Positions 1 to 64,000 of a stretch of 64,000 nucleotides of DNA are shown here, piece by piece (position 1 is the stretch's first letter; each line of letters opens with the position of its first letter). The notes beneath the pieces were generated by a model. That model ran no database searches and was not told the origin of the DNA. It saw only the letters and a list, made by a program, of their open reading frames with translations. The DNA comes from Candidatus Gastranaerophilales bacterium (lineage in GTDB: Bacteria; Cyanobacteriota; Vampirovibrionia; Gastranaerophilales; Gastranaerophilaceae). The stretch covers positions 1 to 64,000 of the forward strand of contig CALUQN010000002.1 in NCBI GenBank assembly GCA_944322945.1, in the 5' to 3' direction. The position numbers were made by a program, and so were the translations under genes.

Positions 1-6
1 TGCCAT
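1..6 (-). CDS. First two codons of a gene running off the left edge
   Basis: On the minus strand an ATG at 6-4 followed by GCA is preceded by a strong ribosome-binding site (GGAGG, about nine bases upstream) and a well-spaced promoter at 29-57. This is the start of a gene that leaves the window. Nothing can be said about its product. Confidence 0.5.
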
Positions 7-28
7 TTCTCTTTTCCTCCTACTCTTT

Positions 29-57
29 ATTATACATCTTTTTCCTTTTATTAGCAA
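29..57 (-). promoter_or_regulatory. Sigma-70 promoter of the left-edge gene
   Basis: Read on the minus strand: -35 TTGCTA (57-52), 17-base spacer, -10 TATAAT (34-29). The -35 lies inside a 26-bp sequence (45-70) that recurs exactly at 11954-11979, so part of this promoter is repeat-derived. Confidence 0.6.
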
Positions 58-60
58 TAG

Positions 61-590
61 TATGGTAACAGTACCCCGACCTGGGGAGGGTACAAAGTTT
101 CTGTAGGTCAGGCATTGCCTGACCTACTTATTGTCACCCTGAATTTATTTCAGGGTCTTAGTTCGTAAAGTGCTGGCAAGATTTTCCGCATGGCAAGATC
201 CTGAACAGCTTGAAAATCACGTTTTTTTTGAAAAACGGATTTTCTACGCTTTCAGGATGACATTAAGACCTCACCCCCACCCCCTCTCCTAGATTAGGAG
301 AGGGAAGAATATTGAAAAGCTCTTACGGGCGCACTAAAAGCCGCCTGTTAAAAGACTTTCAAAATTTCTTGCACATCTTCAAAAGGCGACTTTTTGAAAG
401 ATGAATAGTCCTATTGATGCAAACGTTACGTTTGCCCCCACCCTTGCCCTCCCCGACCTGGGGAGGGTACAAAGTGCATTATTGAGTTTATGTAGGTCAG
501 GCATTGCCTGACAGCATTCTGTATTTTTTAGTTATAGGTGGGCAAAGCGAACGCGTGCCCACCGGCCGACTAATTACTCCCGTTGATGCA
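61..590. repeat. Intergenic mosaic of palindromic repeats
   Basis: A gene-free stretch built of short units that recur elsewhere in the window. It holds a CCCGACCTGGGGAGGG unit near 75 and again near 450, a TCAGGCATTGCCTGA palindrome at 103-127 and 492-512, a unit spelling 'tttctacgctttcaggatga' near 240, an 'aggagaggg' unit near 295, a roughly 100-bp unit at 318-420, a GCAAACGTTACGTTTGC palindrome at 418-434, and a GGTGGGCAAAGCG/CGTGCCCACC palindrome at 537-563. No coding sequence is convincing here. Confidence 0.85.
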
Positions 591-600
591 AGCACGTGTT

Positions 601-1320
601 TTACATGCTTAGTTTAGCTATCTTGATGTTGAAGACGCTCTCTACGTCTATCCCGTACAAGATGTTCGTTATTAAATCGTCCGGTCTGATGTTCTTTAAG
701 TTCTCTATGTGCTGTAATATCCCCAGTACCTTCGCGTCTGTGTATTCCTCTACCAGTCTGGGCAGGTTCTTTATGTTTAAATCCGCACTGTCATCTGGAT
801 ATTCGTTTAAAATTACCCCTCTGACTGCTATGTCCCGGCTTTTGGCAAAGTTTAACGTCATTATTATGTTGTTCACGGTTGTTTTTTCAGGCGATACTAC
901 TAGCAATACAGGTACCCCAAGCGATTTGACAATGTCTGCCTCCAGCAAACTCCCCGTCAGCGGCGCCGCTAACCCCTGGCTGCCGTCTGTTATTATACAC
1001 TCGCTCTCGTGAAAAATTTGCTCGTAATCCTGGATTATCTTTTCCCGCTCTATCGTCACTCCGCTGCTTCCTGCAGCCAGCACAGGTACCGCTTTTTGCG
1101 GAAATAAATAGCTGAAATAGGTTTTTATATACGGGTCTATGAATTTTACGTAAGCCAAATCCGGCGCCTGTATAAATCCGTTTTTCTCTATTGCATTTGT
1201 CTGAACTGGCTTGTAAACACTGGTAGAATATCCTAAACACTGCATTGTGGCTGCAAGACCGGCTGTGATAAACGTTTTTCCCGAATTTTGTTCTGTTCCG
1301 CTTACGTATAACTCTAGCAT
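601..1320 (-). CDS. bioD: BioD-like dethiobiotin synthetase family ATPase
   Basis: A 239-aa soluble P-loop protein. Residues 8-16 (GTEQNSGKT) form the phosphate-binding loop, followed by the KPVQT substrate segment near residue 37 that is typical of BioD, which closes the ureido ring of dethiobiotin with ATP and CO2. The later VEGAGG-type segment of BioD reads ITDGSQGL here, so substrate specificity is less certain. The gene starts 12 bases after the xerD stop and is probably co-transcribed with it. No other biotin gene lies in the window. A BioD-like regulatory ATPase is the main alternative. Confidence 0.7.
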   Translation of the reverse strand: MLELYVSGTEQNSGKTFITAGLAATMQCLGYSTSVYKPVQTNAIEKNGFIQAPDLAYVKFIDPYIKTYFSYLFPQKAVPVLAAGSSGVTIEREKIIQDYEQIFHESECIITDGSQGLAAPLTGSLLEADIVKSLGVPVLLVVSPEKTTVNNIIMTLNFAKSRDIAVRGVILNEYPDDSADLNIKNLPRLVEEYTDAKVLGILQHIENLKNIRPDDLITNILYGIDVESVFNIKIAKLSM

Positions 1321-1332
1321 AGCCTTATACTA

Positions 1333-2193
1333 TCATGACTCATTATTGATTGCAAAATATACCTCTTTTAACCGTTTTTTGCTTATGTGTGTGTACAGCT
1401 GCGTCGTTGCAACATCACTGTGCCCTAAAAGTTCCTGTACTATCCGCAGGTCTGCTCCGTTTTCTAAAAGGTGTGTTGCAAAACTGTGCCTTAGGGTGTG
1501 CGGAGAGATGTGTTTGTGTATCTTTTCGCCTTGTCCTCTTATAAAATTGTACACGTCCTGCCTTGTTAAAACCCTGCCTTGTTCGTTTACTAACAACTTT
1601 TTTGTGTCAATCCGGTGTTTTTTTATAGTGTAATCCCGCTCCGGCAGATAGTTTTTTATTGCCGTAATTGCTTTGCTTCCCAGCGGTACTATTCTGTCCT
1701 TGGAACCCTTCCCCGTTGTCTGAAGGTATTTTGCCTTTAAGTCAAAGTCATTTATATTTAAATTGACAAGTTCTGATACCCTCAATCCGCACCCGTACAG
1801 CAGTTCTACTATTACTCGCTCGATTTTGTTAAGGTTATCATTTAATATAGCTTCTATTTCCTGTATGGTCATGACTTTTGGCAGTCTTTTCGGAACCTTA
1901 GGCTGCTCAAGCGTTAAGGTCGGGTTTGTTCTGCAAATCTCCGACGCGCACAGCCATTTAAAAAATCCCCTCAATGACGCTATCTTTCGCATTACACTCG
2001 TTGAGGAATACTCCTTTTCCCGCAAATTTCTTATGTATCCGTTCAGGTGGCTGCGCTGAATTTCGCGGATATCAGCCCCGCAAAATTCCAAAAAATCCGT
2101 CAAATCACGCCTGTATGCCTCAAGCGTGTTTTCACTCAGACCCTTTTCTACCTCCAAATATTCCAGATATTCCGACAAAATTTGCACGTTCAT
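1333..2193 (-). CDS. xerD: Tyrosine recombinase XerC/XerD
   Basis: A site-specific recombinase of 286 aa from the start chosen here, the usual Xer length. An N-terminal SAM-like core-binding domain precedes the catalytic domain. The catalytic residues are visible: Arg in GCGLRVSEL, HxxR in HTLRHSFATHLL, His in LLGHSDVATTQ and the nucleophilic Tyr in LYTHIS. The usual role is chromosome dimer resolution at dif. An upstream in-frame start at 2220 exists, but a perfect TATAAT lies six bases before the ATG at 2193, so 2193 is preferred. XerC versus XerD cannot be decided from one gene. It leads the xerD-bioD pair. Confidence 0.85.
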   Translation of the reverse strand: MNVQILSEYLEYLEVEKGLSENTLEAYRRDLTDFLEFCGADIREIQRSHLNGYIRNLREKEYSSTSVMRKIASLRGFFKWLCASEICRTNPTLTLEQPKVPKRLPKVMTIQEIEAILNDNLNKIERVIVELLYGCGLRVSELVNLNINDFDLKAKYLQTTGKGSKDRIVPLGSKAITAIKNYLPERDYTIKKHRIDTKKLLVNEQGRVLTRQDVYNFIRGQGEKIHKHISPHTLRHSFATHLLENGADLRIVQELLGHSDVATTQLYTHISKKRLKEVYFAINNES

Positions 2194-2199
2194 ATCCAG

Positions 2200-2205
2200 A
2201 TTATA
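2200..2205 (-). promoter_or_regulatory. TATAAT box six bases before the xerD ATG
   Basis: TATAAT on the minus strand followed by exactly six bases and ATG at 2193. Transcription would begin at or next to the start codon, implying a leaderless mRNA. No ribosome-binding site is visible. Confidence 0.5.
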
Positions 2206-2220
2206 ATACTTTTTGGGCAA

Positions 2221-2250
2221 ATAAAAAAGGCTGAAGTTTTATCTCAGCCC
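2221..2250 (-). terminator. Rho-independent terminator of the 162-aa gene
   Basis: On the minus strand GGCTGA, a 9-base loop and TCAGCC are followed by TTTTTT. It lies just after the stop of the gene at 2285-2773 and before the xerD -10 box. Confidence 0.75.
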
Positions 2251-2284
2251 TGATTATGTGTGAGTAAATGTTTATTTATAAGTT

Positions 2285-2773
2285 CTATGTGAAAAACGGA
2301 TTTAATTGATCTTCAATTTCAGGCATACTATCTGCAATTCTTGCTCTGATTTCCGGTGTAACAAATTTCGGATTTACATTTGCAAGTGCTGCTTCAAATG
2401 CGTCTTCCTGATCTGCTGCAGATACCGGTACAAATGATTCAAATTCGCTGATTGCTGCTGTAATTCTGTTTTCGTTAGCGACAGCGTTATATCTTTTTAC
2501 GCCGGCTAATTCTTTGTCTGTCAAAACTTCACCTAATACGGAAGCAAATTCAGGGTCTAATGCCACCCCTTTTGATGAACTAAAACCAAAATATGCGCTG
2601 ATTAGTTCACTGTCAGTCATTGCAACTTTCGGTTCATTGCCTGCTGCCGGATTTTCTTTTACATCAACAGTTTCTTTCGGTGCTGTCTGTTCGGTTACTT
2701 CTGATTTTTTGGTTTTTACTGTGTAACCTTGTGTTTGTCCTGTAATAAATGGATTAATTTTGTTGTCGCCCAT
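2285..2773 (-). CDS. Unrecognised 162-aa protein with a sigma-28-like promoter
   Basis: A soluble, acidic protein with no signal peptide or membrane segment. Residues 1-50 are polar and low in complexity (Lys/Thr/Glu/Pro-rich). The rest looks helical, with conserved-looking short helices to the end (PEIEDQLNPFF). I do not recognise a family. A good ribosome-binding site (GGAGA) lies seven bases before the ATG. The upstream region carries a sigma-28-like promoter (2809-2836) and an HLR1-like box (2992-3006), so a link to motility or the cell surface is inferred. It is monocistronic, with its own terminator at 2221-2250. Confidence 0.75.
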   Translation of the reverse strand: MGDNKINPFITGQTQGYTVKTKKSEVTEQTAPKETVDVKENPAAGNEPKVAMTDSELISAYFGFSSSKGVALDPEFASVLGEVLTDKELAGVKRYNAVANENRITAAISEFESFVPVSAADQEDAFEAALANVNPKFVTPEIRARIADSMPEIEDQLNPFFT

Positions 2774-2808
2774 TTCTTTTCTCCGTTTTTAATTTACTCA
2801 CATTCTAT

Positions 2809-2836
2809 TTATCGGTATTTTTTATAATAATCTTTA
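2809..2836 (-). promoter_or_regulatory. Sigma-28 (FliA)-type promoter
   Basis: On the minus strand TAAAGATT (2836-2829), 12 bases, then ACCGATAA (2816-2809). The FliA consensus is TAAAGTTT-N11-GCCGATAA, so only two positions and one base of spacing differ. A fliA gene lies at 26967-27818. Transcription would start near 2800, giving a leader of about 27 bases with the ribosome-binding site. Confidence 0.6.
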
Positions 2837-2991
2837 ATAAAAAGACTATTTTTTTTGATTTTTGTAACATTAATTTACATAGTTATTGATTTTCTCTATC
2901 CTTTTTAAAATGTGTTTTTTATACTCGTATTTATATAAAGTATTTTCAGATATAAAAATTGCTCAAATCATATATATTTTTTATATTTTAT

Positions 2992-3006
2992 TTACATTTG
3001 TTTACA
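2992..3006 (-). promoter_or_regulatory. HLR1-like direct-repeat operator
   Basis: TGTAA-ACAAA-TGTAA on the minus strand. Read on the plus strand the extended site is TTTACATT-TG-TTTACAAA, an exact fit to the cyanobacterial HLR1 box bound by RpaB. It lies between the divergent genes at 2773 and 3208. Confidence 0.5.
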
Positions 3007-3049
3007 AATTATAAAAAGCGGGAATTAATGGGGGTTTGTAAAAAGACAA

Positions 3050-3120
3050 CCGGCGAAAAGGCTTTAATATAGTAGACCTAAGGGTAAGATAATTTACCCA
3101 TTAGGGTAATAGCCTGCCGG
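3050..3120 (+). ncRNA. Structured RNA candidate in the leader of the LuxR-type gene
   Basis: Nested complementary segments: CCGGC (3050-3054) with GCCGG (3116-3120); GGCT (3060-3063) with AGCC (3111-3114); and a distal stem CCTAAGGGTAA (3077-3087) with TTACCC-A-TTAGG (3094-3105). The two stems are separated by a purine-rich asymmetric internal loop. No U-tract follows, so this is not a terminator. It sits about 90 bases before the start at 3208. It matches no riboswitch class I can recall. Structure was paired by eye only. Confidence 0.4.
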
Positions 3121-3207
3121 AATGGATTTGAATAATAATATTATTATTAATAGATAAAAAAGAAAGAAGAGAAAAATAACAAACTAAAACCTGAAAGATT
3201 AAGATAT

Positions 3208-3408
3208 ATGGACTTAGAAGAAGTAATAGAGGTTTTGACCAAAAAAGAATACAAAGTCTTTAATTATTTACTTGAGGGGAAAACAAACCGTGAAATAGCG
3301 GAACTTATGGTAGTAACGCAGCACACAGTAAAAGCACATGTAAGCGCGGTACTGAAAAAATTAAAAGTAAAGAGAAGAGTAGAATTAATATTAAAATATA
3401 AGGTTTAA
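3208..3408 (+). CDS. Small LuxR/GerE-type DNA-binding protein
   Basis: A 66-aa protein consisting only of a LuxR-type helix-turn-helix: [20 protein letters not shown], then [22 protein letters not shown], the classic recognition-helix region. It lacks the receiver or ligand-binding domain normally attached, so it is either a stand-alone DNA-binding protein or needs a partner. No strong ribosome-binding site precedes the ATG, and a structured leader (3050-3120) lies upstream. It overlaps the convergent lepA by four bases, the two stop codons sharing TTAA. Confidence 0.75.
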
Positions 3409-5207
3409 TCGTCATCGAGGCTCAATACAGCCATAAAAGCTTCCTGCGGAACTTCAACACGTCCGACGGATTTCATTCGTTTTTTACCTTTCTTTTGTTT
3501 TTCAAGCAGCTTGCGTTTACGGGAAATATCTCCGCCGTAGCATTTATCAAGAACATTTTTGCGCATTGCTTTTATGTTAGTTCGGGCGATAACGCGTCCT
3601 CCGATAGCTGCCTGGATAGGAACTTCAAACAGCTGCCGCGGGATAATTTCTTTTAATTTATTGGTTAACTTTTGGCCGATGTAGTAAGCGCTGTCTTCGT
3701 GGCAGATGACAGATAGAGCGTCAACAACTTCGCCGGCGAGCATAATATCCAGTTTAACGAGTTTTGAGCGTTTGTAGTCGCTGAACTCATAATCAAGACT
3801 GGCGTAACCTTTTGAACGTGATTTAAGCTGGTCATAAAAATCAGTGATAACTTCGCTGAGCGGAATTTCGTAATCCAGCGAGGCGCGGACTTTGTCGAGA
3901 TAAGTCATGTTGTGGAAGATACCGCGTTTGGTCTGGCACAAATCCATCAGGGTTCCGACAAAATCGTTCGGGGTAATAATTTGTACTCTGACGTATGGTT
4001 CTTCAATAAAATCTCTGACCTGGGCCGGCGGGAGGTTTGCGGGGTTGTCAATTTCAACGACTTCGCCGTTGGTTTTGTGAACCCTGTAGACAACGGAAGG
4101 TGCGGTTGTAACAAGCGCAAGGTTATATTCACGCTCCAGTCTTTCCTGGGCAATTTCCATGTGCAGCATTCCCAAAAATCCGCAGCGGAAGCCGAATCCT
4201 AATGCGCTTGAAGTTTCAGGTTCAAAGGTTATACTGCTGTCATTTAGTTTAAGCTTTTCCAGCGCTTCTTTGAGGTCGTGGTAATCATCGTTATCTACAG
4301 GATACATTCCGGAAAAAACCATAGGGAGAGCTTCTTTGTACCCTGGAAGCGGTTCTGCCGCGGGTTGGTCGACATCGGTGATTGTATCTCCGACAAACCG
4401 TGTCAATTCTTTAATGGAGCCGGCAAAATAACCTACATCGCCGCAGACAAGTTCTTCCACCTGAACTCTTGTCGGCGTTAGGTAGCCGAGTTCAACAATT
4501 TCGTATTCTTTGCCGGATGCCATAAACTTAATATGTTCACCGAGTTTCATTTTGCCGTCGATAATTTTGAAAAAGCACAGTGTGCCTAAGTACTGGTCAT
4601 AGGCGCTGTCAAACACAAGTGCACGAAGGGGTTTGTCAGTTGTATCAACAGGCGGCGGCACAAAATCAACAACAGCTTCCAGAACATCTTCAATCCCAAT
4701 GCCTGCTTTTGCGCTGACAGGGATTGCCATTGAGGCATCTATCCCTAAAATTTCTTCTATTTCGTGTTTAACACGTTCAACATCAGCTGACGGCAGGTCA
4801 ATTTTGTTAATAACGGGAATAATTTCAAGGTTTTGTTCAATAGCCATATAGACATTGGCGAGGGTTTGGGCTTCAACGCCCTGAGTAGCGTCAACAATTA
4901 ACAGAGCGCCCTCGCAGGCTGCAAGCGAGCGTGAGACTTCGTAAGAAAAATCCACATGCCCCGGAGTATCAATAAGATTAAGGATATAATCTTTGCCGTT
5001 TTTGGATTTGTAATTCATTCTTGCGGCGTTCAGTTTGATAGTAATCCCGCGTTCGCGTTCAATATCCATTGAATCAAGAATTTGATCCTGCATATCACGC
5101 TGTGCGACTGTTCCGGTAAATTCCAGTAATCTGTCGGCTAGTGTTGATTTTCCGTGGTCAATGTGGGCTATTATACAAAAATTTCTTACATTCTCTTTAT
5201 ATTTCAT
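3405..5207 (-). CDS. lepA: Elongation factor 4 (LepA), ribosome-associated GTPase
   Basis: A 600-aa translational GTPase of standard LepA length from the start chosen here. The G1 motif AHIDHGKST is near residue 15, followed by the switch [10 protein letters not shown], the NKIDLP guanine-specificity motif, EF-G-like domains and the LepA-specific C-terminus ([21 protein letters not shown]). It acts on stalled or biogenesis-stage ribosomes. The open frame extends to 5261, but the extra residues are hydrophobic and unlike LepA, and a TATAAT lies seven bases before the ATG at 5207. Confidence is high. Confidence 0.95.
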
Positions 5208-5214
5208 ATTAATA

Positions 5215-5220
5215 ATTATA
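5215..5220 (-). promoter_or_regulatory. TATAAT box seven bases before the lepA ATG
   Basis: TATAAT on the minus strand, seven bases, then ATG at 5207. No ribosome-binding site is seen. This is a candidate leaderless start like those at 2193, 15195, 18143, 21309 and 30209. Confidence 0.4.
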
Positions 5221-5329
5221 TTAAAAAAAAGATTTACCGCAAACAGCAATGCTTTGTACAAATATAATGTTTTAAAAAATGAGTATCTTAAAATTTTTTA
5301 ACCATTTCTACGAAGGGAGGGCATATTTT

Positions 5330-5391
5330 CATTTCTTAACAAAATATTTGCGCAATGAATTTTTAGAGAAAAGATAATATGTTAAGAAATG
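5330..5391. repeat. Inverted repeat, 11-bp perfect arms
   Basis: CATTTCTTAAC at 5330-5340 and GTTAAGAAATG at 5381-5391. A third related copy (AAGAAATGTTAAG) follows near 5418. The stretch 5262-5500 has no open frame of note. This could be a hairpin in a small RNA or a protein-binding region. Confidence 0.5.
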
Positions 5392-5499
5392 CTAAAGTGT
5401 AAACAAGTCTTGCGTGAAGAAATGTTAAGTTGTAATAGAAAAAGATATTGCGAAATATTAAGATATTTTAGTTAGCCTGCGCTTAGAACATTATTTTTG

Positions 5500-6180
5500 G
5501 AGAGGAGCAGGGGTGAGGTGTTAATGTCAGGCAATGCCTGACCTACATAAACTTTGTACCCTCCCCAGGTCGGGGAGGGCTAGGGTGGGGAGCAAACGTT
5601 ACGTTTGCATCAATAGTACTATTCAACTTTCAAAAAATCGCCTTTTGAAGATGTTCAAGAAACTTTAAAAGTCTTTGAAAATCCGGCTTTTATTTCGCCC
5701 GTTAGAGCTTTTCAATATTCTTCCCTCTCCTAAATTAGGAGAGCGGATTTGCCGGCTATTACTAACTCCTCCCCCTTGACGGGGAGGCTGGGTGGGGGTG
5801 TCTCCCTTAGGGCAGGGTGAGGTCTTTCTGTCATCCTGAAAGCGTAGAAAATCTGTTTAAAAATGACGCTAAGACGTTAAGACGTTAGGACGATAAGTTC
5901 ATTTCACCCTCTCCTAAATTAGGAGAGGGGCAGGGGTGAGGTCTTACCGTCATTCTGAACCCGATGGCAATTCAGGGGGTGAAGAATCTCTTTTTTAATT
6001 GAGATTCTTCGGGCTAAAGCCCTCAGAATGACAGCCCTTAAAGAATATATATAGTCGACTGGTGGGCACGCGTTCGCTTTGCCCTCCCTATAACTCTGTT
6101 GGTCCCCATCCCTGCCTGTCTTGAATTCGCTTCCCCAAGCCGGGGAAGAAGGTTTAAACAAATTCAGGGTGACAGATTAA
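5500..6180. repeat. Intergenic mosaic of palindromic repeats
   Basis: Same families as at 61-590: TCAGGCAATGCCTGA at 5526-5546, CCTCCCCAGGTCGGGGAGG near 5560, GCAAACGTTACGTTTGC near 5592, the roughly 100-bp unit at 5608-5730, an aggagagg unit near 5740 and 5920, an 'attcttcgggctaaagccct' unit near 6003, and a GGTGGGCACGCGTTCGCTTTGCCC palindrome near 6060. The open frames here are repeat-derived and not credible genes. Confidence 0.85.
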
Positions 6181-6213
6181 TGAAACGGACTTATCGTCTT
6201 AACGTCCTTTTTC

Positions 6214-6228
6214 TGTAAACTTTTGTAA
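6214..6228 (+). promoter_or_regulatory. HLR1-like direct repeat, distal autotransporter site
   Basis: TGTAA-ACTTT-TGTAA, the same ten-base-period direct repeat as at 6311-6325, about 115 bases upstream of the -35 box of the autotransporter promoter. Confidence 0.4.
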
Positions 6229-6310
6229 CAAAATAATTTTTCATTCTAAAAACTGCCTTCAAAAATCCCAAAAATAAAACCCGCTTGTATCAAGCCTTTT
6301 AAATGCCAAT

Positions 6311-6325
6311 TGTAAACAATTGTAA
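6311..6325 (+). promoter_or_regulatory. HLR1-like direct repeat, proximal autotransporter site
   Basis: TGTAA-ACAAT-TGTAA. On the other strand it reads TTTACAAT-TG-TTTACAAT, an exact match to the cyanobacterial HLR1 consensus. It ends 18 bases before the -35 box at 6344, a position suited to activation by an OmpR/PhoB-class regulator. Confidence 0.5.
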
Positions 6326-6343
6326 AAATGTTGCGCTAAACAC

Positions 6344-6372
6344 TTGAAATTTTATTTAAAATGGTATATAAT
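6344..6372 (+). promoter_or_regulatory. Sigma-70 promoter of the autotransporter
   Basis: TTGAAA (6344-6349), a 17-base spacer and TATAAT (6367-6372). Transcription would start near 6379, leaving a leader of about 80 bases before the ATG at 6462. Confidence 0.7.
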
Positions 6373-6381
6373 ATGAATATA

Positions 6382-6423
6382 GGGTGCACATATTATTTAT
6401 TCAAGATTTGCACAGCCGCACCC
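6382..6423 (+). other. Hairpin in the autotransporter 5' leader
   Basis: GGGTGC (6382-6387) pairs with GCACCC (6418-6423), enclosing a 30-base loop that itself contains a second GTGCA/TGCAC pair. It lies early in the leader and could affect mRNA stability or translation. Confidence 0.35.
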
Positions 6424-6461
6424 GGGGATATATATCTTTGAACAAAAAGGAGATATTTGCT

Positions 6462-6563
6462 ATGGATTCTAAAACGGTAAAAAACTCAAACGCCGAAACC
6501 CTTGATAAATCAGCACTTTCAGTTCGGGGGGGGGGTACTTACCCGCTTCCGGAGCGCTTTTAG
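6462..6563 (+). CDS. Start and N-region of the autotransporter, out of frame in this sequence (33 codons)
   Basis: ATG at 6462 has an excellent ribosome-binding site (AAAAAGGAG, about ten bases upstream). In the sequence as given it reads 33 codons, crosses a run of ten G (6526-6535) and stops at TAG 6561. Immediately after the run, in the frame of the large open frame that follows, lie residues YLPASGALLAALLLGAAPV, a convincing hydrophobic signal-peptide core. One more G (11) or two fewer (8) would join the ATG to that frame and give a 1,460-aa protein with a complete signal peptide. The state shown is therefore OFF, or the run length is an assembly error. Confidence 0.7.
   Translation: MDSKTVKNSNAETLDKSALSVRGGGTYPLPERF
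6526..6535 (+). repeat. G10 homopolymer, putative phase-variation switch
   Basis: Ten consecutive G in an AT-rich genome, between a start codon with a strong ribosome-binding site and the signal-peptide coding region. Poly-G tracts in this position switch surface genes by slipped-strand mispairing in other bacteria, including chlamydial pmp genes. Confidence 0.75.
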
Positions 6564-6571
6564 CGGCTCTT

Positions 6572-9500
6572 TTGCTTGGTGCCGCACCGGTAATTGGTGA
6601 TTCTACAAGTTCCTCCCCACTTGCGGGGGAGGTTAGGTGGGGGGTAAACACAAACACCGAAGAAAGCCGCCCCCTCACCCCTAACCCCTCTCCCAAAGGT
6701 AGAGGGGAAGAAATAGTAATTAATCCCTCAGCTGACTTGGGGCGGCATACAGTCTCACACGGCTCGTACCTCGCCGGTTCGAACTTGTATCCCGTATGGC
6801 GAGGGAAAGGTGCAACACTCAAACCTGACGCCACCAGCGAACAAGGCGTTATGACCGGGGCTGCTGTGCAGCTGGAAGACGTTGATTTGAGCGAAGTTCC
6901 GTTGGATAAGCCGCTTTTGGACTATTTGCACGAAAATAATGTACAAATCCCGCAAACAGAATATGATGACGAGGGGAACCTTGTAGAAAGCGGCTCTATT
7001 TTAGCGCCCGAAAGCGCTTATACTTTGACGGAAGTTCCTGCAGGGGCGGACGGCGCAGCACCTGCGGGTGACAACATTATCACAAAATACGAGCTCAAGC
7101 CGGTTACGCATTACTACGACCCTGTGACTGGCAAAGAAGTGGCAGAGGCAGACAGACTGCCCGATGTTCAGTACAAGGAAGTCGTTTTTAAGGAAGCTTC
7201 CCCGGTTTATTACCAGTGGAATTTAAAGCAGACAACTTACGGCGAGGGCAATCAAAAATACACCATTACGCTCCAAAACTCTCCTGTCAAAGATGTTATT
7301 ATTAATGTGCTTTATGACAATACTAATACTTCCCAAAGAATAACCGTTGATAGCGGGACTGATTATGGTGACATAACTAGCAATTTTATCGGTAATTCTA
7401 CCGACGAGTACGGCGGGGCAATTTATAACAGAGGCACCATCGGCAATATCACAAGTAACTTTATTGGAAACTCTGCCAAGTACGGTGGGGCTATTTATAA
7501 CTACATCAGCAGAACAATTGGCAATATCACAGGTGACTTTATTGGAAACTCTGCCAGCAACGGCGGGGCGATTTATAACGTTGGCACAATTGGCGATATC
7601 ACAGGTGATTTTATTGGGAATTCTGCCGGAGACCATGGTGGTGCGATCCGTAACGAGGGCAGCACTATCGGCAACATCACTGGTGACTTTATTGGAAATT
7701 CTGCCGGAGACGGTGGCGGGGCGATTTATAACAGAGAGACCATCGGCGATATCACAGGTAATTTTATTGGAAATTCTGCTGTTGATGGTCGTGGTGGTGC
7801 GATTTATAACTACCATGGTACAATTGGCAATATCACCGGTGACTTTATTGGAAACTCTGCCAGCAGCAGCGGGGCGATTGATAACAGCAGCGGCACCATC
7901 GGAGATATCACCGGTGACTTTATTGGAAATTCTGCCGGAGACGGTGGCGGGGCGATTAATAATAACAACAGCGCCACCATCGGAGATATCACTGGGGACT
8001 TTATTGGAAATTCAAGCGACAATACTGGCGGGGCGATTTTTAACTTCTATGCTATAATTGGCAATATCACCGGTGATTTTATTGGGAATTCGACTCGCTA
8101 CTCCGGCGGGGCGATTGATAACAGCGGCACCATCGGAGATATCACCGGTGATTTTATTGGAAACTCTGCCAACAGCGACGGCGGGGCGATTTCTAACGAC
8201 TTCGACAGCAGCACCATCGGAGATATCACCGGAAACTTTATTGGAAACTCTGCCAACAGCGACGGCGGGGCAATTTATAACGAAGACAGTACCATCGGCA
8301 ACATTACAGGCAACTTTATTGGAAACTCTGCCAACAGCTCCGGCGGGGCGATTGAAAATAGCAGAGGCACCATCAGAGATATCACCGGTGACTTCATTGG
8401 AAACTCTGCCAGCCTCTACGGCGGGGCGATTGAGAATAACAGAGGCACCATCGGAGATATCACCGGTGACTTTATTGGAAACTCTGCCCGCAACTCCGGC
8501 GGGGCGATTAATAATAGGAACAGCGGCACCATCGAAGATATCACCGGTGACTTTATTGGAAACTCTGCCAGCAGCTATGGCGGGGCGATTTATAACGACA
8601 CCAGCAGCACCATCGGAGATATCACCGGTAACTTTATTGGAAACTCTGGCCGCAACTACGGCGGGGCGATTTATAACGATACCAGCACCATCGGAGATAT
8701 CACTGGCGATTTTATTGGGAACTCTGCCAACTCCGGCGGGACGATTTATAACGGCGGCACCATAGGCGATATCACAGGTGATTTTATTGGTAACTCTGCC
8801 CGCATCTACGGCGGGGCGATTTATAACAACAGCGGCACAATCGGAGATATCACCGGTGACTTTATTGGAAACTCTGCCAGCAGCTACGGCGGGGCGATTT
8901 ATAACAACGGCACCATAGGGGCAAAAGATAATGACAATACAATTATAGGAGGAATAATTAATTCTTCATTTATTGACAACTATGCACAATCAACTAACGG
9001 AGTTGCTAAAGGCGGCGCTATTTATTCTACAAAAGACCTGAATATTATCGCTGATAACGCACAAAATATTTTCTCAGGTAACTATACTGAAACTACAGAC
9101 GCTTCTGGTAACACTACCAGAGATGATAATGCTATCTATCTCGATGCGGCTGATGCTGCTTTAAACTTCAATCTGAAAAATAACGGTAGCATTGTTATGG
9201 CTGATAATATTGACGGTGTTGACGGTTATACTGTTAATATTACTGGCGATAATAAAGATAATACCACTTTCTACATGTTTAACGATATCAGAAACAGTAA
9301 TCTCACTGTGGCTAATACTACTTTAAATACTATTAATGATTCGGTACATATCTACGATGTAAATAGTTTTACTCTTGCCGGTGATACTAACTTCGTCGCA
9401 GATGTCGATTTAGCTAACAAAGAAATGGATAGGCTTACTGCAGGCTCCTACGGGGCACACAACGGAAACCTGAATGTCATCGGCATGAATCTTTTGTCTG

Positions 9501-10843
9501 ACGCTGTTCAGGGTGAATCTGTCACCGCTGTCTATTTCGCTGAACCTGACCTGAAAAACAACGTTGTTAACGCGGTCTCAGGTGGCACAGGGGATCTTCC
9601 CGACAGCTTCCAAACAACTGCTTACACACCTATATACAAATACAATGTTATCTACGACAAAGACAATCAATACGACGGTAAAGGCGACGGCGGTTACTTT
9701 GTCTTTGCCAAAGGCGACATTATCCTGCCTGACGAACCAGATGAACCGGACGAACCTAATTTACCAATTCCGCCTACAGGTGGCGGAACCACAGGCAACC
9801 CGTCTGATGCGTTCAACCCAGCTGTCTTAACCACTCCGGTCGGTAATCTTGCTGCAGGTCAAGCTGCTATGAACGAAGCGTTCAAATACGTCTTCGAACA
9901 TGCTGACGCCTTCACTCAATTACCATCTATGGAGCGTTACGCTAAAATCAATGCTAACAAATATGCATTAAGTACTGACTTCAACGATAATTTGCCGTCA
10001 TACGCTGATAACTTACATAACAAAGGCGTTTGGTTCAGACCGTATACCACTTTTGAAACCATGAACATTAAAAACGGGCCTAAAGTTGACGCCATCACTT
10101 ATGGTTCTCTTGTTGGCTTTGACGGTGATTTCAAAGAAATGAAAAACGGTTGGAGCAGAGTCTTCACTGGTTATGCAGGCTATATGGGTTCTTCTTTAAA
10201 CTATAGCGGTGTTGATACTACTATGAACGGCGGCTTATTAGGTTTCACCGAAACTTTCTACAAAGGTAACTTCTGGACTGCCATCACCGCATCAGCTGGT
10301 GCTTCTGTTGGTGAATCTCACACTATGTACGGTAAAGAAGATTATACTTCTCTTCTTGCTGGTGTTGGGTCTAAAACAGGGTACAACTTTGAATTTAAAG
10401 ACGGTAAGTTCATCATCCAGCCGATTATGTTCTTGTCTTATACTTTCGTTAATACCTTTGATTACAAGAACGCTGCAGGGGTCAGCATAGAAAGTGACCC
10501 GTTACACACTATTCAATTAAACCCTAGTGTTCGTTTCATTGCGAACCTCAAGGGCGGTTGGCAGCCATACGCTTCTGTCGGTATGGTTTGGAACTTAATG
10601 AATGAATCTAAGGTTACTGCCAATAACGTTAAGCTTCCTGAAATGAGCGTTAAACCTTACGTCGAATACGGTGTTGGTGTTCAACGTAACTGGGCTGACA
10701 AGTTCACAGCGTTCTTGCAAGCTATGATTCGTAACGGCGGCAGAAACGGTGTTGCTCTCACAGGCGGCTTCCGCTTCATGCTCGGCTCTGATTCCAAAAA
10801 CTCCGACAAGCCTAAGGTTAAAAAAGAGATTAAGTCACTATAG
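6572..10843 (+). CDS. Pmp-like autotransporter adhesin, phase-variable
   Basis: A 1,423-aa open frame from TTG 6572, which is only the first codon of that kind in the open frame. The true start is probably ATG 6462 through the G10 tract. Order: signal-peptide core just upstream; a repeat-derived linker (about residues 13-50, including PLTPNPSPKGRGE); a folded-looking region to about residue 265; 20 tandem repeats of about 24-28 residues carrying FIGNS and GGAI, the FxxN/GGA[I/L/V] signature of chlamydial polymorphic membrane proteins; a beta-helical region; a DEPDEPDEPN/Pro-Gly linker near 1055; and a C-terminal autotransporter beta-barrel (about 1140-1405). The barrel's last strand reads GGFRFMLG and is followed by a Lys-rich tail of 18 residues. 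It is inferred to sit in the outer membrane and display the repeats. Short internal frames on either strand here are shadows of the repeats. Confidence 0.85.
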   Translation: MLGAAPVIGDSTSSSPLAGEVRWGVNTNTEESRPLTPNPSPKGRGEEIVINPSADLGRHTVSHGSYLAGSNLYPVWRGKGATLKPDATSEQGVMTGAAVQLEDVDLSEVPLDKPLLDYLHENNVQIPQTEYDDEGNLVESGSILAPESAYTLTEVPAGADGAAPAGDNIITKYELKPVTHYYDPVTGKEVAEADRLPDVQYKEVVFKEASPVYYQWNLKQTTYGEGNQKYTITLQNSPVKDVIINVLYDNTNTSQRITVDSGTDYGDITSNFIGNSTDEYGGAIYNRGTIGNITSNFIGNSAKYGGAIYNYISRTIGNITGDFIGNSASNGGAIYNVGTIGDITGDFIGNSAGDHGGAIRNEGSTIGNITGDFIGNSAGDGGGAIYNRETIGDITGNFIGNSAVDGRGGAIYNYHGTIGNITGDFIGNSASSSGAIDNSSGTIGDITGDFIGNSAGDGGGAINNNNSATIGDITGDFIGNSSDNTGGAIFNFYAIIGNITGDFIGNSTRYSGGAIDNSGTIGDITGDFIGNSANSDGGAISNDFDSSTIGDITGNFIGNSANSDGGAIYNEDSTIGNITGNFIGNSANSSGGAIENSRGTIRDITGDFIGNSASLYGGAIENNRGTIGDITGDFIGNSARNSGGAINNRNSGTIEDITGDFIGNSASSYGGAIYNDTSSTIGDITGNFIGNSGRNYGGAIYNDTSTIGDITGDFIGNSANSGGTIYNGGTIGDITGDFIGNSARIYGGAIYNNSGTIGDITGDFIGNSASSYGGAIYNNGTIGAKDNDNTIIGGIINSSFIDNYAQSTNGVAKGGAIYSTKDLNIIADNAQNIFSGNYTETTDASGNTTRDDNAIYLDAADAALNFNLKNNGSIVMADNIDGVDGYTVNITGDNKDNTTFYMFNDIRNSNLTVANTTLNTINDSVHIYDVNSFTLAGDTNFVADVDLANKEMDRLTAGSYGAHNGNLNVIGMNLLSDAVQGESVTAVYFAEPDLKNNVVNAVSGGTGDLPDSFQTTAYTPIYKYNVIYDKDNQYDGKGDGGYFVFAKGDIILPDEPDEPDEPNLPIPPTGGGTTGNPSDAFNPAVLTTPVGNLAAGQAAMNEAFKYVFEHADAFTQLPSMERYAKINANKYALSTDFNDNLPSYADNLHNKGVWFRPYTTFETMNIKNGPKVDAITYGSLVGFDGDFKEMKNGWSRVFTGYAGYMGSSLNYSGVDTTMNGGLLGFTETFYKGNFWTAITASAGASVGESHTMYGKEDYTSLLAGVGSKTGYNFEFKDGKFIIQPIMFLSYTFVNTFDYKNAAGVSIESDPLHTIQLNPSVRFIANLKGGWQPYASVGMVWNLMNESKVTANNVKLPEMSVKPYVEYGVGVQRNWADKFTAFLQAMIRNGGRNGVALTGGFRFMLGSDSKNSDKPKVKKEIKSL
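6600..6705 (+). repeat. Two intergenic repeat units inside the autotransporter frame
   Basis: 6608-6645 (CCTCCCC...GGGGGAGG then TTAGGTGGGG) matches, on the other strand, the unit near 11495-11530. 6670-6707 (CCCCTCACCCCTAACCCC, then CTCTCCC...GGTAGAGGGG) is the aggagaggg/ggggtgagg family. Both are read in frame, as SSPLAGEVRWGV and RPLTPNPSPKGRGEE, between the signal peptide and the passenger. Confidence 0.75.
7374..8930 (+). repeat. Tandem coding repeats, 20 FIGNS/GGAI units
   Basis: About 20 units of 69-84 bp, each encoding GDITGDFIGNSA...GGAIYN...GTI with variable segments between. DNA identity among units is high (for example 'atcaccggtgactttattgg' recurs many times), favouring recombinational gain and loss of units. 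A degenerate 21st unit (SSFIDNYAQ...GGAIYS) follows. Confidence 0.9.
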
Positions 10844-10973
10844 CAAACAGTAATAAAAAAACAGAGGAGAAAAATTTTTTTCGGAACACGCGACTCACTG
10901 CGTTCGCGCTATCGTCCTCAAAAAACATTTCTCCTCTGTTTTTTGCTATCACAAAAGAAGAGATTAAGTCACT
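10824..10973. other. 16-bp direct repeats flanking a large inverted repeat after the autotransporter
   Basis: AAGAGATTAAGTCACT occurs at 10824-10839, covering the last codons, and again at 10958-10973. Between them, ACAGAGGAGAAA (near 10861) faces TTTCTCCTCTGT (near 10928) followed by TTTTTT, enclosing a GC-rich loop. It could work as a terminator. The flanking direct repeats also resemble the duplicated target of an inserted element. Confidence 0.5.
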
Positions 10974-10984
10974 CTAAAGACGAT

Positions 10985-12200
10985 AGGACGTTAAGTTCGT
11001 TTCAGCCCTCTCCTGAACCAGGAGAGGGCTGGGTATTGTTGGGCAAGTATGCCCAACCGACATACCTATAACTCTTTCGCCCAACAATGCACTTTGTACC
11101 CTCCCCAGGTCGGGGAGGGCTAGGGTGGGGAACAAACATGATGTTTACTGTCATCCTGAAAGCGTAGAAAATCCGTTTTTTGAAAAACGTGATTTTCAAG
11201 CTGTTCAGGATCTTGCCATGCGGAAAATCTTGCCAGCTCTTCACAAGCTAAGACCCTGAACCAAGTTCAGGGTGACAATAAGAAAAAAGAAAGTTATCAG
11301 AAACGTAGTTTCTGATGACTCGTTTCTTTTAGTCGCGTTTTTCTCTTTCTTTGGTTCTGTTTCAAGTTTTGCAGTTTTGTTTATTTTATTACTGTTTTTT
11401 CATACTTGTTGATGCAAACGTTACGTTTGCTCTTTTACTCGCAATAAAAGAGAAAGAAATGAACAGCAAACATAATGGTTCTCGCCTTGCCCCCCCACCT
11501 AACCTCCCCCACACAATGTGGGGGGAGGAATTAAAACTGCTAAGCTCTTACGGGTATAACAAAGTTGGTGGGCACGCGTTCGCTTTGCCCACCCTATAAC
11601 TCTTTCGCCCAACAATGCACTTTGTACCCTCCCCAGGTCGGGGAGGGCAAGGGTGGGGAACAAATATTATGTTTGGCAAACGTAACGTTTGTATCAATAG
11701 GACTATTCAACTTTTAAAAAGTCGCCTTTTGAAAATGCTCAAGAGATTTTGAAATACTTTTAACAGGCGGCTTTTAGTACGCCCGTAAGAGTTTTTCAAT
11801 CTTAGTAGGGCAGGGGCAGGGGTGAGGTCTTACTGTCAGGCATTGCCTGACCTACAGTAACTGCTTCGCGTGGGGGGAGGAATTAAAACTGCTAAGCTCT
11901 TACGGTCATGACAAATTTGGTGGGCACGCGTACGCTTTGCCCACCCTATAACTCTTTTATTAGCAATAGTATGGTAACAATACCCGTCAAGGGGGAGGCT
12001 GGGTGGGGGTGTCGCCACACAAATGAAGCAAATTCAAGACAGGGGCAGGGGTGAGGTCTTACTGTCAGGCATTGCCTGACCTACATAAACTTGAGGAGTG
12101 TTGGCAAGATTTTCTGCACGGCAAGATCCTGAACAGCTTGAAAATCTCGTTTTAATAAAAACGGATTTTCTACGCTTTCAGGATGACAGCAAACATCATG
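10985..12200. repeat. Longest intergenic mosaic of palindromic repeats
   Basis: About 1.2 kb without a credible gene. It contains the TTGGGCAAGTATGCCCAA unit near 11039, CCCTCCCCAGGTCGGGGAGGG near 11100 and 11630, the 'tttctacgctttcaggatga' unit near 11160 (inverted) and 12165, GCAAACGTTACGTTTGC near 11413, the roughly 100-bp unit at 11690-11800, GGTGGGCACGCG...CCCACC near 11570 and 11920, TCAGGCATTGCCTGA at 11835-11855 and 12064-12084, and a second copy (11954-11979) of the 26 bp found at 45-70. Confidence 0.85.
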
Positions 12201-12205
12201 TTTGC

Positions 12206-13723
12206 CTATGAGAAGGCTTTGAAGGAGCGTTCCATGTTCTTATCAAGTACGCCCTTGATTGAATCGTATTCCGTCTGCAAGGCATTATGCTCTGTGTCTA
12301 ATTTTTTGATATCATTGTCGTATTCTTTGTCTTTAGCCTGAATATCTCTCAGTGCCTGTTCGTATTTGACTTCCGCTTTTGTAATCGCAAGCTGGTCTGT
12401 GACTTCAACAATGTCAGAGGTTGAAGACCAAGTTGTAGCCTGCCAGGTTTTGTTTTCGAGTTCTGTAGTGGTGTCGTAGTCTTCGTTGAACACGACTTTT
12501 TCCAGCGTTAATTCACCGGATTCCAGCGCAAATTTCAGCCATTCAGGGCTGTTTATCAAAACTTCGTCAAATTCAACCCAGCTTTGCTCTTCTTCTTTTG
12601 TTTTTTCAAAGTATTTTTCGTTCAAATAACTATGGTCGTTAAAGTCAGGGTCTGTGGCACTCTGCATAAATTCTTCGTCAAACACGGCGCCGTTCATGCG
12701 GTACCAGAGGTTTGTGTACCATTCAGCCTTGTCAGGGTCTGTGATTTCTATATCGGTAATTGTTTTCATCTGCGGGGTTTCATTCTCCCACTTTATAAGC
12801 GCGTCATTATAACCTTTTTCATCAAAAACTTCTATTATCTCTTTTTTCGCCTGTTTCAAGTCGTGGTCAATTAGGTGGAAAAATTCCTGTACCAGAGCTT
12901 CTTCTTCCGGAGTATCAATATCGCCACCGTATGAATCACCGTCTGTATGTGTAAAATGAGCTTTCCATAATAAATCTACTGCCGCTTGATATACGCTTTT
13001 GCCAGCGTGGGGACATCCAGGTTCACTACAGCATTGTGCGTCATGAATTCCGGCTGCAACTGTAGGCATCGGGTGTTTGTCGTGTGACCAGTGCCAATCG
13101 CCGCCGCTTGTTACTTCAAATTTTTCTTTGGTACTTGTTTCGTGTATACCAGGCCCGAGCATACTTGCCAAAACGTGCATATAGCAGTTTTTACCCTGCT
13201 TTGATAAAGAGTAACAGCTACTTGCTTCTCGCATAAAAGCTTCATAAAGCTCATTTGTTTCAGTATTTATCTCTTTCTCCGTAGTAAAATCTTCTTTTTT
13301 TGGTTCTCTTGACTTCCAATCTGCAAGCCATTCAGGGTCAACTATTTCTTTCTCAATCATTTTTGCACAGTTGTTCAACACTAAAAATTCATCACGGTTG
13401 TTCGCCTGTTGGAAAGTTGTTGCATCACCGTGGTTAACCATTGTCTGCCCGGCTCTGTTTACTAACGCGTACTGATTTTTAAGCGGCTGATAGTACAGCA
13501 GTGTACTAGCCGTCAAGTCATAAAGTGTTTGTTTCCCGTTTGCATCATAATAAACGTACTGTAATTTTGTCGCATTCAAAGCTTCCATATACTCATCACT
13601 TGCCGCCTGCGTTTCGTTTGCAAGGCGAACTTTACTGTTCGCAACCATTTGCGAACGGAATTCGTTATTAGTTAATCTGGTGGTTATACTCAGGAGTCTT
13701 GCCTGAGATGCTGCCATTCCCAT
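12206..13723 (-). CDS. Flagellin-shaped secreted-protein candidate, unknown family
   Basis: A 505-aa protein without a cleavable signal peptide. It opens with MGMAASQARLLSITTRLTNN, a helical polar segment (about residues 1-60), has a variable acidic middle (with a Cys/His-rich stretch CCSEPGCPH near 235), and ends in a heptad-like coiled coil (about 450-505). Conserved helical ends around a variable centre are the architecture of flagellar axial proteins. I do not recognise the exact family, and homology to flagellin is not shown. A sigma-28-like promoter (13767-13794) and an HLR1-like box (13823-13837) lie upstream. Export by the flagellar apparatus is inferred only. Confidence 0.7.
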   Translation of the reverse strand: MGMAASQARLLSITTRLTNNEFRSQMVANSKVRLANETQAASDEYMEALNATKLQYVYYDANGKQTLYDLTASTLLYYQPLKNQYALVNRAGQTMVNHGDATTFQQANNRDEFLVLNNCAKMIEKEIVDPEWLADWKSREPKKEDFTTEKEINTETNELYEAFMREASSCYSLSKQGKNCYMHVLASMLGPGIHETSTKEKFEVTSGGDWHWSHDKHPMPTVAAGIHDAQCCSEPGCPHAGKSVYQAAVDLLWKAHFTHTDGDSYGGDIDTPEEEALVQEFFHLIDHDLKQAKKEIIEVFDEKGYNDALIKWENETPQMKTITDIEITDPDKAEWYTNLWYRMNGAVFDEEFMQSATDPDFNDHSYLNEKYFEKTKEEEQSWVEFDEVLINSPEWLKFALESGELTLEKVVFNEDYDTTTELENKTWQATTWSSTSDIVEVTDQLAITKAEVKYEQALRDIQAKDKEYDNDIKKLDTEHNALQTEYDSIKGVLDKNMERSFKAFS

Positions 13724-13766
13724 AGGATTAGCTGTTCCTTTCGTTAAAATCAGTACGTTAATTCAT

Positions 13767-13794
13767 ATATCGGCATTTTATGCTGATTTATTTG
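13767..13794 (-). promoter_or_regulatory. Sigma-28-type promoter of the 505-aa gene
   Basis: On the minus strand CAAATAAA (13794-13787), 12 bases, then GCCGATAT (13774-13767), close to the FliA -10 GCCGATAA. Spacing is identical to the candidate at 2809-2836. The region is also an imperfect dyad (ATCAGCATAAAATGCCGAT). Confidence 0.5.
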
Positions 13795-13822
13795 ACTTTC
13801 TGGGGTATATTTCAAAGAATTG

Positions 13823-13837
13823 TTACAAATGTTTACA
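13823..13837 (-). promoter_or_regulatory. HLR1-like direct-repeat operator
   Basis: TGTAA-ACATT-TGTAA on the minus strand. The plus strand reads GTTACAAA-TG-TTTACACA, one position off the HLR1 consensus. It is about 28 bases upstream of the sigma-28-like -35 box of the 505-aa gene. Confidence 0.45.
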
Positions 13838-13839
13838 CA

Positions 13840-15132
13840 TTACAGAACAATTTGCGTACCGAGAATAATTCTGTGGCTGTCTTCGGTGTTTTCGTTCTGG
13901 CAGAAGACATAGTTTAGGATAAGCCTGAGCGCCTGACCTTTTATAAAGTAATTCAGACCTGCGGTGTATTCCCGTTTCAGGTCGCCGGAGATGTCTCTAT
14001 TGGGGTCAAACTGGTCAAACCTTGCAAGTACGTGAAGTTTCTGCGTAATTCTGTAGGAAATTGTTGTATAAAACCCGCTTGCTTTATCAGTGCTTGTCAC
14101 TCGTCCGTTGTAGCCGTCGGCTATGGAATATTCAAAATTTGCCGCAAATTTTTTGTATGAATAACCGATATAAGCGCCTCCGACAACGTAGTCAATATTG
14201 TTATGCCCGGCGTTTAAGCCGCCGCCGATTACGAGGTTGCCGTATTTGCCGTCAGTTTTGCCAAGCGGTTTCAGGTTTACCCAGCCGGTAAATTCCGGGC
14301 CTGCGAAAAATGTCCTGAAAAATCTGTCGGATGTGTTCAAGGCTAAACTATAGTCTGCAAGGTCATAATTCCCGACTACACGAAGCCCTAATGCACGCGT
14401 GTTACCGAAGTTTCTGGCGATTTGCGAACGGAAAGCAAAAGGCAGGGTATAAGTGCTTGCACCGCCGTCTACACCAACCTGATTGCGTGAATTACCAACG
14501 ATTATCTTGTGATGCGGAATGTATGTGTTCATTATGTAAGCGTCTGTCACAAGCCCTTGTAAAAATGTGTAGTATTCGGAGTTTTTAAAATTTAACTGCA
14601 TTTTAAAATCAGTGTTTTTGTCTTTAAAATCTCCGATAACGCCGGCTTCCAGCACATTCAAATCATATTCCGTATCATAATCCGACGTGGTAAACAGACT
14701 GTTAAAATTTCCCTGAAATGCGCCGTAAAATTGTACCTTGTCCACAGGCCCGTTCTTATATTTAAAGGTCAATTCATCCTGCAAAAGATATGAAGGAATA
14801 GAGGTTCTGGTTAATTCTTTTTTGTAAATACGCCCGAAAAGCGATTCCTCTTCAATTTTGAAAGGATGATCGCTGTCTTTGTCTTTGTCAATCAGGTTGT
14901 CAAACATAGAAAACTCGACATCAACGTTATCAAGCGCGCGGTCATTTTCGTATAAATCGGTCTTAGGTTTTTCAGGCTTTGAATCTGATTTTGAAATATC
15001 CAGTTCAACAACATCCTGCTGTTGGTTAGGGATTTCAACCGCCTTAATTTTATCCCCTGTAGAGATGGCAAATGCCGGCGGGGAAAGCATTAGCATACAT
15101 ATTAAAACTGCTATTCCAAAAATACGGTTCAC
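13840..15132 (-). CDS. Outer-membrane beta-barrel (porin-like) protein
   Basis: 430 aa. A clear Sec signal peptide (about residues 1-22, ending PPAFA) is followed by a polar linker (to about residue 100) and then alternating amphipathic strands rich in Tyr, Gly and Asn through to a C-terminal strand (RIILGTQIVL). Phrases such as HVLARFDQFDPN and YTAGLNYFIKGQALRLILNY resemble phosphate-selective-porin O/P-type barrels. No SLH domain is present, unlike typical cyanobacterial porins. Role inferred: diffusion channel. The start lies divergent from the decarboxylase at 15195. Confidence 0.75.
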   Translation of the reverse strand: MNRIFGIAVLICMLMLSPPAFAISTGDKIKAVEIPNQQQDVVELDISKSDSKPEKPKTDLYENDRALDNVDVEFSMFDNLIDKDKDSDHPFKIEEESLFGRIYKKELTRTSIPSYLLQDELTFKYKNGPVDKVQFYGAFQGNFNSLFTTSDYDTEYDLNVLEAGVIGDFKDKNTDFKMQLNFKNSEYYTFLQGLVTDAYIMNTYIPHHKIIVGNSRNQVGVDGGASTYTLPFAFRSQIARNFGNTRALGLRVVGNYDLADYSLALNTSDRFFRTFFAGPEFTGWVNLKPLGKTDGKYGNLVIGGGLNAGHNNIDYVVGGAYIGYSYKKFAANFEYSIADGYNGRVTSTDKASGFYTTISYRITQKLHVLARFDQFDPNRDISGDLKREYTAGLNYFIKGQALRLILNYVFCQNENTEDSHRIILGTQIVL

Positions 15133-15158
15133 AAATATTAACTATATCATAAAAACAC

Positions 15159-15188
15159 TTGAAATTCATAATTTTTTTATTGTATATT
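15159..15188 (+). promoter_or_regulatory. Promoter of the decarboxylase, leaderless type
   Basis: TTGAAA (15159-15164), an 18-base spacer and TATATT (15183-15188), then exactly six bases to the ATG at 15195. There is no ribosome-binding site. Confidence 0.5.
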
Positions 15189-15194
15189 ATAATT

Positions 15195-16631
15195 ATGACA
15201 AGTGTAACAAGAACAATAACTAAAAGAAAACAGTCAACAAAAGTTGCTGCCCCGATAGTAGAAGCCCTGAAAAAAGCTTATGAAAACCCTACCTATCAGT
15301 TCCACATCCCCGGACATACAAAAGGGAACGGTGCATTGCCGGAATTTAAAAGCCTGATAGGGCGCAAAGCGCTTTGCGTAGATACGACCGATGAATTTGA
15401 TAATCTTGGTACACTTCACCCTGCAACAGGCCCGATAAAAGAAGCGCAGGAATTGGCGGCAAAAGCTTTTGGCGCTAAAAAAACATTCTTTCTTTTGAAC
15501 GGCTCTACAGCCGGAAACCTTGCTCTTGCAATGGGTTTGACAAAGAAAGGTCAAAAAATTATCACAAACCGCAACTGCCACCGCTCTGTTTTGACCGGCA
15601 TGATTATCTCCGGCGCAGAACCGCTTTGGCTTATCCCGAACAGGTTTGAAGACTGGGGTATCTGGGGTAACGTCAGCCCGGAATCAGTCGATGAAATGCT
15701 CAAAACACACGATGACGTCGCAATGGTATGGATTACAAACCCGACCTATGAAGGCGTTGTGTCGGATGTTAAATCAATTTCAGCTATTTGTAAAAAATAC
15801 GGCGTTCCGCTTATTGTTGATGAGGCGCACGCTTGTTTGTGGAATTTTAATGACCACCTGCCGACGTCAGCCTTGCACTTAGGCGCTGACGCGGTTGTTC
15901 ATTCACTTCACAAAACGGGCGGTTCTATGAGCCAGAGTTCAATGCTTCATATCGCGCACGATTCAATGCTTGATGCTGACGCGGTTGAAAAAGCTCTGAA
16001 ACTTTTACACACAACCAGCCCGTCTTTGATGCTTCTGGCAAGCCTTGACGCTGCTCGCGCAAATCTTGAAAGCCCCAGAGGCAGAAAACAACTTGCCCGC
16101 GCCGTTGCAAATGCTAAATTCCTCCGCCGTGAAATCGACAAGATGGAACATATCCACCATCTTAAACCTGATTTCGGCTACAAAACAGATATTACAAAAG
16201 TGTTTATTAAAGCTGACGGTCTGTCTGGCAAGCGTTTGGAATCTATTCTGGAAATTGATTTTAATATTGAAGTGGAAAGCGCATCTGACGCCGGTTTGCT
16301 TCTCCTGTCAAACATTGGCAACAAGCGCTCCGATATTCAGTATCTGGTTGATTCATTAAAAACGATTGACAAGACTCATTATTCTGATATTTGTCATCTG
16401 GAAAATAAAAAACACATGCCTATGCTGACCCCGATAATCGAAATGAGTCTAAGAGAAGCATTTTATTCGGATAAAGAAACTATTCCAAAATCGCAGGCAA
16501 TCGGCAGAATTTCTGCGGAAGTAATCGCGGAATGCCCGCCTGGTATTGCAATTCTTCTGCCGGGAGAACTGATTACAGAAGCTCACATGCCTTATCTGAA
16601 TGATTATGAGTTTATAGAAGTTATTAAATAG
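15195..16631 (+). CDS. speA: Orn/Lys/Arg decarboxylase, probably biosynthetic arginine decarboxylase
   Basis: A 478-aa PLP-dependent fold-type I decarboxylase. Visible landmarks are HIPGHTKG near the N-terminus, the NGSTAGN phosphate-loop segment, VDEAHA in the cofactor pocket and SLHKTGGSMSQSS with the Schiff-base Lys. Its length fits the short Bacillus SpeA/cyanobacterial group rather than the long inducible enzymes. It would make agmatine (or cadaverine) for polyamine synthesis; which amino acid it uses cannot be read from the sequence. The open frame begins at 15159 with a hydrophobic stretch. I chose ATG 15195 because a -10 box ends six bases before it. Confidence 0.8.
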   Translation: MTSVTRTITKRKQSTKVAAPIVEALKKAYENPTYQFHIPGHTKGNGALPEFKSLIGRKALCVDTTDEFDNLGTLHPATGPIKEAQELAAKAFGAKKTFFLLNGSTAGNLALAMGLTKKGQKIITNRNCHRSVLTGMIISGAEPLWLIPNRFEDWGIWGNVSPESVDEMLKTHDDVAMVWITNPTYEGVVSDVKSISAICKKYGVPLIVDEAHACLWNFNDHLPTSALHLGADAVVHSLHKTGGSMSQSSMLHIAHDSMLDADAVEKALKLLHTTSPSLMLLASLDAARANLESPRGRKQLARAVANAKFLRREIDKMEHIHHLKPDFGYKTDITKVFIKADGLSGKRLESILEIDFNIEVESASDAGLLLLSNIGNKRSDIQYLVDSLKTIDKTHYSDICHLENKKHMPMLTPIIEMSLREAFYSDKETIPKSQAIGRISAEVIAECPPGIAILLPGELITEAHMPYLNDYEFIEVIK

Positions 16632-16779
16632 GTTATTATTCTTACCGGCGCTGCAAAAGAAGGATTTTAACGAAGAATAAATATTGCGGCGTAAAGGGTT
16701 TTGACTATAATTCCATTCCTTGAATTTATTTTATTTTGAGGCAAAAAATTTTTTGTTCATTTTTTATCAATATATCCCG

Positions 16780-16834
16780 TTACATTAATATAACTTAAAG
16801 AAATATTGATGTAATACCCTCAACGTTCTATAAT
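16780..16834 (+). promoter_or_regulatory. prs promoter with an overlapping inverted repeat
   Basis: TTGATG (16806-16811), 17 bases, TATAAT (16829-16834). An imperfect inverted repeat, TTACATTAATAT (16780-16791) and ATATTGATGTAA (16803-16814), covers the -35, so a repressor could compete with polymerase. Confidence 0.6.
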
Positions 16835-16868
16835 TAACATGAAAAAGATACAGAAAGGATTCAACAGA

Positions 16869-17882
16869 ATGGTTGTAGAAATGACTTTCCCGCAGTTAGA
16901 TAGGGCAATCAACCCTACTCATGACATCAGATTGTTTGCGGGACGCGCCAACTCAAAACTGGCTCAGGAAATTGCCGATTACCTCGGTACCTCTATCGGT
17001 CCGATGGTTATAAAAAATTTCGCTGACGGCGAAATTTATGTCCAAGTTCAAGAAAGCGTCCGCGGTGACGATGTTTTTATTATCCAGCCGCTTTGCAATC
17101 CTGTTAATGAAAACCTTATGGAACTGCTTATCATAATAGATGCCTTTAAACGTGCAAGCGCTAAAACTATTACGGCAGTTATTCCGTACTACGGTTACGC
17201 AAGACAGGACAGAAAAACCTCCGGCAGAGAAGCTATCACAGCTAAACTCGTTGCTGATTTGCTCACAACAGCCGGTGCAACAAGAGTTCTTGCTATGGAC
17301 TTACATACAGGTCAAATCCAGGGCTTCTTTAACATCCTCGTTGACCACATTTTTGCAACTCCTATTCTGGTTAATTATATTAAAAATCTTGATATAAACC
17401 CTGAGGATATGGTTGCTGTAAGCCCTGATACAGGAGGGGTGCAACGCACAAGACATTTTGCCAAAGCAATTGGCTGCTCACTTGCCATCATCGACAAACG
17501 TCGCGATAAACATAACGAAGCTATTGCCTCTCACGTTATCGGCGAAGTCAGAGACAAAGTGTGCGTTATGTTTGACGATATCATTGATACAGCAGGCACA
17601 ATATGCGAGGCAGCTAAACTTCTTAAACGCGAAGGCGCAAAAGATGTTTATGTATGTGCCGCTCACCCGGTTTTCTCCGGTCCGGCTCTCCAAAGACTCG
17701 CTGATGCTCCTATCAAAGAATGTATCGTGACTAATACTATCCCGCTTGATATGGACAAAATGCCGCCTAATATCAGACAACTCTCTGTTGCGCCGCTATT
17801 AGGACAGGCTATTTCCAGAATTCATGATGATGAATCCGTCAGCTCTTTGTTCGGGTTTGAAAAAGAAATGAATGTTCTTTAA
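16869..17882 (+). CDS. prs: Ribose-phosphate pyrophosphokinase
   Basis: 337 aa from the start chosen here. It makes PRPP from ribose-5-phosphate and ATP for nucleotide, His and Trp synthesis. Seen: DIRLFAGRANSKLA at the N-terminus, the flexible-loop YYGYARQDRK, DLHTGQIQGFF and the PRPP-binding signature VMFDDIIDTAGTI. An in-frame ATG at 16839 lies only five bases after the -10 box. ATG 16869 has a proper AAAGGA ribosome-binding site nine bases before it and is preferred. A terminator follows at 17919. Confidence 0.95.
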   Translation: MVVEMTFPQLDRAINPTHDIRLFAGRANSKLAQEIADYLGTSIGPMVIKNFADGEIYVQVQESVRGDDVFIIQPLCNPVNENLMELLIIIDAFKRASAKTITAVIPYYGYARQDRKTSGREAITAKLVADLLTTAGATRVLAMDLHTGQIQGFFNILVDHIFATPILVNYIKNLDINPEDMVAVSPDTGGVQRTRHFAKAIGCSLAIIDKRRDKHNEAIASHVIGEVRDKVCVMFDDIIDTAGTICEAAKLLKREGAKDVYVCAAHPVFSGPALQRLADAPIKECIVTNTIPLDMDKMPPNIRQLSVAPLLGQAISRIHDDESVSSLFGFEKEMNVL

Positions 17883-17918
17883 GAATACTTTAAATTAAAA
17901 TCGTAACAACATACAAAG

Positions 17919-17948
17919 TCTCCTCCATTTGGAGGAGATTTTCTTTTA
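17919..17948 (+). terminator. Rho-independent terminator of prs
   Basis: TCTCCTCC-ATTT-GGAGGAGA with perfect arms followed by TTTTCTTTT. Confidence 0.85.
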
Positions 17949-17993
17949 TTGTAAAAGTTTTGAATACTGTCAGCCGACATAAATAATATAGAT

Positions 17994-18067
17994 ATGAAAA
18001 ACGTTCAGTTTTTCATACCTCCTCCCCAAGTCTGGTAGCCGTTCTTCTTACAAGACGGCTTTTTTTT
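17994..18067 (+). ncRNA. Possible small RNA with its own terminator
   Basis: After the prs terminator, a perfect hairpin ATGAAAAA...TTTTTCAT (17994-18016) is followed by a C-rich single strand and a second terminator: AGCCGT (18037-18042), ACGGCT (18055-18060), then eight T. Two terminators 100 bases apart with no open frame between suggest a short independent transcript. No clear promoter is visible, so this is tentative. Confidence 0.3.
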
Positions 18068-18127
18068 GTGAAATTTTGCGCTAATTCTAAACAAAAGATT
18101 AATAAATCCTAAAACATATAAAAAATC

Positions 18128-18136
18128 TGTTATAAT
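18128..18136 (+). promoter_or_regulatory. Extended -10 six bases before the kinase ATG
   Basis: TGtTATAAT ending six bases before ATG 18143, with no good -35 and no ribosome-binding site. Leaderless candidate. Confidence 0.5.
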
Positions 18137-18142
18137 AAGAAT

Positions 18143-18874
18143 ATGGATATAACTGAGCAAAACTATGAAGATTTTATTTCAACAGTGAGCCACGAATTGC
18201 GGACACCGCTCACCTCTATCAGAGGGTTTTCCCAAACAATGCTGCAATCCTGGGATAAAATTGATGATGAGAGCAAAAAAAAATTCCTCAAAATTATTGA
18301 GGAACAATCCAACAGGCTGATTAACCTTGTTGAAAATATGCTCTCCGTCACAAAGCTCCAAACAGCAAAAGATAATTTTGTCTACAAAGAAACTAACTTG
18401 AAACCGCTGATAGAGCAGATAATTTCTATCGTGAAAAATCAGTATAAAAATCACAATTTTGAATTGGATTTTCACAAAAATATCCCGCCTATATTCACAG
18501 ACCGCGACAAATTCCAGCAGGTAATGACAAACTTGACAGAAAATGCAGCAAAATACTCTGATGACAACTCTACCGTGTTCATCAGTGTTACACCTGCTTC
18601 AATACCGCACCATATTGCAATAAAAGTCACTGATACCGGCGTCGGGATTGATAAAAAAGATTACGACAAAATTTTTACAAAATTTTCAAGAATAGATAAC
18701 CCGCTCACCAGAAAAGTTCAAGGAAGCGGACTCGGGCTGTATATTACAAAAAATATTGTAGAAAAAATGCACGGAAAAATTTCCGTAAAATCAGAAAATA
18801 ATAAAACAACTTTTGAAGTCCTGCTGCCTGTCGGCAACGTGGAAGATTATGCGAGGGCAATATGCAGTCAGTAA
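18143..18874 (+). CDS. Soluble sensor histidine kinase
   Basis: 243 aa with no membrane segment and no visible sensor domain. HisKA begins almost at the start, with the phospho-acceptor His17 in SHELRTPLTSIRGF. The HATPase region shows NLTENAAKYSD (N box), DTGVGID (G1) and GSGLGLYI (G2). Because it is cytosolic and lacks input domains, it probably senses through a partner. It overlaps the downstream response regulator by 13 bases, so they form a translationally coupled two-component pair. Confidence 0.9.
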   Translation: MDITEQNYEDFISTVSHELRTPLTSIRGFSQTMLQSWDKIDDESKKKFLKIIEEQSNRLINLVENMLSVTKLQTAKDNFVYKETNLKPLIEQIISIVKNQYKNHNFELDFHKNIPPIFTDRDKFQQVMTNLTENAAKYSDDNSTVFISVTPASIPHHIAIKVTDTGVGIDKKDYDKIFTKFSRIDNPLTRKVQGSGLGLYITKNIVEKMHGKISVKSENNKTTFEVLLPVGNVEDYARAICSQ

Positions 18875-20160
18875 CTCTCATAATCGACAAAAGAAAAGAA
18901 CTTTCGACAAAGTATAAAAAACTGCTCGCAGGCGCAGGGAATATTGTCATTGTAACAAAAGACCTGATTTCTGCGATGAAAACCATTCAGGACAAAGAAC
19001 CCGACTTGATTTTAATCTCTGACAGCATAGATAATGACCTCTCTGATTACTGCAAAAAAATAAGAGCAATAACCTACAACACCCGCCCGATTATCATTGG
19101 CATGTCAAAATCCGCAGAGCTTGAGGACAAATTAAAAGTTCTGCAAAACGGCGCTGATGATTTTATATCAGAACCTGTAAACCCGGAAGAATTTGTTATG
19201 CGTATATTCGCACACCTCAGACGTGAATTTGAATCCAACTTAAACTTTAAAAAGCTGCTTCCGAATAAAAACTATTCAATGCGTGCAATCAAACGTATTC
19301 TGCACACAAATTCCGACTGGGCATGTCTGCTGTTGAGCATTGAAAATTACGAAAGCTACAAAGAAAACTACACCGAACTTGCCGCGGATAAACTAATCCA
19401 GACGTATGTCGCAATCATAAATTCCGCCCTGAACGAAACTGATTACCTCGGTGAGATTTCGGAAAATGAATTCCTGATAATCACAGACAGTCTGAAAGCT
19501 GAAAAAATCGCAAACTTTTTGACTTTTGCCTTTGATTCCGTCAGGTCAAAGTTCTACTCAATCCCTGATAACAAGCGGGGTTATATTATCCTGAGCGGCG
19601 ATGAGGTGGCTGGCAGACGCGCAAACTTTGTCCATACAACTATCGGGGTTGTGACAAATAAATTTATCAAATACAAAGATGCAAACCTCTTGTTGAACGC
19701 TCTTGTTCAAATTCACAACATGGCAGACCTCCCGACAAAATCAAATTATCTGATGGAACGACCTAAAATTTCAGCCCAAAATGCCGTTGCAAAAGATGTT
19801 TTCAATAAAAAAATTCTCATCATGGAGCCTGATGACTCTATGACCCTGTTGTTGAATACCATTTTAAATATTCAAGGGTATGAGCCGCAAACATTCTCGG
19901 ATATCAAAACCGCAGAAAAATTTACTCCGGCTGTTGTTATACTGGACGCCGGCAGCGCAGATGAACTTGCCGGCATTGAGATTTGCAAAAAATTAAAAGC
20001 TTTTGAAAATTACAGAAACACCAAATTTATCATGACTTCAATAATTCATGATAAAGAGCTTATATTAAATTCCGGCGCGGATTTATACATTCCGAAACCA
20101 TACGACATCGCAACGCTTGTCAAATGGGTTGAAACCTTCATCAGAGAGGTAAATCTTTGA
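18862..20160 (+). CDS. Response regulator: pseudo-receiver, degenerate GGDEF, receiver
   Basis: 432 aa in three parts. The N-terminal receiver-like domain (about 1-120) has Ser where the phospho-acceptor Asp is expected (PDLILIS) and Glu in place of the conserved Lys (ISEP), so it is probably not phosphorylated. The middle (about 140-290) resembles a GGDEF domain but the active-site loop reads GEISENEF, so cyclase activity is unlikely. The C-terminal receiver (about 310-432) is intact: the acidic pocket EPDDS, Asp in VVILDAG and Lys in YIPKP. It is the likely target of the adjoining kinase. The output is unknown. The stop abuts the stop of the convergent gene at 20161. Confidence 0.8.
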   Translation: MQSVTLIIDKRKELSTKYKKLLAGAGNIVIVTKDLISAMKTIQDKEPDLILISDSIDNDLSDYCKKIRAITYNTRPIIIGMSKSAELEDKLKVLQNGADDFISEPVNPEEFVMRIFAHLRREFESNLNFKKLLPNKNYSMRAIKRILHTNSDWACLLLSIENYESYKENYTELAADKLIQTYVAIINSALNETDYLGEISENEFLIITDSLKAEKIANFLTFAFDSVRSKFYSIPDNKRGYIILSGDEVAGRRANFVHTTIGVVTNKFIKYKDANLLLNALVQIHNMADLPTKSNYLMERPKISAQNAVAKDVFNKKILIMEPDDSMTLLLNTILNIQGYEPQTFSDIKTAEKFTPAVVILDAGSADELAGIEICKKLKAFENYRNTKFIMTSIIHDKELILNSGADLYIPKPYDIATLVKWVETFIREVNL

Positions 20161-20349
20161 TTAACCGATTAAATCATCAAGAATTTGTGCATCTGCCGCA
20201 GCTCTTTGGGTCTGCTGCATTGACACACGTCTGAAATAAGTTCTCAAAGCTTCTCTGATGAGTTCGCTTCTTGTTCTCTGTTCTGTTTCAGCAATGCTGT
20301 CTACTTTGTTTAAAAATTCATCGGGCATTGTAACTAAAACTTTAGCCAT
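20161..20349 (-). CDS. Ribbon-helix-helix (CopG/Arc-type) DNA-binding protein
   Basis: 62 aa. The N-terminal strand AKVLVTMPDEFLNKVD and the helix pair (RTRSELIREALRTYFRRV) are typical of CopG-type regulators. The C-terminal 20 residues are polar. Such proteins act as dimers, often as antitoxins, but no toxin gene is adjacent, so this is more likely an orphan regulator. A ribosome-binding site (GGAG) lies seven bases before the ATG. Confidence 0.75.
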   Translation of the reverse strand: MAKVLVTMPDEFLNKVDSIAETEQRTRSELIREALRTYFRRVSMQQTQRAAADAQILDDLIG

Positions 20350-20678
20350 TGTTTATACTCCACATATAAAAAGTACCTTTATTATACATTATAACATCTT
20401 TTAAAAACTTTTGCAATAAATTATTCGGGGAATGTATATAAGCAAATTCCACTAATACTATAAAAGTCCGTCATTCTGAGGACTTTAATCCGAAGAATCT
20501 TTTTTATTTAGATACTTCGCTAACGCTCAGTATGACGCGTTTTTAAGAATTTTGGGTGGAATTTGCTATAAGCTCCTTATTCTGTGGCATTTGTTATATA
20601 ATAAATTACCCTGCCTGGCTATGGACTTTTTTAAATTGATTGCTCTAAAATAATCATATCATAAGAAAGGAGTTTGTA
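20350..20678. repeat. Intergenic region with one 'attctga' dyad unit
   Basis: The stretch between two divergent genes holds one unit at about 20468-20545 (GTCATTCTGAGGACTTTAATCC, then AAGAATCT..., ending CGCTCAGTATGACG) of the family seen near 6000, 52855 and 60510. The rest is AT-rich. I see no gene. A strong ribosome-binding site (AAAGGAG) precedes the ATG at 20679. Confidence 0.6.
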
Positions 20679-21230
20679 ATGGACGAAAATACGAGAGAAG
20701 AAAGGTACGAAAAAAGACACGACGATGACTGTTTTTTGTGTAACCATCACGTAATGAGACATCTTATAACCGCTTTGTTAGTATTCTTAGGGGCATTTTG
20801 TGCATTTTATGCGGTTTCAGACTGGCATTTTAAAAGATTATACGACCCGGCTTACCAAATCCGCAAAATGGAACACGCAATGATGAATCAGGAACGTAAT
20901 ATGCAGCGTGCTTTCCAAAAACACATGAAAAAAGATTTTCTCCTTGAGAAAAAAGCCGGTGAAATTACTCACATGGAAAGAACACCCGATGCCTACAAGA
21001 TTATCATTGACCTGAAACCTTTTGACAACGACGAAAAGAATGTTGAAGTAAAGGTAAACGGCGATACCCTGAGCATAAACGCAGCCGGAGTTAAAAACGG
21101 CAGAAGGGGCGAAGCTATTTATAAATTCATGCAAAATTACTCTTTTGACGGAAATGTTAACCTTTCAGACATGCAGAAAGAAAAAATCGGCGACGCTCTG
21201 GTTATCACAATTCCGGCAGAAGACGAATAG
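20679..21230 (+). CDS. Membrane-anchored Hsp20/alpha-crystallin-like protein
   Basis: 183 aa. A polar N-terminus with CFLCNHHVMRH is followed by one transmembrane segment (about residues 30-47), a Met/Lys-rich helix (about 60-95) and a C-terminal domain (about 105-183) that looks like an alpha-crystallin fold: YKIIIDLKPFDNDEKNVEVK, NGDTLSINAAG, and a final DALVITIPAE strand. Classic small heat-shock proteins are cytosolic. An anchored form could protect the envelope. Assignment of the ACD is by eye. A terminator follows at 21257. Confidence 0.65.
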   Translation: MDENTREERYEKRHDDDCFLCNHHVMRHLITALLVFLGAFCAFYAVSDWHFKRLYDPAYQIRKMEHAMMNQERNMQRAFQKHMKKDFLLEKKAGEITHMERTPDAYKIIIDLKPFDNDEKNVEVKVNGDTLSINAAGVKNGRRGEAIYKFMQNYSFDGNVNLSDMQKEKIGDALVITIPAEDE

Positions 21231-21256
21231 TTTTAATGCAATATACATTACCCGAC

Positions 21257-21291
21257 TAAAAAAGGCAGGATACTGTAATCCTGTCTTTTTA
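21257..21291 (+). terminator. Rho-independent terminator
   Basis: AAAAAGGCAGGAT-ACTGTA-ATCCTGTCTTTTT, nearly perfect stem with flanking A and T runs, after the Hsp20-like gene and just before the -10 box at 21294. Confidence 0.85.
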
Positions 21292-21293
21292 TC

Positions 21294-21302
21294 TGGTATA
21301 AT
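21294..21302 (+). promoter_or_regulatory. Extended -10 six bases before the receiver-gene ATG
   Basis: TGgTATAAT followed by six bases and ATG 21309, directly after a terminator. No ribosome-binding site. This is the clearest leaderless candidate in the window. Confidence 0.55.
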
Positions 21303-21308
21303 AAACTT

Positions 21309-21692
21309 ATGAAAAAAATACTGATAGTTGATGATTCGCAAAAATGGGTTGAATACCATCAAAAAATTGTCCTTGAACTTTTCGGAGATGATGTGGAAAT
21401 CACAACAGCAAACTCTGCAAGAGAAGGATATGACTGCGTTTTCCTAAATATTGACGAACCTTTTGACATAATCCTGACAGATATGCAGATGGAAACGGAT
21501 TTTGCGCCGTTTTATGCAGGCGAATGGCTTATCAGACAAATCCAATCATTCAAAGAATACCTCAATACGAGAATAATAATTATATCTGCGACCTATAACA
21601 TCAGGCTGATTGCGGAAAAATACGGGGTTCTGTGTATCCCGAAAGCTGATTGCAGATTACCTGAAAGTTACAAAATTTTATTAGGAAATTAG
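21309..21692 (+). CDS. Single-domain response regulator (receiver only)
   Basis: 127 aa, CheY-like. Acidic pocket DDS at 8-10, phospho-acceptor Asp in DIILTDMQM near residue 60, Ser/Thr in IIIISAT, and Lys in IPKAD near 117. The loop after the Asp is longer than usual (TDFAPFYAGEWLI). No output domain, so it acts by protein contact. It has no kinase partner nearby and is monocistronic. Confidence 0.85.
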   Translation: MKKILIVDDSQKWVEYHQKIVLELFGDDVEITTANSAREGYDCVFLNIDEPFDIILTDMQMETDFAPFYAGEWLIRQIQSFKEYLNTRIIIISATYNIRLIAEKYGVLCIPKADCRLPESYKILLGN

Positions 21693-21789
21693 CAAATTAT
21701 ACTATATCATTTCTATCCCTAAAGGGGATTATTTATGCTCCAAAAACATTTACAATTCTTATATAGAGATATTTTTGGAGTATTTACTA

Positions 21790-22098
21790 ATGATTATGGG
21801 AAACAACTGTCACGATTGCGGTAAATATAACCGAATGGAAATGAAAAATGTAAATAAAAATATGGTAGCCTGGCTTGAAGACATAGTCGAAGAAAACAAC
21901 AGCCACATTGAACGAAAGGAATGGAAAAGTAAATACAACAGTTACGTTGTATATGATTATGAGCCGTTCTGCACAGACGGCTTTGAAATAAATTTGATTA
22001 TAACATCTTATGATGCGGCATATTTGAGTTTCATCAAATATCTTTACGATGAAAAAATAAGCACCATTGAATATTTGAATAACTGCATAGCACAATAA
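21790..22098 (+). CDS. Unrecognised 102-aa protein
   Basis: A small soluble protein beginning MIMGNNCHDCGKYNR, with a CxxC near the start and an otherwise mixed alpha/beta composition rich in Tyr, Asn and Glu. I do not recognise it. The ATG at 21790 follows a TGGAG ribosome-binding site by nine bases. The open frame itself begins at a TTG five codons earlier, which lies inside that site. A terminator follows directly. Confidence 0.6.
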   Translation: MIMGNNCHDCGKYNRMEMKNVNKNMVAWLEDIVEENNSHIERKEWKSKYNSYVVYDYEPFCTDGFEINLIITSYDAAYLSFIKYLYDEKISTIEYLNNCIAQ

Positions 22099-22129
22099 AA
22101 GGAGATGAAATCAAATCATCTCCTTTTAT
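22097..22129 (+). terminator. Rho-independent terminator
   Basis: AAAAGGAGATGA-AATCAAA-TCATCTCCTTTT, perfect arms with A and T runs, so it can act in both directions. Confidence 0.85.
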
Positions 22130-22157
22130 AAAGCGGTTATATTTATGATATAAGACT

Positions 22158-22442
22158 TTAAACGCCTGCCGTCGCATTAACTTGAGCAAAGCAATCTTTG
22201 CAATAGACTTCTTTTCCGGGAGCCGGTTTAAAAGGAACCTGGGTTTTAGCACCGCATTTTGTGCATACGGCATCATAAAATTTTCTTTTGTTTCTGTTTT
22301 TTTGTCTGCGTGCTTTACGGCAATCAGGACATCTTTTAGGCTTGTTTACGAGACCTTTTTGTGCATAAAACTCTTGTTCGCCGGCTGCAAAGATGAATTC
22401 TTTTCCACAGTCTTCACAGACTAATTTTTCGTCTTGGTACAT
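22158..22442 (-). CDS. Double zinc-ribbon protein
   Basis: 94 aa with four CxxC pairs: CEDC (9-12), CPDC, CTKC and CKDC. It falls into two ribbons: an N-terminal one with KEFIFAAGEQEFYAQKG, and a C-terminal one of the FYxxVCxxCGxxxxVPFKPxxGxxVYCxxC type found in small bacterial zinc-ribbon proteins. The region between is very basic (KARRQKNRNKRK), suggesting nucleic-acid contact. Function unknown. Confidence 0.8.
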   Translation of the reverse strand: MYQDEKLVCEDCGKEFIFAAGEQEFYAQKGLVNKPKRCPDCRKARRQKNRNKRKFYDAVCTKCGAKTQVPFKPAPGKEVYCKDCFAQVNATAGV

Positions 22443-22603
22443 AGTTCTTCTCCGTTTTAAAGTATCTTTGAAAAGAAATCTAGTAGTTTTTAAGTATTAA
22501 ATTCCTCTTGTCCTATGAATTATACAGTATATTGCAAAATTATGCAATAGATTAGCGTGCATAGATTATGTTTGCTGTTGTCCGGAATTTACTCAACTAT
22601 TCA

Positions 22604-23047
22604 TTATTTACCGATTTCTAAGGCTCTTTGCGCCATGGATTTTGAAATATTTATGACCGCAAGGTTCGCCTCGTAAGCTCTCTGTGCCATAATAGCATCT
22701 GCCATATCAACCATGGCGTTTACGTTTGACGCTCTGATGTAACCTTCAGCATCAGCGTCCGGGTGTCCGGGTTTGTAAATTTTATCACCAAGAGTCGGAT
22801 CTTCAACACAGCCGTTGAACACTACGCCGCCCTGTACATAGGGAAGTGTTCCAACCCCAAAGACGTCCTCTTTCATTGCGTTCATCAAGCCGTGGAATGA
22901 AATGTCCTCTGTTGCATTCAATACAGGAATTCGCCTTACATAATTCGGGGTGTCCACGTTCGCTATGTTTTTTGCGTGAATATCCAGACGCAGCCCGTGT
23001 GCTTTCAGGGCGTGTGATCCGATATTCATTGATTCCATTATTGACAT
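22604..23047 (-). CDS. flgC: Flagellar basal-body rod protein FlgC
   Basis: 147 aa, the usual FlgC length. The N-terminal rod motif (AKNIANVDTPNYVRR) and C-terminal helix (DAIMAQRAYEANLAVINISKSMAQRALEIGK) are those of proximal-rod proteins exported by the flagellar type III system. It is the last gene of a four-gene rod operon. fliE, which often follows flgC, is absent here. Confidence 0.9.
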   Translation of the reverse strand: MSIMESMNIGSHALKAHGLRLDIHAKNIANVDTPNYVRRIPVLNATEDISFHGLMNAMKEDVFGVGTLPYVQGGVVFNGCVEDPTLGDKIYKPGHPDADAEGYIRASNVNAMVDMADAIMAQRAYEANLAVINISKSMAQRALEIGK

Positions 23048-23078
23048 TGTTTTGCTCCTGTCTTTTTATTTGTTGTTA

Positions 23079-23426
23079 TTATTTACCGACGTTTATTACT
23101 GTTTTCATTTCTGTCACAATGTTTGTCATTCTTCTTGTCGCCATTGTGTACAATATAGAGTTTTGTTGAATTTTCATCAACTCCTGCGCAGGGTCGATTT
23201 CTTCATAGCGTCTTTCTTCAATTACACCGGAAGGCCCCAGAGCTTCGGATAATTTGGTTTCCAGAGGGCTGTTCATCGAGTTCAGGTAATCCCCGAAATT
23301 GATGTCGCGTCTGACATACCCCGGAGTATCCACGTTTGCGAGGTTTGCACCCAACGCGCGCTGTCTCTGGGCTATCAAATCCATCATCAAGGTTACTTTA
23401 CCCATATTGTCCAATGACGTAAACAT
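23079..23426 (-). CDS. flgB: Flagellar basal-body rod protein FlgB
   Basis: 115 aa. It contains the rod signature RALGANLANVDTPGYVRRDI and a C-terminal helix (MATRRMTNIVTEMKTVIN). It builds the proximal rod with FlgC, whose gene starts 31 bases downstream. It lies 21 bases after the FlgG-type gene. Confidence 0.9.
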   Translation of the reverse strand: MFTSLDNMGKVTLMMDLIAQRQRALGANLANVDTPGYVRRDINFGDYLNSMNSPLETKLSEALGPSGVIEERRYEEIDPAQELMKIQQNSILYTMATRRMTNIVTEMKTVINVGK

Positions 23427-23447
23427 TTTGTTCTAAACCTCCCTTAC

Positions 23448-24164
23448 CTATTCTCTGATATTGATTGCCTTGTTGTACATGTCATCGACAACTTTTATCA
23501 TCCTTGTACTTGCAAGCATAGAGGCGTTTAATCTCAGCATGTCCGTAACTCCGTTATAGATGCTGGTGTTTGAATTTTCCAGATTATTCTGGCGGAAACA
23601 GTCGTGGTCTTTTACCAGAATAGCTTTTCCGGCATCTTCTGTCGGGATGAGTTTGTTTCTGCCGTATTGTTCAAGCCCCTGCGGATTTTCAAATCTTACC
23701 AGCGGAATGTTCCCCAAAACTTTCGGGTTTGCGTCGTCTACTGCACTGTAGGCAATTACTTCACCGTTTGGTTTTATATCAAATTTGTAACAGTTTGTCG
23801 GAATTTTTATCCCGTTGCCGACTATCCAGTCATCGTTTGTCACAAGGTAGCCGTCACGTCCCTGTTTAAACGCGCCGTCACGGGTATATGCAACTTCGCC
23901 TGACGGTGAAAATACCGGAATAAATCCGACCCCGTCAATTGCAACATCATACGGATTGCTGGTTATCTGGATTGAACCCTGTTTGTAATCCGTTCTGATT
24001 GCGCCTGTCAGATATCCGTCTTCGTGAAGCATCTGTTCAAAGTTTACGGTCTTGTAGCCTCTTGTGTTAAAGTTCGCAAGATTGTTGCCGACGCGCCCGA
24101 GTCGTTCAAACTGATTGATTGCGTTGTCTATGCTTCTTCTGACTATTCCTTGCATACTGTACAT
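23448..24164 (-). CDS. flgG: FlgG-type flagellar rod protein
   Basis: 238 aa with a flagellar axial architecture: an N-terminal helix ending in NNLANFNTRGYK, a central DVAIDGVGFIPVFSPSGEVAYTRDG segment typical of FlgF/FlgG/FlgE, and a C-terminal helix (LNASMLASTRMIKVVDDMYNKAINIRE). Distal-rod FlgG is usually about 260 aa, so this one is slightly short. Second gene of the operon, 26 bases after its paralogue. FlgF is the alternative name. Confidence 0.8.
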   Translation of the reverse strand: MYSMQGIVRRSIDNAINQFERLGRVGNNLANFNTRGYKTVNFEQMLHEDGYLTGAIRTDYKQGSIQITSNPYDVAIDGVGFIPVFSPSGEVAYTRDGAFKQGRDGYLVTNDDWIVGNGIKIPTNCYKFDIKPNGEVIAYSAVDDANPKVLGNIPLVRFENPQGLEQYGRNKLIPTEDAGKAILVKDHDCFRQNNLENSNTSIYNGVTDMLRLNASMLASTRMIKVVDDMYNKAINIRE

Positions 24165-24190
24165 AATCTAATACCTCATTTATTCAAATA

Positions 24191-24889
24191 TTATGATACT
24201 GAACCCAGTTGGGATATTACTTTTTGCAGATTTTGGTTTTGAATCATGAAAATCTGCCTATTCGCTTCAAAGTTTCTGATAATCGGCATCATACCGATAA
24301 ATTCATTTTGGAGTGCAACGTTTGAATATTCGTTGTAACCTTGTTTTACCTGCGGCTCCATCAGCAGCATGCCGTTGCTGTCGACGACACCGATGTAACC
24401 GGCTTTTTGAAGTTTGCCGTCCGCAGGATTCATTACACTGACAAGCCCGTTTTCACTGACTTTTATGTCTGACAATTTTTCCGGAACGTATGGTAATTTT
24501 ATCGGCATGCCAGTGTTTGCCAGAACCTGATGGTCTTCAAGTGTCAGGAGATTTCCCTCTTTATCTATCTTGAATCGCCCGTCACGGGTAAGCCTTACAC
24601 CGTCAGGAGTAAGTGTTTGAAAATAACCCTTTGTCGCTATTGCCAAATCCAGCGGGTTATCAGAAAGCGCTATACGACCGACCTTGTCATCTATTGTCTG
24701 CGAAAGCCCGTGTACGCCGATAAACTCCGTCAATGACGATACCACAGGTTCTTTTCTTTGATAACCTATTTTATCAAACCCGTTTATGTTTTCATTTGTC
24801 ATCCCGATAAGTTCAGTCTGAACGTGCATTGCCCTCAGCGATGCTGTTATTCCTTTTTCTACATATCGGATTCCGCCGTTTATCTTCAT
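24191..24889 (-). CDS. flgF: FlgF-type flagellar rod protein
   Basis: 232 aa, first gene of the rod operon. The centre reads DNPLDLAIATKGYFQTLTPDGVRLTRDG, the family hallmark, and the C-terminus is a typical axial helix (NEFIGMMPIIRNFEANRQIFMIQNQNLQKVISQLGSVS). The N-terminal motif is divergent (NENINGFDKIGYQ in place of NNIANVNTxGYK). FlgF or FlgG cannot be separated with certainty. Confidence 0.8.
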   Translation of the reverse strand: MKINGGIRYVEKGITASLRAMHVQTELIGMTNENINGFDKIGYQRKEPVVSSLTEFIGVHGLSQTIDDKVGRIALSDNPLDLAIATKGYFQTLTPDGVRLTRDGRFKIDKEGNLLTLEDHQVLANTGMPIKLPYVPEKLSDIKVSENGLVSVMNPADGKLQKAGYIGVVDSNGMLLMEPQVKQGYNEYSNVALQNEFIGMMPIIRNFEANRQIFMIQNQNLQKVISQLGSVS

Positions 24890-25127
24890 TGTCGTACCTC
24901 TACTACTTTCCTAATCGTACAAACGGTATAAACCAAGCCCGGGATTAATATTTTTGGCAAAATTCATACGTTTGTATGACTTTTTGTTTTTTTATTTAAT
25001 GATATTTTTTTCAAAGTCAACATTACCGGTTAATAGACTTATATTATCCATTGGTAACAAAATTGTTTTTTTTAGAGCGATGTGTTAATATAACGTTATA
25101 ATTTCTAATTGGGAGCGATAATTTTAT

Positions 25128-26342
25128 ATGGGCATAAAAATTTCTAATCTTAATAACAACATTGAATTTTCATACAAAAATAATTCAGATACACCAAGAG
25201 CAGCATTATGTATGAATTTTTCGATTAACGAAGCTGAAAACATTCCGGGCGTACATTCTTTGATGAGCAGGTTAGCAATGCAGGGCACAACGACTTACAC
25301 TGCGGAAGAACTCTCGGAAGAACTGGACAAATACGCAATTGAACTGATAGTTGAATTAAGACACGATTATTTGAGATTTAAGTTTGTCGCGCTCAACGAG
25401 GATTTTCAAAAAGCAGTTGAAATTCTTGCAGATATTGTTAAAAACGTTACCTTTGACGATTTTGACAAAGAACGTGAAAAGATGAGAGGGGAAATTATCG
25501 CCGAATTGGATTCTTCAAGAACAAAAGTGCTTGAAAATTACTACAAAAACCTCTATGAAGGGCATTATTACGGACACACATTCACCAAAATCCTTGAAAA
25601 CATTGATAATATCAAAAAAGATGACGTCATAACCGCCTACAAAAAAATTCTATCCAACAGCAAAAAGGTAATCTCATTTGTCGGGGATATCCCTTTTGAA
25701 GAAGTTTACAGCACAGTAAATGAAAAACTCGGTGATATCGAAAATTCAAAAGATGAAAAAATAGGATTAACCTCGCCGTCACTTGAACATAAAAAAGAAA
25801 ATGACATTATAAAACCGGATTTGAATCAGGCGCATATTGTACAAGGATGGTTTGTCCCTACATTTGAAAGCGAAGATTACCCTGCATTACTATTGCTGAA
25901 TGTAATTTTAGGCGCGAGCGGACTGTCTTCAAGATTATTCCTTGAACTCCGTGACAAAAAGGGGCTTGCCTATGTTGTGAGAAGCTCCTATGAGCCGCTT
26001 AAATTTGCCGGCAACTTTTCAATATACATTGCAACCGAGCCGAAAAATATTGAAGTTTCCCTGAAAGGCTTCAAAGAAGAAATCGACAAAATAAAAACAA
26101 TTCCTGTGACAGAAGAAGAAATTGAAAATGCAAGAAATAACCTGCTTGGCAAATGGGCATTTTTACAGGAAAACAACAACCAGCAGGCGGCGCTTTCTGC
26201 GCATTATGCGGCACTGGGGCTCGGGTTTGACTTCAATGCAAAGGCTAAAGAACGCATACAAACAGTCACTCCGGAACAAATCCAAAATTGTGCCAATAAA
26301 TATTTTAACGACAATTATGTACTTTCAATATTAAAACCATAA
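25128..26342 (+). CDS. M16-family protein lacking the zinc-binding motif
   Basis: 404 aa with the two-lobed M16 peptidase fold. Where active members have HxxEH (as in GIAHFLEH), this protein reads GVHSLMSRLAMQGT, so the catalytic Glu and second His are missing. The second lobe keeps the substrate-positioning Arg/Tyr region (LRDKKGLAYVVRSSYEP). This matches the non-catalytic partner of two-subunit M16 proteases, but no active subunit is adjacent. No signal peptide. A GGGAG ribosome-binding site precedes the ATG. Confidence 0.8.
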   Translation: MGIKISNLNNNIEFSYKNNSDTPRAALCMNFSINEAENIPGVHSLMSRLAMQGTTTYTAEELSEELDKYAIELIVELRHDYLRFKFVALNEDFQKAVEILADIVKNVTFDDFDKEREKMRGEIIAELDSSRTKVLENYYKNLYEGHYYGHTFTKILENIDNIKKDDVITAYKKILSNSKKVISFVGDIPFEEVYSTVNEKLGDIENSKDEKIGLTSPSLEHKKENDIIKPDLNQAHIVQGWFVPTFESEDYPALLLLNVILGASGLSSRLFLELRDKKGLAYVVRSSYEPLKFAGNFSIYIATEPKNIEVSLKGFKEEIDKIKTIPVTEEEIENARNNLLGKWAFLQENNNQQAALSAHYAALGLGFDFNAKAKERIQTVTPEQIQNCANKYFNDNYVLSILKP

Positions 26343-26419
26343 CTTGTCAGGGAATGGAGATATGAGCACTTCCGGTTAATAATACACTAATAATACGTGT
26401 ATAATTTTGAGGTGCGATA

Positions 26420-26977
26420 GTGAAACGAAAATTCATCCGGATTTTTTTACTGCTGCTGACGGTAATTCTGACCCCGGGCTACAGTGATGTAAGAATTATC
26501 AAGACCGAAAAAACGTACACGGAAAACGCACAATTTATAGAAGAGTATTTAAAGAAGAACGCCGGATATTCAAATATTATGAGGTTCACAAAAGTTCCGC
26601 GAGGGCTGATTGTGAGCGTTGATGAGCGGTATTTATTTAATCGGGGCAGCACAAAGATAAAACTTTCCGGCACACAAATACTTGATGACTTTCTGGTAAT
26701 ATTACAGCGAACAAAGACCAGATGTGTTATAGAAGGGCATACCGAAAACAACAACTTTGACGGAAAGCCTTATGAATACGATTGGGAACTGTCGCTATTG
26801 AGAGCCGGAAATATAACAAAATACTTTATAAAATACGGCGGAATTGCACCTAACCGGTTGTTTACGCTCGGGTTTGGAGAATACATGCCATCCGTTGATA
26901 ATGTTGACAAAAAATTACACATAAACAACCGGATAGATTTTGTATTTTTAGATTATGCCAAAAACACTAGACAATGA
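26420..26977 (+). CDS. OmpA/MotB-type peptidoglycan-binding protein
   Basis: 185 aa from GTG, with a GAGG ribosome-binding site. A signal peptide (about 1-22) leads to an OmpA C-terminal domain: RYLFNRGSTKIKLSGTQILDD, CVIEGHTENN, LSLLRAGNITKYFIKYGGIAPNRLFTLGFGE and NNRIDFVF. It would bind diaminopimelate in peptidoglycan from the periplasm. With no N-terminal barrel, it is a secreted or peripheral binder. Its 3' end overlaps fliA (convergent) by 11 bases. Confidence 0.85.
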   Translation: MKRKFIRIFLLLLTVILTPGYSDVRIIKTEKTYTENAQFIEEYLKKNAGYSNIMRFTKVPRGLIVSVDERYLFNRGSTKIKLSGTQILDDFLVILQRTKTRCVIEGHTENNNFDGKPYEYDWELSLLRAGNITKYFIKYGGIAPNRLFTLGFGEYMPSVDNVDKKLHINNRIDFVFLDYAKNTRQ

Positions 26978-27818
26978 TACTCTGGCGGAGTCTGGAGGCT
27001 CTTGTTTCGCTGAGGATATTTTTCAACTTCATAATACCCTGTGCGTGGAGCTGGCAGACACGGGATTCCGACATATTAATTGTTGCACCGATTTCTTTGA
27101 GGGTCATATTTTCCTGATAGTAGAGAACCATTATAATTCTTTCGCGCTCTGGGAGTCTTTTCAGTGCTTTTTCCAGCTCTGATTTAACATTTTTTTCTTC
27201 AACTTCTTCATGCGGGGTGAGTTTATGAGTATCTTCAATAGTATCAATAATTTCGACGCTGTCGTCAGCATTGCCGCGTTTGTCATATATAGAAGTCATG
27301 ACCGTATCTTCCGAGAGAAGCTGCGTTATTTTTTCAGGATCCATATCCATATACTCTGCCACTTCGGAAGTTGTCGGGACTCTGCCCAGCTGTTGTTTTA
27401 AGAGTTCCTGAGCGTCTTTAATATCTTTAATTTTCTTTCTGACGCTGCGCGGGAGAAAATCTTCCGCTCTGATTTTATCCAGGATAGTGCCGCGGATTCT
27501 GATGAGAGCGTAGGTTTCAAACCTTGTATTTTTCTGCGGAGAAAATCTTTCAACCGCATTTATAAGCCCTTCTACACCGTATCCGGCTATATCTTCTATT
27601 GATATCGTTGCCGGCAGAGTAATTTTGACACGTCCGACAACGTAACGTATCAGATAAATATACTGAACAATAAGAGTATCCCGCAATGTTTTGTTGTTTT
27701 TGTCTTGAAAATACTCTTGCCAGAGTTTTTCCAACTCTTCGGGAGGGAGTCTTTTAATATTATTGTAAGATGTAAAATCAAAACTCTGATCCATTAATTT
27801 ACCCAAAATATTGTTCAA
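26967..27818 (-). CDS. fliA: Sigma-28 family flagellar RNA polymerase sigma factor
   Basis: 283 aa with sigma regions 2, 3 and 4 and no region 1. Region 2 shows DIAGYGVEGLINAVERFSP and TRFETYALIRIRGTILDKIR. Region 3 has LGRVPTTSEVAEYM. Region 4 has ALKRLPERERIIMVLYYQENMTLKEIGATINMSESRVCQLHAQGIMKLK. FliA recognises TAAA/GCCGATAA promoters, and two candidates lie in this window (2809-2836, 13767-13794). No flgM anti-sigma gene was seen. Confidence 0.9.
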   Translation of the reverse strand: MNNILGKLMDQSFDFTSYNNIKRLPPEELEKLWQEYFQDKNNKTLRDTLIVQYIYLIRYVVGRVKITLPATISIEDIAGYGVEGLINAVERFSPQKNTRFETYALIRIRGTILDKIRAEDFLPRSVRKKIKDIKDAQELLKQQLGRVPTTSEVAEYMDMDPEKITQLLSEDTVMTSIYDKRGNADDSVEIIDTIEDTHKLTPHEEVEEKNVKSELEKALKRLPERERIIMVLYYQENMTLKEIGATINMSESRVCQLHAQGIMKLKNILSETRASRLRQSIIV

Positions 27819-28025
27819 TAATTAACATATTACTATTCTATACAATATAGAAAGAGTAACATCATTTAAAAAGAGGAAAAACTTCCAATATACTCAAGAT
27901 GATGTAGAAAAGCCCATGCCGGACAAACAAAAGTCAAATTTTATTTGTTCGGGAAAAAGACGCGGCTGGATTTATGCTCCGCTATTCATAAAATTTAAAA
28001 AATTGCGCAAAAATTTTTATGTTCA

Positions 28026-28034
28026 TGTTATTAT
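28026..28034 (+). promoter_or_regulatory. Extended -10 of the Trp-codon leader
   Basis: TGtTATTAT, with transcription expected near 28041. A TTGCGC sits upstream but at poor spacing (20 bases). Confidence 0.3.
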
Positions 28035-28064
28035 ATATTTGAAAAAGGAAAAAATTAGTCGAAT

Positions 28065-28142
28065 ATGAATTACATCCAACAAAACAAAACACAAAACTGG
28101 TGGTGGCTGCAAAAAAGAGCAGGCACGTTTTGTTGGCGTTAA
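28065..28142 (+). CDS. 25-aa leader peptide with three tandem Trp codons
   Basis: ATG at 28065 reads 25 codons to TAA 28142. UGG codons occupy positions 12, 13 and 14, with another at 24. The segment CCAACAAAAC (28076-28085) is perfectly complementary to GTTTTGTTGG (28127-28136), putting the Trp codons in the loop of a hairpin. CAGGC (28120-28124) can instead pair with GCCTG in the terminator that follows (28175-28210). This is the layout of a transcription attenuator. The ribosome-binding site (AAGGA) is rather far, 15 bases, from the ATG. Confidence 0.5.
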   Translation: MNYIQQNKTQNWWWLQKRAGTFCWR

Positions 28143-28174
28143 ATATTTGAATAAAACATACACAACAATAAAAT

Positions 28175-28210
28175 AGCCTGTTCGAGAGAGTCCGAGCGGG
28201 CTGTTTTTTT
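28175..28210 (+). terminator. Terminator after the Trp leader (attenuator candidate)
   Basis: AGCCTGTTCG (28175-28184) pairs with CGAGCGGGCT (28193-28202), followed by GTTTTTTT. It lies 36 bases before the next gene's ATG, so read-through would decide its expression. Confidence 0.8.
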
Positions 28211-28245
28211 AGGAAATTCAAATATTTAATGAGGTTACGAAAAAA

Positions 28246-29493
28246 ATGCAGATAAACAATTTAATCAATACTTTACCTAACAAAATTTTGAGAAATACGA
28301 CGAAATTTCTGGCAAAACAGGAGCAGTCAGAATCATTGTCGCATGTACGTTTTGTGCAAGATACAGTGACTAATCTTATACCTAAAGCGACATTTGCGCG
28401 GAGTTTTGCTGATTTGAGCGAAAATTCATTTCAGGAAGTCGGAGAGAGCGTACTTGTTTATTACACGCCAAAACTCTTAGGCAACGGTTTTTTCAGACCT
28501 TTATATGAGCGCGGGCTGGATGCGGCGGCAAGACAAAAAATTTCAACCCCGATGACAGAGCTTAACAAAGACGCGTCAATTTCCGCTGAAAAATTAAAAG
28601 AGATTAAACCCATAAAAGCCGCAATCGCCGCAAGCTGTCTGATAATTCCGCTTGCTGAATACTCTTTGTGCTATTTAAAGAATTTATTTACATTAAAGGT
28701 ATTTCATCAGGCTGATTTTAATAATATTGCGAACCTGAACAAAGACAAAAAGAAAATAGAAGAGCGCGCAAGACAAGAAAAAGTAAAACGCCACGCAATA
28801 AACAACATGCTCGGCGCAGCCGCTGCCTTTGGCGGATGTTTGCTGACGTCGCTTCTGCTTGTCAAAAGAGGAAAAAGCTCAAATGCCCTTCAAAAACTCA
28901 GCGATATTATACTCACACCGGGCAGCGTATTCTTCAAAAATAATAAGAAAAAAGCTGCTGCAGTGAATAAATATTTCAGTCTTGATTTTCGTGATGATAA
29001 CGGCAAATTGAGTTTAAGCCACGGGCAGTTGACATCTTGTGTATTGCTCGGCGGCGCCGGATATTTCGGCTCATCGGCTGACAGAGGTAAACAAAATTTC
29101 CTGGAAACATTATTCAGATTTCCGCTGGTCGGATTTTATGTAGTAACCGGCAGCGAGATGTTTGAACGTGCATTCAAAAAGATTTTGCGTAAGAAAGACA
29201 GTTTTAAAGACACAATAACAAACGATTTAAAAGTTCCTGACTACAAAAACCTGCCGGAACTTGCACAAAAACTGGCAGAAAAGAACAAAACCACGGTTGA
29301 AACAGAATTTGCTAAACTTTGCAGGCAAAAAGCCTTAATCGCAGGAGTGCCGTTCTTATTCGGAATGTTGTTTATGGGAATGTTTGTAGCCGGGGTATCC
29401 AGGGCATTTACGCAATACAGATACAATCATGAGCAGAAAAATATGCCGACAAACCTGATAGCCCGCGCAAAAATTAATGCCCAAAAACCGTAA
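28246..29493 (+). CDS. Unrecognised 415-aa membrane protein behind an attenuator
   Basis: An N-terminal soluble region (about 1-120) is followed by hydrophobic segments near 125-150, 180-205, 265-280, 293-312 and 365-390, separated by basic helices (DKKKIEERARQEKVKRH, KNNKKKAAAVNKY). The pattern does not resemble a known amino-acid transporter. I do not recognise the family, and it may be lineage-specific. The leader with Trp codons upstream suggests control by tryptophan or Trp-tRNA, which is inference. A bidirectional terminator separates it from the convergent carbonic anhydrase gene. Confidence 0.75.
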   Translation: MQINNLINTLPNKILRNTTKFLAKQEQSESLSHVRFVQDTVTNLIPKATFARSFADLSENSFQEVGESVLVYYTPKLLGNGFFRPLYERGLDAAARQKISTPMTELNKDASISAEKLKEIKPIKAAIAASCLIIPLAEYSLCYLKNLFTLKVFHQADFNNIANLNKDKKKIEERARQEKVKRHAINNMLGAAAAFGGCLLTSLLLVKRGKSSNALQKLSDIILTPGSVFFKNNKKKAAAVNKYFSLDFRDDNGKLSLSHGQLTSCVLLGGAGYFGSSADRGKQNFLETLFRFPLVGFYVVTGSEMFERAFKKILRKKDSFKDTITNDLKVPDYKNLPELAQKLAEKNKTTVETEFAKLCRQKALIAGVPFLFGMLFMGMFVAGVSRAFTQYRYNHEQKNMPTNLIARAKINAQKP

Positions 29494-29590
29494 AATTAAT
29501 CCTTTACCGTTAATGTGCGCGTTATTTGCTGAAACAGGACAAATGACCCGCGCGCCGGCATGACACAAATTCTCTCCGCCGCTTCTCCCT

Positions 29591-29625
29591 AAAAAAGAGC
29601 AGACAAGATGCCTGCCGCCGTTTTT
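29591..29625. terminator. Bidirectional terminator
   Basis: AAAAAAG, a GCAG...CTGC stem (29599-29615) and TTTTT, between convergent genes ending at 29493 and 29631. Confidence 0.6.
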
Positions 29626-29630
29626 AATGT

Positions 29631-30209
29631 CTAATCAATTTCACTCACAATGCCGGTTGAGTGGTCAAGATGGCATTTTGCTATGTACAATTTATCGTTA
29701 TCAACAGCTGTTTTGATAATTTTTGATTTTTCAAGCAGAACTTCTTCCACCCACAATGTATGCTGCTGCGCAAAATAGTTATGGCAGGTTATATCTTCTT
29801 TTTTATCCAGAACCGGATACACACAGCTGATTATAGATTTAAAATCATCGGTTTCTTCCGGATAATGGTCTTTTGCATACTTCATAACACCGCAGTCATC
29901 ATGCCCGAGAAGAACAAGCAGCGGAACTTCTAGTTTTTTCACGGCGTATTCAATACTCTCGATTACGTTCGGCCCGGCGGTTATACCCGCAACCCTTACG
30001 ACAAAAAGTTCGCCTATTCCGCAGTCAAAAATTATCTCCGGTACTACACGCGAATCTGAACAACTAAGAATTACAGCCCGCGGCTCCTGATGGAATGCAA
30101 ATTTTTTCAATGTCTCAAGACACATGTTCTTTGCGGTCGGCGTGCCGTTTACAAAATTTTTGTTACCGTTTAAAAGTCTTTCCAGTTCTTTTTTAGCTTT
30201 TTCGTTCAT
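29631..30209 (-). CDS. Beta-class carbonic anhydrase
   Basis: 192 aa from the start chosen. It interconverts CO2 and bicarbonate. The zinc ligands and catalytic dyad are visible: CSDSRVVPE (Cys, Asp-Arg dyad) and GHDDCGV (His and Cys). FVVRVAGI and IESIEYAV are typical of the family. The open frame continues to 30236, but a perfect TATAAT lies six bases before the ATG at 30209, which is the better start. It would supply bicarbonate for carboxylases such as the acetyl-CoA carboxylase feeding the fab genes. Confidence 0.9.
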   Translation of the reverse strand: MNEKAKKELERLLNGNKNFVNGTPTAKNMCLETLKKFAFHQEPRAVILSCSDSRVVPEIIFDCGIGELFVVRVAGITAGPNVIESIEYAVKKLEVPLLVLLGHDDCGVMKYAKDHYPEETDDFKSIISCVYPVLDKKEDITCHNYFAQQHTLWVEEVLLEKSKIIKTAVDNDKLYIAKCHLDHSTGIVSEID

Positions 30210-30215
30210 AGAGGT

Positions 30216-30221
30216 ATTATA
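30216..30221 (-). promoter_or_regulatory. TATAAT box six bases before the carbonic anhydrase ATG
   Basis: TATAAT on the minus strand, six bases, ATG 30209, no ribosome-binding site. Leaderless candidate. Confidence 0.5.
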
Positions 30222-30305
30222 TACCATTTCCGCCAAAAACTCAAATGCCTGTAGGATTGCTTTTTCTCCGGAATTTAATATGATAACTTTAAAAAGGAAT
30301 TTTAT

Positions 30306-32945
30306 ATGGAATTAACGGAACACACGCAGGCGATTATCAACTCCGCCAAATCAATTGCAAATGCAAGAAACTACATGATGGTAGAACCCGAACAGATTTT
30401 GCTGGCATTGATGTATGATAAAAATGATTTGCCAAAAATTTTGCTCTCTAAAATAGGACTGGACAATCCCTCACTTTCACAGCAGCTCGATGGGTTTATC
30501 ACAAAACGGGGCTGCAAACCGCTGGGCAATTACCGTGACCTGCCGCTTTCCAAAAATACCGTAAAACTACTTGAAATCGCCCGTGATGAAGCAAGGATGA
30601 CGAACGATTCTTTGATAAGCATAGAACATCTTCTGCTTGCGCTTTTGAAAATAGACAGCGGGGTGATAATTTATCTTTTTGAAAAAAATAAAATTTCCCG
30701 AAAAGACCTCTATGAAAAACTAATCAGCGTGATAAAAAACATCACGACCGTTGACATAACAACATCAACGCTGCCGGAAACAACGGCACAGCCTGCTGCC
30801 GGCGAAGCACAGCCAATCGTGTCAGCCCCTGAACAAAAAACACAAACCCCGCTTGAAAAGTTTACGGCAGACATAACAGAAAAAGCCAAACAAAACAAAC
30901 TTGACCCGGTCATCGGACGTGATGACGAAATCCGCCGCGTGATACAAATTTTGAACCGCCGCTCTAAAAACAATCCGATAATTATAGGCGAACCCGGCGT
31001 CGGCAAAACCGCTATAATCGAAGGGCTTGCCCAGAGAATAGCCTGCGGAGATGTCCCCGAAAGTCTTAAAAATGACCGGATAATGGAGCTTGACCTTGGC
31101 GCGCTGATGGCGGGTGCGTCTTACAGAGGAGAATTTGAAGACCGCCTCAAAGGCGTCTTAAAAGAAATTGAAGAGCACTGTGAAGATTTAATGCTGTTTA
31201 TAGACGAAATCCATACAATAATGGGTCTTGGTGCCTCGGAAGGCTCCGTAGACGCAGGAAATCTTCTCAAACCAATGCTTGCACGCGGAAATGTCCGCGT
31301 CATCGGTGCCACCACAACTGACGAATACAGAAAATATATAGAAAAAGACAAAGCTCTTGAACGCCGTTTTCAGCCGGTTGTTGCGGAAGAGCCATCTGTT
31401 GAAACAACGATAAGTATTCTGCGCGGCTTAAAAGATAAGTACGAAGCTTACCACGGGGTGAAAATTCTTGATGACGCAATTGTTCAGGCAGTAAAATTAT
31501 CTGACAGATATATTACAGACCGTTCGCTGCCGGATAAAGCCATTGATCTTATTGACGAAGCCGCTTCATCTTTGAGGATTGCAATAGACACCATGCCCGA
31601 AGAAATTGATGTTTTCATCAGAGAAAAAATGCAGCTTGAAATCGAAAAAGGCGCACTGAAAAAAGAAAATACAAAAGAGGCTGATGCTAAAATCCAAAAA
31701 ATTCTTAAAAAAATTGAAGTGATTGACGCAAAAATTAATAAGTTAAAAACACGCTGGCAGCAGGAAAAGAAACTCATAGAAACAACAAGAATTTTGAAAA
31801 AGAATATGGCGGCAATAAAAGCGCAGCTGGAATTGAACAAAAAAAATTCTTCTCCTGATATAAATATTGAAAAACGTTACGCACAGATGGCGGAAACACA
31901 AAAGAAACTTGAGGCAATACAGTTAAAGTCGTCAAAAACACGTCTTATCAAAGAGGAAATCGACGGAGAAGATATCTCGGAAATTATCTCAAAAGCAACA
32001 GGAATTCCTGTGACAAGCCTGCTGGAAGACGAATCACAAAAACTTGTTCACATGGAAGACCACCTGAAAAAACGGGTTGTAGGTCAGGAGGAAGCAGTTA
32101 AAAAGATTGCTGACGCCATAAGGCTTGGACGTTCGGGATTGAATGACCCCAAACGACCGATAGGAACATTTCTTTTTCTTGGACCGACAGGAGTGGGCAA
32201 AACAGAGCTTGCCAAAGCGCTTGCGGAATTTATGTTTAGCGACGAAGATTCGCTTATAAGGATTGATATGAGTGAATTTATGGAAAAACAGAATGTATCG
32301 CGGCTTGTGGGTTCAGCCCCGGGGTATGTCGGCTACGAAGAGGGCGGGCAGCTCACGGAAGCCGTACGCCGAAAACCTTATTCCGTCGTACTTTTTGATG
32401 AAGCGGAAAAGGCGCATCCTGATATTTTTAATATCATGCTCCAAATGTTTGATGACGGCAGGCTTACAGACGGACAGGGGCATCTGATTGATTTTAAAAA
32501 TACCGTAATAATTATGACCAGCAATCTTGCAAGCGATATTCTTTTGAATGGAGAATTGACTGAAAGCGATAAGGAGCAGCAGGTTAAATGTGTGTTGAGA
32601 AGCAAATTCAAACCGGAATTTATCAACAGGATAGATGAGATTATACAATTTAACCCGCTGAAAATCGAGCAGCTGAAAAATATTGTAGATATACAGCTTG
32701 CGGCGCTCAAAGCACGAATGGCAGAACAAAAACTTACGCTGGAAGTGGCAGACAGCGCCAAAGAATACATAGCCAAAGAAGGTTACGAACCGTTATACGG
32801 AGCCAGACCGCTCAAACGAGTGATGAGGAAACTTTTAGAGATACCGTTATCCATGAAAATTATTGCGCACGAATTTTCGCAAGGGGATACAATCGTTGTG
32901 GATTGTAATGATGGCGGATTGAAATTTACAAGAGCAAAAACATGA
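30306..32945 (+). CDS. clpB: ClpB-type AAA+ disaggregase
   Basis: 879 aa with a double-ring AAA+ layout: an N-domain (1-145), a linker rich in Thr/Ala/Pro, nucleotide-binding domain 1 with Walker A GEPGVGKT near 226 and LFIDEIHT, a coiled-coil middle domain (about 420-560), and nucleotide-binding domain 2 with GPTGVGKT near 626, [11 protein letters not shown] and FINRIDEI. The long coiled coil argues for ClpB, which rescues aggregated proteins with DnaK, over ClpC. No ClpP-binding loop is evident. The stop codon is directly followed by a TGCAAACGTTACGTTTGCA repeat. Confidence 0.85.
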
Positions 32946-33335
32946 TGCAAACGTTACGTTTGCATCACTATGTAATGAAAAAATAGCAATAAATTAAACA
33001 AAACTGCAAAACTGGAAACAGAACCAAAGAAAGAGAAAAACGCGACCAAAAGAAACGAGTCTCAGAAACTACGTTTCTGAAACTTCCTTTTTTTCTTATT
33101 GTCACCCTGAACTTGTTTAAACCTCCTTCCCCGGCTTGGGGAAGGCTGGGATGGGGAGCAACAGGTCCAGCCATCGTAAAGTCCTGCGTTGGCTTTCCGC
33201 ACGGCAAGATCCTGAACAGCTTGAAAGTCTCGTTTTCAAAAAAACGGATTTTCTACGCTTTCAGGATGACAGCAAACATTATGTTTGCCAAACATCATGT
33301 TTGCCCTGTTATTCTGAATCCGATAGCCATTTGTG
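32946..33335. repeat. Intergenic mosaic of palindromic repeats
   Basis: TGCAAACGTTACGTTTGCA at 32946-32964, a 'cagaaactacgtttctga' dyad near 33062, a 'cctccttccccggcttgggg' unit near 33121, the 'tttctacgctttcaggatga' unit near 33250, and tandem CAAACATNATGTTTG palindromes near 33275-33305. No gene. Confidence 0.8.
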
Positions 33336-33352
33336 GGCTCAAAAAGAAAACA

Positions 33353-34408
33353 TTATCCCTGCCGGATTGTGTGGATTTCTTCAATGCTGTCACCGCCGAA
33401 TTTTGTGAGTAACTCATCTGCCAATATCCACGCAACACGGCTTTCTGCAACTACAGCGCAGGCCTCCACCGCGCATGTGTCTGAACGCTCAAAATGCGCT
33501 TCGGATTCAGTCATATCTTTTATGTCAATGGATTTTAAAGGCTTTCTAAGTGTCGGAATAGGTTTCATTACAGCTTTAACAATAATATTTTCGCCGTTTG
33601 ACATTCCGCCTTCTATCCCGCCGGCGTTGTTTGTTCTGTGTTTTACCTCTCCGTTTTCAAGATAAATCTCGTCGTGGTACTGGCTTCCCTTAATCCCTAA
33701 CGGGTTTGTACCTATTTCAACAACCTTTACCGCGGGAATACTCATGACAGCCTGCGCAAGTCTGCCGTCAAGCTTTCTGTCCCAGTGAACAAATGACCCT
33801 AATCCTATAGGAATATTTTCGTAAACTACTTCAAATTTTCCGCCAATGGTGTCGCCGTTGTTTTTGGCGTTGTCAATTTCGCGGTGAAAATCCTCTTCCA
33901 CAAGCCCTTTGCCTATCTGGATAATATATGAATGCCCGTGGATGCCAAACTCTTTTAACAATAACTTTGCAACTGCACCAACTGCCACTTCTATTGCGGT
34001 TTTACGGGCGCTTGAACGCTCCAGAACATTTCTCAAATCTTTATGGTTGTATTTAACGCTTCCGGCATAATCCGCGTGCCCGGGGCGTACTGTTGTGAAA
34101 GATTTTTCGTCAGTTTCATCAGCCGGTGATGTGCTCATAATTTTTTCCCAGTTGGAAAAATCTTTGTTTCTGATTACAAGACAGACAGGTGCACCGGTTG
34201 TCTTGCCAAATCTTACGCCTGACGTGATTTCCACGGTATCACTTTCTATTTTCATCCTGCCGCCGCGTCCGTAACCTTCTTGGCGTCTTTTTAGTTCTTC
34301 ATTAATAAAATTTTCGTCAATATTCAAGCCCGAAGGCAGACCCTCTATTATTGCAGTTAAGCATTTCCCGTGGCTCTCGCCGGATGTTAAAAATCTGAAT
34401 TTGTTCAT
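33353..34408 (-). CDS. aroC: Chorismate synthase
   Basis: 351 aa, full length. It makes chorismate from EPSP using reduced FMN, the last common step to aromatic amino acids. Seen: [18 protein letters not shown] at the N-terminus, [48 protein letters not shown] and [11 protein letters not shown]. It is alone in its orientation. No other shikimate gene is nearby. Confidence 0.95.
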
Positions 34409-34534
34409 GTGTTTGTTTCCTGCTGTTTTGTTTTGCCGGTTAATTAAAAGTTATAAAAAAGGTATCAATTTTACGGCAAAGCTTTCCGTGCTTTTTATTA
34501 TACCAAAATTAATACCTTTTTAGAAATTATGAAC

Positions 34535-35011
34535 TTATTTTGCGTATTTTAAGAGTGCCTGAACTTTTGTCTGCATCATTTCTTCTGTGATTAACCAGTT
34601 TCCGTCCGGCTGTTTGTTGACAATCATGTAAGTTTTGAGCCAGTAAGTTTCGCCGGTCGGCTGGCGTTCTGAGCTGATTTTGTAACCGGTGCCGGATTTA
34701 GATACCGTAATTTTTCTGTATGTATTTTTGTATTTTCTCAATTTTGCGGTTGCCTGTCCGAGTTTCATCTGTGTAATATAAGTGTTTGTATCTGTGTTCA
34801 GGTCAACCAGTGTTCCGTCTGGTTTGATTACCTGTCTAATAATTTTTGCACTCGGGGAATACATTTTTGTAATTGTCGGGCTATAGGAATTTGCGGCTTC
34901 AACATATCTGTTGAAAAATGCCAGCGCCTCGTTAGCTTCGTCTGCCAAAGCTTTTATACCGGTTGCAATAAACATGGCAAATATAAAAAATATTGATAAA
35001 ATTCTTTTCAT
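34535..35011 (-). CDS. Secreted NTF2-like small protein, unknown function
   Basis: 158 aa from ATG 35011, chosen for its AAGGAG ribosome-binding site. A signal peptide (about 1-23, ending KALA) precedes a domain opening EANEALAFFNRYVEAANSYS, with strands TKMYSPSAKIIRQV, YITQMK, YRKITVSKSGTGYKI, YWLKTYMIVNKQ and NWLITEEMMQT. The pattern suggests the NTF2/DUF4440-like cone fold, here exported to the periplasm. Function not inferable. Confidence 0.65.
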   Translation of the reverse strand: MKRILSIFFIFAMFIATGIKALADEANEALAFFNRYVEAANSYSPTITKMYSPSAKIIRQVIKPDGTLVDLNTDTNTYITQMKLGQATAKLRKYKNTYRKITVSKSGTGYKISSERQPTGETYWLKTYMIVNKQPDGNWLITEEMMQTKVQALLKYAK

Positions 35012-35144
35012 TTTCTTCTCCTTTTTATACATAATTTATAACGAAAAAGAACGGTGAATAGTTCATTTTAATATTATATCACAAACGAGATAAATGCTAT
35101 AGCAATACGGCTATAATCCGGTTTTCCTGCCGTGTCTTTTGCAA

Positions 35145-36533
35145 TCAGACATCGTTGTTGCTGCCGCTTTCATCGAGCTTATTGTAATCCAGCCCGCCGA
35201 CTGCTTTGTACAAATTTATCGTGGATATCAGGTAATTTATCCGTCCCGAAATTTTGGAGTTTTCACTTTCCAGCAAACGCTCTTCTGCTTTCATCAGTTC
35301 AATATTGCCGGAGGCGCCTATATTTTGTTTTCTCTCCGCCAGTTCAAATTTTTGCTGTTCAATTTCATATCGCTCATCTGATATTTTACGGTTTTTGTCT
35401 GTTGTTTTGGCGCTCACCAGGGAATCATTCAGCTCCTGTATTGAGGTCAAAACAGTTTTTTCATAATATTGAAGCGCCTTTTGATATTCCAGTTTGCTGT
35501 ATCTGAAATGAGCCATTTTCCTTCCGCCGGTGAACAGGTCAATATTCGGCATAACACCGATGTTTGAAAGAAACGTGTGGTGTGTAAATATTTTGTTCAG
35601 CTGGTACGCGTTGAATCCGACCTGCCCGTATAATGTAAAGCTCGGCAAAAATTCCTTGCGCGCAACCTTTACCAGCAGACCTGTTTTTTCCAGATATTTT
35701 TCTGTTCTAATCATGTCTGGGCGGTATTTTATCGCGGTAGAATCAATACTTTCCGGCACTGTGACCGGATACAAATCCGCGTAAGATGCCCTTTTGATAT
35801 TATGGTTTGTTCTGTCTCCGAGGTAGACGTACAGTTGGTTTTCAAGGACATCTTGTTTTTCTTTCAGGCTGTTCAACTGTTCTTCAAAATTCGTCAAAAG
35901 CTGTTTTTCTTCAAGGAGTACCGTGACAGGACAGAGTCCTGAGTTATATTTTTTCTCCGTAAAATCAACTATATTTTTTTGAAGTTCAACGAGCCTTTGT
36001 TGATTTTTCAAAATAGCATCTACTTTTACAAGGTTAAAATAATCAGACGCAAATGCTGATGTGACAAGGATATAAGCTGCACGCTCATTTTGTTTTTCCA
36101 TCTCCAGTTCTTTGGAAAAACTTTTTGTCACTTGTCTGTTTTTACCCCAGATGTCAACCTCGTAACTCATTGTAAGCGGCAGCAAAAATCTGCTCTGGGT
36201 ATAATTCGGGATAATCACATTTCCGAAATAAACATCACTTGATGCAAATTCTCTTGAAATATTCGGGTTGAAACCGATTTGCGGAAGCTCCTGCCCCAGT
36301 GACATTTTGACAACCTGATTGCTCTGCTCAGTTTTTATGGCCGCTATTTTTATATCGGGGTTGTCATTATAGATTTTCAGCATATATTCACGCAAAATAG
36401 GGTCTCTGTATTTTTCCCACCAATCTAAATTTATATATGCCATTTTGTAAGTGTTATCTTCGTGTCTCTTTGCGTTTGCAGGCAAAGCAATAAGGAGTAA
36501 AAGGATAAATAGTAATAAACTTAACTTTTTCAT
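35145..36533 (-). CDS. TolC-family outer-membrane efflux channel
   Basis: 462 aa with a signal peptide (about 1-21, ending PANA). It carries the duplicated outer-membrane efflux protein pattern: strand segments (IGFNPNISRE, FTLYGQVGFN) alternating with long amphipathic helices. Divergent from the marR-emrA-eamA unit across a 22-bp palindrome, so it is probably the outer channel of that pump. No lipobox Cys is evident at the signal cleavage site. Confidence 0.85.
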   Translation of the reverse strand: MKKLSLLLFILLLLIALPANAKRHEDNTYKMAYINLDWWEKYRDPILREYMLKIYNDNPDIKIAAIKTEQSNQVVKMSLGQELPQIGFNPNISREFASSDVYFGNVIIPNYTQSRFLLPLTMSYEVDIWGKNRQVTKSFSKELEMEKQNERAAYILVTSAFASDYFNLVKVDAILKNQQRLVELQKNIVDFTEKKYNSGLCPVTVLLEEKQLLTNFEEQLNSLKEKQDVLENQLYVYLGDRTNHNIKRASYADLYPVTVPESIDSTAIKYRPDMIRTEKYLEKTGLLVKVARKEFLPSFTLYGQVGFNAYQLNKIFTHHTFLSNIGVMPNIDLFTGGRKMAHFRYSKLEYQKALQYYEKTVLTSIQELNDSLVSAKTTDKNRKISDERYEIEQQKFELAERKQNIGASGNIELMKAEERLLESENSKISGRINYLISTINLYKAVGGLDYNKLDESGSNNDV

Positions 36534-36572
36534 ATAAAATTTTTTCTCCGGCTGTTTACAATTAATTTTTTA

Positions 36573-36594
36573 TTGTGTTATCATGATAACACAA
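36573..36594. promoter_or_regulatory. 22-bp perfect palindrome, MarR-type operator
   Basis: TTGTGTTATCA followed by its exact complement TGATAACACAA, midway between the divergent tolC-like gene (start 36533) and marR (start 36606). Size and position fit a MarR dimer site controlling both directions. Confidence 0.75.
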
Positions 36595-36605
36595 GGGCAG
36601 AATAT

Positions 36606-37064
36606 ATGCAAAAGGAAATTTTACAACAGACAAAAATAGGCTATAATCTTGCGAAAGTAGGGATTTTGTCAAAAATACATGCAATCCAGCAGCTGAATGC
36701 AAATTCGTGTCCTGTAACCCCTGAACAATATACGGTTCTGGAAGTTTTAATCAATAATGACGCCCTGTATCAGCGGCAGATTTCAGCAATAACTCTGAAA
36801 GACCGCTGTAACGTAACAAGGATTTTGAATATACTCGAAAACCTCGGCTGTATAACTAAAAAAGCAGACGTTAACGGACGAAAGATTTACAAAATATACA
36901 TAACCGAAAAAGGCAAAAAAATTTATGAAGAAACAAAACCCGTTATCCTGAAAACCTGGGCGGACTGTATTGAGGGTTTGACGGAAGAAGAAATCCTCCA
37001 GTGCAGCAAAACTCTGGAAAAAATAACGGAAAATTTAAAAGATAAAGTAAATATACAAATATAA
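36606..37064 (+). CDS. MarR-family transcriptional regulator
   Basis: 152 aa winged-helix protein: YTVLEVLINNDALYQRQISAITLKDRCNVTRILNILENLGCITKKAD, with the wing at NGRKIYKIYITEKGK. It probably represses the efflux genes until a ligand binds. The open frame starts with a TTG inside the palindrome at 36573. ATG 36606, eight bases after AAGGG, is preferred. Twenty-two bases separate it from the EmrA-like gene. Confidence 0.85.
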   Translation: MQKEILQQTKIGYNLAKVGILSKIHAIQQLNANSCPVTPEQYTVLEVLINNDALYQRQISAITLKDRCNVTRILNILENLGCITKKADVNGRKIYKIYITEKGKKIYEETKPVILKTWADCIEGLTEEEILQCSKTLEKITENLKDKVNIQI

Positions 37065-37086
37065 AATTATTATAAAAGAGGACAAT

Positions 37087-38208
37087 ATGGCAGAAGAAGA
37101 AAATAATAATCAACCCCAAAAATCTAAAATTTCTAAAATAAGAGCTAAAAAAAGCAGACACGAATATCAGAAAAAAAGGGTTATAATCCCGACAATAACG
37201 GCAGTAATACTCGTTTTGCTTGGAATATTCTGGGCAATACGCTCAACGTATTACCAGACGACGGACGACGCTTTTGTTGAAGGGCACATAATTTCTGTAG
37301 CCCCGCGTGTTGCAGGTCCTGTTGTAAAACTGCTTGTTGATGATAACGATGAAGTTGTTGAAAATCAGCTTATCGCAGTTATAGACCCGACGGATTATGA
37401 AGTCAAATTAAAGCAGACTCAGGCAAAACTTGATGAGGCAAAAGCAAATCTGAACATCACGGAACGCCAGATTGAAGAAAGCCAATCAAACGTTCAACAG
37501 TCAACGGAAAACATTGAATCCGCCAAATCAAAATACGACTTTGCACAAAAAGACCACAAAAGATACACCGATATGTACAAAGCCGGAATTGCTTCAAAAC
37601 AGGAGTTTGACAAAAGCAATACAGAACTCACTGTTGCGCAGGCAAACCTGAATGCTTCCCAGGAACACCTCAAAGCTGCAGAAGCTGTCTTAAAATCCCA
37701 AAAAGCCAAAACAGAAGCCATAGAGGCGGAAATTAAACGTCTGGAAGCGGAAGTTGAGCAGGCTGAATTAAATCTTTCCTATACCCAAATAAAAGCCCCG
37801 CAAGCCGGAAAAGTTACAGCAAGAAGTGTTGAACAGGGGAATTATGTTCAGGTGGCACAGCCGATTTTGTCTATAGTTCCGGAAAAAGTCTGGGTGGTTG
37901 CAAATTATAAAGAAATCCAGTTAACCCACATGCAAAAAGATGAACCTGTTATGATAAAAATAGACACCTATCCCGGTAAAAAATTCAAAGGAAAAATCGA
38001 CAGCATACAAAGAGCCACCGGCGCAAAATCAAGCCTTTTCCCTCCCGAAAATGCTGTAGGAAGCTATGTAAAAATTGTTCAGAGAGTTCCTGTAAAAATT
38101 GTTTTCACGGAAGATATTTCGGGCTATAATATAGTTCCGGGTATGTCTGTTGTGCCGACCGTAAAAGTTAAAAAATGGCAGAAAAAACAGAAAAATAATC
38201 AGGAATAA
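37087..38208 (+). CDS. emrA: EmrA/HlyD-type membrane fusion protein
   Basis: 373 aa. A basic cytoplasmic N-terminus, one transmembrane segment (about 32-52), then YYQTTDDAFVEGHIISVAPRVAGPV, the EmrA/HlyD biotinyl-lipoyl half-motif, a long coiled-coil hairpin (about 115-220), the second half-motif ARSVEQGNYVQVAQPILSIVP and a beta-barrel domain. It bridges an inner-membrane pump and a TolC channel. The usual partner EmrB (MFS, 14 TM) is missing, and an EamA-type protein follows three bases downstream. Confidence 0.85.
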   Translation: MAEEENNNQPQKSKISKIRAKKSRHEYQKKRVIIPTITAVILVLLGIFWAIRSTYYQTTDDAFVEGHIISVAPRVAGPVVKLLVDDNDEVVENQLIAVIDPTDYEVKLKQTQAKLDEAKANLNITERQIEESQSNVQQSTENIESAKSKYDFAQKDHKRYTDMYKAGIASKQEFDKSNTELTVAQANLNASQEHLKAAEAVLKSQKAKTEAIEAEIKRLEAEVEQAELNLSYTQIKAPQAGKVTARSVEQGNYVQVAQPILSIVPEKVWVVANYKEIQLTHMQKDEPVMIKIDTYPGKKFKGKIDSIQRATGAKSSLFPPENAVGSYVKIVQRVPVKIVFTEDISGYNIVPGMSVVPTVKVKKWQKKQKNNQE

Positions 38209-38211
38209 ACT

Positions 38212-39084
38212 TTGCAAAATCTGACAATAATAACCGCAGTAATTTTGAGAATACTGTCAAACTCATTTTCCAATGTGTTTCAAAAAAAATTAACTGCGGA
38301 AAATGAATCACCTTACTGCGTGAATTTTGTAACTTATATAATCTTGACGGTATTTTGCCTTCCGTTTTTGGGCAGCTTATCCGGTGCGATTTTCACTGCG
38401 GACTTTTGGATATATTCAATTTTAGGCGGGATATTCGGCGCAGCGGGCAATGCTTTTTTGATAAAAGCGCTTGAAAAAGGCGAACTTTCCGTACTCGGTC
38501 CGATTAACGCATACAAATCAGTCATCGGGCTTTTGGGCGGAATGATTTTTCTCAAAGAAATGCCCTCTTTAACCGGACTTTTAGGCGTAGGGTTAATCAT
38601 TGCCGGCAGTTATCTTGTATTTGATACCGTTGATGAGAAATTTTCGATTGCACTTTTTAAACGGAAGGATATCCGATACAGATTTTACGCACTTTTTCTG
38701 ACAGCGATTGAGGCTGTTTTTATCAAAAAAGTAATCCTCGTGAGCTCCGTTGCGGCTTCGTGTATCAGCACCTGCATATTCGGTGCGCTTTTTTCCTTCA
38801 TGATACTGAAATTCAAGGGGGTTAAGTTGGGTAAAATATCAAAAATTATGCCTGACCACAGACTCTGGTATTTATCGACCGCAATTTGTTTTGCGTTAGT
38901 TATGGTAACGACAGCCTATACATTTTTAAAAATCAACGTCGGCTATGCGCTTTCTTTATTTCAGCTTTCCATTCTGCTGAACGTAATTTTAGGGTATAAA
39001 ATATTCAAAGAAAAGCACCTGCTAAAAAAATTAACAGGTGCTTTTGTCATAATTTTAGGCTCAATTGCCGTAATCTTATATTAA
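38212..39084 (+). CDS. EamA/DMT-family transporter
   Basis: 290 aa from TTG 38212, which has an AGGA ribosome-binding site eight bases upstream inside the end of emrA. Ten hydrophobic segments in two five-helix halves; the phrases ALEKGELSVLGPINAYKSVIGLLGG and FQLSILLNVILGYKIFKEK are typical of the EamA domain. These are small-molecule exporters that normally work alone. The tight coupling with emrA raises the possibility that it is this pump's inner-membrane part. Its stop shares TTAA with the convergent gene. Confidence 0.85.
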   Translation: MQNLTIITAVILRILSNSFSNVFQKKLTAENESPYCVNFVTYIILTVFCLPFLGSLSGAIFTADFWIYSILGGIFGAAGNAFLIKALEKGELSVLGPINAYKSVIGLLGGMIFLKEMPSLTGLLGVGLIIAGSYLVFDTVDEKFSIALFKRKDIRYRFYALFLTAIEAVFIKKVILVSSVAASCISTCIFGALFSFMILKFKGVKLGKISKIMPDHRLWYLSTAICFALVMVTTAYTFLKINVGYALSLFQLSILLNVILGYKIFKEKHLLKKLTGAFVIILGSIAVILY

Positions 39085-39833
39085 TTTGCATCAAAATTAT
39101 TTTCAAAAGACGCGGGTTCAACGGTTGGCGCATCCGGTGAAATTTCGTCAAGCCATGGTTTTGCTTTTTGCTGTTTAATCAGCGGCTTGTTGTAGGTTGA
39201 AGAAGATGAAAGCGAATCTTCTTTTATTTGCGGTTTTGCATCAGCATCAGGTGCTGCCGGAGGGGTTGACCCGTCAGTTTGTTCCGGTGTCGCTGCAGAA
39301 GGAGTTGTTGTTTCTGTAATATCAGAGACAGGCTTTTCGGCTGCTGTCGAATCTGTCTGTTTTCTTTGGAATACCGGTGTTGTTGAGTTTTCAGTATTTG
39401 TTTCGGCTGCGGCGGATTCCTCGCGTACCTTTATTTCTCTTGCATTAGGGTCTCGCTCTTCTTTTACTATAACTTTTCCGTTATTTTTTACATAATCAGG
39501 ATTGGATTTGCTTCTGTTTCTGACTCGTTTGATAAAAGTATTGTTGTCGCCGGAGCCTGACTGCAAATCAAGACGTTCATCATTAATAATATCAGTGTCA
39601 ACTTCGCCGGTTTCTTCCAATTTTTTCTTTTTCTGATAAAGTTTAAAATCTTCATCAATATATTGACGCTGGCGCTGGTCTTTCATCAACTGCATTTCGT
39701 AAGCGCCAAAAGCACCCGGAGCCATTGTCGGGTTAAAATTGCCTGCCCCAAAATTCGGCATACCATCTGGAACTGCCTGTGCAGAAAGAGCAGAAAGTGT
39801 GAGAATAACCCCGCTTATAATTATTTTTTTCAT
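39081..39833 (-). CDS. Secreted low-complexity protein, unknown
   Basis: 250 aa. Signal peptide (about 1-20, ending AQA), then a segment rich in Met/Pro/Gly/Phe, a charged helix (MKDQRQRQYIDEDFKLYQKKKKL), and a disordered Pro/Thr/Ser/Asp-rich tail (about 120-230). I do not recognise it. It lies 18 bases after the SIMPL gene on the same strand, so they are probably co-transcribed. Confidence 0.7.
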   Translation of the reverse strand: MKKIIISGVILTLSALSAQAVPDGMPNFGAGNFNPTMAPGAFGAYEMQLMKDQRQRQYIDEDFKLYQKKKKLEETGEVDTDIINDERLDLQSGSGDNNTFIKRVRNRSKSNPDYVKNNGKVIVKEERDPNAREIKVREESAAAETNTENSTTPVFQRKQTDSTAAEKPVSDITETTTPSAATPEQTDGSTPPAAPDADAKPQIKEDSLSSSSTYNKPLIKQQKAKPWLDEISPDAPTVEPASFENNFDAN

Positions 39834-39851
39834 AAAAATTATTTCTCCTTA

Positions 39852-40577
39852 TTATTTAATTTGGAACACAACGTTTGCAACAGAAGTTACTTTTTTGTCA
39901 ATTGTAGAGGTATCGCTTATCCCCATATCCGAAACATTTGTTGAATCAACCGGAGTAATTTGGAATACACCCATTCTGACTGATTGAATTTTTCCTACTC
40001 TGTTGTTTGTAGCTTTCAACATAGCAGCTGCACGCTGTTTTGCGTCTTTTGTTGCCTCTTGAAGAAGTGATACTTTTAAATCCGCAAGATTTGAATAAAA
40101 ATATTCCGGTCTATAGACGTTAATATCAATGCCTTTGTTCAAGAGAGTCTGAATTTCGGTTGAAATTGTTTTAATTTTTTCAACGTCATTGGATTTGACA
40201 ACAACCGGCAGAGATATGTTGAAAGAATCCACAACATTGGTCGACATACCGTTTGCGTTTGTTTTGTAAGAATAGTAGCCGTTATATGCCTGAACTTCAA
40301 TATCTTTGTCTTCTATACCTTTAGATTTAACAAATGCGAGAACTTCCGGCAGTTGTTTTTGCACAAGCGCATAACCGGCTGCTTTGGTAGGCTGTTTTGC
40401 GGTAATCTGAAATTCCAGCCTTGCGGAATCCGATTTAACAATCTGATAAGCTGAACCTGTTACGGAAATTCCGTCTTTCGGAACGGACGACGTTATGCTC
40501 TTTGCACCCCAAACAAGCGCTATTGCCAATAAAAGACCTAATATTGCCAATTGAAATTTTTCTAATTGCTGAAACAC
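39852..40577 (-). CDS. SIMPL (DUF541) domain protein
   Basis: 241 aa. One N-terminal transmembrane or uncleaved signal segment (about 9-27) precedes a periplasmic SIMPL domain: GISVTGSAYQIVKSDSARLEFQIT at the start, then LLQEATKDAKQRAAAMLKATNNRVGKIQSV. The family forms oligomeric periplasmic assemblies whose role is poorly known. First gene of a two-gene unit. Confidence 0.85.
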   Translation of the reverse strand: MFQQLEKFQLAILGLLLAIALVWGAKSITSSVPKDGISVTGSAYQIVKSDSARLEFQITAKQPTKAAGYALVQKQLPEVLAFVKSKGIEDKDIEVQAYNGYYSYKTNANGMSTNVVDSFNISLPVVVKSNDVEKIKTISTEIQTLLNKGIDINVYRPEYFYSNLADLKVSLLQEATKDAKQRAAAMLKATNNRVGKIQSVRMGVFQITPVDSTNVSDMGISDTSTIDKKVTSVANVVFQIK

Positions 40578-40669
40578 TTTTTACCCCCTGTCATTACAGA
40601 TACAATTTGTTAAATGTTAAAACCTTGTGTACATGATACACTATCTTAAATATTTTTTCAATTGTTATT

Positions 40670-40698
40670 TTGCAAAACTTTAAAAAATATGCTATTAT
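40670..40698 (+). promoter_or_regulatory. gdhA promoter
   Basis: TTGCAA (40670-40675), 17 bases, TATTAT (40693-40698) with an extended TGc. A GTGTACATGATACAC dyad at 40627-40641 lies upstream of the -35 and could be an operator. Confidence 0.6.
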
Positions 40699-40729
40699 AA
40701 AGTGTACAAAAAGAAAGTAAGGTAAAATT

Positions 40730-42082
40730 ATGAATGCATATTTGGAAAGAGTATTGAAAGAAACAAAGGAGAAAAATCCGAATGAACCTGAATTTTTTCA
40801 GGCAGTAGATGAGGTTTTAACGACAATAGAGCCGGTAGTAAACGAGCATCCGGAGTTTGAAAATATAGCGCTTTTGGAGAGATTTACGGAACCGGAAAGA
40901 ATAATTGCATTCAGAGTGCCCTGGGTTGACGACAGCGGCAAAACAAGAGTTAACCGCGGATTCAGGGTACAGTTCAACGGACTAATCGGTCCGTATAAGG
41001 GCGGCTTGAGATTTGACCCCAGTGTAAATATCAGCATAATGAAATTTTTAGCATTTGAACAGATATTTAAAAATGCTCTGACGGGACTGCCTATAGGCGG
41101 AGCAAAAGGCGGAAGCGACTTTGACCCTAAAGGAAAATCCGACAATGAAATTATGAGATTTTGCCAGAGCTTTATGACGGAACTCCAGCGGCACATCGGT
41201 CCGGATGTTGACGTTCCGGCAGGCGATATCGGGGTCGGAGCAAGAGAAATAGGTTATCTTTACGGGCAATACAGACGTATCAGAAACTGCTATGAAGCCG
41301 GTGTAATTACAGGTAAAGGGCTTGAATACGGCGGCTCGCTTGTGAGAAAAGAAGCTACCGGCTACGGTTTGATATACTTTTTGAGAGAAATGCTGAACGC
41401 AAACAACTACCAGTGCTTATCCGGCAAAACCGTAACAATTTCCGGCTCAGGCAATGTCGCAATATATGCCGCAGAAAAAGCTGAAATGATGGGCGCAAAC
41501 GTTGTTGCAATGAGTGATTCCAACGGCTGTATCTATCATCCTGACGGACTTAACATTGAAACAATAAAAGAAATCAAGGAAGTAAAACGAGGCAGAATTA
41601 AAGATTACCTGCAAAAATACGCAGAAACTAAATATTTTGAAAGAACAGGGGCTGAATCTCCTATCTGGAACATAAAAACAGACATTGCTCTGCCTTGCGC
41701 AACCCAAAATGAAATTACGCTGGAAGACGCCAAAAAGCTTACGGCAAACGGCGTAATGGCTGTTGCAGAAGGTGCCAATATGCCTTGTACAAAAGAAGCA
41801 ACGGAATATTTCCTTGCACACAAAGTGCTTGTCGGGCCTGCGAAAGCTGCAAACGCCGGCGGGGTTGCAACATCAGCTATCGAAATGAGCCAGAACAGCA
41901 TGAGATATTACCTGACGTTTGAAGATGTTGATAAAATGCTTGAAAATATAATGGTTAACATCTTCAAAGCCTGCAAAACCTCTGCTGAAAAATACAATCT
42001 CGGCAATAACTATGTAGCCGGTGCAAATATTGCTTCATTCACAAAACTGGCAAAAGCAATGGAGCAGCAGGGTATTATTTAA
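40730..42082 (+). CDS. gdhA: NADP-type glutamate dehydrogenase
   Basis: 450 aa hexameric type. It interconverts 2-oxoglutarate plus ammonia and glutamate. Seen: FRVQFNGLIGPYKGGLRFDPSVN, the catalytic-Lys region PIGGAKGGSDFDPKGKSDNE, DVDVPAGDIGVGAREIG, the dinucleotide fold SGSGNVAIYAAEKAEMMGA and the C-terminal AKAANAGGVATSAIEMSQN. In an anaerobe it is a main route of ammonia assimilation. Good ribosome-binding site, own promoter and terminator. Confidence 0.95.
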   Translation: MNAYLERVLKETKEKNPNEPEFFQAVDEVLTTIEPVVNEHPEFENIALLERFTEPERIIAFRVPWVDDSGKTRVNRGFRVQFNGLIGPYKGGLRFDPSVNISIMKFLAFEQIFKNALTGLPIGGAKGGSDFDPKGKSDNEIMRFCQSFMTELQRHIGPDVDVPAGDIGVGAREIGYLYGQYRRIRNCYEAGVITGKGLEYGGSLVRKEATGYGLIYFLREMLNANNYQCLSGKTVTISGSGNVAIYAAEKAEMMGANVVAMSDSNGCIYHPDGLNIETIKEIKEVKRGRIKDYLQKYAETKYFERTGAESPIWNIKTDIALPCATQNEITLEDAKKLTANGVMAVAEGANMPCTKEATEYFLAHKVLVGPAKAANAGGVATSAIEMSQNSMRYYLTFEDVDKMLENIMVNIFKACKTSAEKYNLGNNYVAGANIASFTKLAKAMEQQGII

Positions 42083-42136
42083 ACCGGCGATGGTCTGACG
42101 CTGCACAGCGAAGCAGAGCATATAATTTGTTTAAAT

Positions 42137-42178
42137 AAAAAAATCGGGTCGGATAAAAAAGTCTGACCCGTTTTTTTA
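42137..42178. terminator. Bidirectional terminator between gdhA and mcrC
   Basis: AAAAAAA, CGGGTCGGA...TCTGACCCG (42145-42170), TTTTTTT. It serves gdhA (+) and mcrC (-), which are convergent. Confidence 0.85.
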
Positions 42179-42180
42179 TA

Positions 42181-43464
42181 TTAAATATTTAAAATACTGA
42201 TTATTTCATCTTGTATATCATGGAGATTTTTTTTCATATTGTCCAGATTGAGATTGATTGTTTTAAAATAAATTTTATAGTCATTCTTTCGTCGGTCATC
42301 TTTTGGTCTTTCTACATTTAAAGAAAACTCTGTATCGGGTTTTGTATCCTTCCATTGAGGGTACAGAAGGATTGCCCTGTGTGCGTTATGGATTAGGCAA
42401 TAGGTTGAAACCTGAAACACATCTTCATTTGAAAAATCATTAACAGTTTCAAATTTTTTATATTTTGTATCAAGAACAATTTTTCCGTTATCATTTTCAA
42501 TCAAAATATCAATAAAAGTGTTTCGTTTTTTGCTAGAATCGTTAACCAGAAGGCGGCGTCCTTTTTGGGCTGTCAGTTTCCAGCCGGAGTTATGTTCCGC
42601 TTTGCATTTTTTTATCAGTTCAAAGATAAATTCTTCAAACAATTTGTTCATATCCCAGACGAGCGTAATATTTTCAAACTTGTTTTTTGACAAATCAACG
42701 CTTGTTTGTTCGACAAACATTTTTGCCAGCTTAAAAGGTTTTTTAAAAAGTTCCTGACTGCGAAGAAGTTTTATTTTTTGAACCTTGAATTTGTCAAACC
42801 TTACAAGGTTAATTTCAGTATAATAATTCAGAATTGATTTGAGAATTTTTTTGTTGAAACTGCTGCCGGAAATATTGTATAGACAGGTTGATACAAATAA
42901 AAACAGCTGATTTAAGAGGTTATTTTCGGAAAATTCATCATATTCGCAATAAAACTTTGCCTGATTTGTGTGGTTATAACGAATATTTTCTGCGAATTTA
43001 ATTTTACCTTTCAAGAAGTTCAAATTATCCTCTTCGCGGATATACCTTTTGGGTGTGAATTTTTTCAAGGCATTAAATAAAGACAGAGCATATTCTCTTA
43101 TTAGTATTTCAAGAAACGGATTTTTTTCATCAGACAATTTTGCGACATCGCCGGTTTTTATGTCGAGTTTTTTTGTAAAAGAGAGCATAAAAATCAGATT
43201 TTTTAAGATTTTGCGCCGTTCCTTCTTATCAATAATGTCACTTCCGTCATTAGCGTTTTTTGAAATCAATTTAGGTAAAATTTCCAGATGGAGATTTTTG
43301 TATTTAATCACCCCTACCCAGGATTTTGACTGAACGCCGTCGGGCAGAACTTTTAATGCCTGACTTAAATTTTGGCATTTTAAATAGTTATTCAATCCTG
43401 CTAAATTAAATTCTTTTGGTATTTCTTTTTTTGAATATTCTTTGATAGGAACAGGTTTAGTCAT
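42181..43464 (-). CDS. mcrC: McrC, nuclease subunit of a type IV restriction system
   Basis: 427 aa. The N-terminal part (VGVIKYKNLHLEILPKL, LIFMLSFTK) and central helices fit McrC. A PD-(D/E)xK nuclease core lies near the C-terminus: TFIDILIENDNGKIVLDTKYK. With McrB it cuts DNA carrying modified cytosines. It overlaps mcrB by eight bases. Confidence 0.85.
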   Translation of the reverse strand: MTKPVPIKEYSKKEIPKEFNLAGLNNYLKCQNLSQALKVLPDGVQSKSWVGVIKYKNLHLEILPKLISKNANDGSDIIDKKERRKILKNLIFMLSFTKKLDIKTGDVAKLSDEKNPFLEILIREYALSLFNALKKFTPKRYIREEDNLNFLKGKIKFAENIRYNHTNQAKFYCEYDEFSENNLLNQLFLFVSTCLYNISGSSFNKKILKSILNYYTEINLVRFDKFKVQKIKLLRSQELFKKPFKLAKMFVEQTSVDLSKNKFENITLVWDMNKLFEEFIFELIKKCKAEHNSGWKLTAQKGRRLLVNDSSKKRNTFIDILIENDNGKIVLDTKYKKFETVNDFSNEDVFQVSTYCLIHNAHRAILLYPQWKDTKPDTEFSLNVERPKDDRRKNDYKIYFKTINLNLDNMKKNLHDIQDEIISILNI

Positions 43465-45367
43465 TTTTTATACCGGCAATAAGATTTGCTTTTTCCAACA
43501 TTTTTTTGAATTGTTCATTAGAGGTATTTTCTTTTTTTGAAAAATCATAATGACATTCTTCATCAGCACAGTTATTTGAATATGGCAGTTCCGGTCTGGG
43601 TATTTTTATTATGAACGTATTTTCATTTTCGGCAGCACCAAGAATTGCCTGTAGTTTGTCCCAATCTGAATAGAAATATTCATTCAGCAGTGGCAGAATC
43701 GAATCAAACCAGACATCTTTGAATGTAGTAATATCATCATAGTTTGTCCAGTTCATAAAATAGCTGTGTCCGATCTGGTGGTCTCTGTCTAAGAGATAAG
43801 ATATTCTGTCGTTCAAAGTTTTTAAAATATTTTGAAGATTTATGCCATCTACAGTAAGAGGCTGGTTGTTTTTATCGACCAATTTTTCAGGTTTTGGCAT
43901 CATTTCGACAAACTTAAATCTGCGGCGCAGTGCGATATCAATTGACGCAATAGAGCGGTCGGAGGTGTTCATTGTGCCGATAATGTAAAGATTCTTGGGT
44001 ACGCCGAATAATTCGTCATCGGATGAATATGGCAGTGACACTTTTAATTCATATTGTGCACCTTTTCTTTTGTCAGATTCAATTAATGTAATTAATTCTC
44101 CGAAAATTTTTGAGATATTGCCACGGTTAATTTCATCTATAATTAAAACATACTTTGGTGCATTTTCATCAATTATGTATTCATTATTATTTTCAACAGA
44201 CAATTGCTGTTCATCTTCTAAAGTATTTTTAATATTTAGTAATTCTTTGTAAAAATTATGATAATAACCTTTTAATGATGTATTCCCCTCATAATCTTTG
44301 TTAAACTCAATAGAAGTATTATAATGTTTATTTTGATTAAAGAGTTGTTCAATTTTGGATAAATCAATTTTTCTATCTTGTTCCTGACGACCAAAATGAA
44401 ATATAAAATTGTTATCATCGTATGAAATATTTAACAGATTAAGAAGGTTAGAACCTTCAGGATATTTTTCTTTAAAAGCATCCATTACATCTTTAAAAGA
44501 GATGGTATTAATTGTTTCATTAGTTTTTAACTTGTACAAATTTTTAGACGCATTTTTACATATTTTTTTGAAAATGCCTTCGGATTTGCGGTAAATCAAA
44601 TTATCCTTATCCAAATCGGGTTTAATCCCTTCAACAAATTCTTCATAGGAATATGATTGATGAAACGTAACAAATTCAATCCGGTGTTCTCTTTTTAGTT
44701 TATCAAATTCGTTTTTGAGATTTTGATAAGTTGTTTCATCAACATCATCATAATTTTCCCCCTTAATAATAGACATAGCTTTAAGCACGGTATTATACGT
44801 TTTGCCGGTACCGGGCGGCCCGTACAAGATTTGGTTTAGCGGGAATTTAGGTTTGTCTGTTGCGGGTTCTTCTGGCATTTGAATTTCTCCATTAAATGTT
44901 TTGTGATAATTGTCAATCATTTCGTTAATTGTTTTTATAATCTCGTCTTTATTAGCGTTGATGTCGTCCTCTGATTTGACAGTTTGAACATAAGTGTAAT
45001 AAAGAGATTTACTCCCATTAGATTCAAGGTTTTTTAGTGTAGAGCTGCTCCATAAAATTTCCGGTTGAGTTTTCTCTGATATGCCGTAAGCTATTGTAAA
45101 ATTATCTACAGGGTCTTTTCTGTTTAAATGAATTATCGGATAAATTCCATGCGTAACTTTTTGTCCGTAATTTAAAAATGTAAATGTCGGAGCATTTTGA
45201 AACTTGGAATTACCTCCGTGCATTGAATAGAATGAAACTTTAATCTTTGTGTTTCGATAATTTTTAGAAAATTCACCAGGTTTGGAACCTGCAATACTAT
45301 TAATTGAAATATGTATAAATTTTTTAATTAATTCAAATAACTCATTAGCATCAATTTCTTTTTTCAT
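43457..45367 (-). CDS. mcrB: McrB, GTP-dependent restriction translocase
   Basis: 636 aa. An N-terminal DUF3578-like modified-DNA recognition domain (about 1-155) is followed by an AAA+ GTPase: Walker A GPPGTGKTYN near 185, YVLIIDEINRGNISKIFGEL (Walker B) and the McrB signature GTMNTSDRSIASIDIALRRRF. It forms rings that translocate DNA and stimulate McrC. The insert between Walker A and B (about 290-390) is Asn-rich. Confidence 0.9.
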   Translation of the reverse strand: MKKEIDANELFELIKKFIHISINSIAGSKPGEFSKNYRNTKIKVSFYSMHGGNSKFQNAPTFTFLNYGQKVTHGIYPIIHLNRKDPVDNFTIAYGISEKTQPEILWSSSTLKNLESNGSKSLYYTYVQTVKSEDDINANKDEIIKTINEMIDNYHKTFNGEIQMPEEPATDKPKFPLNQILYGPPGTGKTYNTVLKAMSIIKGENYDDVDETTYQNLKNEFDKLKREHRIEFVTFHQSYSYEEFVEGIKPDLDKDNLIYRKSEGIFKKICKNASKNLYKLKTNETINTISFKDVMDAFKEKYPEGSNLLNLLNISYDDNNFIFHFGRQEQDRKIDLSKIEQLFNQNKHYNTSIEFNKDYEGNTSLKGYYHNFYKELLNIKNTLEDEQQLSVENNNEYIIDENAPKYVLIIDEINRGNISKIFGELITLIESDKRKGAQYELKVSLPYSSDDELFGVPKNLYIIGTMNTSDRSIASIDIALRRRFKFVEMMPKPEKLVDKNNQPLTVDGINLQNILKTLNDRISYLLDRDHQIGHSYFMNWTNYDDITTFKDVWFDSILPLLNEYFYSDWDKLQAILGAAENENTFIIKIPRPELPYSNNCADEECHYDFSKKENTSNEQFKKMLEKANLIAGIKND

Positions 45368-45519
45368 ACCCCGTTCCTTTTGCTCAATCTTATCATAACT
45401 ACTTATAAAAATCTATTACTCTTTATGTTAAGATATTTGCTTTGAGACGTGTTGTAATCTAAAATAAAAAAGCCGGCATGAAGTTTTATTATTTTGTACC
45501 GGTGGTTGAAAGGTTTTTG

Positions 45520-46299
45520 ATGGATAAAACATTTGATTTGATTGTTGAAGAGTATAAGAAATTCCAGCAGACTGTTGCCGTTGCAGTTGGCGGCTCTCAA
45601 ACAGCGCAAACCGCTGACAGCCAATCCGATATTGATACTTATGTTTTTGTTGAAAATGAAATCCCTGTTGAAAAAAGATTACAATTGATAAAAAAATATT
45701 CTACAAAATACGAAGCAGGCTGCGAATATTTTGGCGCGGGCGATGAATTTTTCGTCGACAATATGAACCGTCAGCTGGATGTCATGTTTATGGATAAAAA
45801 ATGGATTGAAGATATCGTTGAAAATGTCTGGGAAAAACATTATCCATCAAACGGCTATACTACATGTTTTTTGTTCACAATAAAAAATTGCAAAATTTTT
45901 TATGACCGCGAAGGCTGGCTTCAAGGTTTAAAAGACCGGCTGGCAACACCTTATCCCGATGAATTAAAACAAAATATAATAAAAAGAAATATGATGCTTT
46001 TAAAAGACAAACCTTTTGCATCGTATTATGAACAAATAGAAAAAGCTATTTTGAGAAACGATTTAAACAGTGTTAATCACAGGATTGCAGCTTTTATGGC
46101 GAGTTATTTTGATATAATTTTTGCGATGAACGGGCTGCTGCATCCGGGTGAGAAAAAACTTGTAAAATATGCGCTTGAACATTGCAAAATTCTGCCGGAA
46201 AACTTTGAAGAAAATATAACAAAACTTCTCACGCAGCCAAACCCTGATACTCTAAAAATTCTGCGTGATATGGTGCAAAAACTAAAAAAGTGTCTCTGA
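45520..46299 (+). CDS. DUF4037-type nucleotidyltransferase-fold protein
   Basis: 259 aa. The N-terminus has a nucleotidyltransferase signature: AVAVGGSQTAQTADSQSDID (GGS, then DxD), and a later metal-ligand strand RQLDVMFMD. The C-terminal half is helical, resembling kanamycin-nucleotidyltransferase-like helical domains. Substrate unknown. The open frame reaches 45478, but ATG 45520 follows a GAAAGG ribosome-binding site. Standing next to McrBC on the other strand does not by itself imply a defence role. Confidence 0.7.
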   Translation: MDKTFDLIVEEYKKFQQTVAVAVGGSQTAQTADSQSDIDTYVFVENEIPVEKRLQLIKKYSTKYEAGCEYFGAGDEFFVDNMNRQLDVMFMDKKWIEDIVENVWEKHYPSNGYTTCFLFTIKNCKIFYDREGWLQGLKDRLATPYPDELKQNIIKRNMMLLKDKPFASYYEQIEKAILRNDLNSVNHRIAAFMASYFDIIFAMNGLLHPGEKKLVKYALEHCKILPENFEENITKLLTQPNPDTLKILRDMVQKLKKCL

Positions 46300-46377
46300 T
46301 ATATTGACTTGCAGTTTATTTTCTGCTGATTGAATGCTATAATAAATCTAAAAGTATTTTGACAAGGAGTTAAGATA

Positions 46378-47670
46378 ATGCAGGAAATAAAATGCCCAAA
46401 GTGCGGCGAAGTTTTTCAGGTGGATGAATCGGGTTATGCCGCAATTGTGAAACAGGTCAGAGATAAAGAATTTTCTAAAGAAATTCAATCCAGAGAATCA
46501 CAGTTTGAAGCGGAAAAAGAAAGCGCTGTCCAGCTTGCAAAGCTTGAGGCGGAGAAAGATTTTAACGAAAAATTGAACAAAAAAGAAGCCGAAATTGCAA
46601 AACTTAAATCCGAAATTGAAACCGAACAGATGGCGAAAAAATCCGCCGTAAACGAAACTGCAGCCGAAAAAGACAGGGAGATTACGGAACTCAAAAACAA
46701 ACTTGACTCCTTCAACAAAGATAAAGAACTTGAGATTAACAAACTCGTCACAAAAATGAACACCGAACTTGCCGAAAAAGATAACAAAATTACAAAACTT
46801 TCAGGCGAAAAGGATTTGACGGAAAAAGAATTTCAGCTGAAAGAACAATCTTTAAAGGAAAAATACGAAACAGAGATAAGATTTAAGGAAGAAGAAATTT
46901 CGCGCCTAAAAGATTACAAACTGAAACTTTCGACAAAAATGGTGGGCGAAAGCCTTGAACAGCACTGCGAAACAGAGTTTAACCGCCTCAGGGCGACCGG
47001 ATTTCAGAAGGCCTACTTTGAAAAAGACAACGACGCAAAATCCGGAAGCAAAGGGGATTATATCTATAGAGACTATGACCCTGACGGCGGCGAGTTTATC
47101 TCGATTATGTTTGAGATGAAAAACGAAACCGACACAACTTCGACCAAGAAGAAAAACACGGATTTCTTAAAAGAACTCGACAAAGACCGAAGAGAAAAGA
47201 AATGCGAATATGCTGTTTTAGTCTCTTTACTCGAGCCTGAAAACGAACTATATAACACAGGGATAGTGGATATGTCGCACCATTTTGCAAAGATGTACGT
47301 TATCCGTCCGCAGTTTTTTATCCCGATAATAACCCTGCTTCGGAATGCTGCACTCAATTCACTTGAATACAGAAACGAGCTTGCAATGATAAAGGCACAG
47401 AATATAGATATTTCAAATTTTGAAGCGGAAATGAACGATTTTAAAGACAAATTTTCAAGAAACTTCCGGCTTGCAAGCGAGAAATTCCACAAGGCAATAG
47501 AAGAAATAGACAAAACAATCGAGCACTTGCAAAAGACAAAAGAAGCGCTGCTTTCGTCCGAAAATAATTTAAGGCTTGCGAACAACAAAGCGGAGGATTT
47601 AAGCATAAAACGCCTGACTAAAAACAATCCGACGATGGCGGCGAAATTTGCTGAACTCAATCAAACGTAA
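46378..47670 (+). CDS. DUF2130 family protein
   Basis: 430 aa. An N-terminal zinc-finger-like CPKCGEVF (about 5-12) is followed by a very long charged coiled coil (about 25-195) and the DUF2130 domain (about 196-400), with [28 protein letters not shown] and [16 protein letters not shown]; the last resembles a PD-(D/E)xK-like core. Function unknown. The last two codons and the stop lie inside a CAAACGTAACGTTTG repeat (47662-47676), so the natural C-terminus may have been replaced or trimmed. Confidence 0.8.
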
Positions 47671-47870
47671 CGTTTGGCAAACGTTACGTTTGCATCATTA
47701 TTCTTTACACAGACTGAAACACCGCCTTTTGGAGTTATTCAAGAAACTTTAAAAGTCTTTGAAAAGTCGGCTTTTGTAACGCCCGTAAGAGCTTTTCAAT
47801 ATTCTCCCCTCTCCTGGTTCAGTATTATTGTCAGGCAATGCCTGACCTACATAAACTGAAGTTGTGCCTT
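47662..47870. repeat. Palindromic repeats after the DUF2130 gene
   Basis: CAAACGTAACGTTTG (47662-47676) and GCAAACGTTACGTTTGC (47678-47693) in tandem, then the roughly 100-bp unit (47694-47805) and TCAGGCAATGCCTGA (47830-47850). The small open frame 47674-47859 is made wholly of repeats and rejected. Confidence 0.85.
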
Positions 47871-47895
47871 TTGAAAGTATTATAGAAACTTTTTT

Positions 47896-48864
47896 TTAAG
47901 CCTCCATTGTGTAGCCATAATCGGATAAACTCTTCTTTGAAATTCTTTTTCTTAATTTTTCTAATTCATCCAAATCTTGTTTTGTTATTATTTCTTTAAT
48001 TTCCGGGCCGCCAAATTTTTTGTATTTAGAAGTTATTTCTGGTGAAAATTTAAAACCTCTCGCTGCCAGATGGAAATAATCTGCAACAAATTCTAATTCA
48101 TTCGATAGCATATTGGGCATATAATACTCAACCGGATTTTTTCGAAAGTCTTTGTATAATTTATTTAATTCACGTTTTAATTTTGTTTTTTCTGCTTCTG
48201 TTTTACATACTGACAATCTTTCTTCTATGCTTGCTTTCGCGGGATTATGTGTAAAGAAACCCTCATCCCAGGCTCGTTGTAAATCTTTTGCTAAAATTTC
48301 CTGTTCCTTTTTGTTTAAATGGTTAAATGTTTTGTTTTTAAAAAGTCCTAATTTGTGAAGAAAATTTCCCAATGATTGCCAGTAATCATTTTTATAAAGT
48401 GTTAATATACCGCCTTTTTTGTGCATTAAATGTCCTGTTTCGTGTATGGGGACTCTAAAATCAAGATTTTTTATACTGCGCGGATTATAAATCATAGAAT
48501 TATTAAAGGCCTCTCCTAACAGACCGGAGCCGCTGGGCAGCCTATATTCCATAAATACCAGCTCTGCAGGTTTTTCATAACCTTTTGAAATAAGCAGTTT
48601 ATGAAATTTTTCTATGAATTCTACATTTTGTAAAGTTTCTAATGTCTCACGCTGAAAACCATGTGAGGCTGCTGTTTCTTCGTATGTTTTAGCAATATCT
48701 ATTTTCGTACAGGAAGTCTTATTAATTTCTTTTTGGAAATGTGTCATAATCCTTCTGTAATCTTTGTAGGCTTGAGGTTTTGGATTTAAGCCTACAAGCC
48801 TTTTCAGCATAGCTCTTCCGCCAATGCCAAATAGTTCAACAGATAATTGATGTGCTATTCCCAT
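47896..48864 (-). CDS. Predicted zinc metalloprotease of unknown family
   Basis: 322 aa, soluble. PIHETGHLMH near residue 140 contains HExxH, and NELEFVADYFHLAARG near 260 offers a downstream Glu of the gluzincin type. The first 45 residues include GIGGRAMLKRLVGLNPKP. The rest is helical and Lys-rich. There is no signal peptide. I do not recognise the family. Conservation of both motifs would be needed to confirm activity. Confidence 0.65.
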   Translation of the reverse strand: MGIAHQLSVELFGIGGRAMLKRLVGLNPKPQAYKDYRRIMTHFQKEINKTSCTKIDIAKTYEETAASHGFQRETLETLQNVEFIEKFHKLLISKGYEKPAELVFMEYRLPSGSGLLGEAFNNSMIYNPRSIKNLDFRVPIHETGHLMHKKGGILTLYKNDYWQSLGNFLHKLGLFKNKTFNHLNKKEQEILAKDLQRAWDEGFFTHNPAKASIEERLSVCKTEAEKTKLKRELNKLYKDFRKNPVEYYMPNMLSNELEFVADYFHLAARGFKFSPEITSKYKKFGGPEIKEIITKQDLDELEKLRKRISKKSLSDYGYTMEA

Positions 48865-49193
48865 AAATCTTTTCCTGTACTTTCCCTATAATTATTCCCT
48901 TTAAAAATATAAAGTATCTTTTTTTTCTATAATTGCTTTTCGTATCAGGAATTTATAGTTCAAACGGTTGGAATAACGGTATATAAATAAAAACTGTTGT
49001 TAACAAATCTTAACAAAAATGGATATGCTGTAGTAAATTTTAATTTATCAAAATATTTTTGTTTGGATAAGCACAGCTTAACAAGTTTTCCCGTTCCGGA
49101 TTAGGCTATAAACAATTTGAATTTTTTTGGAGTTATATAGCAAAAAATTTTTTCAGCGTTGTTAATTGTATATGCACAATGGAGGTTTATAAT
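48865..49193. other. AT-rich intergenic region
   Basis: 329 bases between divergent genes. It holds ribosome-binding sites for both flanking genes and several TATAAT-like strings near 48885 and 48930. No repeat-family unit and no clear RNA structure were seen. Confidence 0.5.
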
Positions 49194-49718
49194 ATGATAA
49201 CAATTTCGCCACTAAATTTTAATCAAAATTCTTCACCGTCTTTGAACTTTAACGGCAGAAGAAAAAAAGTTGTTGATGATACCGTTAAGATGATTAATGT
49301 AGCTTCGCCGGATATTCAACTACAGTCAAAAAGATTGATTTCAAAAGCTACTGATTTAATAAATAACACCTGGGCAAATATTAAAGCGAAAAAATCCCGC
49401 AAGAGTTTTCCTGAATTTTCTCAGAAAGATATTTATGGCTCTACAATTACCTTGAAACCGGTTTACAACAGTGAAAATTTATTATTATTAGAACTTGACA
49501 AAGGCAAAGTTATTGACAAAATTTATGTTAATCAAACTAATCCGACATATTTTAAGTATGAACAAGCTGTAAAAACCGATTTTGGGTCAGCTACTACCAA
49601 AACTTATGACAGCAGGCGCCAGAGTAACAATCCGCTGCTTGTTGAAAAAGTTAATGCAGCTTTGCAAAAGTATATTCCGCTATTTCTAAAAGATGATAAA
49701 AAATCCCCGATAATTTAA
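49194..49718 (+). CDS. Unrecognised 174-aa protein with an N-terminal NFNG motif
   Basis: It begins MITISPLNFNQN and has a short motif SLNFNGRRKK near residue 20, comparable to ISFKGYYG in the protein at 53952. The rest is helical then strand-rich (GSTITLKPVYNSENLLLLELDKGKVIDKIYV). No signal peptide. ATG 49194 is eight bases after GGAGG; the ATG at 49179 overlaps that site and is rejected. Confidence 0.65.
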   Translation: MITISPLNFNQNSSPSLNFNGRRKKVVDDTVKMINVASPDIQLQSKRLISKATDLINNTWANIKAKKSRKSFPEFSQKDIYGSTITLKPVYNSENLLLLELDKGKVIDKIYVNQTNPTYFKYEQAVKTDFGSATTKTYDSRRQSNNPLLVEKVNAALQKYIPLFLKDDKKSPII

Positions 49719-49789
49719 GCAAGTAAATACAGTTTGCTTGAGGTATAATTACAATTAGTTGTAATCAATATCCGGGAATTATACGCAGT

Positions 49790-51010
49790 ATGGACGCAAA
49801 AAAGATATATAATCTTAATTTCTGGCATGCTACAAAAAATTATGGCGCAAATATGACAGCCTTTGCTTTACAGCGTGTTTTAGAAAAACTCGGTTTTGAT
49901 GCGGAATTGGTCAATAATCGTATTGATTTAGATGCAAAGGCGTACAAAAATACCTCCGTTGTAAAATTTTTTAAAAAGTATTTAAAAATTAATTCCGATA
50001 AGCCTTCAGCTGTTAATTTGCTGAATGACAGTTCTCAAATTTTTATTGCAGGTTCGGATCAGATTTTCAGACCCCGCTATACTGACGATAAAATGCAGGA
50101 ATATTTGCTCGATTTTGTAAAACCTGAATTTAAAAAGCTGGCGTTTGCCGCAAGTTTCGGGCTTAACAAAACGAAATTTTTAGAAGAAACTCCGGGAGAT
50201 GTTATCGCAAAGATGTGCCTTTCTTTGCGTTCATTTGATTTTGTTTCTGTTCGGGAAAAATCCGGAGTGGAAATCTGCCGCGATGTCTTCGGAATTGACG
50301 CACAATGGGTTATTGACCCCGTTTTTATTCTTGACAAATCCTGCTATGAAGATTTAATTAAAAATTCAACTGTGGATTACACAGGTAAGCTTGTAAGCTA
50401 TGTTCTTGACAAACCGGAAGGATATTCAAATGCCTGTCAATATCTTTCTGACAAATACAATTCAGAATGCGTTGAATTGTCCGGCAGCGGTCTTCCGGTT
50501 GAAAACTGGCTGGCTGCAATTAAAAATTGCAAAATTTTGCTTACTGATTCTTTTCACGGAGTCTGCTTTGCAATTATCTTTAACAAACCGTTTATCTGTT
50601 TGTCTAATAAAACCCGCGGAGGTGCCAGATTTGAATCAATATTTGAGATGCTGGGGATTAAAGATGAAAGCATACAATCTTATGATGAAATTCTTCGCAA
50701 AAATTGTATTTTTAACGTAGATTACGAATGTGTGAATGAAAAAATTGCACGAGAAGCTGAAAAAGGTATTGAGGTTTTGAAAACAGCGCTGAATACTCCT
50801 GTGAAAATTAATAATGAAAAAATCGCAGTACGGCGCAATTTTTTAGAAACAGAATTGTTAAGAGTTCGTGACGAAGCTACTATAAAATTTCAACTCAAAA
50901 AAGTACGCTGGCGAATATTTTGTATATTACCGGTGTACGCGGCAAAATACTCGTGGAAACTACTTATTTACTGGAGCAAACAGATAATTGGAATTTTTAA
51001 ACGACATTAA
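49790..51010 (+). CDS. Polysaccharide pyruvyl transferase family protein
   Basis: 406 aa. The N-terminus NFWHATKNYGANMTAFALQRVLEKLGFDAELVNNR, the central FIAGSDQIFRPRYT, KLAFAASFG, VSVREKSGVEICRD, WVIDPVFIL, and the C-terminal LLTDSFHGVCFAIIFNKPFI are all hallmarks of the CsaB/WcaK family, which transfers pyruvate ketals onto cell-surface glycans. It overlaps the next gene by 23 bases. Confidence 0.85.
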   Translation: MDAKKIYNLNFWHATKNYGANMTAFALQRVLEKLGFDAELVNNRIDLDAKAYKNTSVVKFFKKYLKINSDKPSAVNLLNDSSQIFIAGSDQIFRPRYTDDKMQEYLLDFVKPEFKKLAFAASFGLNKTKFLEETPGDVIAKMCLSLRSFDFVSVREKSGVEICRDVFGIDAQWVIDPVFILDKSCYEDLIKNSTVDYTGKLVSYVLDKPEGYSNACQYLSDKYNSECVELSGSGLPVENWLAAIKNCKILLTDSFHGVCFAIIFNKPFICLSNKTRGGARFESIFEMLGIKDESIQSYDEILRKNCIFNVDYECVNEKIAREAEKGIEVLKTALNTPVKINNEKIAVRRNFLETELLRVRDEATIKFQLKKVRWRIFCILPVYAAKYSWKLLIYWSKQIIGIFKRH

Positions 51011-52178
51011 ATTATGTACAGGATGCGGTGCTTGTGCAAATATTTGTCCGCATGATGCAGTGATTATGCAAGAAGACGAAAAAGGTTTTCTAAAACCTTT
51101 TGTAGACACAACTCGCTGTACAGAGTGCGGTTTGTGCAAAAAAGTTTGTCCTCTTCTGAATTTTCAATCAGATAATTTTGAATCACCGCAAGCTTTTGCT
51201 TTTATTAATCAGAATAATGAAGTACGGATGCGTTCGTCATCTGGAGGAGTTTTTCCTGCTTTTGCAAAATATATTATAGAAAAAGGCGGTGCAGTATTTG
51301 GTGCGGTTTATGACAGCAGTTTAAAAGTCTGCCATGATGCTGCGTATGACTTAAAAGATATTGAAAAAATGCAAGGCTCAAAATATGTCCAAAGCGACAC
51401 AAAATATACATTCAGAGCTGTAAAAAATGCCTTAACTACCGGCAAGCCGGTATTATACACAGGCTCTCCCTGTCAAATTGCAGGATTAAAATCTTATTTG
51501 GGCAAAGAGTGGGAGAATTTGCTTACTATTGATTTGATATGCCATGGTGTGTCGTCAAGAAGAGTTTTTGAAATGTATAAAAAAGAAATCCTAAAAAAAA
51601 TTAAGGATAACGGCAGACTGACAGGACTCAACATGCGTGATAAAAATTTCGGCTGGGGTTACGGCTTTTTTGTGACAATTACAACGACGAATGCGAGTTA
51701 TCACTTACATAAAACGGAAGATGATTTTCAGCAGTTATATTTGCATAATTTGTCAATAAATGACAGCTGTCTGCAATGTAAATTTAATAAAATCCCACGT
51801 ACAGCGGACATAACAATGGGTGATTTTTGGGGCGTAGAAGATTATGATAGTTCTTTAAACGATAAAAAGGGCATTTCGGCAGTATTACTTAATTCCGCAA
51901 AGGGACAAAAATATTTTAAAGAATTAATTAGCACAGATCAAATTTATTCGGAGGAAGTTCCTGCGGAAGTTATTATCAGAAATAACATAACTATAATATC
52001 GTCATCAATTCCGCACCCGAGACGAGAGGAATTTTTTAAAGATGTTGTAGCTAGTAAAAAGAGATTATCGCAGTTGTGTGAAAAATATCTAAAACTGCGG
52101 CCAAATATTTTAAAAAGAATATTTAGAAAACTTCCGCCGAAATTACAGAGAATAATAAAAAGAGTTTTATTAAAATAG
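50988..52178 (+). CDS. FrhB-like iron-sulfur flavoprotein linked to polysaccharide genes
   Basis: 396 aa from TTG 50988. Two 4Fe-4S motifs open the protein (CTGCGACANICP and CTECGLCKKVCP), followed by coenzyme F420 hydrogenase/dehydrogenase beta-subunit domains: RMRSSSGGVFPAFAKYI, VLYTGSPCQIAGLKSYLG, LLTIDLICHGVSS and DITMGDFWGVEDY. Homologues outside methanogens are often found in exopolysaccharide clusters beside pyruvyl transferases, as here. The very basic C-terminus (LKRIFRKLPPKLQRIIKRVLLK) suggests membrane association. The electron donor is unknown. Confidence 0.85.
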   Translation: MEFLNDIKLCTGCGACANICPHDAVIMQEDEKGFLKPFVDTTRCTECGLCKKVCPLLNFQSDNFESPQAFAFINQNNEVRMRSSSGGVFPAFAKYIIEKGGAVFGAVYDSSLKVCHDAAYDLKDIEKMQGSKYVQSDTKYTFRAVKNALTTGKPVLYTGSPCQIAGLKSYLGKEWENLLTIDLICHGVSSRRVFEMYKKEILKKIKDNGRLTGLNMRDKNFGWGYGFFVTITTTNASYHLHKTEDDFQQLYLHNLSINDSCLQCKFNKIPRTADITMGDFWGVEDYDSSLNDKKGISAVLLNSAKGQKYFKELISTDQIYSEEVPAEVIIRNNITIISSSIPHPRREEFFKDVVASKKRLSQLCEKYLKLRPNILKRIFRKLPPKLQRIIKRVLLK

Positions 52179-52265
52179 CCCGGACTAGCGATGTACGGTA
52201 AGCCACTGCGCAAATCCGCTGAACCCGCTATTGACCGATTAAAGCCTTCACCATTCAAGCATATT

Positions 52266-52298
52266 AAAAAGAGAGTAACTTTTGTTACTCTCTTTTTA
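52266..52298. terminator. Bidirectional terminator beside tRNA-Leu
   Basis: AAAAAGAGAGTAAC-TTTTG-TTACTCTCTTTTTA, perfect stem. It ends the tRNA transcript on the minus strand and could also serve the FrhB-like gene. Confidence 0.85.
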
Positions 52299-52300
52299 AT

Positions 52301-52382
52301 TGTCGATGGGGGGACTTGAACCCCCAAGGATTTCTCCACACGCCCCTCAAACGTGCGCGTATACCGATTCCGCCACATCGAC
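52301..52382 (-). tRNA. tRNA-Leu (anticodon GAG)
   Basis: 82 nt on the minus strand with no encoded CCA. Acceptor GTCGATG (52382-52376) pairs with CATCGAC (52308-52302). The D arm contains TGGCGGAATCGGTATACGCG. The anticodon stem CACGT/GCGTG closes the loop TTGAGGG with anticodon GAG. A short variable arm (type II) and TTCAAGT T loop follow. A terminator lies just downstream. Confidence 0.9.
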
Positions 52383-52511
52383 ATAAATTTTTATTAAATT
52401 TTCACTGTTTTGATTAACCGTTCGTGGCGGATGTACTCGCTTTGCTCGTACCCTCCATTTTTTTGATACTCAATCAAAAAAACGGAGTCCTTGCCACATC
52501 GACTTGTCAAA
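52372..52511. repeat. tRNA-head hairpin repeat, copy 1
   Basis: Begins in the tRNA-Leu 5' end and runs to another copy of the tRNA 5' end (GCCACATCGAC, 52493-52503). Inside is a hairpin whose arms are GTGGC (52424-52428) and GCCAC (52493-52497), with a nested GTACTCGCTTTGCTCGTAC dyad. Nearly identical to 52612-52750, exactly 240 bases away; the copies differ by one A in an A-run. Confidence 0.85.
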
Positions 52512-52546
52512 AAATATTAAATTGTCACATAACTGAAAGTCCGTTT

Positions 52547-52622
52547 GTGGCGGAAAAGCTTCGCTTCCTCTCCTCGGACGTGACATTTAGTCACCTCCTC
52601 GTCGGCAGAGTGCCACATCGAC
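52547..52622. repeat. tRNA-head hairpin repeat, variant middle unit
   Basis: Same frame of GTGGC (52547-52551) and GCCACATCGAC (52612-52622) but a different interior, including GTGAC-ATTTA-GTCAC. The retained ends and replaced middle set it apart from the flanking copies. Confidence 0.75.
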
Positions 52623-52750
52623 ATAAATTTTTATTAAATTTTCACTGTTTTGATTAACCGTTCGTGGCGGATGTACTCGCTTTGCTCGTACCCTCCATTT
52701 TTTTGATACTCAATCAAAAAACGGAGTCCTTGCCACATCGACTTGTCAAA
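52612..52750. repeat. tRNA-head hairpin repeat, copy 2
   Basis: Near-exact repeat of 52372-52511, starting and ending in the 11-base tRNA-Leu 5'-end sequence. It lies farther upstream of the tRNA in the tRNA's own orientation. Confidence 0.85.
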
Positions 52751-52839
52751 TTATTTAATCGTTACTCAAAAATCCTAACATAAAAATTTTTTACTGTAAA
52801 TACTAAATTTCAGAAACTTATATAATAAATTCCTCAAAT

Positions 52840-53245
52840 ACTATAAAATCCCGTCATTCTGAGGGCTTTTGCCCGAAGAATCCCAATAAAAAGAGATTCT
52901 TCACCCCTGAATTGTCACCGGGTTCAGAATGACGAGGTATTAAAGACATTAGGACTATAGGACAATAAGACGTTAAGTTCATTTCATCAATCTGTCACCC
53001 TGAACTTGTTTAAACCTCCTTCCCCGGCTTGGGGAAGCAAATTCAAGACAGGCTGGGATGGGGAGCAACAGGTCCAGCCATCGTAAAGTCCTGCGTTGGC
53101 TTTTCACACGGTAAGATCCTGAACTTGTTTGACTACTTTTTCCAAAATCTTTGATTTTGTGAAAAATGTCCGGTTTCCCGCAGGGTCTTGCCGGTGGTAA
53201 GATTCCGAAACACGGAGGTCAATCCAACGTTCGGAATGACATTAT
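52840..53245. repeat. Intergenic mosaic of palindromic repeats
   Basis: Contains an 'attctgagggcttttgcccg' unit near 52857, 'gattcttcacccctgaattg' near 52892, 'cctccttccccggcttgggg' near 53015, and a 'gcaagatcctgaac'-like unit near 53110. No gene. Confidence 0.75.
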
Positions 53246-53353
53246 GCTTATCTTTTAATAATATTTGGTGGAAACATATATATAAATCCCTCTATCTCAC
53301 TCTTGTATATCTTTTTTTACGTGCTAAACTTGTTTTGCTAAAAGGAGAGTATT

Positions 53354-53863
53354 ATGATTAACGAAAAATTAGAAAAAGCTTTCAATGATCAAATCAACAA
53401 AGAACTTTATTCAGAATATCTGTATCTTGCTATGCAGGCTTATTTTGAAAGATTAAATTTAAAAGGTTTTGTAAACTGGTTCACTGTTCAGGTTCAGGAA
53501 GAACACGCTCACGCTATGGGTATGTTCGATTACGTACACCAGCGCGGCGGACACGTTGAACTTGAAGCTATTGATAAACCTGTTACAAACTGGTCATCAC
53601 CTTTGCATTGCTTTGAAGAAGTTTTGAAACACGAAGAATTTGTTACTTCAAGAATTAATGCCCTTATGGATGTAGCAGACGAAGTTAAAGACAGAGCAGC
53701 ACTTTCTTTCCTCGACTGGTATCTCAAAGAACAAGTTGAAGAAGAAGCCACTGTGGGCGATGTTTTGGCTACTTTAAAACTTATCAAAGATGATTCAAAA
53801 GCACTCCTGATGCTTGACAAAGACCTTGCTGCAAGAACTTTTACTGCGCCGGTCATTGGTTAG
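53354..53863 (+). CDS. ftnA: Bacterial non-haem ferritin
   Basis: 169 aa four-helix ferritin. Ferroxidase ligands are visible: Glu in NKELYSEYLYLAMQAYFE, ExxH in EEHAHAMG, and Glu in LKEQVEEEATV. It stores iron as a 24-mer and limits Fenton chemistry. Strong ribosome-binding site (AAAGGAGAG) and own terminator. Confidence 0.95.
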   Translation: MINEKLEKAFNDQINKELYSEYLYLAMQAYFERLNLKGFVNWFTVQVQEEHAHAMGMFDYVHQRGGHVELEAIDKPVTNWSSPLHCFEEVLKHEEFVTSRINALMDVADEVKDRAALSFLDWYLKEQVEEEATVGDVLATLKLIKDDSKALLMLDKDLAARTFTAPVIG

Positions 53864-53874
53864 TTAATTTTTGT

Positions 53875-53908
53875 AACGAAAAACAGGATATTTCCCTGTT
53901 TTTCGTTC
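53875..53908 (+). terminator. Ferritin terminator
   Basis: AACGAAAAACAGG-ATATTT-CCCTGTTTTTCGTT; long perfect stem with an internal T run. Confidence 0.8.
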
Positions 53909-53951
53909 AAACTAACAAAAAATTTTTTTCACAGATTTTAAAATTAACAAG

Positions 53952-55421
53952 ATGAAAATTCAGACAATAAAATATAATAATGTTACCCCGAACAATTTTC
54001 TGCAATCCTACAAAAAAGATAACAAAAAAATTGATTCACAGCGTAACACACACATGACAAACCCGAATTACGGCACGTTTGCCAACTATCAGGCAATGCT
54101 GAATAAAACGGGGATATCTTTTAAGGGTTATTACGGCGACCAGCAGCCTGCCAAGAAACTTTTTTGGAATTTGACAGGCAGAAATGATGTTTACGAAGAC
54201 AACTGGACAAATGAACATCTGTATCAGGTAGGCTATAAAAAGTGGGTGAATGCTTCTCCGAATGACCTTTTAAAGCGTACACCGGAGCAGGCAATGCAGT
54301 CAATTCTGACGCTTGTCAAACCCCCATATCAATATCCGGGGATACCGCCTTGCATATATTCACCAAATTACGGTGACAAATGGGGCCGGCATGCAAATTA
54401 CATAGAAATTAACCCGCGGGCAATTGCCAAATACGAAAACGGCAGGGTATCTGAAGGATTGTTTCAGGTGATGAAACTTTTACCTGCGATACCGACTTCT
54501 CCGAGGAGTTTTGCAAATTGTATTCTGCTATCGCAGGTTTTTCCGAGTACATACGGTGACGGGTATATGGACGGTAACGGATTATACACAGCAAACTTGC
54601 ACACAGGAATCAGCCGCAATCTGACATCTCCGGGGTTATATTGCAAAATGGGCGAGGATGAGCAGGTAAAAGCGTTTAATGATTTGGCGCATCTTATGGG
54701 GTTTAAGACGGGCGCGAGAATGCCGTTATCTGCGGGACAATTGCAGGTACAAGGCCGTGGATTTGATTGGTGGAAAGACGAAAGAGCATACATAGATGCC
54801 TGCAAAAATCTTGTTGAACTTGGATTTGACGCAATATATTTTGACAGTGCAAAGCACGTTGTTGATTATAACGGATATTGCGGCGTTGGGGCATTGCCTG
54901 ATTTTTGCCAGATGCAAAGAATAACGGAAGCAATCAGACGAGAAACCGGCAGAGGTGACATCGCGTTCATCGGTGAAAAATGCAACGACGAATACGCATA
55001 CAAAGAAATGGGAATGACAGCGGGAACGCACTGGGGACAGGCTGATGATTTCGGGAGTGTGTTATGGGAGTCCAGAAAACAAAAAAGCAACCGTGATTAC
55101 GCCGGCGGGCCGGAGGTATCCAACGACAACGATTACGGAAATATCTGGTATGAACAGCGATTAAACAGGATAGCCAACTGCCTGTTCGGATACGATCACA
55201 TTGCGGATAAACTTCCGACATATATGCAGATAAATGACATTTTACCGCTTTCAAATTACACAAACACCCACGAGCAAATGGAACGGGTAAAAGAGATGCG
55301 GGGTTCAGACGCGTGGACAGAATGTGAACGACATTGGGACGGGATATTTAATACGGAATGGGCAGCACAAAAATACAGAAATGACGTGTACCATCTTTTT
55401 GAACATGCGATGTACAGATAA
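53952..55421 (+). CDS. Divergent alpha-amylase-superfamily-like protein
   Basis: 489 aa. The first 60 residues are Asn/Lys-rich and contain ISFKGYYG, similar in style to the protein at 49194. The body looks like a TIM barrel: LVELGFDAIYFDSAKHV resembles the GH13 nucleophile strand, IAFIGEKCND the acid/base Glu strand, and LSNYTNTHEQME stands where NHD normally stabilises the transition state (here THE). No signal peptide is seen. If active, it would be an alpha-glucan enzyme. The altered third motif makes that uncertain. Assignment is by eye. Confidence 0.55.
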   Translation: MKIQTIKYNNVTPNNFLQSYKKDNKKIDSQRNTHMTNPNYGTFANYQAMLNKTGISFKGYYGDQQPAKKLFWNLTGRNDVYEDNWTNEHLYQVGYKKWVNASPNDLLKRTPEQAMQSILTLVKPPYQYPGIPPCIYSPNYGDKWGRHANYIEINPRAIAKYENGRVSEGLFQVMKLLPAIPTSPRSFANCILLSQVFPSTYGDGYMDGNGLYTANLHTGISRNLTSPGLYCKMGEDEQVKAFNDLAHLMGFKTGARMPLSAGQLQVQGRGFDWWKDERAYIDACKNLVELGFDAIYFDSAKHVVDYNGYCGVGALPDFCQMQRITEAIRRETGRGDIAFIGEKCNDEYAYKEMGMTAGTHWGQADDFGSVLWESRKQKSNRDYAGGPEVSNDNDYGNIWYEQRLNRIANCLFGYDHIADKLPTYMQINDILPLSNYTNTHEQMERVKEMRGSDAWTECERHWDGIFNTEWAAQKYRNDVYHLFEHAMYR

Positions 55422-55439
55422 TTTTTTATTATAAATTGC

Positions 55440-55695
55440 TCCCCACCCTAGCCCTCCCCGACCTGGGGAGGGAATAAAGTCATCAAGCTTTTACGGACGC
55501 GACAAAAGCCGATTGTAAAAAGAATTACTAAAATTTTTTGAACATCAACAAAAGGCGGTACTTCAGTTTGCGGAAATAGAGTTATAGGGTGGGCAAAGCG
55601 AAAGCGTGCCCACATATTTCTTTAGCGCTTACGCGCAGGTGTTTATGTCGGTTGGGCATACTTGCCCAACAATGCCTTCAGGGTGACAATTCCAG
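55440..55695. repeat. Intergenic mosaic of palindromic repeats
   Basis: CCCTCCCCGACCTGGGGAGGG near 55453, the roughly 100-bp unit (inverted) at 55480-55565, GGTGGGCAAAGCGAAAGCGTGCCCAC near 55586, and GGTTGGGCATACTTGCCCAAC near 55650. Confidence 0.8.
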
Positions 55696-55760
55696 CTTTT
55701 TTAGTGTAAAATGCAATGTAAATTTCAAAGCGAATTGGTTTACATTTGGCGTGTTTATTG

Positions 55761-55766
55761 TATAAT
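55761..55766 (+). promoter_or_regulatory. -10 box upstream of fabD
   Basis: TATAAT preceded by TTG; the -35 (TTGGTT at 55735) is poorly spaced. It lies 43 bases before the fabD start, directly after the repeat mosaic. Confidence 0.35.
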
Positions 55767-55808
55767 TAACCTATAAGCAGTTAAGAGAGCTAATTGAGGG
55801 ATATGGAT

Positions 55809-56759
55809 ATGACAAAAAAGATTGCATTTTTATTTCCCGGACAGGGTTCACAATCTGTCGGCATGGGAAAAGATTTGTATGAAAATTACGAAAGCGCGAA
55901 GTCTGTATTTGATACTGCAGACAGTGTGCTGGGAAAAAGCATTACGGGCTTATGTTTTGACGGCCCTGAAGACGCATTGAAGCAGACTGTTAATACACAG
56001 CCATGTATTGTTACGATGTCAATTGCGGCATTAGAAGCTTTGAGAACAGAACTTGATATTCAGCCGGCATATACAGCAGGACACAGCCTCGGTGAATACT
56101 GTGCAATGTACGCATCAGGTGTAATGTCACTGGATACAGCGCTGAAAGCAATTCAAAAAAGAGCTGACCTGATGAACGAATCAGCAACCGGCGGTGCTAT
56201 GGCAGCGATTTTGAACGCAACGGAAGACCAGTTGAAAGCAGGTTTGGCAGAAGGTTCAAAAGCCGGCTATGTTGATGTCGCAAATTACAATTCACCGGCT
56301 CAGGTTGTAATCACAGGAGATGAAAAAGCAGTCAAGGCTGCCGGAGATTATATGCTTGCAAACGGTGTGAGAAGAGTTGTTCCGCTTGCTGTATCAGGCG
56401 CATTCCATTCTAAGTTTATGGAAAAAGCAAGCGAAGGATTTACGGAATTTGCTTCATCGCTTGAATTAAATGACGCTTCCGTTCCTGTAATCACAAACGT
56501 TGATGCGGAAGTTACGGTGAGCGCTGAAGATTTCAGACGTAAAATGCCAAAACAGATTTGTTCATCAGTTTATTGGACTCAAACAATTCAAAAAATGGCA
56601 GCAGATGGTGTTGACACATTCATTGAAATCGGACCGGGCAAGGTTCTTGCCGGTTTGAACAAGAAAATAGCACCGGATGCAGCCGTTTATAATGTGTTTG
56701 ATAAAGCTTCTTTGGATGCAGCTTTGACCGCATTGAAAGAGCAAATGGCAGGGGTGTAA
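55809..56759 (+). CDS. fabD: Malonyl-CoA:ACP transacylase
   Basis: 316 aa from ATG 55809, eight bases after GAGGG. The frame extends to a TTG at 55794, with another ATG at 55803. It loads malonate onto acyl carrier protein. Seen: FPGQGSQSVGMG, the nucleophile Ser in AGHSLGEY, ALKAIQKRADLMNE, and the catalytic His in VSGAFHSKFM. First gene of a fabD-fabG-acpP-fabF set; a 328-bp repeat region separates it from fabG. Confidence 0.95.
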   Translation: MTKKIAFLFPGQGSQSVGMGKDLYENYESAKSVFDTADSVLGKSITGLCFDGPEDALKQTVNTQPCIVTMSIAALEALRTELDIQPAYTAGHSLGEYCAMYASGVMSLDTALKAIQKRADLMNESATGGAMAAILNATEDQLKAGLAEGSKAGYVDVANYNSPAQVVITGDEKAVKAAGDYMLANGVRRVVPLAVSGAFHSKFMEKASEGFTEFASSLELNDASVPVITNVDAEVTVSAEDFRRKMPKQICSSVYWTQTIQKMAADGVDTFIEIGPGKVLAGLNKKIAPDAAVYNVFDKASLDAALTALKEQMAGV

Positions 56760-56774
56760 TTCCCCCGGCCGGTT

Positions 56775-57070
56775 TGGTCCCGCCTGACGAAATAAAAATG
56801 TAGAGCATGGCATGGATGTTAGCGTAGGTCGGGCTTACCAGCCCGGCAGAAAATAAAAAATACACAGTTAATGTAGGTCAGGCATCGCCTGACAAAAATT
56901 AAGTTAATGCAGATCGGGCATACCAGCCCGACAAAAAATAAAAAAACGCAGCGCATAGCGCAGATGTTAATGTAGATCGGATTTACCAATCCGACAGAAT
57001 GTAGGTCAGGCATCGCCTGACAAAAATAATAAGTTAATGTAGGTTGGGCTTACCAGCCCAACAAAAAATA
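56775..57070. repeat. Run of five or more palindromic units between fabD and fabG
   Basis: Successive variants of one hairpin: GTAGGTCGGGCTTACCAGCCCG, GTAGGTCAGGCATCGCCTGAC (twice), GCAGATCGGGCATACCAGCCCG, GTAGATCGGATTTACCAATCCG and GTAGGTTGGGCTTACCAGCCC, each separated by about 20-40 A-rich bases. Arm changes are compensated in every unit, keeping the stem intact. Confidence 0.85.
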
Positions 57071-57087
57071 AAATAAGGAGAAATTTA

Positions 57088-57819
57088 ATGACAGAAAGAA
57101 AAATTGCATTAGTAACAGGGGGTTCCCGCGGAATTGGTCTGGCTTGCGCATTGGAACTTGCAAAAGCAGGCTGCGACATTATTATCAATGATATTTGCGA
57201 CGCGGAAAAAGCTCAACCGGCGTTAGACGAAATTAAAGCTTGCGGAGCAAACGCATACTTCTACAGCTTTGATGTTTCTGATGACAAAGCAGTGCAGGAA
57301 AATGTTGACAAAATGATTGCCGAACACGGCAAAATTGATATCCTTCTCAACAATGCCGGTATCACTAAAGACGGTCTTTTTGTAAGAATGGATATGGAAC
57401 AATGGGAAAGAGTTATTAAAATTAACCTGACATCAGCATATTGCGTAACCCATGCTGTTATCAAATATATGATGAAAGCCCGTCAAGGTTCTATCATCAA
57501 TATGTCAAGCATAGTCGGCCGCCACGGTAATGCAGGTCAAGCAAACTATTCAGCATCTAAAGCAGGTCTTATCGGTTTGACACAAACTCTTGCAAAAGAA
57601 TTCGGCTCTCGCGGTATCAGAGTTAACGCAGTATGCCCGGGCTTTATCCAAACCGCAATGACTCACGATTTGGCTAATATTGATGAATATCTGAAAGCTA
57701 TTCCGATGAAAAGACTCGGCACTCCGGAAGATATTGCAAAAGTTGTTAAATTCCTTGCTCTTGATACCGACTACGTTACCGGTCAGGCTATCGAAGTTGC
57801 AGGCGGCTTGATGTTGTAA
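57088..57819 (+). CDS. fabG: 3-oxoacyl-ACP reductase
   Basis: 243 aa short-chain dehydrogenase. TGGSRGIGLACALELA binds NADPH, NNAG is present, and the catalytic set is Ser in INMSSIVG with YSASK. KEFGSRGIRVNAVCPGFIQTAM and TGQAIEVAGGLML close the fold. It reduces the 3-oxo group in each elongation cycle. AAGGAG ribosome-binding site. Confidence 0.95.
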   Translation: MTERKIALVTGGSRGIGLACALELAKAGCDIIINDICDAEKAQPALDEIKACGANAYFYSFDVSDDKAVQENVDKMIAEHGKIDILLNNAGITKDGLFVRMDMEQWERVIKINLTSAYCVTHAVIKYMMKARQGSIINMSSIVGRHGNAGQANYSASKAGLIGLTQTLAKEFGSRGIRVNAVCPGFIQTAMTHDLANIDEYLKAIPMKRLGTPEDIAKVVKFLALDTDYVTGQAIEVAGGLML

Positions 57820-57894
57820 TCTTTCCGAACAAAAATTATTGTGCCTGAAAAAAGTTAAGATTTTTAACAATATGCGCTCAGGAATGTAAAATTC

Positions 57895-57922
57895 TTGCAA
57901 AAAAAAATTAACTGGGTATAAT
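57895..57922 (+). promoter_or_regulatory. acpP promoter
   Basis: TTGCAA (57895-57900), 16 bases, TATAAT (57917-57922), giving acpP its own promoter and a leader of about 100 bases. Confidence 0.6.
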
Positions 57923-58031
57923 TATTTTAGAGTAAAAGCGAGTGAGGGAGAAAAGTGTAAAAAACTAATCCCGTTTAAAGCGAGCGAGCGACTTAAAATA
58001 GTGTAGTAATACAATAAATGAGGAAAAAAAA

Positions 58032-58262
58032 ATGAGTACATTTGACAAAGTAAAAAAAGTTGTTGTTGACCAATTAAGCGTAGATGAAGCATTAGTAACT
58101 CCTGAAGCTAGCTTCACAGCTGACTTGGGTGCTGATTCATTAGATACAGTTGAATTGGTAATGGCTTTCGAAGAAGAATTCGGATGCGAAATTCCTGACG
58201 AAGATGCTGAAAAAATCCAAACAGTTAAAGACGCTGTAGATTATATCGACGCACATTCGTAG
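58032..58262 (+). CDS. acpP: Acyl carrier protein
   Basis: 76 aa, highly acidic. Ser36 in [10 protein letters not shown] is the 4'-phosphopantetheine attachment site. It carries the growing acyl chain for FabD, FabG, FabF and FabH, all in this window. It has its own promoter and a GAGG ribosome-binding site, consistent with the high abundance of ACP. Confidence 0.95.
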
Positions 58263-58307
58263 TCATTACTGATATTTGTTTTTAACAAATAAACATTTAT
58301 AAAAACT

Positions 58308-58346
58308 TGCGAGGGTGCAAAAATAATATTTTTTTCGCCCTCGTAA
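58308..58346 (+). terminator. Hairpin between acpP and fabF
   Basis: GCGAGGGTG faces CGCCCTCGT, with an A/T-rich loop. No T run follows, so it may partly terminate or stabilise the acpP mRNA rather than stop transcription fully. Confidence 0.45.
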
Positions 58347-58377
58347 ATTTATCAGGATAGTATAAAAAGGTAAAGAG

Positions 58378-59628
58378 ATGAGTAAAAGACGAGTAGTAAT
58401 CACAGGTATGGGTGCAGTTACACCATTCGGAGTCGGTGTTGAAAAGTTATGGTCCAGCCTGATACAAGGTAAAAGCGGAATAAGCACAACAGAGGCAATT
58501 GATGTTTCTAAACACGTTGTAAAAATTTCTGGCGAAGTAAAAGATTTTAATCCGGAAGATTACCTTGATGCTAAAGAAGCTAAGAAAATGGACAGATTTA
58601 TTCAGTTTGCAATGGTTGCGGCAGATGAGGCCGTAAAAGATTCCAAACTGGATATGGAAAAAGAAGACCCTTATAGAGTCGGAGTTATAGTCAGCTCTGC
58701 TGCCGGCGGTTATAAAACTTTTGAAGAAAATCACGTAAGAATTCTTGAAAAAGGTCCAAACAAATGTTCACCGTTTACTATCCCAATGATGATTGTAAAC
58801 ATGCCGTCAGGCAGAATTTCTATCAAATACGGCTGCAAAGGGCTTAATAAAGTTGTAGTATCAGCCTGTGCAACAGGTTCACACTCAATCGGCGACGCTT
58901 TCCGCTCTATTCAGTACGGCGATGCGGATGTAATCCTTGCCGGCGGCTGCGAAGCTACTATATGCGATGTTGGTGTCGGAGCATTTTCAAGTGCAAGAAC
59001 TTTATCAAAACGTAATGATGAACCGACAAAAGCTTCCCGTCCTTATGACAAAGACAGAGACGGTTTTGTTATGTCAGAAGGCGCCGGAGTGCTGGTTCTT
59101 GAAGAATACGAACACGCAGTAAAACGCGGTGCAAAAATTTATGCTGAAATCGTCGGCTACGGTCAGACAGCTGATGCTTATGACGTTGTAGCACCGTGTC
59201 CGGAAGGTAAGGGTGCCACCAAATCAATGGAATTTGCACTAAAAGATGCCGGAATGAAGCCGGAAGATATTCAATATATCAACACCCACGGTACAAGTAC
59301 CGGACTTGGTGATATTGCGGAATCTAAGGCTGTTGCAAATGTATTTGGCGATTTGGACAAAAACCCGACTCTGTTGGTAAGTTCAACTAAGAGTATGCAC
59401 GGGCATATTCTGGGGGCAACCGGTGCTATTGAAGCAATTGTTTGCGTCAAAACGATTAATGAACATATTGTTCCGCCGACTATCAACCTTGATAATCAGG
59501 ATGAAAATGTTGCTAATCTGAATTATGTTCCGCATAAAGCCGTTAAGGCTGATGTTCATGCGGCATTAAGCAACTCTTTCGGTTTTGGCGGTCAGAACGC
59601 TACTCTTGTTATTAAAGAGGTTAAATAA
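58378..59628 (+). CDS. fabF: 3-oxoacyl-ACP synthase II
   Basis: 416 aa condensing enzyme. Cys in SACATGSHSIGDA, His in NTHGTSTGLGD and His in SMHGHILGATGAIE make up the catalytic triad. It extends acyl-ACP by two carbons using malonyl-ACP. Last gene of the plus-strand fab set, followed by a terminator. Confidence 0.95.
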   Translation: MSKRRVVITGMGAVTPFGVGVEKLWSSLIQGKSGISTTEAIDVSKHVVKISGEVKDFNPEDYLDAKEAKKMDRFIQFAMVAADEAVKDSKLDMEKEDPYRVGVIVSSAAGGYKTFEENHVRILEKGPNKCSPFTIPMMIVNMPSGRISIKYGCKGLNKVVVSACATGSHSIGDAFRSIQYGDADVILAGGCEATICDVGVGAFSSARTLSKRNDEPTKASRPYDKDRDGFVMSEGAGVLVLEEYEHAVKRGAKIYAEIVGYGQTADAYDVVAPCPEGKGATKSMEFALKDAGMKPEDIQYINTHGTSTGLGDIAESKAVANVFGDLDKNPTLLVSSTKSMHGHILGATGAIEAIVCVKTINEHIVPPTINLDNQDENVANLNYVPHKAVKADVHAALSNSFGFGGQNATLVIKEVK

Positions 59629-59647
59629 TAAAACAGCTATTATAAAG

Positions 59648-59691
59648 AAATTCTTCGCAGTGTATTTTAGATATCTGCGAAGAATTTTTTT
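59648..59691 (+). terminator. fabF terminator
   Basis: AAATTCTTCGCAG (59648-59660) and CTGCGAAGAATTT (59675-59687) followed by TTTT. Confidence 0.85.
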
Positions 59692-59777
59692 GCCATTGCA
59701 AGATGTTATTCTCTCTACAGGGCAATTTTTTAAGTCGAAATGTTTTTATATATATAATATATAATCGAGGAATAGCT

Positions 59778-60455
59778 ATGCCTGGAGACTTAGACAGTTT
59801 CATAGACATTTTGAAGAGCCGTGATGGCGATGATGTTTTGCTTAATGATGCTAAAAATGAATATAGCGCTGAATTAAGCAGAGTTGAAACTTTTGCGCGT
59901 GATTTGGGGGATAATATTGTCGACGGGTTGAAAAATACTTTCTCAAATAAAGATAAAAAGACCGTTACACCTGCATCAAATGAGCCTCTTCCATTAACTC
60001 AAAAACAAAAAGGAAATAATCTTTTTAATGACGTCGGCTGTGATTTTAAAGGTACTTACTTTCGACTTGAAAAACCGATTACTAAGAGCAAAAACACCTC
60101 GATTTATACAGATATAGGACCCCGAAAGCAGGATTTGGGAATAGAATACAAAACAAAAGATTCTACAATTCGGGCGGGCGTGGAGCATAAACATTCCGTA
60201 GCTGCGGCGGTTGTCAATTATAATTATGACACAGGGCTTGGAAATCTTTCAGTAGAAGCCAAGGCGTCAAAGGACGTGAGCGGTATCGGTGCGTCATATA
60301 GAGCAAAAGGCTTGAAGATAAATGCTTCCGTGTGGGAAGGTGACGGCATGCTAATCAATTTTGAAAAAACAATGAAAGTAAAGAAAAGTGATATAACAAT
60401 TGGCGGAGCAGTCTCTGATGATTACGGGTTTGTCTATGCGAGAATAGTTTTATAG
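59778..60455 (+). CDS. Unrecognised 225-aa protein with a beta-rich C-terminus
   Basis: An N-terminal helical, acidic region (about 1-60), a polar linker, then alternating strands (about 85-225) such as TYFRLEKPITKSKNTSIYTDIGP, STIRAGVEHKHSVAAAVVNYNYDTG and GIGASYRAKGLKINASVW. The strand periodicity resembles a small barrel or a repetitive beta sheet, but there is no signal peptide. ATG 59778 follows a GAGGA ribosome-binding site. The earlier in-frame start at 59703 is rejected. Confidence 0.65.
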   Translation: MPGDLDSFIDILKSRDGDDVLLNDAKNEYSAELSRVETFARDLGDNIVDGLKNTFSNKDKKTVTPASNEPLPLTQKQKGNNLFNDVGCDFKGTYFRLEKPITKSKNTSIYTDIGPRKQDLGIEYKTKDSTIRAGVEHKHSVAAAVVNYNYDTGLGNLSVEAKASKDVSGIGASYRAKGLKINASVWEGDGMLINFEKTMKVKKSDITIGGAVSDDYGFVYARIVL

Positions 60456-60504
60456 TCAATGGTGTGATCAAGTGATTAAGTGAAATACCAGATCCTGACT
60501 GACT

Positions 60505-60900
60505 GTAATTCGTCATTCTGAGCAAAGCGAAGAATCTAAATTAAAGAGAGTCTTCACCCATGAATTATCGTCGAGGGCATTGTTGGGCATACTTGCCCAA
60601 CAATGCCGCTGTTACTGTAGTTCGGATTTACTAATCAGAGCTATATGGTGGGCAAAGCGCACGCGTGTCCACCAGCTGTCATTCTGAACCCGATATCCAT
60701 TCAGGGGTGAAGAATCTCTTTTTTAATTTAGTAATGCTGTCAGGCAATGCCTGACCTACATAAACTAACGCTCAGAATGACAAAATAATTCCCTCTCCTA
60801 TATAGTCCGCAAATTCGCATCCCCAAGCCGGGGAAGGTGGTTTAAACAAGTTCAGGGTGACAGATTAAAGAAACGGGCTTAACGTCTTATCGTCCTAACG
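60505..60900. repeat. Intergenic mosaic of palindromic repeats
   Basis: 'attctgagcaaagcgaagaa' near 60513, TTGTTGGGCATACTTGCCCAACAA near 60582, GGTGGGCAAAGCGCACGCGTGTCCACC near 60647, 'cattctgaacccgatatcca' near 60680, and TCAGGCAATGCCTGACCTAC near 60740. It separates the convergent ends of the 225-aa gene and fabH. Confidence 0.8.
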
Positions 60901-60913
60901 TCTTTTTAACTTT

Positions 60914-61930
60914 TTAGCAAATACCTTCTCTCAGTCTGATGATAGCAGCACCCCAGGTCATGCCGGCACCAAATCCGCAAAGTATTGCCTTAGCGTCATT
61001 ACCGAGTTTAACAGTACCTTTTTCAACGCCTTCTGCCAGCGCAATCGGTACTGATGCGGCGGATGTGTTGCCGTAATACTTGATATTTGTAATTACTTTT
61101 TCATCTGAGTATTGAAGTCTTTCCTGAACAGCTTGAATAATTCTCAAATTGGCCTGGTGCGGAATTAGATATTCAATATCTTCTGCTTTCAAGCCGGCTT
61201 TTTCAATAATTTCTTCAATATACGGCGGAAGAATTCTTACAACAAATTTGTAAACCTCTTTACCGTTCATGTGTATAAATCCGTCATGTTCAGGGCAAGG
61301 TTCTGCCAGCGGGCAGTTTTGTCCGACGTTGTCTTTATAAATATATTCACCGATAGAGCCTTTTGCTTTAATATCTATTGCAAGAACATCGTCAATACCG
61401 TCTTCCGCAACAGTTACAACCATAGCGCCTGCGCCGTCTCCAAACAGAATGGAGGTGCCTCTGTCTGACCAGTCTAGATATCTTGTGTTGTTGTCAGTTG
61501 CGACAATCAGAATGTTTTTGTAAATCCCTGAATTTATAAATCCTTTAGCAACTTGCAAGCCGTAAATCAATCCGGAGCATGCCGCTGTGATGTCAAATGC
61601 CGGAATATCCGTTTCTATCCCCAGGCGTGCCTGTATATGGCAGGCAATTGCAGGATACAACTGCGGAGGTGCAGATGATGCCGCTATAATTAAATCCAAT
61701 TCTTCCGGTTTGATGCCTGATTTTTCCAGTGCATTTTGTGCTGCTTTCAAGCCCAGTTCTATGGCATCTTCATTACCTGAACATACACGTCTTTCTTTTA
61801 TCCCCGTACGTGTGAAAATCCACTCGTCAGATGTATCATACAATTTTGTCAAATCATCATTTGTAACAACAGTTTCAGGTAAGCTGTACCCTACACCGGC
61901 AATTCTTAACGGAATCATGTTTTCAGCCAT
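60914..61930 (-). CDS. fabH: 3-oxoacyl-ACP synthase III
   Basis: 338 aa. It starts fatty-acid synthesis by condensing acetyl-CoA with malonyl-ACP. Cys in FDITAACSGLIYG, His in IPHQANLRII and Asn in GNTSAASVPIAL are the catalytic residues. SDEWIFTRTGIKERR is the family's N-terminal signature. Starts three bases after plsX, so the two are coupled. Confidence 0.95.
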   Translation of the reverse strand: MAENMIPLRIAGVGYSLPETVVTNDDLTKLYDTSDEWIFTRTGIKERRVCSGNEDAIELGLKAAQNALEKSGIKPEELDLIIAASSAPPQLYPAIACHIQARLGIETDIPAFDITAACSGLIYGLQVAKGFINSGIYKNILIVATDNNTRYLDWSDRGTSILFGDGAGAMVVTVAEDGIDDVLAIDIKAKGSIGEYIYKDNVGQNCPLAEPCPEHDGFIHMNGKEVYKFVVRILPPYIEEIIEKAGLKAEDIEYLIPHQANLRIIQAVQERLQYSDEKVITNIKYYGNTSAASVPIALAEGVEKGTVKLGNDAKAILCGFGAGMTWGAAIIRLREGIC

Positions 61931-61933
61931 CTA

Positions 61934-62989
61934 TTACTCCTCATAAAACTTAGCTATTTTTTCGTTTACGCCTGTTTCAACGGCATCTTTTGCAACTCTT
62001 ACGGCATTCTTAATAGCATACGCCTTGCTTCTGCCGTGGGAAATTACCGTAATCCCCTTGACTCCTAAAAGGAGTGCGCCGCCAAATTCTTCATAATTAA
62101 TTTTTCTGTAAATTCTTTTCATAAACGGTTTGGACATCAGACCGATAATCTTGCCTGCAAGGTCGGATTTAAACTCGTTTTTAAGCATTCTGAAGAGCAT
62201 TGATGATGTTCCTTCAGTAATTTTCAGGGCAACGTTCCCTACAAAACCGTCACATACCACAACATCACAAACACTCAGGAAAATCTCTTTTCCTTCAATA
62301 TTACCGACAAAGTGGATTTTTTCCTGATGCTCTTCAAGCAATTTATAAGTAGCCTGAGCAAGTTCGTTGCCTTTTCCGGCTTCTTCTCCGATATTCAATA
62401 CCCCGACACGCGGTTTTTCAATACCGAGAACGTTTTTAGAAAAAGTTTGTCCCATAACAGCAAACTGGTAAAGCATTTCAGGAGTACAATTACTGTTTGC
62501 ACCGGCGTCGATAACAACGATAGGTCTTTTCATTGTAGGTAAAGTAACAGCGATAGCAGGTCTGTCAATTCCCGGAAGTCTGCCCAGACCAAAAAGGCTG
62601 GACGCCATTGCAGCACCGGTTGAACCTGCAGCTACAACCGCATCGGAACTCCCGCGGGCTACAGCGTCTACTGCAAGAACTATAGATGATTTTTTCTTTT
62701 TACGGATAGCTTGTCCTGGAGCCTCGCCCATTTCTATGATTTCAGAGGCGTGGGTAACTTTAATATCCAATTTGGACAAATCAATTTTGACACGTCTCTG
62801 GCGGCCGCCTGTTCCGCAATCGGACATTATTCCCTCTTGAGCTATTCTGTCAAGTTCCTGTTCTATTCTGTCCTGTTTGCCGACTAACTCTAATGCAACA
62901 CCGTACTCTTGTGCTGCCCATACGGCGCCTGCGACAATCTCATGCGGTGCGTGATCTCCGCCCATTGCATCTATAGCTATTCTTGTCAT
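61934..62989 (-). CDS. plsX: Phosphate acyltransferase PlsX
   Basis: 351 aa. It converts acyl-ACP to acyl phosphate for phospholipid synthesis. Seen: IAIDAMGGDHAPHEIVAGA at the N-terminus, HASEIIEMGEAPGQAIRKKKKSS, AGSTGAAMASSLFGLGRLPGIDRPA, and LLGVKGITVISHGRS near the end. The loop containing GGRQRRVKIDLSKLDI is a few residues longer than I expect. Part of yceD-rpmF-plsX-fabH. Confidence 0.95.
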   Translation of the reverse strand: MTRIAIDAMGGDHAPHEIVAGAVWAAQEYGVALELVGKQDRIEQELDRIAQEGIMSDCGTGGRQRRVKIDLSKLDIKVTHASEIIEMGEAPGQAIRKKKKSSIVLAVDAVARGSSDAVVAAGSTGAAMASSLFGLGRLPGIDRPAIAVTLPTMKRPIVVIDAGANSNCTPEMLYQFAVMGQTFSKNVLGIEKPRVGVLNIGEEAGKGNELAQATYKLLEEHQEKIHFVGNIEGKEIFLSVCDVVVCDGFVGNVALKITEGTSSMLFRMLKNEFKSDLAGKIIGLMSKPFMKRIYRKINYEEFGGALLLGVKGITVISHGRSKAYAIKNAVRVAKDAVETGVNEKIAKFYEE

Positions 62990-63031
62990 TTTACCCTCTC
63001 ACAAAGTCTTCTCTTACTTTTTTATCCCTTT

Positions 63032-63063
63032 ACTATTTGCCGGATTGTATTCCGGCAAATAGT
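63032..63063 (-). other. Hairpin between rpmF and plsX
   Basis: ACTATTTGCCGGA and TCCGGCAAATAGT, 13-bp perfect arms with a 6-base loop. No T run follows on the minus strand, so it more likely sets relative mRNA levels than terminates. Confidence 0.6.
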
Positions 63064-63076
63064 ATCAGTGTTTTAT

Positions 63077-63472
63077 TTATTCAGCTTTTTCTTCGGAAGT
63101 TTTTTCTTCTGCTGCGGCTTCTTCTTTAACTTCTTCTGTTGTTTCTGCCGGAGTTTCAGCTTTTACTTCTTCTGTTTTAGTTTCTTCAACTTTTGTTTCT
63201 TCTGTTTTAACTTCTGCTTTTACTTCTTCAGCTTTCGGAGCTTCTGCTTTTTTAGCTGCTTTTTTAGCAGGTTTTTCTGTTACAGCTGCGGCTTCTTTGT
63301 CTTTCAAGCGGACAGGTTCGCCTTTATAATATCCGCAAGATGTGCATACTGTATGTGTTAATACTGTTTCTCCGCAATTCGGGCATTTTGTTGTTTCCGG
63401 TTTTGTTGCTTTCCAGTTGCTTCTTCTGTGTCCTTGTGCGGAATGTCCTGTTCTTTTCTTTGGTACTGCCAT
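63077..63472 (-). CDS. rpmF: Ribosomal protein bL32 with a long acidic C-terminal tail
   Basis: 131 aa. Residues 1-58 are ordinary bL32: MAVPKKRTGHSAQGHRRSNW, then the zinc ribbon CPNCGETVLTHTVCTSCGYY. Residues 60-131 form a Lys/Ala then Glu/Thr/Val/Ala repeat tail (AKKAEAPKAEEVKAEVKTEE and so on) about as long as the core. bL32 is normally around 57-60 aa. The tail is probably disordered and points away from the core. Neighbours yceD and plsX confirm the locus. Confidence 0.9.
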   Translation of the reverse strand: MAVPKKRTGHSAQGHRRSNWKATKPETTKCPNCGETVLTHTVCTSCGYYKGEPVRLKDKEAAAVTEKPAKKAAKKAEAPKAEEVKAEVKTEETKVEETKTEEVKAETPAETTEEVKEEAAAEEKTSEEKAE

Positions 63473-63501
63473 TTCTTTTTTCCTTTTTATTTCCTTGTGT
63501 A

Positions 63502-63993
63502 CTACTTATTTTTCGGTTCTACTTTGATGTTTTTAAAGACATCCAGTCGCGGGTCGGATAAATTTTCTTCTTTGAGAAAATTGTCCCCATTACAATTTAT
63601 ACCACAAACTTTTTTATTTGGTAAATTTAATATTACAGATTGATACAATAAGTCATAAATATCAATTTCATCTGCGCCGTTCAAATCAGTAACGAACTGT
63701 CCGTCTTTCAGTTCCAGCTCTTGTCCGTATTCGTCAAGAAGAGAATTCTTTGCATAAAGTTCATCAATATCAAAATCAAGGCTGTAATCAAATTCTTTCA
63801 GGCACAAATCACATTCAAGCTTGACAACGCCTGATACGTGACCCTTTGCTTCTATAAATTCACCGAGTGATTTAAGGGTTATTGCCGCCTGAACCGGTGT
63901 GACGCAATTGATTTCTTCGATATAATCATCAAAAGTTATATTTAACGATTTATCGCCTGAATTTTCCAGATCTTCAATACTGACTTTATACAT
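63502..63993 (-). CDS. yceD: YceD/DUF177 family protein
   Basis: 163 aa, acidic. CDLCLKEFDYSLDFDIDELY and the C-terminal CGINCNGDN with NLSDPRLDVFKNI are typical of YceD, which is almost always encoded just before rpmF and is implicated in 23S rRNA/L32 maturation. The start is seven bases from the window's right edge, so its ribosome-binding site is only partly visible. Confidence 0.85.
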   Translation of the reverse strand: MYKVSIEDLENSGDKSLNITFDDYIEEINCVTPVQAAITLKSLGEFIEAKGHVSGVVKLECDLCLKEFDYSLDFDIDELYAKNSLLDEYGQELELKDGQFVTDLNGADEIDIYDLLYQSVILNLPNKKVCGINCNGDNFLKEENLSDPRLDVFKNIKVEPKNK

Positions 63994-64000
63994 ACGGAGA

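Follow-up and report, generated by a model that had tools for sequence, protein, structure and literature searches.

A probable tryptophan-codon attenuator ahead of a tryptophan-free predicted membrane protein in Gastranaerophilales, with relatives that carry Met, Cys or Ser leaders

The leader and its RNA helices

Within the window (the whole 64-kb stretch of DNA that was analyzed), a short open reading frame lies upstream of a gene for a predicted membrane protein of 415 amino acids (28246-29493) that contains no tryptophan. All features described here are on the plus strand. The protein and its relatives are referred to as family A, and the branch that includes the window protein as the Trp-led clade. 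The short reading frame at 28065-28142 encodes MNYIQQNKTQNWWWLQKRAGTFCWR followed by a stop codon, and is a putative leader with clustered Trp regulatory codons; its 25 codons, with UGG at codons 12-14 and 24, are as the first-pass annotation of this DNA had described them. The three tandem Trp codons (WWW) occupy 28098-28106. The sole candidate for a Shine-Dalgarno motif of the leader is AAGGA at 28045-28049, 15 nt before the ATG; this spacing is longer than usual and is a weak point of the locus, and a GGA is likewise found 11-15 nt before the leader start in relatives. A scan of the window for a short open reading frame with a residue run, then a hairpin leading into a T run, and then a gene, identified eight candidates, among which this locus has the most stable hairpin. 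A stricter version of the scan, with a tight Shine-Dalgarno rule, gave no candidates and missed this leader too.

The RNA from 28041 to 28250 is predicted to fold with an energy of -57.9 kcal/mol, compared with -33.0 +/- 3.7 kcal/mol for 200 dinucleotide shuffles (z -6.65), none of which (0/200) was as good. In this fold, segment 1 (GCTGC, 28106-28110) pairs with segment 2 (28117-28125) unless a ribosome blocks it, and segment 2 is common to this protector helix (1:2) and to an antiterminator (2:3). Segment 3 (28175-28184) serves both as the partner of segment 2 and as the 5' arm of an intrinsic terminator (3:4), which spans 28171-28210 with its U tract and has a stability of about -20 kcal/mol. 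The duplex of segments 2 and 3 (-15.2 kcal/mol) contains the motifs CAGGC/GCCTG; a strong terminator, and an alternative pairing of these motifs that could sequester it, had both been proposed on first reading, and both were found. When the 5' part through WWW and segment 1 was masked and segment 4 was still untranscribed, the 2:3 helix formed in silico at -19.4 kcal/mol, and when segment 2 was masked the terminator formed instead. The two computed folds correspond to the alternative states of a classical attenuator. Furthermore, WW(W) stands immediately before segment 1, or overlaps it, in the window leader as well as in those aligned with it, such that a stalled ribosome would mask segment 1. 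The observation of a putative Trp attenuator at this locus is confirmed, and lies far above chance expectation.

Two further helices are found around these segments. A perfect 10-bp hairpin (5' arm 28076-28085, 3' arm 28127-28136) places the tandem Trp codons in its loop. A 16-bp outer helix, absent from the first-pass annotation and visible both in the fold and in relatives, pairs 28137-28152, which overlaps the leader stop codon, with 28216-28231; it encloses the terminator and reaches the ribosome-binding site of the regulated gene, the Shine-Dalgarno-like TGAGG at 28230-28234. A scan of 27000-30500 against Rfam, with E values up to 5, gave no T-box or SAM riboswitch match. The scan did return matches to Thr_leader (18.2 bits, against a gathering score of 55) and to OxyS, each far below its gathering score, and these were rejected as chance.

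Conservation of the proposed switch among relatives

For the Trp-led clade, 59 loci were fetched (L001-L059); four of these (L031-L033 and L044) are repeats, which leaves 55 distinct loci. In 53 of these 55, the same gene is preceded by a short leader with tandem UGG codons. Counted over all the loci fetched, a short open reading frame with TGGTGG precedes the gene in 44/44 of L001-L044 (the four duplicates included) and in 13/15 of L045-L059. The two exceptions, L057 and L058 of genus g9, have a single Trp in the leader and keep the terminator and the 2:3 pairing. Loss of the Trp codons with retention of the terminator had been named beforehand as an outcome that would speak against an attenuator; it is seen in part, in this one genus and in 2/55 loci, with a single Trp remaining. 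Leaders with WW are also present in 5/5 loci from other families of the order. By our own sorting, the Trp-led gene is present in 45 of the 97 genomes of the family sample, and its leaders are of three types: the long type seen in the window, a type ending in SWQ, and a very short type ending in WWRL and a stop codon.

Because arms that are picked by a program will always give some pairing, only a comparison of own with foreign partners counts as evidence for the antiterminator. Loci were chosen for this comparison as one or two per genus, giving 32 that are Trp-led and 17 from the Met-led sister clade described below. In the Trp-led loci, the own partner of the 2:3 helix was better than partners from other genera (KS p 1e-6), and the same was true in the Met-led loci (KS p 2e-4), although these p values overstate independence since the sequences are related. 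In L030 and L055, the sequence of the helix has been wholly replaced and the pairing retained. The predicted antiterminator is a helix whose pairing partners covary between genera.

A hairpin with a T tract passed the terminator rule in 50 of the 57 Trp-led loci tested, and the seven loci without a recognized terminator (L017, L024, L025, L028, L030, L051 and L055) were dropped. Three of them (L017, L024 and L028) make up genus g6, in which WW is kept with no recognizable T-tract terminator; here the Shine-Dalgarno sequence may be paired instead, a possible shift from transcriptional to translational control. The first-pass annotation had suggested checking the Trp run, the 10-bp hairpin and the terminator in relatives. 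The Trp run and the terminator are kept, as is the antiterminator, but the hairpin is lineage-specific: it occurs in the closest relatives only (where L004 has a C-G pair replaced by T-A), does not characterize the short leaders, and does not belong to the core of the switch.

A covariance model built from the short leaders (R1) matched 24 of the 97 genomes (E 0.01 or better), with 24/24 of these matches directly upstream of the Trp-led gene; matches to this model, and to a further model (R2), arise partly by construction because the models were built from the leaders themselves. Twelve weaker matches to R2 were read, of which one is a Cys leader (G015:C29) and another, L168, is a TGGTGG inside an ordinary gene end. 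The remaining ones, including L177 and L178 in the window's own genome, looked like ordinary gene ends with terminators and were set aside.

The regulated protein and its relatives

The closest named relatives of the regulated protein come from Candidatus Gastranaerophilales (Melainabacteria) MAGs, with 85-89% identity. The protein has no Pfam or NCBIfam family, and its sequence has no relative in the PDB (best E 0.53), in line with its earlier description as an unrecognized membrane protein, and it does not appear to belong to a known Trp-related family. Pfam searches with 75 family members gave scattered weak matches, to at most 10/75 members for any one family, and these were rejected. An AlphaFold model based on a 75-row alignment is helical (pLDDT 89.9, pTM 0.85). 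Foldseek searches of this model against the PDB and viral models gave nothing at E 0.001 or better, and the best VIA Z score of 5.4 is within the chance range for helical bundles. Between one and three hydropathy segments reach the threshold in each of 18 proteins, which is few for a transporter, and the halves of family A show a weak internal repeat (hhalign 20%).

The regulated gene is monocistronic, with the next gene mostly on the opposite strand or separate, and no conserved informative neighbor was found beyond close relatives. In the window, the gene adjoins one for a flagellar-type sigma factor and is about 3.4 kb from flagellar basal-body genes. Distant family A members in another order of the class (L195, L196 and L200) lie between two flagellin genes.

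At the level of the class, family A was identified in 97 of 240 genomes (E 0.001 or better), reaching other orders; single genomes have as many as six matching stretches, and these relatives are Trp-containing proteins. Some of them (L191, L198 and L200) have Met-containing short open reading frames and strong terminators upstream, so Met control may be older than Trp control. A third, distant relative of about 360 amino acids (L155, L156), which is leaderless, is found in some genomes.

Avoidance of tryptophan and the Met-led sister clade

The absence of Trp from the window protein, which was not part of the first-pass annotation, is shared across the Trp-led clade: 51 of the 55 distinct loci encode no Trp, and the other four encode one. 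A paralogous clade of 20 loci, whose proteins are 37-45% identical to the Trp-led ones, has at least one Trp in 20/20, and the two sets form separate groups on a fully supported branch of a quick tree. For example, alignment column 96 (window residue 44) is W in 20/20 paralogues, and in the Trp-led proteins is L in 49/55 and W in 4/55; column 505 (window residue 388) is W in 19/20 paralogues, and in the Trp-led proteins is F in 52/55 and W in 0/55. The polarity of these changes in family A is uncertain; the position of residue 44 is often W in distant class-level relatives, and on our own reading is L in L155 and L156. Trp-free proteins are not rare singly (9 of 43 neighboring open reading frames of 340-520 amino acids), and the telling point in these predicted proteins is the conserved absence of Trp together with the contrast to the paralogues, rather than any single Trp-free protein.

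The paralogous genes have no TGGTGG leader. Instead, Met-rich leaders such as MKLNNLMMMYMMLMPMPKLRDGLLL are found before T-tract hairpins in 19 of the 20 loci (L060-L078), and also in L148 and L154, which come from another family of the order. The composition of the proteins differs in parallel. The Trp-led clade has 0.02% W, compared with 0.70% in neighboring open reading frames, and the Met-led clade has 0.88% M and 0.40% C, compared with 2.10% M and 1.42% C. Both copies occur in 12 listed genomes, of which 11 were compared in pairs (G009 was left out, and close relatives are among the pairs): the Trp-led copy has the lower W content in 11/11, and the Met-led copy the lower M content in 11/11 and the lower C content in 10/11. 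These depletions may rest on few events. The twentieth paralogue locus, L079 (G012:C33), is a diverged member of family A whose leader is rich in Ile and Leu. Its protein has 3.04% Met, where Met-led proteins have 0.43-1.35%, and 7.97% Leu, where they have 9.45-12.68%, a composition that fits this leader, in one sequence.

A second family with Cys and Ser leaders

The weak R2 match at G015:C29 is a leader with a run of Cys codons (CCCC) before a different membrane protein, which we call family B. Among the family B loci L202-L221, a start was found in 18, in which nine leaders have Cys runs and nine have Ser runs. L216 and L217, with no start, are outside this count, and the wider stretches L236 and L237 show Ser-run leaders; further Cys-run leaders are present in L227, L228, L231 and L232. 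Among family B loci of at least 40% identity that showed no leader by eye or by script, L233 carries a degenerate one, and L229 was read from a downstream start. Family B genes also occur as the divergent neighbor of a Met-led gene, about 600-700 bp apart, at G094:C8, G065:C1 (Ser-led) and G062:C33 (Cys-led).

Cys-led family B proteins contain 0.19% C and 6.87% S, Ser-led proteins 0.54% C and 5.09% S, and leaderless tandem relatives 0.41% C and 7.56% S. Comparison of the nine Cys-led with the nine Ser-led proteins gave p values of 0.003 for Cys and 0.013 for Ser (Mann-Whitney). The Ser-led proteins are one clade nested within the Cys-led ones, and in this clade the regulatory amino acid and the composition seem to have switched together, from Cys to Ser.

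Comparison of families A and B by hhalign gave 26% for the whole proteins and 73% for their C-terminal parts, with 57% for the two halves of family B, and the order of helices in the two models is compatible. These values are suggestive only of a remote relationship between the families, each with two repeats. The family B model had no Foldseek match at or below E 0.001. An N-terminal motif, approximately F-x-G near residues 10-35 (PAFKGPLDG, PRFGGL, FTAK), recurs in both families, including L222 of the window.

Tryptophan physiology of the host

In the window's genome, which is 98.6% complete, there was no match to PF00290 (TrpA) or PF00218 (TrpC), and TIGR00263 (TrpB) gave a short, weak match below the cut-off; controls worked in each case. 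The search covered these three proteins. With no proper match to any of them, Trp auxotrophy is probable for this organism, and a switch that responds to Trp starvation would therefore serve acquisition rather than synthesis. Within the family, TrpA is present in 8 of 97 genomes, and the Trp-led gene is found in 1/8 TrpA-positive and 44/89 TrpA-negative genomes, a weak link that is not significant (Fisher p 0.065). The avoidance of Trp by the protein and the missing trp genes would both fit a role in Trp starvation.

Proposed mechanism and alternative explanations

Taken as a whole, the locus is likely to be a ribosome-mediated attenuator that acts on an amino-acid-specific starvation membrane protein, purged of the limiting residue and plausibly serving its uptake. 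When charged tRNA-Trp is ample, the leading ribosome would move through WWW to the end of the leader, and transcription would stop at the terminator (3:4); any message that reads through could also close the outer helix beside the ribosome-binding site. Under Trp shortage, the ribosome would stall on WWW and cover segment 1, leaving segment 2 to pair with segment 3, in which case the terminator could not form and the gene would be transcribed. The product, being free of Trp, can therefore be made during a Trp famine.

To our knowledge, this leader-attenuator architecture means amino-acid-dependent read-through wherever it has been studied. Trp-dependent read-through is expected here for that reason, and the gene very probably responds to Trp starvation. 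The existence of a Met-led sister clade, and of a second family led by Cys and Ser, makes the proteins look like amino-acid-specific starvation proteins. Uptake of the limiting amino acid (here Trp) is suggested as their job by leader amino acids that differ among paralogues, by the occurrence of Cys and Ser (and of Trp and Met) leaders within the same families, and by cells that seem to be without the pathway; this is a plausible assignment that we hold with somewhat less than even confidence. More tentative is the wider proposal that these undescribed membrane families are famine proteins, each with one attenuator amino acid (Trp, Met, Cys, Ser and perhaps Ile/Leu) of which it has been purged, in which regulatory codon and composition switch together, and that they constitute a new superfamily of two-repeat importers.

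The main rival is a residue-sparing isoform, which during starvation would replace a housekeeping membrane protein of unrelated function and would not transport the scarce residue. A composition that follows the type of leader in families A and B is consistent with this, as is the apparent change of a family B leader from Cys to Ser within one clade, and the leaderless tandem paralogues of family B could be the ordinary isoform. However, the Trp-led copy is the sole family A member in the window's genome, which leaves no evident isoform to replace, and to spare two to four Trp residues in one protein is little saving. We regard the sparing isoform as rather unlikely, although it is the alternative that survives best.

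Control might alternatively be mainly translational, with the outer helix hiding the ribosome-binding site or the start codon and the terminator secondary. The outer helix has support in many genera: over 26 genera, its own arms pair better than foreign ones (KS p 6e-5), while genus by genus 6/26 are at or below 0.05, with a median of 0.125, and the helix is absent or weak in several. In several relatives the 3' arm covers the Shine-Dalgarno sequence or the AUG itself, with the AUG inside the helix in L009, L016, L018, L022 and L052. This test of own against foreign arms used the stricter terminator rule. Counts from a first terminator finder (26/56 Trp-led and 5/18 Met-led loci at p < 0.05) are unfit to stand alone, as it chose wrong hairpins certainly in L017, L024 and L028 and probably in L013, L027 and L049; the run dropped the near-copies L010, L031, L032, L033, L044, L048, L066, L067 and L154, and also L079. 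With the same finder, the Met-led loci taken together gave no sign of the outer helix (median z 0.1). Genus g6, with no recognized terminator, again points towards translation, and on our own reading UUCC/UCCU-like segments there may pair with the Shine-Dalgarno sequence. Set against this, T-tract hairpins pass the rule in most Trp-led loci (50/57) and of the two pairings the antiterminator has the stronger support, such that translation is improbable as the main level of control. As a second, translational lock that acts alongside attenuation, the outer helix finds moderate support, with the chances standing about even.

Trp-rich leader peptides are also known from tna operons, where the arrest residues of TnaC are W12, D16, I19 and P24, and a leader of this kind would sense free Trp through a nascent peptide in the exit tunnel rather than by stalling on Trp codons. 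In the leaders compared here there is no conserved Pro after WW, and many of them end two codons past it, the short ones stopping after Arg-Leu directly 3' of WW. Save for WW, the peptides vary widely in length and sequence, and sister genes carry runs of Met, Cys or Ser instead; arrest of the TnaC type is very improbable at this locus. AT-rich DNA can mimic an attenuator, and the window has seven other loose candidates, but an ordinary terminator of an upstream transcript beside a chance Trp-rich reading frame, with no regulation, is already contradicted by tandem Trp codons at the same place in 53/55 relatives and by Met-led sister genes without the TGGTGG leader, and can safely be dismissed.

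Relation to known systems and biological meaning

Attenuators of the Yanofsky type (trpL) provide ribosome-mediated control of the trp operon in Proteobacteria and Actinobacteria. The attenuator described here is like them in its short leader reading frame, in the tandem Trp codons just before segment 1, and in the alternative 2:3 and 3:4 helices. In contrast to trpL, the target is an uncharacterized membrane protein rather than trp biosynthesis, trpS or a known transporter, many genera have an additional helix that extends to the ribosome-binding site or the start codon of the gene, and there is no Rfam match at E values up to 5 except the two far below gathering scores. T-box, TRAP and S-box systems control Trp and Met genes in response to the same physiological inputs, whereas here a translated leader would do the sensing. 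Searches of the open-access literature found nothing on leader peptides in Gastranaerophilales, and did not find leader-peptide attenuation by runs of Met, the matches to which looked unrelated.

There are also parallels for the Cys leaders and for the biased composition. In mycobacteria, poly-cysteine leader reading frames of cys operons respond to Cys availability (Canestrari et al. 2020, as described in PMC9031893; PMC1262725). The Cys-led members of family B are similar in having runs of Cys codons in short upstream reading frames; in the mycobacteria it is cys operons that are controlled, reportedly with no conserved hairpins of the terminator kind, whereas the target in family B is an uncharacterized membrane protein with a terminator-like hairpin. 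Biosynthetic enzymes have been shown to have low cognate bias, with TrpA recounted as having no Trp, and the median bias for Met was not significantly low (Fasani and Savageau 2014, PMC4209129). The common theme would be that proteins needed in starvation avoid the scarce amino acid. Unlike that reported for the enzymes, the depletion here appears to track the type of leader among paralogues of membrane proteins, with Met included.

If this interpretation is correct, it would assign a physiological trigger to unannotated protein families of a widespread uncultured gut lineage, and would offer a route to their substrates, since the leader names the amino acid. Low cognate bias would then hold not for biosynthetic enzymes alone but also for membrane proteins, in what seems to be an auxotroph. 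The paralogues, which vary both in regulatory codon and in the residue they avoid, would be a natural experiment in the re-aiming of a regulon.

What the first reader, a model, noticed from the sequence alone, without database searches (positions are those of the whole stretch)
52301..52750. Array of truncated tRNA-Leu heads, each fused to a hairpin
The first 11 bases of tRNA-Leu (GTCGATGTGGC) recur three more times upstream of the intact tRNA, and each copy is followed by a hairpin closed by GTGGC/GCCAC. Two units are near-identical 138-bp direct repeats at a 240-base period. The middle unit keeps the ends but has a different interior. This is not a plain tRNA duplication. It may be a small tRNA-targeting mobile element, a cassette-exchange site, or tRNA-like decoys processed by RNase P.
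Basis: seen in the sequence. Interest (0 to 1): 0.6.

Follow-up and report, generated by a model that had tools for sequence, protein, structure and literature searches.

The report
Repeated self-folding tRNA-end copies
In one order of gut bacteria (Gastranaerophilales), many tRNA genes, and sometimes 5S rRNA, are flanked by tandem partial copies of their own ends, each carrying a structured hairpin that also moves between genes; the pattern fits no repeat family that I know of or could test.

Summary
Three units lie between a promoter and tRNA-Leu(GAG). Each has the tRNA's first 11 nt, a hairpin insert closed by GTGGC/GCCAC, and a spacer with a boxA-like motif. The middle unit carries a different insert (type A) from its neighbours (type B).

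It is not local. The type A hairpin occurs in 170 of 192 genomes of the order, in none of the ~160 phylum genomes outside it, and in no viral contig. Beside tRNAs the sequence left of the hairpin is the adjacent tRNA's own end (11.3 of 12 nt; 7.3 for other tRNAs). Copies sit at 5' ends in sense and at 3' ends in antisense; 5S rRNA ends are hit too. Many units also hold antisense of their own tRNA's D- or T-arm, so they fold back. Other inserts occur, and identical hairpins sit at different tRNAs in one genome.

Best reading: gene-end copies made by fold-back or template-switch duplication, joined by small mobile hairpin cassettes, tolerated because the intact gene is kept. Mobiliser unknown: one draft genome with at least 32 copies shows neither Y1/RAYT transposase nor reverse transcriptase. 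Mechanism and function are inferred; anatomy, cognate origin, hairpin sharing and lineage restriction are computed.

The parts
52300..52383 (-). intact tRNA-Leu(GAG)
   Evidence: ARAGORN and Rfam RF00005
52384..52503 (-). unit 1 (next to the tRNA): head + type B hairpin + spacer
   Evidence: repeats and fold; pattern
52493..52503 (-). copy of tRNA head GTCGATGTGGC, unit 1
52452..52492 (-). type B hairpin insert of unit 1
   Evidence: covariance model R2, E 1.5e-14; the model was built from sequences that include this one
52424..52451 (-). third stem and closing arm (CCGCCAC) of unit 1
   Evidence: fold; pattern
52392..52405 (-). boxA-like motif GTGAAAATTTAATA in the spacer next to the tRNA
   Evidence: the same motif lies in two 16S leaders
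52504..52622 (-). unit 2 (middle): head + type A hairpin + spacer
52612..52622 (-). copy of tRNA head, unit 2
52567..52611 (-). type A hairpin insert ACTCTGCCGA..GAGAGG of unit 2
   Evidence: covariance model R1, E 1.0e-12; the model was built from sequences that include this one
52515..52528 (-). boxA-like motif GTGACAATTTAATA of unit 2
   Evidence: read from the sequence
52623..52742 (-). unit 3 (far end): head + type B hairpin + spacer
52732..52742 (-). copy of tRNA head, unit 3
52692..52731 (-). type B hairpin insert of unit 3
   Evidence: covariance model R2, E 6.4e-14
52632..52645 (-). boxA-like motif of unit 3
   Evidence: identical copy of the unit 1 spacer
52772..52800 (-). promoter-like site TTTACA-N17-TAGGAT (TG before the second hexamer), upstream of the whole array
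   Evidence: 2 sites found, 1.6 expected by chance; conserved in congener G002

Best explanation
The array consists of self-complementary partial copies of the end of the adjacent tRNA gene. Each copy carries a hairpin cassette that also occurs elsewhere in the genome. Most likely mechanism: at the hairpin-prone ends of structured RNA genes, replication switches template or folds back. This leaves a tandem copy of the leader plus gene end, often with an antisense copy of the D- or T-arm. Small structured hairpins (types A and B here, others elsewhere) move as units into hairpin loops, and persist only where the intact gene is kept to the right of the insert. Units then multiply and are lost by slippage or unequal exchange. 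At 5' ends the arrays stay in the transcribed leader and, by inference, are read through with boxA-dependent antitermination. Shown by computation: anatomy, cognate origin, sharing of hairpins between loci, unit-number differences, lineage restriction. Inferred: the fold-back step, the enzyme that moves the hairpin, read-through, and near-neutral effect.
For: Cognate origin: for 122 units next to a tRNA, the 12 nt left of the hairpin match that tRNA at 11.31/12 against 7.27 for other tRNAs. Entry points cluster after tRNA nt 11-12 (66 of 104) or 17-20 (19) at 5' ends, and 10-14 nt from the 3' end. Antisense blocks to the own tRNA (longest exact match, own / other tRNAs): 11.7 / 6.2 nt in 20 non-A/B 5' units, 9.9 / 6.3 in 15 A/B 3' units, 7.6 / 5.9 in 90 A/B 5' units. 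Movement: identical hairpins at tRNA-Lys 3' end and tRNA-Met 5' end in G005, near-identical ones at Pro, Met and Leu in G125; at least 95% identity in 15.6% of same-genome different-tRNA pairs against 4.7% between genomes. Exact tandem of two hairpins without a gap in L192. The hairpin stem covaries: 89.8% of cells paired, 77.5% in shuffles, at most 54% when slid. Turnover: G002 has one unit at this tRNA, the window three; tRNA-Val has 1 and 5 units in G002 and G003. Duplication joints at TTGA(C), shared by tRNA-Lys and boxA, read from L127 and L167. 5S rRNA ends carry such units. All-tRNA counts: 7/41 and 12/33 5' ends in two family genomes, 1/42 and 0/34 in outgroups.
Against: No intermediate, excision product or new insertion was observed; everything comes from static draft genomes. 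The antisense arm is weak or missing in many type A/B units (P1 duplex better than with other heads in only 71 of 104). The type A stem is held by covariation with invariant bases, which suggests selection for binding to something rather than mere debris. The boxA-bearing leader and the regular architecture could also mean an RNA-level role.
Confidence: 0.48

Rival explanations
1. A true miniature mobile element moved in trans by a dedicated enzyme (a Y1/RAYT-like, tyrosine-recombinase or RNA-guided system) that recognises the conserved hairpin and targets structured RNA gene ends, regenerating the gene as tRNA-targeting integrases do.
For: Hairpins shared across loci in one genome; precise unit boundaries and gapless tandem copies; strand-specific orientation with the intact gene always on the right; RAYT-like Y1 genes exist in this genome. 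The sense-left, antisense-right layout of some units resembles, from memory, the target loops of IS110 bridge RNAs.
Against: Many genomes with arrays have no Y1 match, and G023 with at least 32 hits has neither Y1 nor RVT_1; of the RAYT loci inspected only one had a type A hairpin within the ~3 kb fetched. No unit longer than ~250 bp and no cargo gene was seen. The flanks of the hairpin show no fixed target motif.
Confidence: 0.27
2. An RNA-level leader element: the units are co-transcribed with the tRNA, fold as three-way junctions, and regulate transcription or processing of the tRNA (with boxA and Nus factors, RNase III or RNase P), or act as decoys.
For: Array between promoter and tRNA. 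boxA-like motif in 67% of array leaders and 36% of other tRNA leaders against 1% of shuffles, and in 16S leaders of two order members. Covarying type A stem with invariant unpaired bases, k-turn-like by eye.
Against: The same hairpins sit in antisense at tRNA 3' ends and at 5S ends and in dispersed repeats without tRNAs. Unit number varies between congeners and most tRNAs have none. No Rfam match beyond tRNA in the window array; only sub-threshold matches in the other arrays scanned.
Confidence: 0.2
3. Ordinary tandem duplication of the tRNA 5' region with divergence, without any special element.
For: Direct repeats with a shared spacer; duplication joints at short shared sequence (TTGAC) in L127 and L167.
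Against: Different conserved inserts at the same position in one array, the same inserts at unrelated tRNAs, and restriction to one order.
Confidence: 0.05

Closest known systems
REP / REPIN elements with RAYT transposases
   Same: Short, high-copy, hairpin-forming repeats that spread within a genome; stems keep pairing (PMC3116915, PMC3733652).
   Different: No constant GTAG tag (GTAG directly follows the hairpin in 24/108 5' units, 8/21 3' units, 17/77 others). RAYT genes absent from many array genomes. Copies sit at structured RNA gene ends and carry the neighbour's own sequence.
Small dispersed repeats (SDR) of cyanobacteria (Elhai 2008, cited in PMC3116915; paper itself not held)
   Same: Very small mobile repeats in the same phylum; from memory, some lie in structured RNA genes.
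   Different: Could not be compared directly; gene-end partial copies and arrays are not part of SDRs as I recall them.
tRNA-targeting integrative elements
   Same: Insertion at a tRNA end with the functional gene kept on one side, sometimes tandem.
   Different: Units of about 85-250 bp without cargo or integrase; both ends of the gene are used; entry 10-20 nt inside the gene.
boxA antitermination leaders (rRNA, suhB; PMC5725501)
   Same: boxA-like motif in the array spacers and in two 16S leaders of the order.
   Different: Here it is repeated once per unit in tRNA leaders; function untested.

Membership tests
REP/REPIN | constant GTAG (or CGTC) tag at the hairpin foot | tested here: not met
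   GTAG directly right of the hairpin in 24/108, 8/21 and 17/77 copies; no fixed left tag
REP/REPIN | associated RAYT (Y1) gene | tested here: not met
   PF01797 found in 21 of 59 relatives, missing from several with many copies; at 14 Y1 loci only one had a type A hairpin in the ~3 kb fetched
REP/REPIN | dispersed palindromic hairpin with compensatory changes | tested here: met
   about 24 of 45 own-genome hits away from tRNAs; covariation
Cyanobacterial SDR | sequence match to published SDR families | not testable with these tools
   paper not held
tRNA-targeting integrative element | functional gene regenerated at one junction | tested here: met
   intact tRNA on the right of every tRNA-linked array of this genome that does not end at a contig end
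tRNA-targeting integrative element | integrase and cargo | tested here: not met
   units of about 85-250 bp; no gene inside any array read in full
Integron cassette array | attC core RYYYAAC/GTTRRRY and integron integrase | tested here: inconclusive
   type A ends ACTCTGCC/GAGAG lack the core; integrase not searched
Reverse-transcriptase-dependent element | RT present wherever copies are active | tested here: not met
   PF00078 absent from G104, G107, G117, G008, G023, all rich in copies; genomes are drafts
Known structured RNA family (including T-box) | Rfam match above the gathering score | tested here: not met
   only tRNA reached its gathering score in the arrays
boxA leader | motif shared with the rRNA leader of the lineage | tested here: met
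   TTGAAAATTGAATA and TTGAAAATTCAATA in 16S leaders L273, L274; Nus binding not testable

The most novel reading that the evidence does not exclude
A structure-guided mobile system: an unknown enzyme or RNA recognises the conserved hairpin and inserts it about one helical turn inside the ends of folded RNA genes (tRNA D- and T-arms, 5S), copying a sense and an antisense piece of the target each time, so that each unit is programmed by the gene it sits next to.
Probability: 0.2. Interest if true: 0.88.

Novelty: categorically new. Interest (0 to 1): 0.7.

Why it matters
If right, an entire order of common gut bacteria carries, next to its most conserved genes, a family of self-folding gene-end copies that no known repeat class explains. 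It offers a natural system to study how hairpins are copied and moved in bacterial genomes, and how tRNA transcription copes with structured, multiplied leaders. It may also be a practical reason why drafts of these genomes often break beside tRNA genes.

Tried and rejected
Rfam at gathering and permissive thresholds: only tRNA (and 5S at the 5S loci) passed gathering; weaker matches were taken as chance. Y1/RAYT and RVT_1 as mobilisers: no match with array presence. Virus origin: no exact match to the type A pattern in 2.9 million viral contigs. Strict RNA-leader role: weakened by antisense 3' arrays and dispersed copies. A universal antisense closing stem: only moderate for type A/B units. 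One script run had a bug at contig edges and was repeated. Literature searches found no description of such arrays, but the held library is incomplete.

Full report
What is there. The window's tRNA-Leu(GAG) lies on the minus strand at 52300-52383. Upstream of it in tRNA sense come three units of 119-121 bp. Each starts with the tRNA's first 11 nt and continues with a hairpin closed by GTGGC/GCCAC. Two units carry one insert (type B, AAGGACTCCG..GGAGG). The middle one carries another (type A, ACTCTGCCGA..GAGAGG). Each spacer holds a boxA-like motif. A promoter-like site TTTACA-N17-TAGGAT lies upstream of the whole array. It is conserved in congener G002, where only one unit stands between it and the tRNA. 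So the array probably lies inside the transcribed leader (inferred).

How far it reaches. Covariance models of the two inserts find 39 type A and 10 type B matches in this genome at E up to 1. Two of the type B matches are the same hairpins read on the other strand and two others are weak. Of the 45 matches mapped, 21 lie within about 320 bp of a tRNA, and the tRNA is on the same side of the insert except for arrays cut by contig ends. Type A occurs in 170 of 192 genomes of the order. In a phylum-wide draw every match fell in the order, and about 160 genomes outside it gave none. Named genome contigs carrying it are almost all Candidatus Gastranaerophilales or uncultured gut bacteria. Viral contigs give none.

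Anatomy of a unit. In 122 units directly beside a tRNA, the 12 nt left of the insert match that tRNA at 11.31 positions, against 7.27 for other tRNAs. At 5' ends the insert enters after nt 11-12 (66 of 104), 17-20 (19) or 6-8 (13). At 3' ends it reads antisense and enters 10-14 nt from the end. Because the acceptor stem is base-paired, both ends present the same acceptor-strand sequence to the insert. To the right of the insert comes more of the same tRNA (best 9-mer 7.99 against 6.63 for 5' units). Many units then carry an antisense copy of the tRNA's own D- or T-arm. This is strongest in units with other inserts: longest exact match 11.7 nt against 6.2 for other tRNAs, 95% of 20 units at 8 nt or more. 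It is weaker in type A/B 5' units (7.6 against 5.9). Examples such as tRNA-Gly in L319 read GCGGAAGTAGCTCAGTTG, insert, GGCTCTACCAACTGAG, AAATAA, CCGC.

An unbiased count. For all tRNAs recovered from four genomes, I counted ends with an outside copy of their own first 11 nt. This genome: 7 of 41 5' ends and 6 of 40 3' ends. G088 of the same family: 12 of 33 and 6 of 33. A member of another family of the order: 1 of 42 and 3 of 42. A genome of the same class: 0 of 34 and 3 of 34. Some copies may be explained by neighbouring similar tRNAs. 5S rRNA ends carry the same kind of unit (L238 with two units, L189).

The type A hairpin. Its unit is 44 nt, and two copies can stand back to back without a gap. 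Among 105 distinct 44-nt versions, 89.8% of the paired cells are standard pairs, against 77.5% in shuffles and at most 54% when slid. The foot ACTCTGCCGA/GAGAG, with a GA on either side of the inner stem, was required by the search pattern in part, but it is also invariant in the 23 sequences aligned first. It resembles a k-turn by eye; that was not tested. Within one genome, identical or near-identical versions sit at different tRNAs and at opposite ends, which indicates movement or copying between loci. Away from tRNAs it sits in other hairpin-forming repeats. The window holds related repeats that have something else at that place: GTCATTCTGAG-GGCTTTTGCC-CGAAGAATC near 52854, and TTTTTCCAAAATCTTTGATTTTGTGAAAAATG near 53138.

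Transcription context. The boxA-like motif is present (score 11 or more) in 67% of array leaders, 36% of other tRNA leaders and 1% of shuffles. It also lies in the 16S leaders of two members of the order. So it is a leader feature of the lineage that is repeated with the units. Read-through by an antitermination complex is inferred.

How it most likely works. The duplication joints in tRNA-Lys arrays L127 and L167 fall at TTGA(C), shared by the tRNA and the boxA, as in microhomology-mediated duplication. Together with the antisense arms this fits fold-back or template-switch copying at hairpin-prone gene ends, plus movement of small hairpins into loops. No mobiliser is identified: Y1/RAYT and RVT_1 genes are missing from several copy-rich genomes, and Y1 loci are not flanked by the hairpin apart from one nearby copy. 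The enzyme-driven and RNA-regulatory rivals stay open, at about 0.27 and 0.2.

Known or new. The hairpin part works like REP/REPIN or SDR repeats, but it fails the tag test and the RAYT test. The array part, made of sense and antisense pieces of the neighbouring RNA gene, matches no class that I could name or find in the held literature. I therefore rate it categorically new, with the caveat that the library is partial and the genomes are drafts.

Limits. All data are draft assemblies, many arrays end at contig ends, and E-values from the short-calibrated models are rough. The loci were chosen because they hold the hairpin, so only one search gives unbiased frequencies. No expression data were available.

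Noticed in passing
L273 (1390), L274 (minus strand, 1289 and 1362): boxA-like motifs TTGAAAATTGAATA / TTGAAAATTCAATA in 16S rRNA leaders; the same motif is common in tRNA leaders of this lineage.
   Followed up: partly
window 52853-52943 and 53000-53240: Dispersed REP-like inverted repeats next to the array; versions elsewhere in the genome carry the type A hairpin at the same place.
   Followed up: partly
L134, L142, L165, L198, L210, L243, L265 (tRNA 3' ends): Another recurrent insert at tRNA 3' ends, around CTTGCTC..CGCGTTAAACG, in units of about 170-210 bp.
   Followed up: no
L050, L131, L133, L174, L175, L178, L235: A further hairpin module GGC.AAGTCAGAAGCGAAGCTTCTGCGTGCCGTAT next to type A/B hairpins, sometimes nested.
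   Followed up: no
G000:C20:4420-4791 and G000:C6:12642-12983: Two RAYT-like Y1 transposase genes in this genome without the hairpin nearby.
   Followed up: yes
L150: A contig labelled Muribaculaceae carries a tRNA-Met array of this kind; probably a misplaced Gastranaerophilales contig.
   Followed up: no
many loci, e.g. L003, L045, L046, L058: Draft contigs often end inside or close to these arrays, so copy numbers from drafts are likely too low.
   Followed up: no
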